From an uncultured Bacilli bacterium (GTDB lineage: Bacteria > Bacillota_I > Bacilli_A > RF39 > UBA660), in the NCBI GenBank assembly GCA_944331935.1, contig CALVIV010000011.1:1-37821 (forward strand): a stretch of 37,821 nucleotides of DNA. The letters run 5' to 3'. Under the pieces are notes generated by a model. The model was not told where the DNA came from. It saw only the letters and a program-made list of their open reading frames with translations, and ran no database searches. Shown piece after piece: positions 1 through 37,821 of this stretch. Position 1 is the first letter of the stretch. Each line of letters begins with the position of its first letter. The translations under genes were made by a program, and so were the position numbers.

Positions 1-870
1 GGCAAACTATACTTATACGGAAGAAGTAGTGGACAGTTACAAAAAAGAGGCTTCTATACAATAGAAGATAAAACTTACTATACTGATTATAATACAGGAG
101 AAGTGTATAGAGGAAATAAGACAATAGATGAATATGAATATTATTTTCATGAGGATGGACATATGCAGAAAGGTTTCATTGAGTTAGATGGCAAACTATA
201 CTTATATGGGAGAAGTAGTGGGCAGTTACAAAAACGAGGCTTCTATACAATAGAAGATAAAACTTATTACACTGATTATAATACAGGAGAAGTATATAGA
301 GGCTGGGCTGATATTAAAGAAAATACTTATTATTTTTCTTTAGATACAGGTGCTATGTATATAGGAAAACAGACAATAGATGGATATGAATACTATTTTC
401 ATGAAGATGGACATATGCAGAAAGGTTTCATTGAGTTAGATGGCAAACTATACTTATATGGAAGAAGTAGTGGACAGTTACAAAAAAGAGGATTTTATAC
501 AATAGAAGATAAAACTTACTATACAGACTATAATACAGGAGAAGTCTATAGGGGTATACACTTAATTGATAATAAGACTTACGGATTTGATTCAGAAACA
601 GGAGCAGCTATTGATGGCTTTGGGGAAATAAATGGAAATACTTATTACTTTGATTTTAATAATGGTTATTATTACACCGGTAAGCATACAATAAATGGTT
701 ATGAGTATTACTTCCATGAAGATGGACATATGCAGAAAGGCTTTATAGAACTTGATGGAAAGCTATATTTGTATGGAAGAACTAGTGGACAGTTGCAAAA
801 AAGAGGTTTCTATACAATAGAAGATAAAACTTATTATACAGATTATAGTACAGGAGAAGTGTATAGAGGA
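1..870 (+). repeat. Near-identical 63-codon repeats within the lysozyme gene
   Basis: A 189-bp unit encoding three successive wall-binding motifs recurs at 115-303, 367-555 and 682-870, with the end of a further copy at 1-114 and a partial, diverged copy from 871. Copies differ by only a few, mostly silent bases. They are separated by 63 bp (304-366) and 126 bp (556-681) of more diverged repeats. Such conservation implies recent duplication or gene conversion and predicts copy-number change by recombination. Confidence 0.9.
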
Positions 871-1824
871 AAATATACAATAGATGGTTATAATTATTAT
901 TTTCATGAAGATGGGCATATGCAAAAAGGCTTTATCACTTTGGATGGTTTGACTTATTTATATGGAAGAAGTAGCGGACAATTGCAATATGGTTGGCATG
1001 AAGTTAATGGTTATATGTATTATTTTGATCCTAGTACAGCAGTAATGGCTACAGGCAACAGAACTATAGATGGTGTTGATTATTATTTTTATAGTGATGG
1101 TCATATGAAAAGTAATTTCGTAACTGTAAATGGAGAGACTTATTACTACTTTGAAAATGGTACAAAAGCTAATGATTGGGTAACTATTGCTGGTACAAAA
1201 TATTTTTTCAATTCCTTAGGTGTTATGATTGGGAAAAATGTTAGAAAAGTAATTGATGTTTCTGAGTATCAAGGTTATATTGATTGGGATACTGTTGTAA
1301 GAGAAGGAGATATAGATGGTGTTATATTAAGAATATCTGCAAGTGGTTTGGATAGAGAAGATGCTATGCTTGCTAGAAATATAGCAGAATTGAAAAGATT
1401 AGGAATACCTTATGGTATATATATTTATAGCTATGCTGAAACTTATGATGAAGGAAGGCTTTTTGCAGAATTCACTTTAAATATAATAAATAAATATGAT
1501 TTAAATCCAACATTGGGCATTTACTTTGATCTTGAAAGTAACTATGCTACTTATGATATGTCCACTTATGAATATGAACAGGTTGTTAGAGGATATATGA
1601 ATGCTATGACTAATGCCGGCTATGGCTCTATAACTAAAATATATACTTATACATCTCTTGCTGAAGAAGTTTTAAATTCAGATTATTTGCGTAATTTAAT
1701 TGCTTGGGTAGCTCAATATAATCATTATTGTTATTATACAGGCAGCTATTATGCTTGGCAATATTCATCAACTGAAAGAATTCCTGGTATTTCTGGTGAC
1801 GTAGATGTTAGTGTATGGTTTTAA
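1..1824 (+). CDS. Cell-wall-binding-repeat GH25 lysozyme (5' end missing)
   Basis: The reading frame is open from base 1, so the start lies upstream; the GTG at 103 is only an internal Val codon. The first ~1240 bases encode tandem aromatic/glycine repeats of about 20 residues (patterns such as DGYEYYFHEDGHMQKGF), the glucan/choline-binding type used for attachment to wall polymers. From about 1249 to the stop is a glycosyl hydrolase family 25 domain: it opens with DVSEYQG, has the acidic pair FDLES at 1525-1539 (Asp and Glu as expected for the catalytic site) and ends with WQYSS and GDVDVS. Members cleave the MurNAc-GlcNAc beta-1,4 bond of peptidoglycan outside the cell. Catalytic domain at the C-terminus and binding repeats before it is a known layout. 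It sits just upstream of wall-polymer genes, which could supply its ligand. A signal peptide cannot be judged because the N-terminus is absent. The GH25 call is firm; the ligand is unknown. Confidence 0.93.
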   Translation, partial: GKLYLYGRSSGQLQKRGFYTIEDKTYYTDYNTGEVYRGNKTIDEYEYYFHEDGHMQKGFIELDGKLYLYGRSSGQLQKRGFYTIEDKTYYTDYNTGEVYRGWADIKENTYYFSLDTGAMYIGKQTIDGYEYYFHEDGHMQKGFIELDGKLYLYGRSSGQLQKRGFYTIEDKTYYTDYNTGEVYRGIHLIDNKTYGFDSETGAAIDGFGEINGNTYYFDFNNGYYYTGKHTINGYEYYFHEDGHMQKGFIELDGKLYLYGRTSGQLQKRGFYTIEDKTYYTDYSTGEVYRGKYTIDGYNYYFHEDGHMQKGFITLDGLTYLYGRSSGQLQYGWHEVNGYMYYFDPSTAVMATGNRTIDGVDYYFYSDGHMKSNFVTVNGETYYYFENGTKANDWVTIAGTKYFFNSLGVMIGKNVRKVIDVSEYQGYIDWDTVVREGDIDGVILRISASGLDREDAMLARNIAELKRLGIPYGIYIYSYAETYDEGRLFAEFTLNIINKYDLNPTLGIYFDLESNYATYDMSTYEYEQVVRGYMNAMTNAGYGSITKIYTYTSLAEEVLNSDYLRNLIAWVAQYNHYCYYTGSYYAWQYSSTERIPGISGDVDVSVWF

Positions 1825-1847
1825 GCAAAGGATTTCCTTTGCTTAAA
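1820..1847 (+). terminator. Hairpin after lysozyme gene
   Basis: A perfect 13-bp inverted repeat (1820-1832 with 1835-1847) overlaps the stop codon. It contains AGCAAAGGA paired with TCCTTTGCT. The tail is only weakly T-rich (GTTTGTAAAG), so this is a probable rather than certain rho-independent terminator separating the lysozyme from the polymer operon. Confidence 0.6.
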
Positions 1848-1849
1848 GT

Positions 1850-1878
1850 TTGTAAAGAATGTAAATATTTGTTATACT
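1850..1878 (+). promoter_or_regulatory. SigA-type promoter of the surface-polymer operon
   Basis: TTGTAA at 1850-1855, a 17-base spacer and TATACT at 1873-1878, with an extended -10 TG at 1870-1871. It lies directly behind the hairpin and 33 bases ahead of the TagF-like start codon, and no equally good promoter interrupts the genes that follow closely. Confidence 0.75.
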
Positions 1879-1910
1879 ATAGTTAAAGTTTTTTAGGAGA
1901 GTTTATTAAT

Positions 1911-3227
1911 ATGAGAAAATTGAATATTACTTTTTGTAGTTTTCCAGACTTTTCTGGCAATGCAAAGGCTTTATATAATTATATGAAAAATAAGTATAAA
2001 GATAATATGAATTATACTTGGATTGTAACTTCTGATACTTTTAAAGAGAAATTAAATCGTGAAGGAATTAATGCTATAGTTTTAGGAACTAGTGACTTTA
2101 AAAAATATATAAAAAAAACAGATGTTTTTTTTACTACTCATTGCAATTTGACTGGCGATAAGACTGATAGAGCAATATATATAGAGTTATGGCATGGTAT
2201 TAGCTCAAAAAAAGTTGGTTTTATGATGAAAAACATATCAAGTGCTGATGAATTATGGTATGAGCATTTAAGCAGGACAGTTGATTATTTTATTGTTCCT
2301 TCAGAATTTTGGACAACTATTTTTTCTGCCAGATTTAATGTTGATTTAAAACAAGTTTTACCACTTGGATATCCTAAATTAGATTTTATAAAAAATAAAA
2401 ATGCATTTAAAAATTTATCTAAATTAATTAGTAGAGATTTATCTAATTATAAAAAAATTATATTTTATATGCCAACTTTTAGAAAAGGATGCGGTAGAGA
2501 TGATAGTCAAGGCAATGTTAATAATATTTTGAACTTGTATCCTTATAATGAAGAGAAATTAGTTGATTTTCTTGAAAAAAATAATTATTTATTATGTATA
2601 AAAAAACATCCTAGTGAAGAATTACAATTTCCATCTTCTATTAAATCTGATAACATTATTTTAATAGACAATAGTAAATTACGAACATTGTATTTTGATG
2701 TTTATGATATTTTAGATGCAGCAGATTTACTTATTACAGATTATTCATCATTAGGAATTGAGTTTTTATATTTAAATAAACCATGTATTTATTTAAATAC
2801 TGATGTCGATTCTTATAATATAAGCAGGGGTATTTGTTATAATAATTATGATCTTTGGCTTACTGATGGGCTAAATACTCTTGATGATTTATTAAATAAA
2901 ATTAATGAATATCTTTATTTTGATAATAAAATTCCATTAGAATTGGAAGAAAAGAGAAAATTATGGTTTGGAAATTTAAAAAATGGTGGTTGTGATAATA
3001 TTTGTTCTTATTTTTTTACTGATGCTGGCAAATTAAAAGTTAAACCTTATATTAATTCTAATAGACAAGTAGTTTATTTAAATAAAAAAATTGAGAAGTT
3101 AGATGAAGAAAAGAAATATTATGAAAGGCTTAGTAAGCAAAGAAAAGAGGAGCTTGATTTAGTATATAATTCTAGATCATGGAAATTATTAGAGAAATTA
3201 AGAAAAATTAGGAATTATAAGAGGTGA
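1911..3227 (+). CDS. CDP-glycerol glycerophosphotransferase (TagF/TarF-like)
   Basis: A 438-residue member of the CDP-glycerol:poly(glycerophosphate) glycerophosphotransferase family, which transfers glycerol- or ribitol-phosphate from a CDP-alditol to a growing teichoic-acid-like chain at the inner membrane face. Visible family motifs are LWHGISSKK, GYPKLD, MPTFRKG, the IKKHPSE stretch and DLLITDYSSLGIEF, the last two bearing the His and Asp/Ser/Ser positions that bind the CDP-alditol. The C-terminal ~50 residues form a charged helix/coiled coil ending in SRSWKLLEKLRK, a tail also seen on many Bacillota glycosyltransferases. The ATG at 1911 has AGGAGA 10 bases upstream. It is the first gene after the promoter at 1850 and lies 5 bases ahead of the cytidylyltransferase gene that may supply its activated substrate. 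Whether glycerol- or ribitol-phosphate is used cannot be decided. Confidence 0.9.
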   Translation: MRKLNITFCSFPDFSGNAKALYNYMKNKYKDNMNYTWIVTSDTFKEKLNREGINAIVLGTSDFKKYIKKTDVFFTTHCNLTGDKTDRAIYIELWHGISSKKVGFMMKNISSADELWYEHLSRTVDYFIVPSEFWTTIFSARFNVDLKQVLPLGYPKLDFIKNKNAFKNLSKLISRDLSNYKKIIFYMPTFRKGCGRDDSQGNVNNILNLYPYNEEKLVDFLEKNNYLLCIKKHPSEELQFPSSIKSDNIILIDNSKLRTLYFDVYDILDAADLLITDYSSLGIEFLYLNKPCIYLNTDVDSYNISRGICYNNYDLWLTDGLNTLDDLLNKINEYLYFDNKIPLELEEKRKLWFGNLKNGGCDNICSYFFTDAGKLKVKPYINSNRQVVYLNKKIEKLDEEKKYYERLSKQRKEELDLVYNSRSWKLLEKLRKIRNYKR

Positions 3228-3232
3228 TTTAA

Positions 3233-3961
3233 ATGAAGACTTTTGCTATTATTCCAATAGCAGGTAAAGGTGTTAGGTTTGGTTCTGATTTACCAAAACA
3301 ATTTATTGAAGTTTATGGTAAACCATTATTTATTTATACATTAGAAAAATTTCAAAATAATTGTAATGTAGATTATATATTGATCGCTTGTTCTAAAGAT
3401 AATATGCCAATAGTTAAAGACATAATAAATAAATATAACTTAACTAAAGTATATAAATTAGTCCAAGGTGGAGATACTCAATTGGAGTCTATTATTAATT
3501 GCATAAAATCAGTTGATAATGAACTTTCAATAGAAGACAAAATAATCGTCCATGTTGGTAATCGACCTAATTTAAGTGATACACTTATTTCTAGATGCAT
3601 AAAAAAGTATGATGATATAGGACCTTTATCTACAGTAGTTCCTTGTATTGAAGTTATGATTAATACTGATGACAATGCTATTATACCGAGAGATAAAGTA
3701 GTTAGAATACAAACACCACAAGTATACTCTTTTGGTGATTTAAAAAAAGTTATTTATGATGAAAATTTAAGTAATATGCATGCAAGTACATTATGTGATT
3801 TATTAATTTCAAATAATTATAAAGTTAGTTTTATAAATGGGGAATTAACAAATTTTAAAATAACGTATAAAGAAGATTTAGATATATTTAAAGCTATTAT
3901 ATCTAGTAGAGAAAATAAAATAGAAAAGGGAGAAAAAAATGAAGCAAAGGCTGTATTATAA
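3233..3961 (+). CDS. IspD/TarI-family cytidylyltransferase
   Basis: A 242-residue GT-A-fold nucleotidyltransferase. The N-terminus has the CTP-binding loop AGKGVRFGSDLPKQF, and the C-terminus ends the domain with NFKITYKEDL, matching the IspD N.KIT..DL motif. Family members make CDP-methylerythritol (IspD, isoprenoids) or CDP-ribitol (TarI, teichoic acid). The position right behind a TagF-like polymerase favours activation of an alditol phosphate, or another sugar phosphate, for the wall polymer. Odd points: the usual H.a.RP segment reads HVGNRPNLSD, and the TDDA-like segment reads HASTL, so this is a divergent member; no TarJ-type reductase is adjacent. It overlaps the next gene by 23 bases. 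The family is secure, the substrate is inferred. Confidence 0.82.
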   Translation: MKTFAIIPIAGKGVRFGSDLPKQFIEVYGKPLFIYTLEKFQNNCNVDYILIACSKDNMPIVKDIINKYNLTKVYKLVQGGDTQLESIINCIKSVDNELSIEDKIIVHVGNRPNLSDTLISRCIKKYDDIGPLSTVVPCIEVMINTDDNAIIPRDKVVRIQTPQVYSFGDLKKVIYDENLSNMHASTLCDLLISNNYKVSFINGELTNFKITYKEDLDIFKAIISSRENKIEKGEKNEAKAVL

Positions 3962-5051
3962 AAGTTTTGATATTTTAAAATTTATTTGTGCTATTATAAT
4001 TGCTTGTATTTATCATTATCAAAATGATTTTCCTAATGTTACATTGTTTGATAACGTTCCTTTTATAAATAAATTATCGATATATGGGTACATGTTAGTT
4101 GAATTGTTTTTTATAATTTCTGGTTTTCTTTTTTTAGTAAGTTATTTTAACAAAATTAAAGAAAAAGACTTAAGTATTAAAACTTTTTTAAAAAAAAGGT
4201 ATATTAGATTAATTTTTGTAGGTGCAATTACAACTTTTGTTATGTTTTTGCTTCAACAAAGTTATTATATGCTAAATGGTGATTTTTGGATTTGGGGAAA
4301 TAATGATTTAGGAAACTTATTATTGCAACTTATTGGTGTTCAATATTGGTTAGAGCCAGGTATAGTTTCATTAAATAATGCAGTATGGTACATTAGTGTT
4401 TTACTTCTTTGTTATATAGTTTTCTTTTATATTTCTAACCTAGTTGTAAAGAAGAAAAATATATTTATCTTTTTACTGCCAATTGTAGCAGCTTTGATTG
4501 TACAAAAATGCAATTTAAATATTCCTATATTAAACTATAATGTTACTAGAGGTATAATTTCCTTTGGTGTTGGTGTATTTATTGGATGTTTGAGTAAGAA
4601 TTTAAATAATAGGAAGTTTATTACAATATTTTCTCTTGTTTCCTTGTTTGTTATAGGACTGCTTTATATTTTTCTAGGGGATCAAGTAGTTGGTAATTTG
4701 TTATTACTTTTGACATTTGTTATATATCCATTATTAATATTATCATTAATAAGTATAGATAATAAATTAGAATTTATTAATACTAAATTTACAAAATATT
4801 TAGGAAATCTCTCTTTTGGTATTTATTTATGGAATTTGCCTATTCAGCTTTCAACTGTTCTTTTAAATCAAATTTTTGATTTTAGTTTTAATTATAATTC
4901 TGTTTATTTTTTCTTAATTCAAATCGTGATACATATTTTAATTGCTGTATTATCTTATCATTTATTTGAAAGAAAAATGTTACCTTTATTTGAGCAAAAA
5001 ATGTCAAAGATTATTAATTATTTAAAAAAAACAAACGAAATTATTACATAG
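3939..5051 (+). CDS. Membrane acyltransferase (acyltransferase 3 / OafA-like)
   Basis: A 370-residue polytopic protein with about ten hydrophobic helices. The N-terminus reads FDILKFICAIIIACIYHYQND, containing the basic/aromatic first helix and the H..ND pattern near the active-site His of the acyltransferase-3 family. The motif LVELFFIISGFLFLVSY follows, typical of these enzymes. They O-acylate (often O-acetylate) sugars on surface polysaccharides. The start overlaps the upstream gene and is chosen because GGGAG lies 7 bases ahead of the ATG. Position between the cytidylyltransferase and the TagGH exporter suggests it decorates the same polymer. The acyl donor and target residue are unknown. 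Confidence 0.88.
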   Translation: MKQRLYYKSFDILKFICAIIIACIYHYQNDFPNVTLFDNVPFINKLSIYGYMLVELFFIISGFLFLVSYFNKIKEKDLSIKTFLKKRYIRLIFVGAITTFVMFLLQQSYYMLNGDFWIWGNNDLGNLLLQLIGVQYWLEPGIVSLNNAVWYISVLLLCYIVFFYISNLVVKKKNIFIFLLPIVAALIVQKCNLNIPILNYNVTRGIISFGVGVFIGCLSKNLNNRKFITIFSLVSLFVIGLLYIFLGDQVVGNLLLLLTFVIYPLLILSLISIDNKLEFINTKFTKYLGNLSFGIYLWNLPIQLSTVLLNQIFDFSFNYNSVYFFLIQIVIHILIAVLSYHLFERKMLPLFEQKMSKIINYLKKTNEIIT

Positions 5052-5101
5052 ATTTTTAATTATCAAAAATATATGTTATTATTATTGTGAGGTGTAGTTA
5101 A

Positions 5102-5914
5102 ATGACAAATATGAAAAATATTATTGCAAATTTTAAACATTATTGGTTTTTAATGACTCAGTTAATATCTAGAGATTTTAAAGTTAAATATAAAAGGTCT
5201 GTTTTAGGTGTAGTATGGAGTCTTTTATATCCTATATTACTATTGACAGTAATGGCTATTGTTTTTTCTCAGATGTTTAGATTCCAAGTAGAAGGAGTAA
5301 ATTATATTGTTTACTTAATGACAGGTATTATTATGTGGAATTATTTTAGTGAAGCTTCTAATACAGCGATGACATCTGTTGTTTCTAATTTTTCACTTAT
5401 TAATAAAGTATATATACCAAAATATATTTTTCCAGTTGCTAAATGTATATTTGTTGGTATTAATTTTGTTTTAACATTGATTCCTTGGTTAGCAATCATT
5501 GTTCTATCAAATTTTGGTCTTGGACAATATCCATGTAGTTTTAATATTTACTATTTACTTTTACCTTATATATTTTTATGTTTCTTTATATTTACAGTTG
5601 GAATAAGTTTATTCTTATCATGTGTTTCTGTATTTTTAAGAGATGTATTTTATATTTATGGAATTGTTTTAACTATGTGGAATTATTTAACCCCAGTTTT
5701 TTATAGCATTGAAATATTACCTGCTACTTTACAAACCTTATTTAAATTTAATCCACTATATCAGTTTTTAACTGCTGCAAGAGAAATAGTTTTATATGGT
5801 AGGGCACCTTCTATTTTGGTATTGGTATTATTGGGTGTTGTTGCTTTAGTTACTTTAGGAGTAGGGGCAATTGTATTCAAGAAAAATCAAGATAAATTTA
5901 TCTACTATGTATAA
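5102..5914 (+). CDS. Polysaccharide/teichoic acid ABC exporter permease (TagG/Wzm-like)
   Basis: A 270-residue ABC-2 permease with six predicted membrane helices. The N-terminal stretch LISRDFKVKYKRSVLGVVWS is the hallmark of polysaccharide-export permeases (re.k.rYk.S.LG..W), followed by LLYPIL and by TPVFYSIEILP before the last helices. It moves lipid-linked polymer across the cytoplasmic membrane together with the ATPase encoded 12 bases downstream. The ATG at 5102 follows TGAGGTG. The pair matches TagGH of wall teichoic acid export and Wzm/Wzt of O-antigen export. Confidence 0.93.
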   Translation: MTNMKNIIANFKHYWFLMTQLISRDFKVKYKRSVLGVVWSLLYPILLLTVMAIVFSQMFRFQVEGVNYIVYLMTGIIMWNYFSEASNTAMTSVVSNFSLINKVYIPKYIFPVAKCIFVGINFVLTLIPWLAIIVLSNFGLGQYPCSFNIYYLLLPYIFLCFFIFTVGISLFLSCVSVFLRDVFYIYGIVLTMWNYLTPVFYSIEILPATLQTLFKFNPLYQFLTAAREIVLYGRAPSILVLVLLGVVALVTLGVGAIVFKKNQDKFIYYV

Positions 5915-5925
5915 GGAGGAAGTTT

Positions 5926-6666
5926 ATGATTAAGTTAGAACATGTATCAATGAAATTTAATTTAGGTATTGAAAAAGAGTTCTCTATCAAACAAGCATTT
6001 GTTAATTTCTTTAGTTTTAATAAACCTAAGAAGAAAAAAGAGGAGTTTTGGGCACTTAAGGATGTTTCATTCAGTGTAAAAAAAGGAGAAGTTGTAGGAT
6101 TAATTGGTAGTAATGGTGCTGGTAAGTCTACATTATTAAAAGTAGTAAGTGGTGTTATGAAACCTACTAAAGGAAAAGTAACTGTTAATGGTGTTATTTC
6201 GCCAATGATTGAGCTTGGAGCAGGATTTGATGCTGAATTAACTGCTAGAGAAAATATTTTCTTAAATGGTGCTATTTTGGGATATTCTAAAGAATTTTTG
6301 GAATCTAAATTCGAAGAGATAGTTGAGTTTTCAGAGTTGAGGGATTTTTTAGATGTACCTGTTAAAAACTTTTCTTCAGGTATGACTGCGAAACTTGCTT
6401 TTTCTATCGCTACTATTGTTAATCCAGAAATATTAATAGTTGATGAGATTTTATCAGTTGGTGATATTAAATTTCAAGAGAAAAGTAAGAATAAAATGCT
6501 TGAAATGATTAAAGGTGGTACTACTGTTTTATATGTATCACATTCACTTGATTCTATTAAACAATTATGTGATAGAGTTATTTGGCTTGAACATGGTCAA
6601 ATTGTAAAGATTGGCGATACTGATAAAATATGTAAAGAATATTATGATGCACAAATGAAAAAGTAG
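5926..6666 (+). CDS. Polysaccharide/teichoic acid ABC exporter ATPase (TagH/Wzt-like)
   Basis: A 246-residue ATPase partner of the preceding permease. Walker A is GLIGSNGAGKSTLL (about residues 64-77), the ABC signature is the export-type FSSGMTAKLAFS, and Walker B is ILIVDEILSVGD; the switch His follows in YVSHS. An insertion FFSFNKPKKKKEEFWALKDV before Walker A is characteristic of TagH/Wzt nucleotide-binding domains. It lacks the C-terminal substrate-binding extension of classical TagH and of many Wzt proteins, stopping soon after the ATPase domain. GGAGG lies ahead of the ATG; the next gene starts 8 bases downstream. Confidence 0.93.
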   Translation: MIKLEHVSMKFNLGIEKEFSIKQAFVNFFSFNKPKKKKEEFWALKDVSFSVKKGEVVGLIGSNGAGKSTLLKVVSGVMKPTKGKVTVNGVISPMIELGAGFDAELTARENIFLNGAILGYSKEFLESKFEEIVEFSELRDFLDVPVKNFSSGMTAKLAFSIATIVNPEILIVDEILSVGDIKFQEKSKNKMLEMIKGGTTVLYVSHSLDSIKQLCDRVIWLEHGQIVKIGDTDKICKEYYDAQMKK

Positions 6667-6674
6667 GAGGAATT

Positions 6675-8468
6675 ATGCAAAAATATATACATTTAGTATG
6701 GTTTGGTGGTAAGCCATATACAAAATTAACTAAAAAATGTATTAAAAGTTGGAAGAAATATCTTCCTGATTTTGAAATTATTGAATGGAATGAAAACAAT
6801 GTAGATTTAAATGAATGTCCATTTATTAAAGAAGCTTATGAGAATAAAAAGTGGGCTTTTGTAGCTGATTATGTTAGAACGAAAGCTATATATGAGATGG
6901 GTGGTATTTATTTAGATACCGATATGATGATTACTAAAAATATAGATTTTTTACTTGATAAAGAAACATTTCTTGGTGTCGAAGATTCTATGATGGTTAA
7001 TGCTGCTGTTTGGGGAGCATCAAAACCTAAGACTTATTTTGCCAAGAGAATGTTAGATTATTATAGAAGTTTAGAACATTTTGATACATATGATTTATAT
7101 CAGATATCTATTCCTAGAGTAATTACCAAAATTTTAGATGAGTTTGATTTTGACCCAACTAAGAATGAGATTCAAGTATTACATAAAAATATCTATATTT
7201 ATCCAAGAGAATATTTTTATCCATTGTCTTATAATTTTAAGAATAATAAATTTACAGAAAATACTTGTATGATTCACTATTTTGATGCTACTTGGATTTC
7301 TAAATATGAACAAATTGAAATGAAAATGGTGAGAAAATTTGGGGCTAAAAATACAGCACGTATTTTAAAAGTTTATCGTTTTATGAAACGAAATACTAAA
7401 CGTTGTATTAAAGCATGCTTATTTCCAGTTGTGTTATATAGACGTTATAAAAGAAAGATTAGTCCTAAATATCTAGAAAATTTAAACAATGCTTTAGAAG
7501 ATATTTCTAAAATTAAAACTGATTATTTAGTTATGCATAATCCTGAATGGTTAGGTGTTACTAGTGCAACTATAGAACTTTTTGATAGTAGAGTTAGATG
7601 TGGTGAATTATTAAGAGATAAAGATGTAAAAAAAGTAGGAGAGGCAATTTTAAATAGTAAAGTTAAGCAGGTAGTATTTAGTGCTATGTGCTTAGGGTGG
7701 AAAGAACTTGCTATATATTTAAAAGATGAAAATCCTAATATAAAGATAAAAGTATTTTGGCATGGTTCTAACTCACAAGTATCAGAGCCTTATGGTTGGG
7801 AGAGAAATATTGAAATTATTGAACTTCATAAAGAAGGAATAATTGATGTTTTTGCCACTTGTAAAGAAAGTATAATTCCTTTTTATGAACATGAAGGATA
7901 TAAAACAACTCTTATTTTAAATAATGTTATTTTACCTAAAAAGATTAAGGCAAATCCTCCGAAAGATGTTATTAGGCTTGGTATATATGCTGCAAAATGT
8001 GATGATTGGCGTAAGAACATGTTTGCCCAAATTGCTAGTGCTGCTTTAATACCTAATGCTGTTATTGATATGGTGCCATTAAATGCAGAAGCTAAGAAGT
8101 TTGCAAATGATTTAGGCATAAAATTAGAGGGTTTAGATAAACCTATTCCAAGGGAAGAATTGCTTCTTAGAATGAGTAAAAATACAGTTAATTTATATGT
8201 TACTTATTCAGAATGCGCTCCAATGTTACCAATTGAAAGCTTTGAAGTAGGTGTTCCTTGTATTTCTGGTAATAACCATCATTACTTTAAGAATACAGAA
8301 TTAAAAGACTATATCGTTTTGAATAATGAAGAAAATCCTATTTTAATTGCTGAACAAATAAAAAAATGTTTAGATAATAAAGATAAGGTTATGGAATGGT
8401 ATAAAGAGTGGAAAAAAGAAAACGATAGAAAGAGTAAAGAAAGTGTTAGACACTTTTTAGATATGTAG
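6675..8468 (+). CDS. Two-domain glycosyltransferase: GT32 (GT-A) plus GT-B-like half
   Basis: A 597-residue protein joining two transferase-like units. Residues ~1-240 are of the GT32/DXD-sugar type: IHLVWFGGKPY, then AFVADYVRTKAIYEMGGIYL followed by DTD, with D81 and D83 as metal/sugar-nucleotide ligands. After a basic linker (about 230-265, rich in Arg/Lys), residues ~280-597 look like a GT-B fold: KVFWHGS, ECAPMLPIESFEVGVPCISG near the end, where the E..P..E pattern resembles the nucleotide-binding part of GT4-like enzymes. It probably adds two sugars, or adds one and uses the second half for binding. It follows the exporter by 8 bases and has AGGAGG ahead of its ATG. The next gene is related to its second half. 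Confidence 0.8.
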   Translation: MQKYIHLVWFGGKPYTKLTKKCIKSWKKYLPDFEIIEWNENNVDLNECPFIKEAYENKKWAFVADYVRTKAIYEMGGIYLDTDMMITKNIDFLLDKETFLGVEDSMMVNAAVWGASKPKTYFAKRMLDYYRSLEHFDTYDLYQISIPRVITKILDEFDFDPTKNEIQVLHKNIYIYPREYFYPLSYNFKNNKFTENTCMIHYFDATWISKYEQIEMKMVRKFGAKNTARILKVYRFMKRNTKRCIKACLFPVVLYRRYKRKISPKYLENLNNALEDISKIKTDYLVMHNPEWLGVTSATIELFDSRVRCGELLRDKDVKKVGEAILNSKVKQVVFSAMCLGWKELAIYLKDENPNIKIKVFWHGSNSQVSEPYGWERNIEIIELHKEGIIDVFATCKESIIPFYEHEGYKTTLILNNVILPKKIKANPPKDVIRLGIYAAKCDDWRKNMFAQIASAALIPNAVIDMVPLNAEAKKFANDLGIKLEGLDKPIPREELLLRMSKNTVNLYVTYSECAPMLPIESFEVGVPCISGNNHHYFKNTELKDYIVLNNEENPILIAEQIKKCLDNKDKVMEWYKEWKKENDRKSKESVRHFLDM

Positions 8469-8477
8469 GAGGTAAAT

Positions 8478-9413
8478 ATGACAATAGATGGATTAAATAA
8501 GTTAAAAAAAGGTTCTTATCTTGTGTTATTACCTGATGCTGATTATGATATAAAGGATAGTGTAGAGTATACTTTTGATAATGTTATTTATTTGAATTTT
8601 GAACTAAGTGAAGATGATGCTAATAAAATTGTTGATTTTGTTAATAATAAAGGTAGTAAGTTAATAATTTTTGATTGGTTTGAAGGTTATCGTTTAATCT
8701 TACCTTATATTAGTAAAAAAAGAGAAATTAAATTTGTTTATAAAAATAATTTGGCTCAATTAACAAATAGCGGTGTAAGGGGGACTTACACAAGAATTAT
8801 GGAGTTTTATGATCGTAACATAATAAAAGAAATTGCTTGTCTTGATAAAGCAACTAGTGAAGTGTTAAAAAAAGCTGGATATAGAGCAAGTCATCTTTTG
8901 TTAGATGTTAAAACAAAATCTAGAAAAAAAACTTTAGAAAAATCTATTGGTTTAATAGGAGATGATTATAATCCTAATCATAATACTTATAATCAATTAA
9001 GTGCTTTAAAACTAATAGATTATGATTATTGTAAAATAGTTCCTAATATGCCTGCGACTAAACATTTTATTGATTTCTTTGAAATAAAAGCTAAAGAAGT
9101 TAGTAATACGGAAGAGGCTCTTATTGATAATGAGATTAATTTATATTGTAATTTTACATTTAATAATATGGAATTAATATTAAAAAGTTTAGATTTAGGT
9201 ATCCCTTGTTTATTGGGTAATATAGATATTTTTGATGATTATCCAAACTTAAAGAAGTATTTAGTTTTAGATAGTGATGATGATATTGGTGAGATTTCTA
9301 ATAAGATAAATTGCATTAGAGAAAATAGAGATGCTATTTTAAAAGAATATGACAAATATAGAAAAGAGTATATCAAAATATTTAATGAATTAAAGGGAAA
9401 ATTTTTAAAATAA
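8478..9413 (+). CDS. GT-B-like glycosyltransferase relative, divergent
   Basis: A 311-residue protein without a signal or membrane helix. I recognise no named family directly, but its last ~100 residues parallel the end of the preceding protein: SLDLGIPCLLGNIDIFDDYP then LKKYLVL and a helix with IRENRDAILKEY, against FEVGVPCISGNNHHYFKN, LKDYIVL and LDNKDKVMEWYKEW. This suggests a common GT-B C-terminal lobe. The E..P..E pattern of the neighbour is replaced here (FTFNNMELILKS), so catalysis is less certain. The gene follows its neighbour by 9 bases with AGGAGG before the ATG, so it is surely expressed in the operon. It could be a partner subunit or a separate transferase. Confidence 0.65.
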   Translation: MTIDGLNKLKKGSYLVLLPDADYDIKDSVEYTFDNVIYLNFELSEDDANKIVDFVNNKGSKLIIFDWFEGYRLILPYISKKREIKFVYKNNLAQLTNSGVRGTYTRIMEFYDRNIIKEIACLDKATSEVLKKAGYRASHLLLDVKTKSRKKTLEKSIGLIGDDYNPNHNTYNQLSALKLIDYDYCKIVPNMPATKHFIDFFEIKAKEVSNTEEALIDNEINLYCNFTFNNMELILKSLDLGIPCLLGNIDIFDDYPNLKKYLVLDSDDDIGEISNKINCIRENRDAILKEYDKYRKEYIKIFNELKGKFLK

Positions 9414-9424
9414 GGATGATTAAT

Positions 9425-10597
9425 ATGAAATATGGATTATTATACTACAAAGATACAGATAATATAGGTGATGATATTCAGACATATGCTCAAGAAAGAT
9501 TTCTTCCAAAAGTGGATTATTTAATAGACAGAGAAAATTTAGAATCTTTTGTTCCTAATAAAAAAGAAAAAGTAAAATTGATTATGAATGCTTGGTATAT
9601 TCATGATATCTTTAATTTTGATATATCTCCTTATATTGAACCTTTATATATATCAATGTTTTTAAAGAAGGTTCCATATGAGGGAGGAATTACAATTGGT
9701 ACTGATTATCTTAACACCAATATTTTGGAAAGCTTTAAGAAGTATGGACCGGTAGGGACACGTGATATACATACAAAAAAAATATTGGATAAGTTGGAAG
9801 TGCCAAATTATTTTTCTGGTTGTATGACTTTAACACTAAATAAGTTTGAAGGTGTGAAACAGGAAGATTATATCGTAGTAGTTGGTTTAAATGATAAAGA
9901 GATTAATTATATTAAGAAAAAAACTAAACGTAAGGTAATTAAATTTGTTCAGGATGTAAAAAAAGGAAGTTTTTCTAATGAGTCTTGGGATGAAAGAAAG
10001 AAGAGAGTAGAAGATACTTTAAAACTATATCAGGGTGCTCATATGGTAATTACAACTAAACTTCATTGTTCGTTGCCTTGTTTAGCTTTAGGGACACCAG
10101 TATTACTTTTATATGATACTTCTTTTGCAGAAAATAAAGATAGAATTGGGACATTTTTATATTATTTGAATTATATTAATAGAGAAGACTTTTTTACATC
10201 TAATATAGATTTTGAAAACCCTAAGAAAAATTCTTCAAAATATTTAGAGTTAAGCAAAAAGTTAGAAGATAGATGCATAAAGTTTGTTAAAGAAGACAGT
10301 AAAATTAATAATGTTTTACCTAGTATTGAAGATTATAAAGAATATTTATATAGAAGTAGAAATATGCGGACTCTTCCAGTTAACTTATTGAAAAAATTAC
10401 AGTATATTTATGAGAAAGAGTGTTTTAAGAGTGCTAAGATGCATGATAATATAGAAGAGCTCCAATATAAATATAAACATTTGAAAGAAGACTATGATAG
10501 AATTATAGAAGAAAATAAATATTTAGATAGTAGATTAAATAAAACTTTGGATTTTAGAATTAGAAAAATTATAAAGAAACTCTTAAAACGGAAATAA
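9425..10597 (+). CDS. Polysaccharide pyruvyl transferase family protein
   Basis: About 390 residues. The start DTDNIGDDIQTYAQ and the later VGTRDIHTKKIL, FSGCMTLTL and TTKLHCSLPCLALGTPVLLL are the recurring blocks of the polysaccharide pyruvyl transferase (CsaB-like) family, which adds ketal-linked pyruvate from phosphoenolpyruvate to sugars of surface polymers. The LHCSLPCLALGTPV block carries the family His. The C-terminal ~60 residues form a coiled coil and a strongly basic tail, like the polymerase at 1911. An ATG at 9416 lies inside the Shine-Dalgarno region AAGGATGA, so I prefer the ATG at 9425. Pyruvylation would add negative charge or create a binding site for wall proteins. Confidence 0.85.
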   Translation: MKYGLLYYKDTDNIGDDIQTYAQERFLPKVDYLIDRENLESFVPNKKEKVKLIMNAWYIHDIFNFDISPYIEPLYISMFLKKVPYEGGITIGTDYLNTNILESFKKYGPVGTRDIHTKKILDKLEVPNYFSGCMTLTLNKFEGVKQEDYIVVVGLNDKEINYIKKKTKRKVIKFVQDVKKGSFSNESWDERKKRVEDTLKLYQGAHMVITTKLHCSLPCLALGTPVLLLYDTSFAENKDRIGTFLYYLNYINREDFFTSNIDFENPKKNSSKYLELSKKLEDRCIKFVKEDSKINNVLPSIEDYKEYLYRSRNMRTLPVNLLKKLQYIYEKECFKSAKMHDNIEELQYKYKHLKEDYDRIIEENKYLDSRLNKTLDFRIRKIIKKLLKRK

Positions 10598-10614
10598 TAG
10601 AGAGGTTAGTTGTT

Positions 10615-12720
10615 ATGAAAAAAAATAAATTTTGTATTATAAATTTAATTATTATAATTTTATTATTTTTATTGATGTTATTTAAACAAATTGTGTTTAA
10701 CACTAAAATAAATTATTTTGATTATGGATTAAGTTTTTTATTAACTTTAGTTTTCTTTTTTTTGAATATTAGTTTTTTAAAAAAAGAACAAAGGTTTTAT
10801 AATATTATTAACTGTGTTTTAATTGTTAATTCCTTATTGGCTTTACTTTTTAACTCATATAGCAGTAGTGGTTTTCTTTTACTTTATGCTTTTATTTTGT
10901 TAATTACCTTTGCTTGTATGATTAAAACTAATTTTAGATTTGAAATTTCTTTAGTTATTTCTATATCAATTTTAATTTTTAGTTTTATTATTTTAGGACT
11001 TTTAAATATTTTATCTATATCATTAATTTTTTTACTTATTGTATCGTTAGCTTTATTATATTATATTTATCATAATAGTAACTCTTTCTTTGAAAAGATA
11101 AAAACTATTGATATAAGAACAATTATTATTTTTTCAATTTTATTTTTAATCGCAATTTTAGGTGGAGTAGGTAGATATGTTCATTCATATGATGAGTATT
11201 CTTATTGGGCTTATGCTGCTAAAATTGCTATTAATGAGGATTCTTTATATGCTGTTATCAGTAATTTAGGTGCTACTAGAGCTTATCCACCTGTTTCTAC
11301 TATTTGGCACTATATAGTAAGTGTGTTTAGTGGATATAGTGAACCTAATTTATATATTGGTTTATCTATTTTAACTTTTATTTATCTTATGCCTATTTTT
11401 ATGTATATTATAAATAAAAAAAGTTTTACAATAGTTGTCTTTTTATTGGCAGCAGTATTTTTTCCTTTAATATTTAATGGTTCTATTACTTATACTTTGT
11501 TATATGTTGATTTGTTATTGGGAGTATTATGTGGGTGTGCCATTATATTAGAACATTATTGTAGAAATAACAACTTGAAAAGATGGCCTGTTATTTTAAT
11601 CTTATTAATTATAACTATGTTAAAAGCAAATGGTTTTGTTTTTTCATTGTCTTTGTTGTTATTATTTTATTTAAGGGAATTATCTACAAAAAAATTATCA
11701 TTAAAAAATATATGGAATACATTTTTACGATATATTTTGCCTGGCATTCTTATTTTAGTATTCTTTATAGCATGGAGATTATTTGCAAGTTCTTCTATTA
11801 TAGAATCTATTGCATATGATTATTCTTTAATGCCAGATACTTTAAAGCCTGATTTATTACCAAAATTAGAACCACAATTTATGCTTAATTTTTATAATAG
11901 TGTTTTATCATCTATTGATGAGACTATAGTTTATGGTTTTATTAGTATTCCTTTATTTGCTTATTTAATTGTTACTTTTTATCTAATTTATAGAGTTGAT
12001 TTTAAAGAAAGTAAAGTTAAAAATGCATTTTGTTTTCTTTTACCATATATTGTTTCTTATGCAGTTTTCTTCTGTCTGACTGCTTTATCATTGTTTGTAA
12101 TGTTTTCTAAATATGAAGCATCAACTCTTGCTTCTTTTGGGAGATATTTAGCACCTATAAATATAGCATTTATGATTTATGTATTATATAGATTAAGTAG
12201 TAGTAAAGAGGTTACAACTATTCATATTTTATCTATTTCTCTTATAGTGTTGGTAGGTTTTTCTAATATTACTTATTTTCTAACTGATATAAAAGCGAGA
12301 AGGGAAACTATGCATATAAGTGAAGCTAGACAGAGTGATTTTGCAATAATAAATGAGAAAACTAGTGAAGATTCAAAAATATTTGTTATTAATCAAAGTG
12401 ATGAGAATTCTATAATGCCTTTATGGTATGCTAGGTATTATACTTATCCTAGAATCGTTAATTCTAATCCTTATGCTATTACTTGGAAAATTAAAACTCC
12501 TTCTAATGAATGGGATTTGCAAGACTGGGGGTTAACTAAAAAGACATTTATTGATCATTTGATAGATTATGATTTTGATTATGTGTTCTTTTATAGTATG
12601 ACTGATGAATTGTCTGATTTGTTTAGTAATAATGTAGAAGATGAAAATTATTTAAAAGAATACAAATTATTTAAAATAGAAAATAAACAACAACATTTTT
12701 GGTTAGAACCTGTAAAATAA
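10615..12720 (+). CDS. Multi-pass membrane protein, probable GT-C-fold glycosyltransferase
   Basis: A 701-residue protein with more than ten hydrophobic helices and a soluble C-terminal part from about residue 560. After a long run of helices, an outside loop reads GRYVHSYDEYSYWAYAAK (D193/E194), then AYPPVSTIWHY. An acidic pair in the first large external loop followed by a YPP-like element is the usual arrangement in GT-C enzymes that use polyprenyl-phosphate sugars. The exact family is not recognised. It follows the pyruvyl transferase by 17 bases and precedes a DUF2142 protein. It is likely to modify the polymer outside the membrane; this is inference from topology and context. Confidence 0.65.
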   Translation: MKKNKFCIINLIIIILLFLLMLFKQIVFNTKINYFDYGLSFLLTLVFFFLNISFLKKEQRFYNIINCVLIVNSLLALLFNSYSSSGFLLLYAFILLITFACMIKTNFRFEISLVISISILIFSFIILGLLNILSISLIFLLIVSLALLYYIYHNSNSFFEKIKTIDIRTIIIFSILFLIAILGGVGRYVHSYDEYSYWAYAAKIAINEDSLYAVISNLGATRAYPPVSTIWHYIVSVFSGYSEPNLYIGLSILTFIYLMPIFMYIINKKSFTIVVFLLAAVFFPLIFNGSITYTLLYVDLLLGVLCGCAIILEHYCRNNNLKRWPVILILLIITMLKANGFVFSLSLLLLFYLRELSTKKLSLKNIWNTFLRYILPGILILVFFIAWRLFASSSIIESIAYDYSLMPDTLKPDLLPKLEPQFMLNFYNSVLSSIDETIVYGFISIPLFAYLIVTFYLIYRVDFKESKVKNAFCFLLPYIVSYAVFFCLTALSLFVMFSKYEASTLASFGRYLAPINIAFMIYVLYRLSSSKEVTTIHILSISLIVLVGFSNITYFLTDIKARRETMHISEARQSDFAIINEKTSEDSKIFVINQSDENSIMPLWYARYYTYPRIVNSNPYAITWKIKTPSNEWDLQDWGLTKKTFIDHLIDYDFDYVFFYSMTDELSDLFSNNVEDENYLKEYKLFKIENKQQHFWLEPVK

Positions 12721-12776
12721 GTTAATTTGCGATGAATAGAAAAATTATGCTTATCTTAAATTATGGGAGGTAAAAT

Positions 12777-14312
12777 ATGAAAATTTTCAAAAAAATAAGT
12801 TATAAAAAATTTATTTTACCAATTATTGTAATTTTATGTGAGATTTTTATATATTTTCAAATGATTTATAAAAATGAAAATATAACTTTAAAGTATCAAC
12901 TTGTTTTTTTTGCTGTTTGTATTATTTCTAATATTGGCGCACTAATAGTTTTTAACTTTTTGAAAAAAAATCATAATTTAAAAATAGAGAAATTATTTTT
13001 AATTATTGCCTCAATATATGGAGGTATATATTTAATTTTTATACCTGCTCTTTTGGGGACGGACGAATTACCTCATTTTTTAAGGCCATATCAAATTTCG
13101 GTTGGTGATGTTGTTGTAGCAAATCCAGAAAAAAATGAAACTAAATTACCTAAAGCTATTGGGGATTTTGTTGGAGAAAAAGTTATTGCTAATCGTTATA
13201 CTGAAAAATATATATTAGGTGGTACTGATTATAGCGATAATATTCCTTTGTGGAATGGTGATGTTACTTCTATTGATTATTCACCACTTCCTTATGTTCC
13301 ACAAATAATTGGATTTTTCCTCTCTAAGATATTTCAATTAAGTCCATTGCTAATATTATATATAGTGCGATTATGTAATTTTGTTACTTGGTTGGCATTA
13401 GGCTATGTTGGTTTTAAATTATTACCTGTAAAGAAAGTATTTGCTCTTGTTTTATATACATCTCCAGCTATATTATCTTTAGTTAGTACTTGTAGTGCAG
13501 ATGTTTTTTCTTTAGGATTATTCTTTGTGTTCATTTCATACATTTTAAATTTAATTCATAATAAAAGAGAATTTAACAGAAAAGACTTTTTGATACTTAG
13601 TTTAATTTCTATAGCATTTTCTACATATAAAATTTTTTATGTTCTGTATGTTTTGTTATTATTTTTGATTCCTAAGGAATGTTTTAATAATAGTACAAAA
13701 AAGAAACTTGCAAATCTGCTTCCAATTATTTTTGTTTCTTTTATTATAGATTTTGTTTGGTTTATGTTATCAGCAGTGAGCCATGTAGGTAACGAAACAG
13801 TTCAAAAACAAATTGAATTTATTTTAACATATCCTTTCAAGTATATTTTTATTTTTATAAATACTTTTATTGATTCAATTGTAAGCAAATATTTTGTTAA
13901 TATTACAGCTGGTAATGGAATGTGTTATGGTTTGGCAAGAATTAATCAGTTATTTATATATGCTTATAGTGGTTGTTTTGTTGCTTCATATTTTTATGAT
14001 AATAAAAAAGTAAAGATGGGTAAGTATAGTAAAATATTAATTATTTTTGTAAGTTTAGCCATTGTTGGATTGGTTTCAACAACATTGTATTTGGACTGGA
14101 CAAGTTCTAAATTAGGTGTGGGATCTCTCAAAATTATTGGAGTTCAAGCAAGATATTTTTGGATACTTTTAATTCCTATTGCATGTATTTTACCTAATTA
14201 TAAAAGCCATTTAAAAAATGAAAAAAAACTTATTAAATTTACAACAATTTTAAATACAATAATATTGGTAAATACTATAAGTTCTTTGTTGTTAGCAGTA
14301 TTTCCTAAATAA
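12777..14312 (+). CDS. DUF2142-family membrane protein, GT-C-like
   Basis: A 511-residue polytopic protein. The loop after the third helix reads LGTDELPHFLRPYQISVGDV, the characteristic (P/T)DE..Hf.r.yq.s.G pattern of DUF2142, followed by SPLPYVPQIIGFFLS. The Asp-Glu and His are the likely functional residues. DUF2142 proteins are found in polysaccharide gene clusters and are thought to be GT-C glycosyltransferases, though none is proven here. GGGAGG lies 8 bases before the ATG. A strong terminator 22 bases after the stop ends this transcription unit. Confidence 0.8.
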   Translation: MKIFKKISYKKFILPIIVILCEIFIYFQMIYKNENITLKYQLVFFAVCIISNIGALIVFNFLKKNHNLKIEKLFLIIASIYGGIYLIFIPALLGTDELPHFLRPYQISVGDVVVANPEKNETKLPKAIGDFVGEKVIANRYTEKYILGGTDYSDNIPLWNGDVTSIDYSPLPYVPQIIGFFLSKIFQLSPLLILYIVRLCNFVTWLALGYVGFKLLPVKKVFALVLYTSPAILSLVSTCSADVFSLGLFFVFISYILNLIHNKREFNRKDFLILSLISIAFSTYKIFYVLYVLLLFLIPKECFNNSTKKKLANLLPIIFVSFIIDFVWFMLSAVSHVGNETVQKQIEFILTYPFKYIFIFINTFIDSIVSKYFVNITAGNGMCYGLARINQLFIYAYSGCFVASYFYDNKKVKMGKYSKILIIFVSLAIVGLVSTTLYLDWTSSKLGVGSLKIIGVQARYFWILLIPIACILPNYKSHLKNEKKLIKFTTILNTIILVNTISSLLLAVFPK

Positions 14313-14334
14313 TACTAATAAAACATTAACTAAT

Positions 14335-14369
14335 AAAACAGTTTATGTTGCTAATAAACTGTTTTTATT
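14335..14369 (+). terminator. Rho-independent terminator ending the first polymer operon
   Basis: A perfect 12-bp stem, 14335-14346 (AAAACAGTTTAT) with 14354-14365, a 7-base loop and a T-rich tail (TTTTTATTG). It lies just behind the DUF2142 gene. Confidence 0.88.
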
Positions 14370-14523
14370 GTATACTTTAATTGGTGATAATATGACAAAA
14401 AAAGATATACTTTATGACGATATTTTGTAATTAATAATTGTTCTCGTGATAGATTGTTGATATTGTAATTTGTTCTAGATATTTAAACAATATGCTAAAA
14501 TGGAAATTTGTTCTTAGTTTCCT

Positions 14524-14708
14524 AATGCTAATTTAGTTATTGAATTTCACGTAATGATTATAAAATATCAGAAATACCAGTCAAAATTCGACTTAGAGAA
14601 TTATGGGAGAGAGCGGGTATTATTAAATCAATTAAGTATATGATTAATATGCTTTATATAATGTTCTTTATATTAATAATTTTTTCTAAGAAGAAGGTGA
14701 ATGACTAA
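14524..14708 (+). pseudogene. Remnant of a GT2 (dolichyl-phosphate-type) glycosyltransferase
   Basis: Only the C-terminal part of a GT2 gene can be read. From 14524, one frame gives NANLVIEFHVMIIK; the next frame, from 14550 to the TAA at 14706, gives DYKISEIPVKIRLRE and then KSIKYMINMLYIMFFILI. The E-hydrophobic-F followed by G/DYKI.EIPV and R.RE and a closing membrane helix is the end of GtrB/DPM1-like transferases that charge undecaprenyl phosphate with a sugar. The frame change around 14545-14555 and the lack of any N-terminal half in 14370-14523 show it is broken. It ends in TAATG with the DUF2304 remnant, the layout of an intact pair. Confidence 0.75.
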
Positions 14709-14877
14709 TGAATAATATTTATTTCGCTATAACAGCTATTTTATGTATTATCTATATAAGTAGTGTAGTTAGAAAACTTAAGTTCTCTTTTAAGGAAAGT
14801 TTTTTTGGATTATAGCAGCATTTCTTATGTTATTTTTGTCAATGTTTTCATATTCACTAGACTTTATTGCTAAATAA
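14708..14877 (+). pseudogene. DUF2304-like small membrane protein, frameshifted
   Basis: The ATG at 14708 overlaps the GT2 remnant's stop. The frame reads MNNIYFAITAILCIIY, then SSVVRKLKFSFKESFF, and hits TAG at 14813. Adding one T to the seven-T run at about 14800-14806 restores WIIAAFLMLFLSMFSYSLDF up to the TAA at 14875, the expected second helix of DUF2304 proteins, which accompany GT2 enzymes of this type. Even so corrected the protein would be only ~56 residues, shorter than the family norm, so it also lacks its C-terminus. The bases 14370-14523 hold nothing else recognisable beyond a 12-codon ORF. Confidence 0.7.
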
Positions 14878-14914
14878 CAAGAAAAATATGTAATAAGATA
14901 GAAGGAGAAAGAAG

Positions 14915-16045
14915 ATGAAAAAAACTAAAAAAACTATTGCTTTCTTTAATGGCTTTTTTATTCCTCATTTAGGTGGTGTTGAAAGATATACAAGTAAAGT
15001 AATAGAGATATTAAAAAAAGATTATAATATTATCATAATTACTACTAATGATAATAATTATCCTAGTAAAGAAGAGTTAGAGGGGATTAAAGTTTATCGT
15101 CTACCAGTTTATTCTTTATGTAAAAATCGTTATCCATTTTTACATAAAAACAAGGAATATAAGGAATTGTTAGAAGATATAAGAAAAGAAAAAATTGACT
15201 ATGTTATATGTAATACAAGATATTATCAAACTAGTATTTTAGGTGCTGTAATTAGTAAAGAGAAAAAGTGTTCTTTGTATATTATTGATCATAGTAGTAA
15301 TCATATAAGTATAGGTAATAAAGTTCTTGATTACTTTGGCTCTTTATATGAACATTATTTAACAAATAAAATAAAAAAATATAATCCTAAATTTTATGGT
15401 GTATCTAAAAGATGTAATAAGTGGTTAAATCATTTTGATATTAAAGCTAGTGGAGTATTTTATAATGCTATAGATGATAAAGTTTATGATGAATTTTATC
15501 AGCCAATTGATAATGGTAATAAAGTTGTGATAAGTTATATTGGAAGAATTATTAAAGAAAAGGGAATTTTAAATTTACTTAATGCTTTTAATGAGGTAAA
15601 GAAAAATCATTCTAATATAGAACTTTATATAGCAGGAGATGGGCCTTTATTGGATAATTTAAAAAGAGAATATACTGATTCTAGTATTCATTTTTTAGGA
15701 AAGTTAAATTATGAAGAAGTAATGAACCTATGTGTTAAAACAGATATTTTTGTTCATCCTTCTATGTACCCTGAGGGCTTACCTACATCAATTTTAGAAG
15801 CTGGAGTTATGAAATGTGCTGTTGTCGCAACTGATCGTGGAGGTACAAAGGAAGTAATAAATAATAATGTAGGTTTGATTGTAGAAGAGAATGTAGAAGA
15901 TTTGGTTAAAAAGTTAGATTTTCTTTTAAATAATCGTGATAAGATGAATGAATTAAAAGAAAATATTCATAACCGCATTATTCAAAATTTTACTTGGAAA
16001 CAGACTGCAAAAGCAATAGAAAAGGAGTTAGAAAATGAAAGATAA
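14915..16045 (+). CDS. GT4-family glycosyltransferase
   Basis: A 376-residue GT-B enzyme of family GT4. The N-terminal lobe has FIPHLGGVERYTSKV; the C-terminal lobe has YIGRIIKEKGILNLL, IAGDGPLLDNL and the EX7E motif in EGLPTSILEAGVMK. It transfers a sugar from a nucleotide sugar to a lipid-linked or growing polymer on the cytoplasmic side, with retention of configuration. AGGAGA precedes the ATG. It overlaps the oxidoreductase by 11 bases and begins a second small operon (GT4, oxidoreductase, DMT carrier) after the decayed gene pair. Donor and acceptor are unknown. Confidence 0.92.
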   Translation: MKKTKKTIAFFNGFFIPHLGGVERYTSKVIEILKKDYNIIIITTNDNNYPSKEELEGIKVYRLPVYSLCKNRYPFLHKNKEYKELLEDIRKEKIDYVICNTRYYQTSILGAVISKEKKCSLYIIDHSSNHISIGNKVLDYFGSLYEHYLTNKIKKYNPKFYGVSKRCNKWLNHFDIKASGVFYNAIDDKVYDEFYQPIDNGNKVVISYIGRIIKEKGILNLLNAFNEVKKNHSNIELYIAGDGPLLDNLKREYTDSSIHFLGKLNYEEVMNLCVKTDIFVHPSMYPEGLPTSILEAGVMKCAVVATDRGGTKEVINNNVGLIVEENVEDLVKKLDFLLNNRDKMNELKENIHNRIIQNFTWKQTAKAIEKELENER

Positions 16046-17108
16046 TAATAAAGTAATAAATGTATGTATAATAGGTGGAGGAAATATTTCTAATACAAGA
16101 CATATTCCTGCCTTAAGAAAATTAAAAAATGTAAATATAGTAGGAGTAATTAGTGATGTTCAAGGTAAACTTGATTCAACATGTGAAAAACACAATATAA
16201 AACATGGACTTTTAGTAAATGACCCTAAAAATGATATAGAAAAAGTAAGAAAATGTGATTGGTTTAAAGAGGTAGATGCTGTAGTAATTGGGACACCACC
16301 ACAACAGCATTATCCACTTGCTAAAATGGCTCTTACTCTAAAGAAAGATGTATTAGTAGAAAAACCTATGACAATGAATGTTAAGGAAGCTGATGAATTA
16401 ATCAAATTAGCAAAACAAAATAATTTGATCTTTAATGTAGTTCATAACTTCAATTATACAAGTGGTATGAAGAAAATTAATAAGATAATCGAAGAGAAAA
16501 AATACGGTGAAATTGTATCTATTACTGAAGTTCAATTTACTAATAGGGATAGACGTTTACCAAGTTGGTATAATGAGCTTCCATTGGGCCTTTTTTATGA
16601 TGAAGCAGCTCACTTTATTTATTTGCTAAAACGTCATGGAGGAACTTTAAAAATAGAAAATGTTCATGCAATTTATAATAAAGATAAAAAAGATGCTACA
16701 CCTAGAATGTTAAGTGTAGATGCAATAGCTGGTAAAGTTCCTGTTCATATGTTTTTAAATTTTAACTCTCCAGTTTGTGAGTGGAACTATGTAATTAATT
16801 TTGAGAAAAGGATAATTAATTATGATTTGTTCAGAGATATTATAGTTGATCTTCCAACAGACAATGAACATTATAGTAAAGATATTTTGAAAAATGATTT
16901 GTCTAAAACATTTCAATATTGGGGACGGTTTATAAAAAATGGTTTTAAAATGATTACAGGTAATTTATTATATGGTCATGAAGATATTTTAGAGAAATTT
17001 ATTAATGCAGTAAGAACTAGAGAAGTAGATGAATATATGAGTGGTGAAGCAGGGAGAAGTACAGTAGAATCAATGAATGAAATAGTAGAAAAGGCTAATA
17101 AGAGATAA
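16035..17108 (+). CDS. Gfo/Idh/MocA-family oxidoreductase
   Basis: A 357-residue NAD(P)-dependent sugar oxidoreductase. The Rossmann start is CIIGGGNISNTRHIPALRK, followed by the family EKPMTMNVKEADELIKLAK block with the catalytic-type Lys-Pro and by a C-terminal alpha/beta domain containing DEAAHFIYLLKRHGG, where the His occupies the usual active-site region. Such enzymes oxidise or isomerise (nucleotide) sugars in surface-polymer pathways. Its start is inside the GT4 gene and its stop overlaps the next ATG by one base (TAATG), so all three are translationally coupled. The substrate is probably a sugar used by the neighbouring transferase. Confidence 0.88.
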   Translation: MKDNNKVINVCIIGGGNISNTRHIPALRKLKNVNIVGVISDVQGKLDSTCEKHNIKHGLLVNDPKNDIEKVRKCDWFKEVDAVVIGTPPQQHYPLAKMALTLKKDVLVEKPMTMNVKEADELIKLAKQNNLIFNVVHNFNYTSGMKKINKIIEEKKYGEIVSITEVQFTNRDRRLPSWYNELPLGLFYDEAAHFIYLLKRHGGTLKIENVHAIYNKDKKDATPRMLSVDAIAGKVPVHMFLNFNSPVCEWNYVINFEKRIINYDLFRDIIVDLPTDNEHYSKDILKNDLSKTFQYWGRFIKNGFKMITGNLLYGHEDILEKFINAVRTREVDEYMSGEAGRSTVESMNEIVEKANKR

Positions 17109-17461
17109 TGAATTGGATTTATGTTATATTTTATGTAATTTTTTCCGTTAGTGGTTCTACACTTTTAAAATTTGGTTCTTCTGAATCTGCTAAGGCATTA
17201 TTTACATTACCAATTGTGAATATGCCTATTTCTCTTTTAACTTTTTTAGGCTTTGGCCTTTATGCTTTAAGTTTCTTCTTTTATACTGTTTTACTTAGTA
17301 AATATGATTTATCTATTATTTCGCCATTAACAGTTGGTTTAGTATATGTTCTTTTAATGATTACTGCTTTTGTTTTCTTTAAAGAACAGTTAACTGTTTG
17401 TAAATTAACAGGTTCATCTTTAATACTTTTAGGTATTTTGATGATAATTATAAAAAAATAA
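17108..17461 (+). CDS. Four-helix DMT/EamA (SMR-like) carrier
   Basis: 117 residues with four membrane helices. The ends read YVIFSVSGSTLLKFGS and ISPLTVGLVYVLLMITAFVF, resembling small multidrug-resistance/EamA half-transporters, in which a Gly/Ser-rich first helix and P.....YV..... third/fourth helices recur. Proteins of this size in polysaccharide loci (for example ArnE/ArnF-type) flip polyprenyl-phosphate sugars as dimers. Coupling to a GT4 and an oxidoreductase supports a role in moving a lipid-linked sugar. A drug efflux role cannot be excluded. Confidence 0.75.
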   Translation: MNWIYVIFYVIFSVSGSTLLKFGSSESAKALFTLPIVNMPISLLTFLGFGLYALSFFFYTVLLSKYDLSIISPLTVGLVYVLLMITAFVFFKEQLTVCKLTGSSLILLGILMIIIKK

Positions 17462-17472
17462 GGAGAGTTTTT

Positions 17473-18369
17473 ATGCTTGAGGTTAAACATATTACAAAAT
17501 ATTATGGAAATAATAGGGCAGTTAATGATCTGTCATTTACTGTTAATGATGGAGAAATCTTTGGCTTACTTGGTGAGAATGGAGCTGGTAAAACTACTAC
17601 TTTTAGAATTATTATGGGCTTAATTGAAGCTAGCAGTGGTGAAGTTTTACTTGATGGTAAGAAAATTGATTATAACTTAACAGATAAAATAGGTTTTGTT
17701 ACAGAAGAAAGAAGCTTACTTACGAAACTTACAGTCTTAGAACAACTTACCTTTTATGGAGTTTTAAAAGGACTAGATGAGAGGACTATTGAAAAAGATA
17801 TTGATAAATGGTTAGAGAAGTTTTCTATTGCTAGTTATAAAAATAGAAAGATTAAAGAGTTATCTAAAGGTAATCAACAAAAGATTCAGTTTATTTCTGC
17901 AATTATTAATCATCCTAAACTATTAATATTAGATGAACCTTTTACAGGGCTTGATCCTATCAATGTTAAATTGATGAAAGATGCTATATATGATTTACAA
18001 AAAGAAGGAACATCTATTATCTTTTCATCACACCAAATGGAATATATTGAAGACTTTTGTGAGAAGCTAGTTATTCTTGTAAAAGGACATCCTGTTGTTA
18101 GTGGAATGTTAAAAGATATTAAAGAAGAATTTGGTATTAAAAATATTATGTTAAGAGGAGATGATTTGCCTCTTGAAAAACTTAAGAAAGTTAAAGGTGT
18201 AATAAGTGTTTCTAAAGTAAGAGGAGAAATAGAAGTTAAGGTAGAAGATAAGACTGTTGCTCCTAAAATATTTGCTTTAGTTAAAAACTCTAATATTACT
18301 AAGTATGATGTAGTAGAACCAACACTTAATGAAATATTTATTGCAAAAGTAGGGGGTATCCATGAATAG
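17473..18369 (+). CDS. ABC exporter ATPase (NatA-like)
   Basis: A 298-residue ATPase: Walker A GLLGENGAGKTTTF, a signature LSKGNQQKIQF, Walker B LLILDEPFTGLDP and switch SSHQMEYIEDFC. A C-terminal ~80-residue regulatory extension (DUF4162-like, with FAL...... and TLNEIFIAKVG) marks the NatA/YhaQ-type group that works with ABC-2 permeases. Its stop overlaps the permease start by 8 bases. NatAB exports sodium; relatives confer drug or antimicrobial-peptide tolerance, so the substrate is open. AAGGAGAG precedes the ATG, and the gene starts 11 bases after the DMT carrier, so it may be read from the same transcript. Confidence 0.9.
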   Translation: MLEVKHITKYYGNNRAVNDLSFTVNDGEIFGLLGENGAGKTTTFRIIMGLIEASSGEVLLDGKKIDYNLTDKIGFVTEERSLLTKLTVLEQLTFYGVLKGLDERTIEKDIDKWLEKFSIASYKNRKIKELSKGNQQKIQFISAIINHPKLLILDEPFTGLDPINVKLMKDAIYDLQKEGTSIIFSSHQMEYIEDFCEKLVILVKGHPVVSGMLKDIKEEFGIKNIMLRGDDLPLEKLKKVKGVISVSKVRGEIEVKVEDKTVAPKIFALVKNSNITKYDVVEPTLNEIFIAKVGGIHE

Positions 18370-19678
18370 AAAATTCCTTTATTTAACCAAAGTAAGTTTA
18401 AGAAAAAAGTTTAAAACTAAATGGTTTGTTATTACTAATATAATACTTGCCGTAGCGATAGTACTTTTCTTAAACATTAATTCTATTGTCTCTTTCTTTG
18501 GAGGAGATTTTGATAGTAAAACTAATATAATTGTTGTAGATAATGGTACTAATAGTTATAGTTTATTTGAAAAGAATATAGAAAGTTATGCTAGTACAAT
18601 AAACTCTGATGAAGAAGATGTAAAAGTAACAGTTAAAAAGAGTGAAAAAGATGTTGATAAAATAAAAGATAATCTAAAAGATGATGAGATATTAGTAGAA
18701 TTAAATAGTGATAGCACAGAATACTTGAAAGCTAAAGTTACTTCTAATAAGAAAATAGATACTTTAACTTATCAAGTATTATCTCAGAGCTTAAATTCTA
18801 CTAAGACTACTATTGGTATGGCTATTAATAATATAGATGCTACTACATTAAATAATATCTCTAGTCCTGTAACAATAGATAGAGTAGTTCTTAATGAAAG
18901 TGATAATGTAGATGAAAATATGGGACTTATTATGAGTAGTGTCTTTCCTACAATCATTTTACCATTCTTTATGTTGACGATGATCTTGATACAGATGGTA
19001 GGGGGTGAAATATGTGAAGAGAAAACAACTCGTAGTATGGAAATAATTATATCTAATGTTTCTCCTAAACAACACTTAATGTCTAAGATACTTGCTAGTA
19101 ATATCTTTGTTATCGTTCAAGGCTTACTTTTAGTTGTTTATGCTGTGGTTGGTCTATTAATAAGTACTAATATGTTAAGTACTGGAATGTCACTACCTAG
19201 TGAAGTTACATCTATCTTGGATAGTCTAGTAGCATCTGGTTTTATTGAAAAGTTAATCTATGTAATACCATTAACTTTAATCTTAATAGTTTTATCATTC
19301 CTAGCATATTCCATTGTCGCAGGTATTCTTGCTTCTATGACTGTTAATATGGAAGACTTTAGTCAATTACAGACACCTTTGGTATTTCTTTCTTTAGGAG
19401 GATATTATTTAGCGATGATGGCTGGTATGTTTAATGGTTCACTTCTTATTAGAATACTTTCATATGTACCATTCTTATCATCATTTGTTAGTCCTAGTCT
19501 TTATATGATGGGAGAGATAGGTTTAATAGATATAGTTATCTCCATTGTAGTACTTATTATCTTTATCTATTTAATATTACATTTTGGTATTAGAGTATAT
19601 AAAGTAGGAATACTTAATTATTCTAATGAAAAAGTATGGAGTAAGTTCTTTAAAGCTTTTAAGAGTAAAGATGTATAA
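18362..19678 (+). CDS. ABC-2 permease (NatB/YhaP-like)
   Basis: 438 residues. One N-terminal helix is followed by a ~150-residue external domain with many Lys/Asp residues, then a block of five or six helices. The block begins with PTIILPFFMLTMILIQM and GGEICEEKTTRSMEIIISN, the ABC-2 signature that couples to the ATPase (E..E.tt.s.eiiIs..sp...m.sKi). It forms the membrane part of the exporter with the preceding gene. A terminator follows. Confidence 0.9.
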   Translation: MNRKFLYLTKVSLRKKFKTKWFVITNIILAVAIVLFLNINSIVSFFGGDFDSKTNIIVVDNGTNSYSLFEKNIESYASTINSDEEDVKVTVKKSEKDVDKIKDNLKDDEILVELNSDSTEYLKAKVTSNKKIDTLTYQVLSQSLNSTKTTIGMAINNIDATTLNNISSPVTIDRVVLNESDNVDENMGLIMSSVFPTIILPFFMLTMILIQMVGGEICEEKTTRSMEIIISNVSPKQHLMSKILASNIFVIVQGLLLVVYAVVGLLISTNMLSTGMSLPSEVTSILDSLVASGFIEKLIYVIPLTLILIVLSFLAYSIVAGILASMTVNMEDFSQLQTPLVFLSLGGYYLAMMAGMFNGSLLIRILSYVPFLSSFVSPSLYMMGEIGLIDIVISIVVLIIFIYLILHFGIRVYKVGILNYSNEKVWSKFFKAFKSKDV

Positions 19679-19737
19679 CTGCTTTAAAAAGTTATTTCGT
19701 TTTAACAAAATAACTTGATATAGAAACAGTTAAAGAG

Positions 19738-19765
19738 AAGACGAGATAAATACATTCGTCTTTTT
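19738..19765 (+). terminator. Terminator after the NatAB-like genes
   Basis: AAGACGA (19738-19744) pairs with TCGTCTT (19756-19762), extendable by G-T pairs into the flanking AAAGAG/TTTCTTT, followed by a T-rich tail. A second AT-rich inverted repeat (AAGTTATTT...AAATAACTT, about 19689-19716) lies just upstream without a clear T-run. Confidence 0.7.
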
Positions 19766-19766
19766 C

Positions 19767-19795
19767 TTTATAATTATTTAATTCTGTGATAGACT
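19767..19795 (+). promoter_or_regulatory. Probable promoter of the dehydrogenase gene
   Basis: TAGACT at 19790-19795 with an extended -10 TG at 19787-19788 and a weak -35 TTTATA at 19767-19772 (17-base spacer). Confidence 0.5.
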
Positions 19796-19811
19796 AATTA
19801 TAGAAGGATTG

Positions 19812-20732
19812 ATGAAGATGAAGAAAGTTGTAATTATAGGTTGTGGTAATGTAGGACTTGAGTATTTAAAGAAAATGTGTATGACTGATATCTCTTTAGA
19901 TATAAGTTTAATTGATGTAGATGAAGAGAGACTTGAAGGAGAGATACTTGATTTAGAACAATCTTTAGTCTATAGAAATAGTAATATCAATATAAAACTT
20001 GGTGATTATAGTGACTGTGATAATGCTGACATAGTTGTAATAACTGCGGGTGTTCCACAGTCTACAAAGGATAGAATGAGTGATTTAGAGAAAGCGAATG
20101 AGATAGTAGTTGATATTACTAATAAGTTAAGAGATACATCTTTTAAAGGTATTGTTTTAGTCGCTTGTAACCCTTTAGATGTTATAACAGAGTTAATCGC
20201 TCATTATACAGATTATCCTTATAATAGAGTAATAGGTACGGGAACAATGTTAGATACAGCAAGATTAAAGTCATTAATCAGTAAAAAGATTAAAGTTAAA
20301 CCTAATGATATAAATGTCTATGTTTTAGGAGAACATGGTAATAGTCAGTTTGTCGCTTGGAGTAATGCTAATATAGGGTTAGAAAATATAAGCCATTTTT
20401 TATCACTTGATGATAAAGAAGAATTAGAAGATGAGACTAGACATATGGGTGGTGTTATAGTTAAACATAAAGGTTATACTAGTGATGGAGTAGCATCCTG
20501 TCTTTTAGAACTTACCTTATGTATTCTTAATGACTTAAAGAAAGTATATCCAGTATCAAATTATAATACTACTTATGATGTATATATATCTACCCCTTGT
20601 GTTATAGGTAAAAAAGGAATAGAGAAAGTTATTAATATAAAATTAACTGAGGAAGAAGAAGAAAAATTGGAAAGTAGTGCTGAAGTAATCAGTGAAGCAC
20701 TTGATAAAATATTACCAAAAGAGTTGTATTAG
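19812..20732 (+). CDS. L-lactate / L-2-hydroxyacid dehydrogenase
   Basis: About 305 residues, the usual size of the lactate/malate dehydrogenase family. The NAD loop is VVIIGCGNVGLEYLKKM; VACNPLDVIT, GTMLDTARLKSLI and GEHGNSQF follow, the last bearing the catalytic His and the middle ones the substrate Arg and Asn/Asp. In the mobile loop ITAGVPQSTKDRMSDL, the Gln that favours lactate-type over malate-type substrates is present, while the usual G-E before the Arg is replaced by K-D. That suggests lactate or a bulkier 2-hydroxyacid (hydroxyisocaproate-type). It would regenerate NAD in fermentation. Both ATGs at 19812 and 19818 follow AGAAGG; 19818 has the better spacing and gives a standard MKKVV start. 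Confidence 0.85.
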   Translation: MKMKKVVIIGCGNVGLEYLKKMCMTDISLDISLIDVDEERLEGEILDLEQSLVYRNSNINIKLGDYSDCDNADIVVITAGVPQSTKDRMSDLEKANEIVVDITNKLRDTSFKGIVLVACNPLDVITELIAHYTDYPYNRVIGTGTMLDTARLKSLISKKIKVKPNDINVYVLGEHGNSQFVAWSNANIGLENISHFLSLDDKEELEDETRHMGGVIVKHKGYTSDGVASCLLELTLCILNDLKKVYPVSNYNTTYDVYISTPCVIGKKGIEKVINIKLTEEEEEKLESSAEVISEALDKILPKELY

Positions 20733-20744
20733 GAGGTATTAGTT

Positions 20745-21074
20745 ATGGGTAATTATTTATTTTTAGTAGTTATATTCTTATTTATGGCGATTGAAGCAGT
20801 TTGTGCATATAAGTTTTTTAGATTTAAGAAAATAAAGTTAGGTATATTTTCAACAATATATTTTCTTATTACTTTAATCCTTACTTTAAGTTTTTTTGGA
20901 AGCCGTGATGTAGTAGTAGAAAATGAAGTAGAGAGTCTTATTAATGGAATTACAGATATTAATCTTTTTGCAATCTTAATACTTATTCTTAATATAGGTA
21001 TGATAGTAATTAGTACTATTAGTTATGTTAAAGTAATGAAATTAAGTAGAGAGTTAAAAAATAATAAGAAGTGA
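20745..21074 (+). CDS. Small membrane protein, function unknown
   Basis: 109 residues with three hydrophobic helices (about 3-20, 32-50 and 70-93) and a basic C-terminus. I do not recognise the family. It follows the dehydrogenase by 12 bases with AGGAGG ahead of its ATG, so it is likely co-transcribed and truly translated. A terminator hairpin follows. Confidence 0.7.
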   Translation: MGNYLFLVVIFLFMAIEAVCAYKFFRFKKIKLGIFSTIYFLITLILTLSFFGSRDVVVENEVESLINGITDINLFAILILILNIGMIVISTISYVKVMKLSRELKNNKK

Positions 21075-21097
21075 TTATAATTAAAAAACTATAGAAA

Positions 21098-21140
21098 AGA
21101 AGAGAAAGACTTATAAAATATCTTCCTCTTCTGTTTTTTT
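21098..21140 (+). terminator. Terminator between convergent genes
   Basis: AGAAGAG (21098-21104) pairs with CTCTTCT (21126-21132), with inner AAGA/TCTT and an 11-base loop, followed by seven Ts (21134-21140). It ends the upstream + strand transcript and overlaps the last codons of the ATPase gene on the - strand. Confidence 0.72.
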
Positions 21141-22487
21141 ATCATCAATTGTTATAACTTTTGGAATCATTTCTTCTTTAGAATGTGGTATTTGCATATC
21201 ACTTTTTTTATTTTCTTCAACATCTACATCTTTTGATATTTCTTCTTTCTTTTCGTCATTATACTCAATACCTCTTATTTTACAATAGACATCTAAATCA
21301 TCATCAACATCTACTATTTTATAGATTTCATCAAAAGAGGTAGAGCCATCTAATACTTTCATTAGTCCATCTTGTAATAAAGTAATAACATCAGAAGTGT
21401 AAACCATTCTATTCAAATCTTCTTTCTCTAGATTTTCTTCATTTAGAGCATTTCTAATTTCATCATTGATCATTAATACCTCTTGAATAGCAATACGACC
21501 ACGATATCCTTTATTACATTTATCACAACCCTTAGGATTAGCATTGTATATTTCATCTACATCTTTATCTAAAGCTAGTTTAAAGACTTTTTTCTGATAT
21601 GGTGTAGTTTTCTCTTTAATATGACAATGTGGACATACCATTTTGGCAAGTTTCTGAGAAATAATACCTGTTAGGGCACTTGATAATAAATATCTTTCTA
21701 CATTCATATCAAGTAATCTTTCAATAGTACTTAGTGAGTTATTAGTATGGATTGTCGATAACACTAAGTGACCTGTGATAGAAGCACGTACAGCAATTTT
21801 AGCCGTTTCACTATCACGAATCTCTCCAATAAGAATAACGTTAGGGTCTTGTCTTAAAATAGATCTTAAGACAGTAGCAAAGTCAAGTCCTATCTCACTA
21901 TTTACTTGGACTTGATTTAAGCCTTCTAGATTCATTTCTATTGGATCTTCAACTGTAATTATGTTTGTCTCTTTTTTGTTTAATACTTGTAAAATTGAGT
22001 AAACTGTTGTACTTTTACCAGAACCTGTCGCTCCAGTTATTAAAATAATACCATTAGGTTCAGCGATCATTTTTTGTAACTTTTTAAAGTTATCATCATT
22101 AAAACCAAGAGATTCTATTCCTTCTAAGCTTCTAGAATAATCAAGAATACGAATAACACATTTCTCTCCTTCATTAGTAGGTAGGGTAGATACACGAGTT
22201 TCTAGATTAATACCTTTAATGGTTCCTTTTATAGAACCATCTTGGGGAAGTCTACTTTCAGTAATATTCATGTTGGCAATAAGCTTTATTCTTGTTATTA
22301 AATTTCTTTCATAAATCTTAGGTATTTCTGTATAATCCCTTAAATCTCCATCTATTCTAAATCTTACCATTAAAGAATTTTCTCTAGGATCAAAGTGAAT
22401 ATCACTAGCACCTGCTTCTGATGCCTTAGCAATAATATCATCTACGACATTAACAATAGGTGTTTTAGTCATATCATACGTTACCAA
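21111..22487 (-). CDS. Type II secretion / type IV pilus assembly ATPase (GspE/PilB family)
   Basis: About 458 residues. It starts almost directly with the core: VVDDIIAKASEAGASDIHFD and RFRIDG, so the long N-terminal docking domain of GspE/PilB is missing. Walker A is GATGSGKSTT, the Asp box TVEDPIE, Walker B ILIGEIRD, the His box HLVLSTIHTN, and a zinc site CPHC...CDKC precedes GYRGRIAIQEVL. It powers pseudopilus or pilus assembly at the inner membrane. An acidic tail of ~70 residues after the core is unusual. Initiation: the frame opens at a TTG (22496) touching the AAAGGGG ribosome site, so the TTG at 22487 (8 bases after it) is more likely; an ATG at 22472 is a third option. It is divergent from two prepilin-like genes. 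No GspF or prepilin peptidase is in the window. Confidence 0.9.
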   Translation of the reverse strand: MVTYDMTKTPIVNVVDDIIAKASEAGASDIHFDPRENSLMVRFRIDGDLRDYTEIPKIYERNLITRIKLIANMNITESRLPQDGSIKGTIKGINLETRVSTLPTNEGEKCVIRILDYSRSLEGIESLGFNDDNFKKLQKMIAEPNGIILITGATGSGKSTTVYSILQVLNKKETNIITVEDPIEMNLEGLNQVQVNSEIGLDFATVLRSILRQDPNVILIGEIRDSETAKIAVRASITGHLVLSTIHTNNSLSTIERLLDMNVERYLLSSALTGIISQKLAKMVCPHCHIKEKTTPYQKKVFKLALDKDVDEIYNANPKGCDKCNKGYRGRIAIQEVLMINDEIRNALNEENLEKEDLNRMVYTSDVITLLQDGLMKVLDGSTSFDEIYKIVDVDDDLDVYCKIRGIEYNDEKKEEISKDVDVEENKKSDMQIPHSKEEMIPKVITIDDKKTEEEDIL

Positions 22488-22500
22488 AAGTATCAACCCC

Positions 22501-22529
22501 TTTACTTTCTTTTATTCTTTTACTATAAT
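22501..22529 (+). promoter_or_regulatory. Promoter of the prepilin-like genes
   Basis: TTTACT (22501-22506), 17-base spacer, TATAAT (22524-22529). It is back-to-back with the opposite promoter; both -10 elements lie within 15 bases of each other. Confidence 0.6.
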
Positions 22530-22531
22530 AT

Positions 22532-22560
22532 ATTATATAGTAAGAATGACTTAATTACAA
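22532..22560 (-). promoter_or_regulatory. Promoter of the secretion ATPase gene
   Basis: On the - strand: TTGTAA (22560-22555), 17-base spacer, TATAAT (22537-22532). It sits within an interrupted palindrome (ATTCTT..ACTATA...TATAGTAAGAAT) that may be an operator. Confidence 0.75.
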
Positions 22561-22573
22561 GAGGGAGCTTAAA

Positions 22574-23116
22574 ATGAAAGAGAAAAAAGTGTTAAATAAG
22601 AAGGGATTTATGCTAGTAGAAACTTTAATAGTTGGTGTTTTTATTATGGGAATTTTTTCATTGCTTTATACTAATTTTTTCCCTCTAATTGGAGAATATG
22701 AAAGATATAAAGATTATGATACAGTAGAATCTACTTATATTGCTCATTGGGCTCGGATGATAGCTTTAAAAGGACTCCCCGAAACAAGTTATACAACAGC
22801 TAGAAATAAAGGATACTTAGATATAACAGATTGTTCTTTGTATACTGCCTCTGATGGACAACAAAACTGTGCAGCATTTGAAACTATGAATAACGTTTCT
22901 AAAGTTTATCTAACATCATACTCTGTAATTAATTTTAAGAATTTTGTCAAAGATAATAATAGTTTTAGTAGAAGTTTTAGAGAATATATTTCATATTTAC
23001 CTACTTATAGTAAAAATACAAGTAAAACACCTTCAACAGGATATTATAGAGTTATAGTTGAATATGTTTCAGATGATACATATAAATATGGTAATATTGA
23101 AGTATATAAAGGGTAG
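22574..23116 (+). CDS. Prepilin-like protein (type IV pilin N-terminal motif)
   Basis: 180 residues. A short basic leader NKKG is followed by FMLVETLIVGVFIMGIFSLL: the prepilin peptidase site lies after the Gly and Glu is at mature position 5, then a hydrophobic helix. The rest is a soluble, Tyr/Ser-rich domain. It is probably a minor pilin or pseudopilin assembled by the divergent ATPase, as in Gram-positive competence or T4P systems. GAGGGAG precedes the ATG, and the next prepilin-like gene starts 10 bases downstream. A pilus, DNA uptake or secretion role cannot be told apart. Confidence 0.85.
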   Translation: MKEKKVLNKKGFMLVETLIVGVFIMGIFSLLYTNFFPLIGEYERYKDYDTVESTYIAHWARMIALKGLPETSYTTARNKGYLDITDCSLYTASDGQQNCAAFETMNNVSKVYLTSYSVINFKNFVKDNNSFSRSFREYISYLPTYSKNTSKTPSTGYYRVIVEYVSDDTYKYGNIEVYKG

Positions 23117-23126
23117 GTGATAATTT

Positions 23127-23630
23127 ATGTTAAATAAAAGAGGGTTAACATCTGTTGAGTTATTAGTGTGTTTTGTTATTGTCTCAACTATAGTTGTTAG
23201 TATGTATAATTTAATATTAAGTTATCGCAATAAAGAACAAATAGAAGAGATTAATAATGAAGTTATTTCTTTTAGTAATACTCTACAAAGAGACATTCAA
23301 GAAGATTTTATTAAAGGTCATTTAGTTAATGTAGCTAATGTAAGTTCAAATGGATACAGAGCAACTTTTACCTTTGCTAATCCTAGTACTTATCAAACAA
23401 CTCTTAATATAAAACCAGATGATGGTATTATTAGTTATACAAAAAATGGTAATACAACTGATTATAAAATACCAAGTATTGCAGACTTAATGCTAAGCCC
23501 TGATTCTAAAATTGAGTATTTTCCTGCTACTAATGGTTATGTAAAAATTACCATAATTTTAACTCATCCAAATTTTGAAGATGAGACATATTCCTTTATG
23601 ATAAATTGTCCAGTTAATTATGTTTATTAG
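23127..23630 (+). CDS. Second prepilin-like protein
   Basis: 167 residues. The leader MLNKRG is followed by LTSVELLVCFVIVSTIVVSM, again with Gly at the cleavage site and Glu at position 5 of the mature form. The soluble part is beta-rich with no cysteine motif recognised. It is co-transcribed with the preceding pilin-like gene and converges on the YlbJ-like gene, overlapping it by four bases at the stops. It is likely a minor pseudopilin of the same machine. Confidence 0.83.
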   Translation: MLNKRGLTSVELLVCFVIVSTIVVSMYNLILSYRNKEQIEEINNEVISFSNTLQRDIQEDFIKGHLVNVANVSSNGYRATFTFANPSTYQTTLNIKPDDGIISYTKNGNTTDYKIPSIADLMLSPDSKIEYFPATNGYVKITIILTHPNFEDETYSFMINCPVNYVY

Positions 23631-24538
23631 AATAAAATGTAAAGAAGAGAAGCGATGGAAGTTTGAATTATTCTCCCTAAAAAGAAGTATTTATAGTCTA
23701 TATCTACTTCTTTTATGTTATTTAGGACTTGTAAATGAACTGAAAAACTGCCGAAGGTTATAAAGGTTAGTACAAGTAAGCCTTTTATGTAATTAGTAGT
23801 ATCAATTGTATTTACTAGACTAATACCACTAGTCATATCAAGAATACCTGTAATTATTGTTTTAAAAAAAGGATTTAGGGAAAGAGTACTTGTAAGTAAT
23901 TTACTAAAGAACATAAAGAAAGTAATACTTCCTAGCATAAATAAAAGGACTTTAATCGCATCATTTATCGCTTTAGGAAGTGCTTCTAAAAAAGACTTGT
24001 TTTGATGATTATTTATTATTTTAGAAGAAATAATTTCTTTAGGCCTTAGGATAATACCAAGTATTAGGTTAGATAGTATCTGAATGATTAATATTTTATA
24101 TGCAAGAGATAGACTATTTAAGATAAGACCACAAGTTCCTAGAACAAAAAGGGGATTGGCGAAGTGGGTAAAGGTTAAGAGGTAATTCGCAGTATCTTTA
24201 GAAATGCTTTTAGTCTTTAGACTTTCTACAATATATTTAGAGCCACTAGGAAAACCTGATATAAGACTAACTAAAATAATAAAAGAACTATTACCTTCAA
24301 CATGAAATATCTTTCTTATTAGGGGATTTAATTTTATGCTTATTTTAGTAGCAAGTCCTAGTTCTAAAAGAAGTGATGCAAGGACAAAGAAGGGGAATAT
24401 AGAAGGAAAGAGTTTTGTTTTAAAAATATTAATACTACTAATACCACTTTCTATAATTAGGGAAGGGTTAATAAAAATACCTAAGTAGAGAAATAATATA
24501 ATAAGTACTGCTAATAATTCTTGATATTTTCTTTTCAT
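23627..24538 (-). CDS. ylbJ: YlbJ-like (sporulation) integral membrane protein
   Basis: 303 residues, about eight helices. LFPSIFPFFVLASLLLELGL and LISGFPSGSKYIVESL are the recurring elements of the nucleoside-recognition/gate family to which the sporulation protein YlbJ belongs (FPFFVL... and SGYP.G.K). In Bacillus subtilis YlbJ is required for sporulation; its transported substrate is not established. The neighbouring divergent gene is YlbL-like, and ylbJ and ylbL are also close together in B. subtilis, which supports the identification. Whether this organism makes spores cannot be said from the window. GAAGGT precedes the ATG. Confidence 0.8.
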   Translation of the reverse strand: MKRKYQELLAVLIILFLYLGIFINPSLIIESGISSINIFKTKLFPSIFPFFVLASLLLELGLATKISIKLNPLIRKIFHVEGNSSFIILVSLISGFPSGSKYIVESLKTKSISKDTANYLLTFTHFANPLFVLGTCGLILNSLSLAYKILIIQILSNLILGIILRPKEIISSKIINNHQNKSFLEALPKAINDAIKVLLFMLGSITFFMFFSKLLTSTLSLNPFFKTIITGILDMTSGISLVNTIDTTNYIKGLLVLTFITFGSFSVHLQVLNNIKEVDIDYKYFFLGRIIQTSIASLLYILF

Positions 24539-24552
24539 AATATTACCTTCTT

Positions 24553-24561
24553 TGATATAAT
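24553..24561 (+). promoter_or_regulatory. Extended -10 promoter for the YlbL-like gene
   Basis: TGATATAAT: extended TG plus consensus TATAAT at 24556-24561. The -35 region (around 24533, TTTCAT) is poor and lies in the start of the divergent gene. Confidence 0.5.
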
Positions 24562-24583
24562 TTAATAGTAAAGGAATGATGAT

Positions 24584-25606
24584 ATGCTTAATAAAGTTTA
24601 TTTAAGATTAAAAAAAATTATGAAAGATTACTATAAAACTATTATATTTCTAGTGATATGTTACTTTGTTTTTACCTTCCCTTTGCCTTATTATATATAT
24701 GCTGGCGGAGGTACTATTAATATTGATGATAGAGTAGTAATAGATGGGGATAAAGATAAGAGTAAAGGTTCTCTTAACTTTGCTTATGTAAAAGAATTAG
24801 AAGGTAATGTGGCATCATTCATATTAGGTAATATTATTCCTGGCTATGATATAGAGAAGCAAGAAGATGTAGAGTTAAATGAAGATGAGACGAGTGAAGA
24901 TATTATGTTTAGAAATAAAATATACTTAGAAAATGCTAATCAAACTGCTATCATGCTAGCATATAAGAAAGCAGGAAAAGAGGTTAGGATAAAGAATGAA
25001 CACTTTTATATTATTTATGTAGAAGACAAAGAAGAAGATGGTCTAAGAGTAGGAGATGAACTTCTAAAAGTAAATGGTAAGGAAATAGAAAATGTAGAAG
25101 ATTACACTAATGAGATACAGAATCATGAAGTAGGAGAGAAGATTAAGGTAACAGTTAAAAGAGATGATAAAGAAAAAGATGTAATGGCAACAGTTAAAGA
25201 AGGAGATGATTATAAAGTAACAGGTGTTTCTGTTAGTACTATTTATGAATATAAGACTAATCCTAAAGTAGAACTTAACTTTAAAGAAAGTGAAGGTGGT
25301 CCTAGTGGAGGCTTGATGTTAACTCTTGCAATATATGATAAATTAACTAAAGGGGACTTAACTAATGGTTTAAAGATAGTTGGAACAGGTACTATAAGTA
25401 GTGATGGTACTGTTGGGGAGATTGGTGGTGTTAAATATAAGTTAAATGGAGCGGTAAAAGCCAAGGCTGACTTGTTTTTGGTACCTAAAGGTGATAATTA
25501 TAAAGAAGCTTTAAAAGAAAAAGAAGAACATGATTATGATATTGAAATTAAGGCGATAGGAACTTTTGATGAAGCGATGGAGTATTTAGAAAATATGAAT
25601 TCTTAA
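24584..25606 (+). CDS. ylbL: PDZ-domain Lon-like serine protease (YlbL/SepM-like)
   Basis: 340 residues. One N-terminal membrane helix (about 18-38) is followed by an external part with a PDZ domain (about 140-205, with EEDGLRVGDELLKVNGKEI) and a C-terminal Lon-type protease domain. The catalytic Ser is in GGPSGG (S241) and the Lys in GGVKYKLNGA (K286), a proper Ser/Lys dyad. YlbL in Bacillus takes part in the DNA-damage response by removing the cell-division inhibitor YneA; SepM in streptococci trims a peptide pheromone. The target here is unknown. AAGGA lies 8 bases before the ATG. A shared hairpin separates it from the convergent LCP gene. Confidence 0.9.
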   Translation: MLNKVYLRLKKIMKDYYKTIIFLVICYFVFTFPLPYYIYAGGGTINIDDRVVIDGDKDKSKGSLNFAYVKELEGNVASFILGNIIPGYDIEKQEDVELNEDETSEDIMFRNKIYLENANQTAIMLAYKKAGKEVRIKNEHFYIIYVEDKEEDGLRVGDELLKVNGKEIENVEDYTNEIQNHEVGEKIKVTVKRDDKEKDVMATVKEGDDYKVTGVSVSTIYEYKTNPKVELNFKESEGGPSGGLMLTLAIYDKLTKGDLTNGLKIVGTGTISSDGTVGEIGGVKYKLNGAVKAKADLFLVPKGDNYKEALKEKEEHDYDIEIKAIGTFDEAMEYLENMNS

Positions 25607-25630
25607 AAAGTGTTCATTTGGTAGACAAAA

Positions 25631-25664
25631 AGAAAAGAGATAAGTTATTTTGCTTATCTCTTTA
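25631..25664. terminator. Bidirectional terminator between convergent genes
   Basis: AAAGAGATAAG (25634-25644) pairs with CTTATCTCTTT (25653-25663), an 11-bp perfect stem with an 8-base loop. On the - strand it is followed by TCTTTTTG, so it works best for the LCP gene, whose stop codon is inside it. Confidence 0.8.
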
Positions 25665-27698
25665 TTCAGTTGGTTGTTTAGGAGTTTCAACTGTAGTATC
25701 ATCTTTGGGAGGATTTACTATAGGATCTTTAGGTTCTTCTTTTGTTGGCTCTTCAGGTTCTGTTGGAACTTTATCTGGCTCTTTAGGTTCAGTACTTGGT
25801 GATGTTGGTTGAGTAGTTGTAGTGTTATTGCTACTACTACTATTATTGTTTTCAGCTTCACTAGAACTACTTCCTCCAGATAATGTTAATACAACACTAC
25901 CACTTATTAAATCAAGTCTTTTATTAGCAGGATAACTTTGACTAACTACATAGCCTCCTGCATTAGGATTACTAAAACTGATTTTAATTCCATGAGCATT
26001 GGCATAACTTTGGGCTGCTGCCTCACTATCTCCTGTAAAATCTGGTAATAAATCATAAGTAAATGCTGTTTTGTAAGGACCAGTTCCTGTTACAGTTTTC
26101 TCATAATCTTCATCATTAATAGAGAAGGAGAATTCTTTAATCATATCAGGTTCCTGTTCACCAAGATTTATTTTCATTGCCTTTATAATATCATCACGAC
26201 TCTTAGTATTTGGAACATAGTCCCATAAAACCATTCTACTTCTCTCATCATAAATCATTTGACCAGTACCATCTAAATATAATTGTTCAATGTTAATAAG
26301 GTCAGCATCATCTTTTTGTAAGGCATTACTCATTATATCTTTAGCAATGTCATAGAAAGATAAAATTTGTTGTTCTGTAAAGTTAGTATCAAGATTATTA
26401 GTAATAGTATTTAAAACATCCATAACTTGATTAATACTTTTCATATCTTTAACTTTATTTAATATACCTTGAATTACTAATTGTTGATTTAATCCTCTGT
26501 CTAAGTCTCCTGCAGCAAGTTGTTTTCTGTTTCTTGCAAGGACTAGGGCTTGTTCACCATTTAAAGTTTGAACTCCTGCATTTATACAAACTTGTCCTTC
26601 ACGGTTAGAGTTATCTGTACATAAGTCTTGAGGAACATCAACGGTAATACCTCCTAGAGTATCAACTAAACTAACTAAACCTTTAAAATTAATCTTAGCA
26701 TAATAATCAATTGTAACATCAAAATAATTTTCAATCGTATCCATCATACAGTCAGTACCATAGGCAGCGGCATGAGTTATTTTATTTTCAGGAGTACCAC
26801 TCCAACAAGCGATAGGAACATAACTATCTCTTGGAATACTTAACATAGTTGCATTTAGAGTATTAGGATTGAATGTAACTAGTATTAAACTATCACCATT
26901 GGCAACAGTGTTTTTAGATAAACCTTCTTCGGCAGAGTCAACTCCCATTAGAAGAATTGTAAATGGTTCTGTTACAGATTTACCTTTAGATGAACTTCTG
27001 TTACTAGTACTTGCTTTTTTCATCTTTTTCTCTTGTGTTAAGATTATTCTTGTATCATCTTTTATGTTCTCATACGTTTCCATACTTGTAAACATAGATG
27101 GATAATCAGTTGGAACAAAGATTGAATCTACTTCACCAGCATATAAATCAGCCATGGCTGTAAAGTAATCATCATATTTTACTATTTCATTGTCATCTTT
27201 TAGATTGTTTTCTTTAATAACTTCATTAGGAATAATATTTCCTTCTGGTGATGTTTTATCAGAAAGTATTCCAATAGTGTTATCTTTTAAGTCCTTTACA
27301 TCTTCTATTTCACTACTACTTGCAACTATTAGGCTACTAGAATAAGTGACTGTCTCTCTATTAATACTAGATAAAGTTCCATAAGCATACATTATTAAGC
27401 CACTAATCGCACAGTTTATAAGTAAATAGAGTATTAAAAAGAAGGTAAGAAGCCTTGCTTTTTTTTCTTTATGTCGTCTTTTAGATCTAACTTTAAAAAT
27501 AATAACTAAGTCTAAGACAACAAATACTCCTATAACGATATATCTAATTACTTCTTCAACTGGTCCTAATAATAAGATGTTATAAATAGCGAATAGATTA
27601 GTCAGTATTACAAGAATACTGAGTATCGCTAGCCATAATCTACATTTTTTCTTTTTCTTATCTTTTTTTTCTTCAGTTTTCTCTTTATTCTTTCTCAT
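25662..27698 (-). CDS. LytR-CpsA-Psr (LCP) family wall-polymer ligase with PASTA-like tail
   Basis: 678 residues. A very basic N-terminus, then three membrane helices (about 20-45, 50-70, 82-105). Residues ~120-225 resemble one lobe of a periplasmic binding protein (KDLKDNTIGILSDKTSPEGN, then LYAGEVDSIFVPTDYPSMF). The LCP domain spans ~246-420: TILLMGVDS, LILVTFNP, MLSIPRDSYV, LVDTLGGITVDVP and the Arg-rich LARNRKQLAAGDLDRGLNQQ, with the phosphate-binding Arg and Asp positions visible. A PASTA-like module follows (near SNPNAGGYVVSQSYPA), then a Ser/Thr/Pro/Glu tail. LCP enzymes move lipid-linked teichoic acid or capsule onto peptidoglycan, which fits the polymer locus upstream. GGAGGT lies 6 bases before the ATG. 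Confidence 0.92.
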   Translation of the reverse strand: MRKNKEKTEEKKDKKKKKCRLWLAILSILVILTNLFAIYNILLLGPVEEVIRYIVIGVFVVLDLVIIFKVRSKRRHKEKKARLLTFFLILYLLINCAISGLIMYAYGTLSSINRETVTYSSSLIVASSSEIEDVKDLKDNTIGILSDKTSPEGNIIPNEVIKENNLKDDNEIVKYDDYFTAMADLYAGEVDSIFVPTDYPSMFTSMETYENIKDDTRIILTQEKKMKKASTSNRSSSKGKSVTEPFTILLMGVDSAEEGLSKNTVANGDSLILVTFNPNTLNATMLSIPRDSYVPIACWSGTPENKITHAAAYGTDCMMDTIENYFDVTIDYYAKINFKGLVSLVDTLGGITVDVPQDLCTDNSNREGQVCINAGVQTLNGEQALVLARNRKQLAAGDLDRGLNQQLVIQGILNKVKDMKSINQVMDVLNTITNNLDTNFTEQQILSFYDIAKDIMSNALQKDDADLINIEQLYLDGTGQMIYDERSRMVLWDYVPNTKSRDDIIKAMKINLGEQEPDMIKEFSFSINDEDYEKTVTGTGPYKTAFTYDLLPDFTGDSEAAAQSYANAHGIKISFSNPNAGGYVVSQSYPANKRLDLISGSVVLTLSGGSSSSEAENNNSSSSNNTTTTQPTSPSTEPKEPDKVPTEPEEPTKEEPKDPIVNPPKDDTTVETPKQPTE

Positions 27699-27737
27699 CG
27701 AATGACCTCCACGTTAAACATAAAACTATACCCTATC

Positions 27738-27766
27738 ATTATAGACTATTATTTCTTATCTTTCAA
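27738..27766 (-). promoter_or_regulatory. Promoter of the LCP gene
   Basis: On the - strand: TTGAAA (27766-27761), 17-base spacer, TATAAT (27743-27738), about 40 bases before the start codon. Confidence 0.78.
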
Positions 27767-27839
27767 CCACTGTACTTTTGTTTGTATTGTAAAGTTGACG
27801 GTTATTTATAGCATTTTAAGAGAAATTTGTCTAATATTC

Positions 27840-27848
27840 TGTTATAAT
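27840..27848 (+). promoter_or_regulatory. Extended -10 promoter of the dockerin/cohesin operon
   Basis: TGTTATAAT: TG at 27840-27841 and TATAAT at 27843-27848; no good -35 at the normal distance. The first start codon is 29 bases downstream, behind AGGATAGGAG. Confidence 0.65.
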
Positions 27849-27877
27849 GTAGTTAGAAGGATAGGAGTTGGTAGTAT

Positions 27878-29698
27878 ATGAAGAAACTTTTTTGTATTTC
27901 ATTAATCTTTATTATGCTTTTTACTTTTATTCCTAATGTTAATGCAAGTAGTTATATAGTACTAAATACTAATAAATATTTTAGAGTAGTACCAGGAGGA
28001 GATTTTGTAGATGGTATTACGGATGGAGTTTTACTTGCAGGTACGAAAGTAGATTTAATTAGTAAAGATGGTGGCAGTGGTCATAGTTGTAAAAACCCTT
28101 GGTATAAGGTTAGTTATAATGGAAAAGAAGGCTATATTTGTTCAAGTGACCAGGTAGTTATAGATGTCGCTGATGTTGACCTTAATGGAGACTTTGAAAA
28201 AGAGATGATTAGTAAGGGCTTTACAGAGAGCTATTTACCTTATTTAAAGGCACTCTATGAGAAACATCCTAATTGGAATTTTAAGGCAGTGAGAACTAAT
28301 ATTGATTTTGATACTGCTGTTACTAATGAGAGTTATGGGGAGATTAGTTTAGTAGATGGAACTGATGAGAGCTTAAGAAGTAAAGAATGGCCATATTATC
28401 AAAATGGTGTTTTTAGTCAGATAGAACCAGGTTGGTATGTGGCTAGTAGAGATACTGTATCATATTATTTAGACCCTAGAAACTTTTTATCTGAAGAATA
28501 TATCTTTATGTTTGAAGATATTAAATATAATGCTTCTATTCATACAGAAGATGCGGTTAGAGGAGTTACTAAGGGAACATTTTTAAATACTAATGAATAC
28601 TTAGATATTTTAATGAAAACGGCAAGAACATATAATGTTAGTCCAGTATACCTTGCTAGTAGAATTAGACAAGAAAAAGGCTCAAGTGATAGTATTTCTA
28701 CTACAGGAGAAGCTTTTACTTATGAAGTTGATAATAATTGTTTAAATAATTTAGGTTATGCTAGTAATCCTAATGATTGGAATGCACTTAACTCTTGTGG
28801 CAATGGTAAAACTTATAGTGGCATTTATAATTACTTTAATATTGGTGCCTATGGTTCTTATAAGTCTCCCCAAATTAGAGGTTTGATTTGGGCTAATGGA
28901 GGAATAGATGCTTCAGTTCATGAATATGGAAGGCCTTGGAATAGTAAAGAAAAAGCGATTATGGGTGGTGCTTTCTATATTGTAGGTGCTTATGTAAATA
29001 ATGGTCAAAACACTTTATATTATCAAAAGTTTAATGTCGCACCTGATGCTTTCTATCCTACTTATACCCATCAGTATATGACTAATATAAGAGCTGCTTC
29101 AAGTGAAGCTTATAGTACTTATAAGAGTTATAGAGATAATAGCTTGTTAGGAAATAGTTATGAGTTTTTAATACCAGTTTATAATAATATGCCTAATGAT
29201 AATGAAGTAATACTTCCAGATGATGAAGATAAGGAAGAAGAAATAGTTACAACACCTAATATTGATGTAAATACAGGTGTGGTTGGAGCAGGCTTTAAGA
29301 TAGATGGTGATGTTATTTCTAATATTTCCTTTAATACTAATGTTGATGTAATTAATAGTAAGTTAAGTAGTGTTAATGCTAATTTGAAAGTTACTAGTTA
29401 TTTAGATAGATATGGAAACAAAGCTAGTGGTAATGTTGGTACAGGGGATACTTTAGTAATTACTAATGGTTCTACTACGAAGTCTTATAAAGTAGTTATC
29501 TATGGTGATAATAATGGTGATGGTAAAGTTAGTATTCTTGATTTACTTAGAGTACAAAAAGACATTTTAGGAAGTAGTAGTCTATCTACTTATGATAAAA
29601 AAGCTAGTGATACTAATAGAGATGGTAAGATTGATGTTGTTGACTTATTAAGAGTTCAAAAACAATTACTAGGAAATAATGTTATAGAACAGGGATGA
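27878..29698 (+). CDS. Secreted N-acetylglucosaminidase with SH3-like domain and C-terminal type I dockerin
   Basis: 606 residues. A signal peptide (about 1-23, ending VNAS), an SH3b-like domain (~25-95, containing WYKVSYNGKEGYIC), then a glucosaminidase region. The region starts KALYEKHPNWNFKAV and contains TYNVSPVYLASRIRQEKGS, in which E266 is the probable catalytic acid, and YNYFNIGAYG. Enzymes of this type cleave the GlcNAc-MurNAc bond. After an acidic linker and a beta-rich module (~455-540), residues 543-606 form a dockerin: two calcium loops, GDNNGDGKVSILDLLRVQ and DTNRDGKIDVVDLLRVQ, with the Asp/Asn ligands intact. The next gene, 6 bases on, encodes a cohesin. The simplest reading is that the hydrolase docks on that cohesin. 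Confidence 0.9.
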   Translation: MKKLFCISLIFIMLFTFIPNVNASSYIVLNTNKYFRVVPGGDFVDGITDGVLLAGTKVDLISKDGGSGHSCKNPWYKVSYNGKEGYICSSDQVVIDVADVDLNGDFEKEMISKGFTESYLPYLKALYEKHPNWNFKAVRTNIDFDTAVTNESYGEISLVDGTDESLRSKEWPYYQNGVFSQIEPGWYVASRDTVSYYLDPRNFLSEEYIFMFEDIKYNASIHTEDAVRGVTKGTFLNTNEYLDILMKTARTYNVSPVYLASRIRQEKGSSDSISTTGEAFTYEVDNNCLNNLGYASNPNDWNALNSCGNGKTYSGIYNYFNIGAYGSYKSPQIRGLIWANGGIDASVHEYGRPWNSKEKAIMGGAFYIVGAYVNNGQNTLYYQKFNVAPDAFYPTYTHQYMTNIRAASSEAYSTYKSYRDNSLLGNSYEFLIPVYNNMPNDNEVILPDDEDKEEEIVTTPNIDVNTGVVGAGFKIDGDVISNISFNTNVDVINSKLSSVNANLKVTSYLDRYGNKASGNVGTGDTLVITNGSTTKSYKVVIYGDNNGDGKVSILDLLRVQKDILGSSSLSTYDKKASDTNRDGKIDVVDLLRVQKQLLGNNVIEQG

Positions 29699-29704
29699 TG
29701 CTTT

Positions 29705-31030
29705 ATGAAGAAAATATTATTTATATTAGGACTTAGCTTCCTTTTCTTTTGCCCATCTGTTGTTGATGCTGCTTCAATCTCAGTAGCAGGGACAACATCA
29801 ACGGGGACAGTTGGAGGTAATATTACAGTAGGAGTTACTATAAGTGAAGCGAGTGGACTAGGTAGTTGGGAATATAGTCTAGATTATGATAGTAGTAAAC
29901 TACAACTTTTAAGTGGTAATACTCATGTCGTTGGTTATGTAGATAGAGAAGGACAAACTAGTCAAAGTTATACTTATACTTTTAGAGTTAAAGGTACTGG
30001 TTCTACTACTATATCTGTTGTTAATACCGCTATCGCTTCTTGGAATGAAGTAGTTACTAGTCCAACTGATAGTACAACAATTAATTTAATTAGTCGTGGG
30101 GAAGTAGAGAAAAACTATAGTAGTGACAATAATCTTGCTAGTCTAGAAGTAGAAGGTTATACACTCAGTCCAGAGTTTAATAAAAATACTACTAATTATA
30201 AAGTAGAAGTAGATAGTGATACTACTAGTGTTAATGTTAAAGCGACGGCAAATGATAGTAAGGCCAGAGTTAGTGGTATTGGTGATATAGAAGTAGGAGA
30301 AGGTGCTAATACTATAAATGTGGTGGTAGAAGCTGAAAATGGTTCTACTAAGACTTATACAATAGTTGTTAATGTTAAAGAAAAAGACCCTATTAATGTA
30401 AAAGTAGATAAAGAAGATTTAAGTGTAGTTAGAAAAAGTGATGAGTTAAAAGACTTAGTTAAAGATTATTATGTAGAGACTACTGTTAAAATAAATGATG
30501 AAGAAGTTCCTGCTTATAAAATAGAAGCCTTAGACCTTACTTTAGTCGCTTTAAAAGATGATAAAGGTAATATTAAGTTTTATACTTATGATGATGGAAA
30601 ATATTCTTTATACCAAGAGTTAAGTGGTGGAAATCTTACAATTCATCTTTTAGATAAGGGAAAATATCCTGCTAATTATAAGAAATATACCGTTACTATA
30701 GATGGAGAAGAGTATACTGTCTATAAATTAAATAAAAAATCTAAATATTATTTAGTCTATGGCGAGAATGTTGAAACAGGTAAGAAAGGTTTATACTTAT
30801 ATGATAGTGTTGATAAGAGTATCCAAAGATATTATACTGAAGAAGTAGAGAGCCTAAATGATGAGTTAAAGATTAATTCATATATAATAGTTGGTCTTAC
30901 TTGTTTAATAGTTTTATTATTAATAATTTTCTTAATAGCATTACATACTAAAAATAGTAGTAAAAGAAAGACAAAAAGAGAAATAAAGAAAAGATTAAAA
31001 CAAGAGAAGAATGATTTCTTAAAAGATTAG
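29705..31030 (+). CDS. Membrane-anchored cohesin plus cadherin-like surface protein
   Basis: 441 residues. A signal peptide (about 1-23), then a cohesin-like domain (~24-130: VGGNITVGVTISEASGLGSW, ending with a GSTTISVV strand), then a cadherin-like beta-sandwich (~143-226: LASLEVEGYTLSPEFNKNTT and TYTIVV), a soluble region, and a single membrane helix (~388-410, SYIIVGLTCLIVLLLIIFLI) with a basic cytoplasmic tail. Cohesins bind dockerins with calcium; this one is anchored to the membrane rather than to a scaffoldin chain. It is 6 bases from the dockerin-bearing glucosaminidase. Cohesin-fold domains also occur in proteins that do not bind dockerin, so the interaction is inferred. Confidence 0.82.
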   Translation: MKKILFILGLSFLFFCPSVVDAASISVAGTTSTGTVGGNITVGVTISEASGLGSWEYSLDYDSSKLQLLSGNTHVVGYVDREGQTSQSYTYTFRVKGTGSTTISVVNTAIASWNEVVTSPTDSTTINLISRGEVEKNYSSDNNLASLEVEGYTLSPEFNKNTTNYKVEVDSDTTSVNVKATANDSKARVSGIGDIEVGEGANTINVVVEAENGSTKTYTIVVNVKEKDPINVKVDKEDLSVVRKSDELKDLVKDYYVETTVKINDEEVPAYKIEALDLTLVALKDDKGNIKFYTYDDGKYSLYQELSGGNLTIHLLDKGKYPANYKKYTVTIDGEEYTVYKLNKKSKYYLVYGENVETGKKGLYLYDSVDKSIQRYYTEEVESLNDELKINSYIIVGLTCLIVLLLIIFLIALHTKNSSKRKTKREIKKRLKQEKNDFLKD

Positions 31031-31042
31031 GAGTGTAGTTTT

Positions 31043-31681
31043 ATGGAAGCGAAAAGTCATAATAAACATCTAGGTATTTTAATATTTATTGGTTTTTTAT
31101 TAATTATTATTGGAATTGTTTCTTATATAGTTATTAATTATAATAGTGACCAAACTGAAGTTAAAAGACGAATGGATGAAGTAAGAGAGTCTTATAAGAC
31201 TTTTAAAACTGATGTAGGGAGCTTTAATAGTATTAGAGAAGATATCTATACTAATGTTATTACTGATAATATGTATTATCAAACTTTAAAAGATAATGAT
31301 GCTAGTTATAAAGAGATATTTAATAATTATAAGGATAGTTTAGAGAAAATTGATAAAGATTATAATGGAGTAAAAGATAAATGTATTAATGTTTTACATC
31401 CTGAAGCGGATGTTAATAATAAGTGTGAAGCGATTATTTCTTCTTATGAAGAGGTAGTTAATACTTATGTAAGTGATGTTAATAGTTATAATAATTTAAT
31501 TACTTCTTATAATAAATGGTTAACTGATACTAATAGTAGTGATACTAAATTAGAAAAGATAAAGTTAGATAGAGATTATCTAGATATAAATGGTGATAGA
31601 GAGTATAATGGTAAAAAAGAAGTAGAAAAAGAAATAAGTGATGAAGAAGAGAATAATACAGGAGTGGTACCTGATGAATAG
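31043..31681 (+). CDS. Membrane protein with external coiled coil, function unknown
   Basis: 212 residues. One N-terminal membrane helix (about 10-30, ILIFIGFLLIIIGIVSYIVI), then an external, highly charged helical part likely to form a coiled coil, with two Cys (KDKCINVLHPE and NNKCEAII) that could pair. It ends in an acidic tail. I do not recognise the family. AGGAG precedes the ATG, and the gene lies in the middle of the cohesin operon, 12 bases after the anchor protein and overlapping the next by 8 bases, so it may help form the same surface assembly. Confidence 0.75.
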   Translation: MEAKSHNKHLGILIFIGFLLIIIGIVSYIVINYNSDQTEVKRRMDEVRESYKTFKTDVGSFNSIREDIYTNVITDNMYYQTLKDNDASYKEIFNNYKDSLEKIDKDYNGVKDKCINVLHPEADVNNKCEAIISSYEEVVNTYVSDVNSYNNLITSYNKWLTDTNSSDTKLEKIKLDRDYLDINGDREYNGKKEVEKEISDEEENNTGVVPDE

Positions 31682-32759
31682 AAATGACTTAGATAAGACA
31701 ATTTTAATGCCTAGTATTGCTAGTGAAATAAAAAAAGAAAAAAGAAAAGATAAAAAGTTAATTACAAAGATAATAATCGCTTTGTTTATAATAGGAAGTT
31801 CTCTTTCTTTATTTCTTTTTTATGGACCGATAAGTGGCTTTCGTAACTTTTGGATAACTTCAGCGATGACTTCTATGTCTCATCAATATCTTGCTACTTG
31901 GTTTTATAATGATGATGTTATTAATGAAGTACTATCTAATAATCATATAATTGAAGTGGATGAAAATACTAATCCGGATTTAATTAATTTTAAAGATTAT
32001 GATACTAATGCTAAGATTTATAAAAATGAATATGAAAAACAAATTTTAACAAAAGACCCAGAAAATGATTTATATAAAGTTATTGAAGTTAGTGGTAGTG
32101 GCTATCAAGGTTATTTAGTAGCGATATATGACCCGTCTCGTGTTTCTATTGCGACAACGGCTTATCTTGGTAAAAGAGGAGAAGCGATTACTACAGTTGC
32201 AAAGAGAGAAAATGCTATTATTGCTATTAATGCTGGTGGTTTTTATGACCCTGATTGGAATAGTAATGGGGCTCTTCCTCATGGAACAGTTATCCAAAAT
32301 GGAAAGATTGTAAGTGATTTTGAAGATGCAAAGATGGGTGGAGGCTTTGTTGGCTTTACTAAAGATAATAAACTAGTACTTGGTAAGATGAGTGCTGATG
32401 AGGCTCTTGCTATGGGGATGAGGGATGCTATTGAGTTTGGACCTTTCTTAATCGTAAATGGTAAGAGTAGTTTTGTTAAAGGTAATGGTGGTTGGGGTAT
32501 TGCTCCTCGTACTGCTATTGGTCAAAGAGAAGATGGTATAGTCTTATTCTTAGTAATTAATGGACGTCTTGCTACATCTATTGGTGCAGATATGGGGGAC
32601 TTAACAGAGATAATGGAAAACTATGGTGCTTTTAATGCTGCTAATATGGATGGAGGTAGCTCTAGTGCTTTAGTTATCAATAATGAGATTATCAATACAC
32701 CAGTTGCCGGTGGTAAAGATGGTCTTAGAGATATACCAACATTTTGGATAGTTAAGTAA
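31674..32759 (+). CDS. NAGPA/DUF2233-family phosphodiester glycosidase-like protein
   Basis: About 361 residues. The best start is the ATG at 31674 with AGGAG 9 bases upstream; the ATG at 31638 lacks a site. One membrane helix lies near the N-terminus (IIIALFIIGSSLSLFLFYGP), and the rest is outside. The C-terminal domain has AIIAINAGGFYDP, GTVIQNGK, FGPFLIVNG, APRTAIGQ and MDGGSSSALVINN, the conserved blocks of the phosphodiester glycosidase (NAGPA) family, also called exopolysaccharide biosynthesis-type. Relatives remove sugars linked through phosphodiesters, which suits a teichoic-acid-like polymer. It ends the cohesin operon. Confidence 0.88.
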   Translation: MNRNDLDKTILMPSIASEIKKEKRKDKKLITKIIIALFIIGSSLSLFLFYGPISGFRNFWITSAMTSMSHQYLATWFYNDDVINEVLSNNHIIEVDENTNPDLINFKDYDTNAKIYKNEYEKQILTKDPENDLYKVIEVSGSGYQGYLVAIYDPSRVSIATTAYLGKRGEAITTVAKRENAIIAINAGGFYDPDWNSNGALPHGTVIQNGKIVSDFEDAKMGGGFVGFTKDNKLVLGKMSADEALAMGMRDAIEFGPFLIVNGKSSFVKGNGGWGIAPRTAIGQREDGIVLFLVINGRLATSIGADMGDLTEIMENYGAFNAANMDGGSSSALVINNEIINTPVAGGKDGLRDIPTFWIVK

Positions 32760-32773
32760 ATTAACTATTCTTT
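32747..32773 (+). terminator. Short terminator ahead of tRNA-Leu
   Basis: ATAGTTAA (32748-32755) pairs with TTAACTAT (32761-32768) around the stop codon, 5-base loop, tail TCTTTA. The tail is weak, so read-through into the tRNA is possible; I see no separate tRNA promoter in the 16 bases between. Confidence 0.5.
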
Positions 32774-32775
32774 AT

Positions 32776-32862
32776 GCAGGAATGGCGGAATAGGTAGACG
32801 CACTACTTTGAGGGGGTAGTGATTAGTTAATCGTGCGAGTTCGAGTCTCGTTTCCTGCACCA
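32776..32862 (+). tRNA. tRNA-Leu (anticodon GAG), CCA encoded
   Basis: An 87-base cloverleaf. The acceptor arm GCAGGAA pairs fully with TTCCTGC; the D stem is GCG/CGC; the anticodon stem CTACT/GGTAG encloses the loop TTGAGGG, with anticodon GAG at 32810-32812 (Leu, CUC/CUU). A long variable arm (GATTA/TAATC) is typical of class II tRNAs, and the T arm contains TTCGAGT. The 3' CCA is in the DNA. Accessory sequence follows directly, as is common at tRNA genes. Confidence 0.95.
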
Positions 32863-32962
32863 TTTTAGAAATTTACTGGGACTTTTAAGTTTTATTATAT
32901 TTTGATATTAGTGGAGAGAGCAATAAGTTGCCGAAAAGTGTTCGAATGGATGAAAAATAAAT

Positions 32963-32991
32963 TTGACAAAAAAGCTTTTTTTTGCTATGAT
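32963..32991 (+). promoter_or_regulatory. Strong promoter of short RNA 1
   Basis: TTGACA (32963-32968, perfect), 17-base spacer, TATGAT (32986-32991) with an extended TGC. The predicted start is near 32998. No open reading frame with a ribosome site follows before the hairpin at 33004-33036. The 100 bases between the tRNA and this promoter carry only a fragment of the GAAAAGTG-type repeat (32927-32949). Confidence 0.8.
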
Positions 32992-32997
32992 TTACTC

Positions 32998-33036
32998 GTG
33001 AGCACTGGAGTGGACTAAGGTCTTCCAGTCTTTTTT
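32998..33036 (+). ncRNA. Candidate short RNA 1 upstream of the Abi gene
   Basis: The predicted transcript starts GTGAGC, then a hairpin: ACTGGA (33004-33009) with TCCAGT (33024-33029), an inner GGAC/GTCT helix with TAAG loop, then C and six Ts (33031-33036). This is about 39 bases, ending as a rho-independent terminator. The same design recurs at 33093. Structured RNAs are known upstream of abiF-type genes and act there as RNA antitoxins, so these are candidate antitoxin or guide-like RNAs. It could instead be an attenuator. Confidence 0.62.
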
Positions 33037-33053
33037 GTATATTTTTTAATATT

Positions 33054-33083
33054 TTGAATATATTATTAATGTGGGAATATAAT
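33054..33083 (+). promoter_or_regulatory. Promoter of short RNA 2
   Basis: TTGAAT (33054-33059), 18-base spacer, TATAAT (33078-33083). The -10 lies inside the inverted repeat GGGAA-TATAAT-TTCCC, a possible operator. Confidence 0.6.
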
Positions 33084-33092
33084 TTCCCCTAA

Positions 33093-33127
33093 GTGAGCAC
33101 ACAAAAGATTTTTCTTTTGTGTCTTTT
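33093..33127 (+). ncRNA. Candidate short RNA 2 upstream of the Abi gene
   Basis: It begins GTGAGC (33093-33098) like RNA 1, then a perfect 10-bp hairpin ACACAAAAGA (33099-33108) / TCTTTTGTGT (33113-33122) with a TTTT loop, then C and TTTT. As in RNA 1, the stem opens with AC and closes with GT, followed by C and a T-run. It lies directly before the Abi gene's own -10 box, so it also works as a terminator that insulates that gene. Confidence 0.62.
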
Positions 33128-33128
33128 C

Positions 33129-33137
33129 TGCTATAAT
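33129..33137 (+). promoter_or_regulatory. Extended -10 promoter of the Abi gene
   Basis: TGCTATAAT at 33129-33137, immediately after the T-run of short RNA 2. The matching -35 region falls in the hairpin and is poor. The start codon is 19 bases downstream with AGGTGATG before it, so the leader is very short. Confidence 0.55.
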
Positions 33138-33156
33138 GTTTTATAGGTGATGTGTA

Positions 33157-34086
33157 ATGGCAGAAAAAACATTTTTAACTATTGATGAGCTAATAACCAA
33201 TATTAAATTAAAAAAAATTAATATAAAAAATGAAGATAATGTTAGAAATATTTTAGAAACTAATAATTATTATTTTATTATGGGGTATAAATTTGCCTTT
33301 AAAAATATTGATGGTACTTATAAAGAAAATACTTCTTTTGAAGATATTTATTCATTATACTTGTTTGATAAAATGTTGAAATTAGTTATTTTAGATCCTA
33401 TTCTTGAAATAGAGCAAAAACTTAAAACTATATATATAAATAATTATAGTTTTAGATATGGATTTAAAGTAAATGATATATTAGATAAAAATAATTATGA
33501 TTTATCAAATAATTATTTAGATAATACATTATCAAATTTAAATAAACAGTTAAATGATTTTGGTAATAAAAATAAAGCAGTAATGTTTTATAGAAATAAT
33601 CACTCATTTATTCCTCTGTGGGTATATATGAAAATATTATCATTTGGTATGATTCGTGATATGTTTTATGTATCAAAATCTAACGATAAAGATTATATGA
33701 AAAACAAATTAACTAGCGAGAACATCAATAGTAGTGAAACTGCTAATATGTTAAGATTACTTGTTAGAGTGAGAAATATTTGTTGCCATGATGATATATT
33801 ATTATCATTTGTAGATGATAAATTAGGCATAAAAACTACAAAATATCATAAAGAATTTAACTTAAAGAAAGATAGAAATACCAACATTATTCAAGGAAAA
33901 AAAGATTTGCTTGCTATTTTAATCTCTATAAAGTTTTTTTCTACTCGCAAGAAGTTTAATGTTTTAATAGATAATTTATCAAAATTAATAAATGAGTATG
34001 ACAAGAAAATTGGTTCATTAAATAGAAAGCAATTATTGTCAATAATGCATTTGCCAGAAGATTTTGAAATATTAAAAAAATTATAA
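33157..34086 (+). CDS. Abi_2 / AbiF-AbiD-type HEPN protein
   Basis: 309 residues. The N-terminus has TIDELITNIKLKKI and ILETNNYYFIMGYKFAF, then FEDIYSLYLFDKMLKLVILD and PILEIEQKLKT, the recurring blocks of the Abi_2 family (abortive infection proteins AbiD, AbiF). The motif RNICCH (R206 to H211) in VRVRNICCHDD is the R-x4-H signature of HEPN ribonucleases. Family members stop phage growth, probably by RNA cleavage, and AbiF proteins are reported to be paired with an upstream structured RNA and to be related to Cas13. Two short RNAs precede it here. The gene has lower GC than its neighbours and sits beside a tRNA, suggesting acquisition. Cytoplasmic; no membrane helix. Confidence 0.87.
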   Translation: MAEKTFLTIDELITNIKLKKINIKNEDNVRNILETNNYYFIMGYKFAFKNIDGTYKENTSFEDIYSLYLFDKMLKLVILDPILEIEQKLKTIYINNYSFRYGFKVNDILDKNNYDLSNNYLDNTLSNLNKQLNDFGNKNKAVMFYRNNHSFIPLWVYMKILSFGMIRDMFYVSKSNDKDYMKNKLTSENINSSETANMLRLLVRVRNICCHDDILLSFVDDKLGIKTTKYHKEFNLKKDRNTNIIQGKKDLLAILISIKFFSTRKKFNVLIDNLSKLINEYDKKIGSLNRKQLLSIMHLPEDFEILKKL

Positions 34087-34234
34087 TCAAAATATAAATT
34101 CATAGTAAAATAAATGTATAATTGATATATTTATTTGCTATATTTTTAACTAAAGGAAATGGTAAAAATACAATATATGTTTTAAAATGAATGATTAAAT
34201 GTGAAAGTTAATCAATTTATTATTTTACCAACTA

Positions 34235-34243
34235 TGGTATAGT
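34235..34243 (+). promoter_or_regulatory. Extended -10 promoter of a third short RNA
   Basis: TGGTATAGT: TG at 34235-34236 plus TATAGT at 34238-34243. The -35 region is only T-rich. Predicted start near 34250. The stretch 34087-34234 otherwise shows nothing recognisable. Confidence 0.5.
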
Positions 34244-34249
34244 ATAAAT

Positions 34250-34316
34250 GTTAATGGCGATGGTGTGTCTTCGGATCCCATCTATGCAAGTTAGATGCGT
34301 CTAGTTTGCTTTTTAT
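34250..34316 (+). ncRNA. Candidate structured small RNA downstream of the Abi gene
   Basis: Two hairpins follow the promoter. The first pairs GATGG (34259-34263) with CCATC (34278-34282) and is capped by a C-TTCG-G tetraloop (34269-34274), a very stable RNA loop. The second pairs GCAAGTTAGA (34286-34295) with TCTAGTTTGC (34300-34309, two G-T pairs), loop TGCG, followed by TTTTTATTTTT, a good terminator. No reading frame fits. The first hairpin, with its imperfect stem and stable loop, is more than a terminator needs, so I call a ~67-base RNA of unknown role. It shares no clear sequence with the two RNAs upstream. Confidence 0.6.
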
Positions 34317-34327
34317 TTTTAGTTTTT

Positions 34328-34450
34328 ATGACAAAAGTGGTCGAAAAGTGGTCGAAAAGTGGTCGAAAAGTGGTCGAAAGGTTGCTGAAAAGAATTGATA
34401 ATTTTAAATATAAAGAAAAAAGCATAAGAGATACTATACTTTTTATGTAA
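34328..34450 (+). other. 40-codon ORF built on the 11-bp repeats, likely a gene remnant
   Basis: ATG at 34328 to TAA at 34448. The product begins MTKVVEKWSKSGRKVVER and ends with KEKSIRDTILF. Repeats of the KVVEKWSKSGRK kind recall the C-terminal tails of AlbA_2-type DNA-binding/ATPase regulators in gut Bacillota; this is from memory and not certain. There is no ribosome site (TTTTTAGTTTTT precedes the ATG), so it is probably a leftover 3' end. Confidence 0.4.
34333..34387 (+). repeat. Tandem 11-bp repeats AAAAGTGGTCG
   Basis: Four perfect consecutive copies at 34333-34376 and a fifth degenerate one (AAAGGTTGCTG) at 34377-34387. Related sequence (GTTGCCGAAAAGTGTTCGAA, 32927-32946) lies on the other side of the Abi gene. 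Confidence 0.9.
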
Positions 34451-34519
34451 TAATTTGTAATTATTTATTTTAAAGCTTCATTTCATAAAAATGATTATGG
34501 TAATGCCTAATAGTATATT

Positions 34520-34957
34520 TTATTTTTTTCTTGGCTTTAAAACTTTAGCAGTGCCTTTATTTGTAGTTGCTAAATTTCCTTGTTTTTTTAAACCTAATGT
34601 TTGATAAAAGATTTCTTCCATTTTATCAGGGCTATCTACTATTTCGTTTTCTTTGTAATAAGTTATTAGTTTACTGATAGCATCTTCTATTGTATTAAAT
34701 TCCTCATATTCAAATTTTGATGCTCTATCGATAACATAAAATTTAAAGATGTCATCTGTTTCTTCTAAACAGATATCACCCAATCCAAAATTAATACTTG
34801 GTCCTAAATATGGTAAATATTGTATAGTTAATTCTTTTTTTAATCGTTTATAAATAATATCATTATTTTCATTTGTAAAATATTTTCTTTTAGAGTTGTT
34901 ATTACCAATAGTATTATCAAAAGATTCATTTATTATTTTTTTCATAAAAGCTTTCAT
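34520..34957 (-). CDS. 145-residue protein of unknown function
   Basis: Charged, soluble, no signal or membrane helix. It has a basic/Asn-rich N-terminus, a central beta-like part (YLPYLGPSINFGLGDICLEE, FYVIDRASKFEYEEF), an acidic helix and a basic C-terminus (NKGTAKVLKPRKK). I do not recognise a family; the size and acidic middle recall immunity or phage-borne small proteins, but that is weak. The first ATG (34957) directly abuts AAGGA, though AAGAAG further up could serve it; the ATG at 34945 (MKKIINESF) is an alternative. It has its own promoter and points toward the Abi island. Confidence 0.7.
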   Translation of the reverse strand: MKAFMKKIINESFDNTIGNNNSKRKYFTNENNDIIYKRLKKELTIQYLPYLGPSINFGLGDICLEETDDIFKFYVIDRASKFEYEEFNTIEDAISKLITYYKENEIVDSPDKMEEIFYQTLGLKKQGNLATTNKGTAKVLKPRKK

Positions 34958-34978
34958 TCCTTTCTTCTTTGATATTAT

Positions 34979-35006
34979 ATTATAACAGAGATTTCATATT
35001 TGTAAA
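34979..35006 (-). promoter_or_regulatory. Promoter of the 145-residue protein gene
   Basis: On the - strand: TTTACA (35006-35001), 16-base spacer, TATAAT (34984-34979) with an extended TG. Confidence 0.65.
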
Positions 35007-35113
35007 CTTTTTATTTTCTGTACTTTTCCGGATAAATTTATGGTTATTTCCAGTTATTTTAATCAAATTATAAAAGATATAATTGTTAATTTTTTCCAAT
35101 TGATTAAAACCAC

Positions 35114-35142
35114 TTTTCACGAATAAATGTTCGTGATAAAAT
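35114..35142 (+). promoter_or_regulatory. umuC-like promoter with LexA (SOS) operator in its spacer
   Basis: -35 TTTTCA (35114-35119), 17-base spacer, extended -10 TGATAAAAT (TAAAAT 35137-35142). The spacer is filled by CGAATAAATGTTCG (35120-35133), 12 of 14 matches to the Gram-positive LexA box CGAACATATGTTCG, within a longer palindrome CACGAA...TTCGTG (35118-35135). LexA bound here would block RNA polymerase, so the polymerase should be induced by DNA damage. Confidence 0.82.
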
Positions 35143-35158
35143 AATTATGGTGAGTTAG

Positions 35159-36646
35159 ATGGAAAAGGTATATAGTTGTATTGATTTAAAGAGTTTTTAT
35201 GCATCAGTAGAATGTGTAGAAAGAGGACTTAATCCCTTAAAAACTAATCTTGTTGTTGCCGATAAATCTAGAACAGAAAAGACAATTTGTTTAGCGGTAA
35301 GTCCATCTTTAAAACAGTATGGTATTCCTGGAAGGGCAAGATTATTTGAAGTTTTAAGTAAAGTAAAAGAGATTAATAAAAAAAGAAGAAAAGAAAATGG
35401 TTATAAAAAGTTTAGTGGTAAATCTGTTAATGATGATATCTTAAAGAAAGATAAGACTAAAGAATTAGATTTAATTATCGCTCCTCCTAGAATGGCTCAT
35501 TATATTGACTATTCTGCTAAAATATATAATATCTATTTAAAGTACATTGCTAAAGAAGATATATTTGTTTATTCTATTGATGAAGTCTTTATGGATATAA
35601 CTAATTACTTAAAGTACTATAAACTATCTCCTAAAGACTTAATTACAAAAATAATTAAAGATGTTTATGATACAACGGGTATTACAGCGGCAGGGGGAAT
35701 TGGCACTAACTTATTTCTTGCTAAAGTTGCTATGGATGTAGTAGCAAAACACATCACACCTAATAAGTTTGGAGTAAGAATTGCCGAACTTAATGAAATG
35801 TCTTATAGAAAAATGTTATGGAATCATGTGCCTATTACAGATATTTGGCGAGTAGGTAAGGGTATTTCTAAAAGATTAGAGAAGTATGGTATGTATACAA
35901 TGGGTGATGTGGCAAGATGCTCTATTAATAATGAAGACTTGTTATATAAATTATTTGGAGTTAATGCTGAGCTTTTAATAGACCATGCTTGGGGTTATGA
36001 GCCTTGTACAATAGAATCTATTAAAAACTATAAACCACTTGCTAAAAGCATAAGTTCTGGTCAAGTTTTACAAAGCCCATATTCATATGATAAAGCTAAG
36101 TTAATAGTAAGAGAAATGGCAGAGTTACTAGCTTTAGACCTTGTCTCTAAAAAACTAGTATCAGAACAGTTAGTATTAACTATTGGTTATGATATAGAAA
36201 ATGTTACTGATGATTATAATGGGAGTGTTACAATAGATTATTATGGACGGGCTATACCCAAACACGCTCATGGAACTATTAATTTAGAGTATAAAACATC
36301 ATCATCTAAAATAATTACAGAAGCGATGATTAAGTTATATGATGAGATAATAAATCCTAAACTATCTGTTAGAAGAGTTACTATGGCTGCTACAAAGCTA
36401 GCAAGTGAAGAGGAAGAAAAAGGTAAAGTTAGATATAGACAGTTAGATTTGTTTTCTAGTCTAGATGATGAAAATAATAAGTTAGATTATGATAGAGAAG
36501 TCTTAAAGGAAGAAAATAATCTTCAAAATGCTATGTTAAAGATAAAAGAAAAGTATGGGAAAAATGCTATTTTGAAAGGTATGGATTTAGAAGATGGGGC
36601 AACAACAAGGGATAGAAATAGGCAGATAGGAGGACATCATGAATAA
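35159..36646 (+). CDS. Y-family DNA polymerase, UmuC/UvrX-like
   Basis: 495 residues, longer than DinB/PolIV and typical of the UmuC/UvrX branch. The start CIDLKSFYASVECVERG has the first metal-binding Asp; VYSIDEVFMDIT carries the second acidic pair; GIGTNLFLAKVAMDVVAK is the thumb/fingers boundary; DIWRVGKGISKRLEKYGMYT is the helix-hairpin-helix region; the little-finger domain follows from ~300. It ends with an Arg/Gly-rich tail. Such enzymes copy past damaged bases and are error-prone. Control by the LexA-type box at 35120 and overlap (8 bases) with a YolD gene match the known uvrX-yolD arrangement on Bacillus phages, plasmids and chromosomes. Confidence 0.93.
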   Translation: MEKVYSCIDLKSFYASVECVERGLNPLKTNLVVADKSRTEKTICLAVSPSLKQYGIPGRARLFEVLSKVKEINKKRRKENGYKKFSGKSVNDDILKKDKTKELDLIIAPPRMAHYIDYSAKIYNIYLKYIAKEDIFVYSIDEVFMDITNYLKYYKLSPKDLITKIIKDVYDTTGITAAGGIGTNLFLAKVAMDVVAKHITPNKFGVRIAELNEMSYRKMLWNHVPITDIWRVGKGISKRLEKYGMYTMGDVARCSINNEDLLYKLFGVNAELLIDHAWGYEPCTIESIKNYKPLAKSISSGQVLQSPYSYDKAKLIVREMAELLALDLVSKKLVSEQLVLTIGYDIENVTDDYNGSVTIDYYGRAIPKHAHGTINLEYKTSSSKIITEAMIKLYDEIINPKLSVRRVTMAATKLASEEEEKGKVRYRQLDLFSSLDDENNKLDYDREVLKEENNLQNAMLKIKEKYGKNAILKGMDLEDGATTRDRNRQIGGHHE

Positions 36647-37037
36647 GTATGATGATATTATAAATATGCCTCACCACGTATCTAAAATAAGGAAGCCCAT
36701 GTCTTTACAAAATAGGTCAGCCCAGTTCGCACCTTTTTCAGCTTTAACTGGGTATGATGAGAAGATAAAAGAAGTTGCAAGAGAAACCTCTAGAAAAATA
36801 GAACTAGATGAGGGGATAAAATTAATACTAAACGAGAAGTTGTGTCTTATAAAAAATGATATTAAACTAAGACCTAAAGTAACAATTACTTACTTTGTTA
36901 GAGATAATAAGAAAAGAGGAGGACATTATAAGACTATAACAGGTAATGTTAAGGTAGTTGATGAAGTGTATAAAAAAATAATTTTAATAGATAATACTAT
37001 AATATCTTTTGATAATATTATTGATATTAAGTTTTGA
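36639..37037 (+). CDS. YolD-like protein
   Basis: 132 residues. The N-terminal half contains MPHHVSKIRKPMSLQNRSAQ and FAPFSALTGYDEKIKEVAR, the hallmark of YolD-like proteins, then RETSRKIELDEG and a beta-rich C-terminal half. YolD proteins are encoded next to Y-family polymerases in Bacillota and are thought to act in SOS mutagenesis, perhaps as a UmuD-like accessory; this is not proven. The start overlaps the polymerase gene by 8 bases with AGGAGG ahead, so both share the LexA-controlled transcript. Confidence 0.9.
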   Translation: MNKYDDIINMPHHVSKIRKPMSLQNRSAQFAPFSALTGYDEKIKEVARETSRKIELDEGIKLILNEKLCLIKNDIKLRPKVTITYFVRDNKKRGGHYKTITGNVKVVDEVYKKIILIDNTIISFDNIIDIKF

Positions 37038-37047
37038 TTATATATAT

Positions 37048-37677
37048 TTAAAAATATAAGAATTTAAATCCTAAGTCTTTATAAACTTCTGATGCTCTAG
37101 GTAGATTTAATAGATTAGCGAATATTAAATTATAAAGTTCATCGAATAAGAAGATGCCACAGATTGTATAACTGAATATTAGAAAGGCTTTTTTAGGCAT
37201 CTTTTTGGCTAGATAAAAACAAAATGGTACTATTATATACATTAATAGTAAAGCAGAGATTCCAAAGACTAAAACACTTCTTATGCAGACATAACCATTA
37301 ATACTACCAAAACTTAATATTTCTTTACTATAGTCCCAACACTTTATCTGCATGATATGCTCCATAAAAAATCCTCCAATATATTCAAGTATTCCAGTAG
37401 AGATTATACTTACTATAAATACAAAGAGGGGCTTTTTTCTTTTCTTATAAGTTAAAACATATATTAAAATAGCACCCATAGCATAAATATTTATCCAAGG
37501 TAAGAAATTACCTCCACGCCAATATATTTCTGTCATTCCACTATTAAAATAATAAAATACTACTTCATAGAGCCAACCAAACATTCCTGATATTACTATT
37601 ATTAAACAAAATATTCCTAACATAGTTTTTTTATCAAAATTATGATCCTTATTTAAATAATCTTTATACTTCTTCAT
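37048..37677 (-). CDS. CmpB-family (PF06541-type) membrane protein
   Basis: 209 residues with about five or six helices. GMFGWLYEVVFYYF, WRGGNFLPWINIYAMGA, LEYIGGFFMEHIMQIKCWDY and NGYVCIRSVLVFG are the conserved blocks of the 'putative ABC transporter permease' family (ABC_trans_CmpB), where the E in WLYEV, the LEY and the WDYS are invariant. No ATPase is adjacent and the function is unknown. AAAGGAGTT precedes the ATG. It converges on the YolD gene with 10 bases between stops. Confidence 0.82.
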   Translation of the reverse strand: MKKYKDYLNKDHNFDKKTMLGIFCLIIVISGMFGWLYEVVFYYFNSGMTEIYWRGGNFLPWINIYAMGAILIYVLTYKKRKKPLFVFIVSIISTGILEYIGGFFMEHIMQIKCWDYSKEILSFGSINGYVCIRSVLVFGISALLLMYIIVPFCFYLAKKMPKKAFLIFSYTICGIFLFDELYNLIFANLLNLPRASEVYKDLGFKFLYF

Positions 37678-37699
37678 GACTCTTAACTCCTTTAATAAT

Positions 37700-37708
37700 A
37701 TTCTATCA
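37700..37708 (-). promoter_or_regulatory. Probable extended -10 promoter of the CmpB-family gene
   Basis: On the - strand TGATAGAAT (TAGAAT at 37705-37700), about 23 bases before the start codon; no clear -35. Confidence 0.4.
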
Positions 37709-37732
37709 AAAAAAGTTATATATTTAAATTGC

Positions 37733-37806
37733 TTTAAGTTAAATTTGTGATTTATTTTTTAAAATGTCCTATTTTTTTAAGCGCATTTTTAAGTTAAAAT
37801 GTCCTA
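37733..37806. repeat. Short direct repeats at the window edge
   Basis: TTAAAATGTCCTA occurs exactly at 37759-37771 and 37794-37806 (35 bases apart), and TTTAAGTTAAA at 37733-37743 and 37788-37798. No gene lies here. Multiple short terminal repeats of this kind occur at ends of some insertion sequences such as the IS21 family; the element itself would be beyond the window, so this stays a suggestion. Confidence 0.55.
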
Positions 37807-37821
37807 ATATAATATTCTGAT

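Follow-up and report, generated by a model that had tools for sequence, protein, structure and literature searches.

Twin small RNA units ahead of an AbiF-type HEPN toxin gene in an uncultured Bacilli bacterium and their solitary relatives in bacteria and phages

What do two small RNA units do ahead of an AbiF-type toxin gene, and what becomes of such RNAs where the gene is missing? We asked this of a single window, that is, the whole 37,821-nucleotide stretch of contig CALVIV010000011.1 (assembly GCA_944331935.1) from an uncultured Bacilli bacterium (Table 1). A first-pass annotation had described two tandem units, each consisting of GTGAGC, a hairpin that opens with AC and closes with GT, a C, and a T-run, and we found the parts and their places as claimed. 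The shared 8-mer GTGAGCAC is likewise exact in both units and occurs at no other site on either strand of the 37.8-kb window. A search for pairs of identical 8-mers within 150 nt, both running into a stem of 6 bp or more and then a T-run, matched this pair alone in the window and nothing in 60 whole-window dinucleotide shuffles. Both units fold well, with z-scores of -2.1 for unit 1 and -4.0 for unit 2.

Table 1. Positions of the features discussed in the text, in window coordinates.
Feature	Position	Strand	Details
Predicted sigma-70 promoter, unit 1	32963..32991	+	TTGACA-17-TATGAT; TTGAC and spacing kept in seven orthologues
RNA unit 1	32998..33036	+	GTGAGC-ACTGGAGTGGACTAAGGTCTTCCAGT-C-TTTTTT
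Unit 1 hairpin	33004-33029	+	ACUGGAG-UG bulge-GAC-UAAG-GUC-UUCCAGU, between tag GUGAGC and C + U-run
Predicted promoter, unit 2	33054..33083	+	TTGAAT-18-TATAAT; TATAAT kept in most orthologues
Inverted repeat just 5' of unit 2 tag	33071..33089	+	GUGGGAA-UAUAA-UUUCCCC
RNA unit 2	33093..33127	+	GTGAGC-ACACAAAAGATTTTTCTTTTGTGT-C-TTTT; also terminator-like
Unit 2 hairpin	33099-33122	+	10 bp, between tag GUGAGC and C + U-run
Extended -10 of abiF mRNA	33129..33137	+	TGCTATAAT; directly 3' of unit 2 U-run; TGnTATAAT in 8/8 orthologues
abiF/abiD-type HEPN ribonuclease toxin gene (predicted)	33157..34086	+	309 aa; R206-N-I-C-C-H211
LexA-like box of downstream SOS operon	35118..35135	+	CACGAATAAATGTTCGTG; right edge of variable slot
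Y-family DNA polymerase (UvrX/UmuC-like)	35159..36646	+	Pfam IMS 9.5e-27

The protein encoded behind the two units matches Pfam Abi_2 (PF07751) with an E value of 1.3e-33 (117.3 bits against a cut-off of 25.6) and is assigned to AbiD by PADLOC (5.8e-43). Its only clear relative of solved structure is PbAbiF with RNA (PDB 8VZ6; sequence match 6.7e-12), and with the AlphaFold model (pLDDT 93.5) as a query, 8vz6_A was the only significant PDB match returned by Foldseek (TM 0.76, E 3.4e-10). R206, N207, and H211 are invariant among 19 homologues, and the HEPN motif R-N-x3-H is aligned with RNSCCH of 8VZ6. Judged by its sequence and predicted structure, the window protein is a PbAbiF-like HEPN RNase, which bears out the claim of an Abi_2/HEPN protein with small structured RNAs directly upstream. 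The window's genome holds a second abiF (L072, G000:C31) that is 34% identical to the first and is accompanied by a single and different unit, GUAAGUGA followed by UCUUCGGU...ACCGAAGA and CUUUUU. In addition, an Abi_2 protein of about 31% identity with R-N-x3-H is present in 268 of 291 genomes of the family (e.g., L073 at G000:C8:35024-35938), and this near-universal paralogue looks domesticated.

A promoter had also been claimed for each unit. Promoters are indeed predicted for both, with scores of 11/12 for unit 1 and 10/12 for unit 2, the latter with a weak -35, but there is no excess of promoter-like sites as a class over shuffles (17 versus 14.7). Transcription beginning at GTGAGC itself fits unit 1, where G32998 is the seventh base past the -10, but is less secure for unit 2, where 9 nt separate GTGAGC from the end of the -10 box and the start probably lies 2-3 nt earlier than the tag. 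The inverted repeat in front of unit 2, one pair of which is A-U in six orthologues, G-U in one, and G-C in one, may be an RNA hairpin or a palindromic promoter element, and a similar repeat of other sequence precedes unit 2 in L043, L047, L015, and L126. Given the distance of the -10, the pair change, and the similar repeats in other clades, the transcript of unit 2 may begin further 5' and include a hairpin there, in which case it may be some 55-60 nt long, longer than unit 2 itself. In the predicted fold, the AG of the tag pairs with a CU on the 3' side of the hairpin around one bulged base. This speaks against the idea that two tags pair with each other through GTG/CAC, an arrangement that could not be general, as the tags of L017, L047, and L126 have no such self-complementarity. 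Two other kinds of sequence are found near the units. A further small-RNA-like element, GGCGATGGTGTGTCTTCGGATCCCATC...GCAAGTTAGATGCGTCTAGTTTGC with a T-run, lies at window positions 34250-34319 and recurs in L154 (reverse strand, ~1406-1475) and in G331, where it separates an Abi_2 gene from a class II unit (see below). Short tandem repeats of the type (C/T)CGAAAAGTGG stand beside RNA units at 34338-34381 and 32928-32950 of the window, as well as in L008, L077, and L083.

Comparison with other genomes, nearly all of them metagenome-assembled, shows that the units are conserved. Orthologues of abiF with 81-91% amino-acid identity occur in seven other genomes, and in all seven both units, the exact GTGAGCAC, and TGnTATAAT are kept, while the left flanks mostly differ; an alignment of homologues, proposed earlier as a check, thus favors GTGAGC and hairpin as lasting parts of the locus. 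Across the eight orthologues, the proportion of invariant columns is 81% in unit 1 and 93% in unit 2, compared with 52% in the spacer, 51% in the promoter region, and 45% at third codon positions, and the tag is exact in 16 of 16 units. AbiF relatives at 34-50% identity have units of like build with different tags: GUUCAGA in L014, L043, and L044 (two units each) and in L045 (one unit, so that copy number does vary among homologues, as had been anticipated), GUUAGU/GGUUGU in L015, GUCUAGU in L047, GUCUAGG in L126, and GUUCAGUG in L017. The tag is exact in both units in five of the six two-unit clades. How alike the two hairpins of a locus are varies by clade, from identity to no relation, a pattern suggestive of duplication with later divergence. 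That the hairpin bodies differ completely is hence accurate for the window's clade but not for other clades, in which they are alike or identical.

The stem is also supported by covariation. For 21 units of six clades, the score was 0.466, compared with 0.225 for shuffles and no more than 0.087 after sliding, and the stem contains 25 two-sided changes. The AG:CU pairs with their one bulged base are found in the predicted folds of most units across clades and are supported by conservation, without two-sided changes. A covariance model of the units (R1) scored 24-49 bits at units of this AbiF subfamily and did not exceed 18.2 bits across about 40 loci of the Abi_2 paralogue with ~31% identity. 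Weak R1 matches elsewhere (E 0.0005-0.05; L086, L088-L099) were mostly taken as chance.

From these sequences and by analogy with studied relatives, we think it probable that the locus is a phage-defence and toxin-antitoxin module of a type III-like kind, in which the RNA antitoxin is present twice. The abiF product would be a dimeric HEPN RNase, and two small RNAs, some 40 nt long or, for unit 2, perhaps some 60, each with its own predicted promoter and an end formed by hairpin and U-run, would both attach to the toxin and hold it in an inactive state; having two of them suits a dimeric toxin with two bound RNAs. The protein would recognise the 5' tag, with its AG:CU pairing and bulged base, together with the hairpin. 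If the supply of RNA fell, for example upon takeover by a phage, the toxin would be freed to cut RNA.

Other roles for the twin RNAs can be weighed against this proposal. It is unlikely that the hairpins are merely tandem terminators or attenuators of the abiF mRNA, with no free RNA acting on the protein. Each is followed by a U-run, unit 2 is scored as a terminator, and RCd22, the RNA of a studied AbiF system from Clostridioides difficile, itself works also through premature termination (PMC12373285). Termination, however, does not need a conserved 5' tag, let alone one that changes jointly in both units in other clades; abiF has a -10 of its own past unit 2, and solitary units with their own promoters exist where the toxin gene is absent. 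Still less credit is due to RNAs that activate or sense, such that AbiF would be off alone and on with RNA, or on once phage RNA displaces it. Position and conservation are equally compatible with inhibition and activation, but in the two AbiF systems examined to date the RNA inhibits the protein (PMC12373285; PbAbiF as reviewed in PMC12737573), which makes activation quite improbable here. The proposal that AbiF is an ancestor of Cas13 (PMC12373285, PMC12737573), along with a constant 5' end on differing bodies, might recall guides in which the tag is a handle and the hairpin region a variable guide against phage RNA. We regard this as very improbable, because the bodies are paired stems with compensatory changes that are conserved across genera, and spacer-like turnover is absent. 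The first-pass annotation's idea of a constant tag with a variable hairpin as the principle of recognition loses its footing for similar reasons: the hairpins, being conserved across genera and alike in other clades, are not interchangeable modules.

The antitoxin proposal leads to the second part of our question, since units with promoters of their own allow the toxin gene to go while the RNA stays. Among 148 related genomes searched with R1, five of the same genus (G951, G401, G942, G957, and G319) have a solitary unit 1, scoring 39.8-49.8 bits. A tblastn search detected no AbiF near any of the five copies, and elsewhere their genomes have only Abi_2 proteins of 30-33% identity. Where abiF would stand, 60-100 nt 3' of the unit, there is a Y-family polymerase gene with a LexA-like box. 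The left flank in G942 is near-identical to that of the window and the polymerase lies downstream in both, so that we see one site in two states, one having and one lacking unit 2, abiF, and the genes that follow. Tag and stem are intact in all five despite differing left flanks. Two of the five retain an intact promoter, whereas that of G942 is weakened and those of G957 and G319 are shortened; the damage amounts to a spacing cut to 12 nt (L104/L105) or a -10 of TATGGT (L106). With promoters in this mixed state, the solitary class I units may be working RNAs or relics, and their function is doubtful where the promoter is damaged. The slot before uvrX/umuC (window 32860-35117; L101-L124) has different content in nearly every genome, and by this sequence record the interval between the left neighbours and the SOS polymerase gene is a hotspot. 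The left neighbour is tRNA-Leu in the window and in L102. Between abiF and the polymerase, the window also has a minus-strand gene of 145 aa without a Pfam match (34520-34957), and a similar stretch is found in the slot of L109 and L119.

The polymerase slot of seven other genomes contains a different solitary unit with its own promoter, CCUAGG-AAACUUUAGAAGC-CCUAGG. This class II RNA belongs to another group of AbiF proteins, about 30-36% identical to the window's. Its stems covary, being 98% paired with two-sided changes at four pairs, and a model of it (R3) detected the RNA in 41 of 148 genomes; among 117 genomes of the phylum, class II had no match in other families. At many class II loci, abiF stands between two units about 955 nt apart, one 5' of the start and one just 3' of the stop. 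Surroundings were read for 44 class II sites above 46 bits, some of them near contig ends: 21 showed AbiF homology, and 23, scoring 46-67 bits, had no detected toxin gene. Five of the solitary class II units (L192, L202, L227, L232, and L233) are hybrids. Their left flank resembles that of upstream-type units (0.76-0.92) rather than downstream-type units (0.28-0.41), their right flank resembles that of downstream-type units (0.70-0.96) rather than upstream-type units (0.12-0.34), and none showed the opposite combination. We infer from these flanks that the hybrids are what recombination between flanking units is expected to produce, with the toxin gene gone and one promoter and RNA left. A cassette that had inserted into a solitary unit would give an identical picture, and the direction, that of loss, is our interpretation. 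An origin in assembly chimeras is improbable, given that G045 holds a single class II unit and that neither unit of G187 is accompanied by a toxin gene. We rejected the class II unit L217 of the window's genome as solitary, as the end of an AbiF gene lies at the contig start, and we dropped a stem change in L114 as a case of compensation in a solitary unit, as downstream-type units share the pair, which may reflect ancestry. Two variants of the class II locus were also seen. In L162, L165, and L167, two more hairpin units (GUAGAAGAGG.../GUAGAAGAAGUGG...), each preceded by a promoter-like stretch, come before the class II unit upstream of abiF, making an array of different RNA units; in L197 (G957:C3), a class II AbiF has an internal deletion and both flanking units are kept.

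Class II RNA also occurs in phages. A search of IMG/VR with an exact core pattern found four phage contigs, all with GAAC(G/A)UACCCCGGAAACUUUCGAAGCCCGGGGUC (phage hairpin GAACGUACCCCGGAAACUUUCGAAGCCCGGGGUC) and scoring 44-48 bits with R3, and as two of the contigs (L173 and L175) are close relatives, they represent about three lineages. The RNA is in the same place in all four, before the phrog_4282 gene in an apparent tail region, and no AbiF is present at these loci. The 34 nt of the RNA are 91-97% identical, an identity that for the core was partly set by the search pattern but was free for tag and outer stem, whereas the 300 nt upstream align poorly and the proteins downstream share 36-40% between distinct lineages. 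Relatives of the tail gene carry plain terminators at this position, which shows that phages do not have the element in general. Further class II patterns and the pattern of the window's own RNA class gave nothing in IMG/VR, no close relatives of AbiF were found in viral contigs, and a blastn search of named phages and plasmids for class II RNA was negative. By analogy with pseudo-ToxI, a phage-borne antitoxin mimic known for ToxIN (PMC3475682), the phage class II RNA may be a candidate anti-AbiF mimic, perhaps switching the toxin off.

How far do the solitary RNAs still work? That those in toxin-free genomes are functionless, decaying relics, a matter that concerns solitary units and not the window locus, has in our estimation a little less than an even chance. 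Decay does occur beside broken toxin genes, with mutated tags next to an abiF remnant in L085 (G044) and the tag AUGAGC at a locus with an apparent frameshift in L084 (G952), and it has reached the promoters of L104/L105 and L106. Set against this are the intact tags and stems of the five class I units despite their changed left flanks, the high scores of the 23 class II sites, and the promoter TTTACA-17-TATAAT retained in L113/L115. As part of the reading favored above, the toxin gene of class II would be lost by recombination between its flanking units; at the window's site, what stays behind in relatives is unit 1 on its own. A broader scenario, less likely than not, has toxin cassettes that are prone to loss and bounded by their own antitoxin RNAs. 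Such recombination would leave one complete RNA gene, so that loss of the toxin would not be punished by freed toxin. The solitary RNAs might then immunise a lineage against incoming AbiF, and the RNA in the phage tail operon might act as an anti-AbiF mimic.

Few AbiF RNAs have been studied, and this locus and its relatives add several natural pairs of toxin and RNA. They offer a readable code, in that tags change by clade and are usually the same in both units. The hybrid scars, if we interpret them correctly, reveal a way for toxin genes to depart while the antitoxin stays, and the phage copies can be tested directly as counter-defence. What AbiF reads in its RNA and how RNA-antitoxin systems are lost could thus be brought within reach of simple plasmid experiments. 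Going by sequence, the solitary units, hybrid scars, and phage copies go beyond the published systems that we found, although absence from the literature searched is not proof of novelty.

Among known systems, the closest is AbiF-RCd22 of C. difficile phi027, which shares an Abi_2 HEPN toxin and two hairpin motifs directly upstream. RCd22, with two abiF motifs of 33 and 35 nt on one transcript, binds and neutralises AbiF (PMC12373285), so that neither RNA neutralisation nor two copies are new, and the suggestion that two copies of such short RNAs would be unusual falls away. The RNA itself and the predicted separate promoters do differ from published RCd22. RCd22 is one transcript of 98-132 nt from one promoter, with motifs of the RF03085 type that have a 3' internal loop GCUCAAAU; the window units have separate predicted promoters and U-runs, and a 5' tag. 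A search with the published abiF RNA model, RF03085, found nothing in 32860-33170 even at E 10, nor any match in the window's genome, while the positive control, C. difficile phage phiC2, matched at 37.6 and 19.5 bits, which rules out membership for the window RNA. Further AbiF RNA covariance models exist (AbiF5_iter3.CM and diverse_rna_xinsi.CM, Zilberzwige-Tal et al. 2025, noted in PMC12804078), so the window RNA may already have been described. PbAbiF-AbiFr (8VZ6) shares the fold and the R-N-x3-H site, and we liken the window AbiF to its dimer, which binds two RNAs; a difference lies in its RNA, for which C32 and U38 are described in a single-stranded bulge (Cell 2025 paper of Zilberzwige-Tal et al., as cited by others). 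ToxIN, of type III, has in common an RNase toxin and a repeated upstream RNA antitoxin (~36 nt in ToxIN), but toxin fold and RNA are unrelated and the ToxIN toxin itself processes the repeats out of a single transcript. Type III systems co-transcribe antitoxin RNA and toxin across an intervening terminator; in the window the terminator-like unit 2 occupies that position, but the extended -10 of abiF lies 3' of it. RNA anti-CRISPRs (Racr, PMC10651486) resemble the phage class II RNA as solitary, phage-borne mimics of a defence RNA, yet they mimic CRISPR repeats rather than the antitoxin of a toxin. The variable spacers of CRISPR-Cas13 have no counterpart in hairpin bodies that are conserved across genera. 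With a repeated small RNA directly upstream of a gene for an RNase-fold toxin, as in type III systems, the window locus is in our judgment likely to be an AbiF/RNA type III-like system with another RNA architecture.
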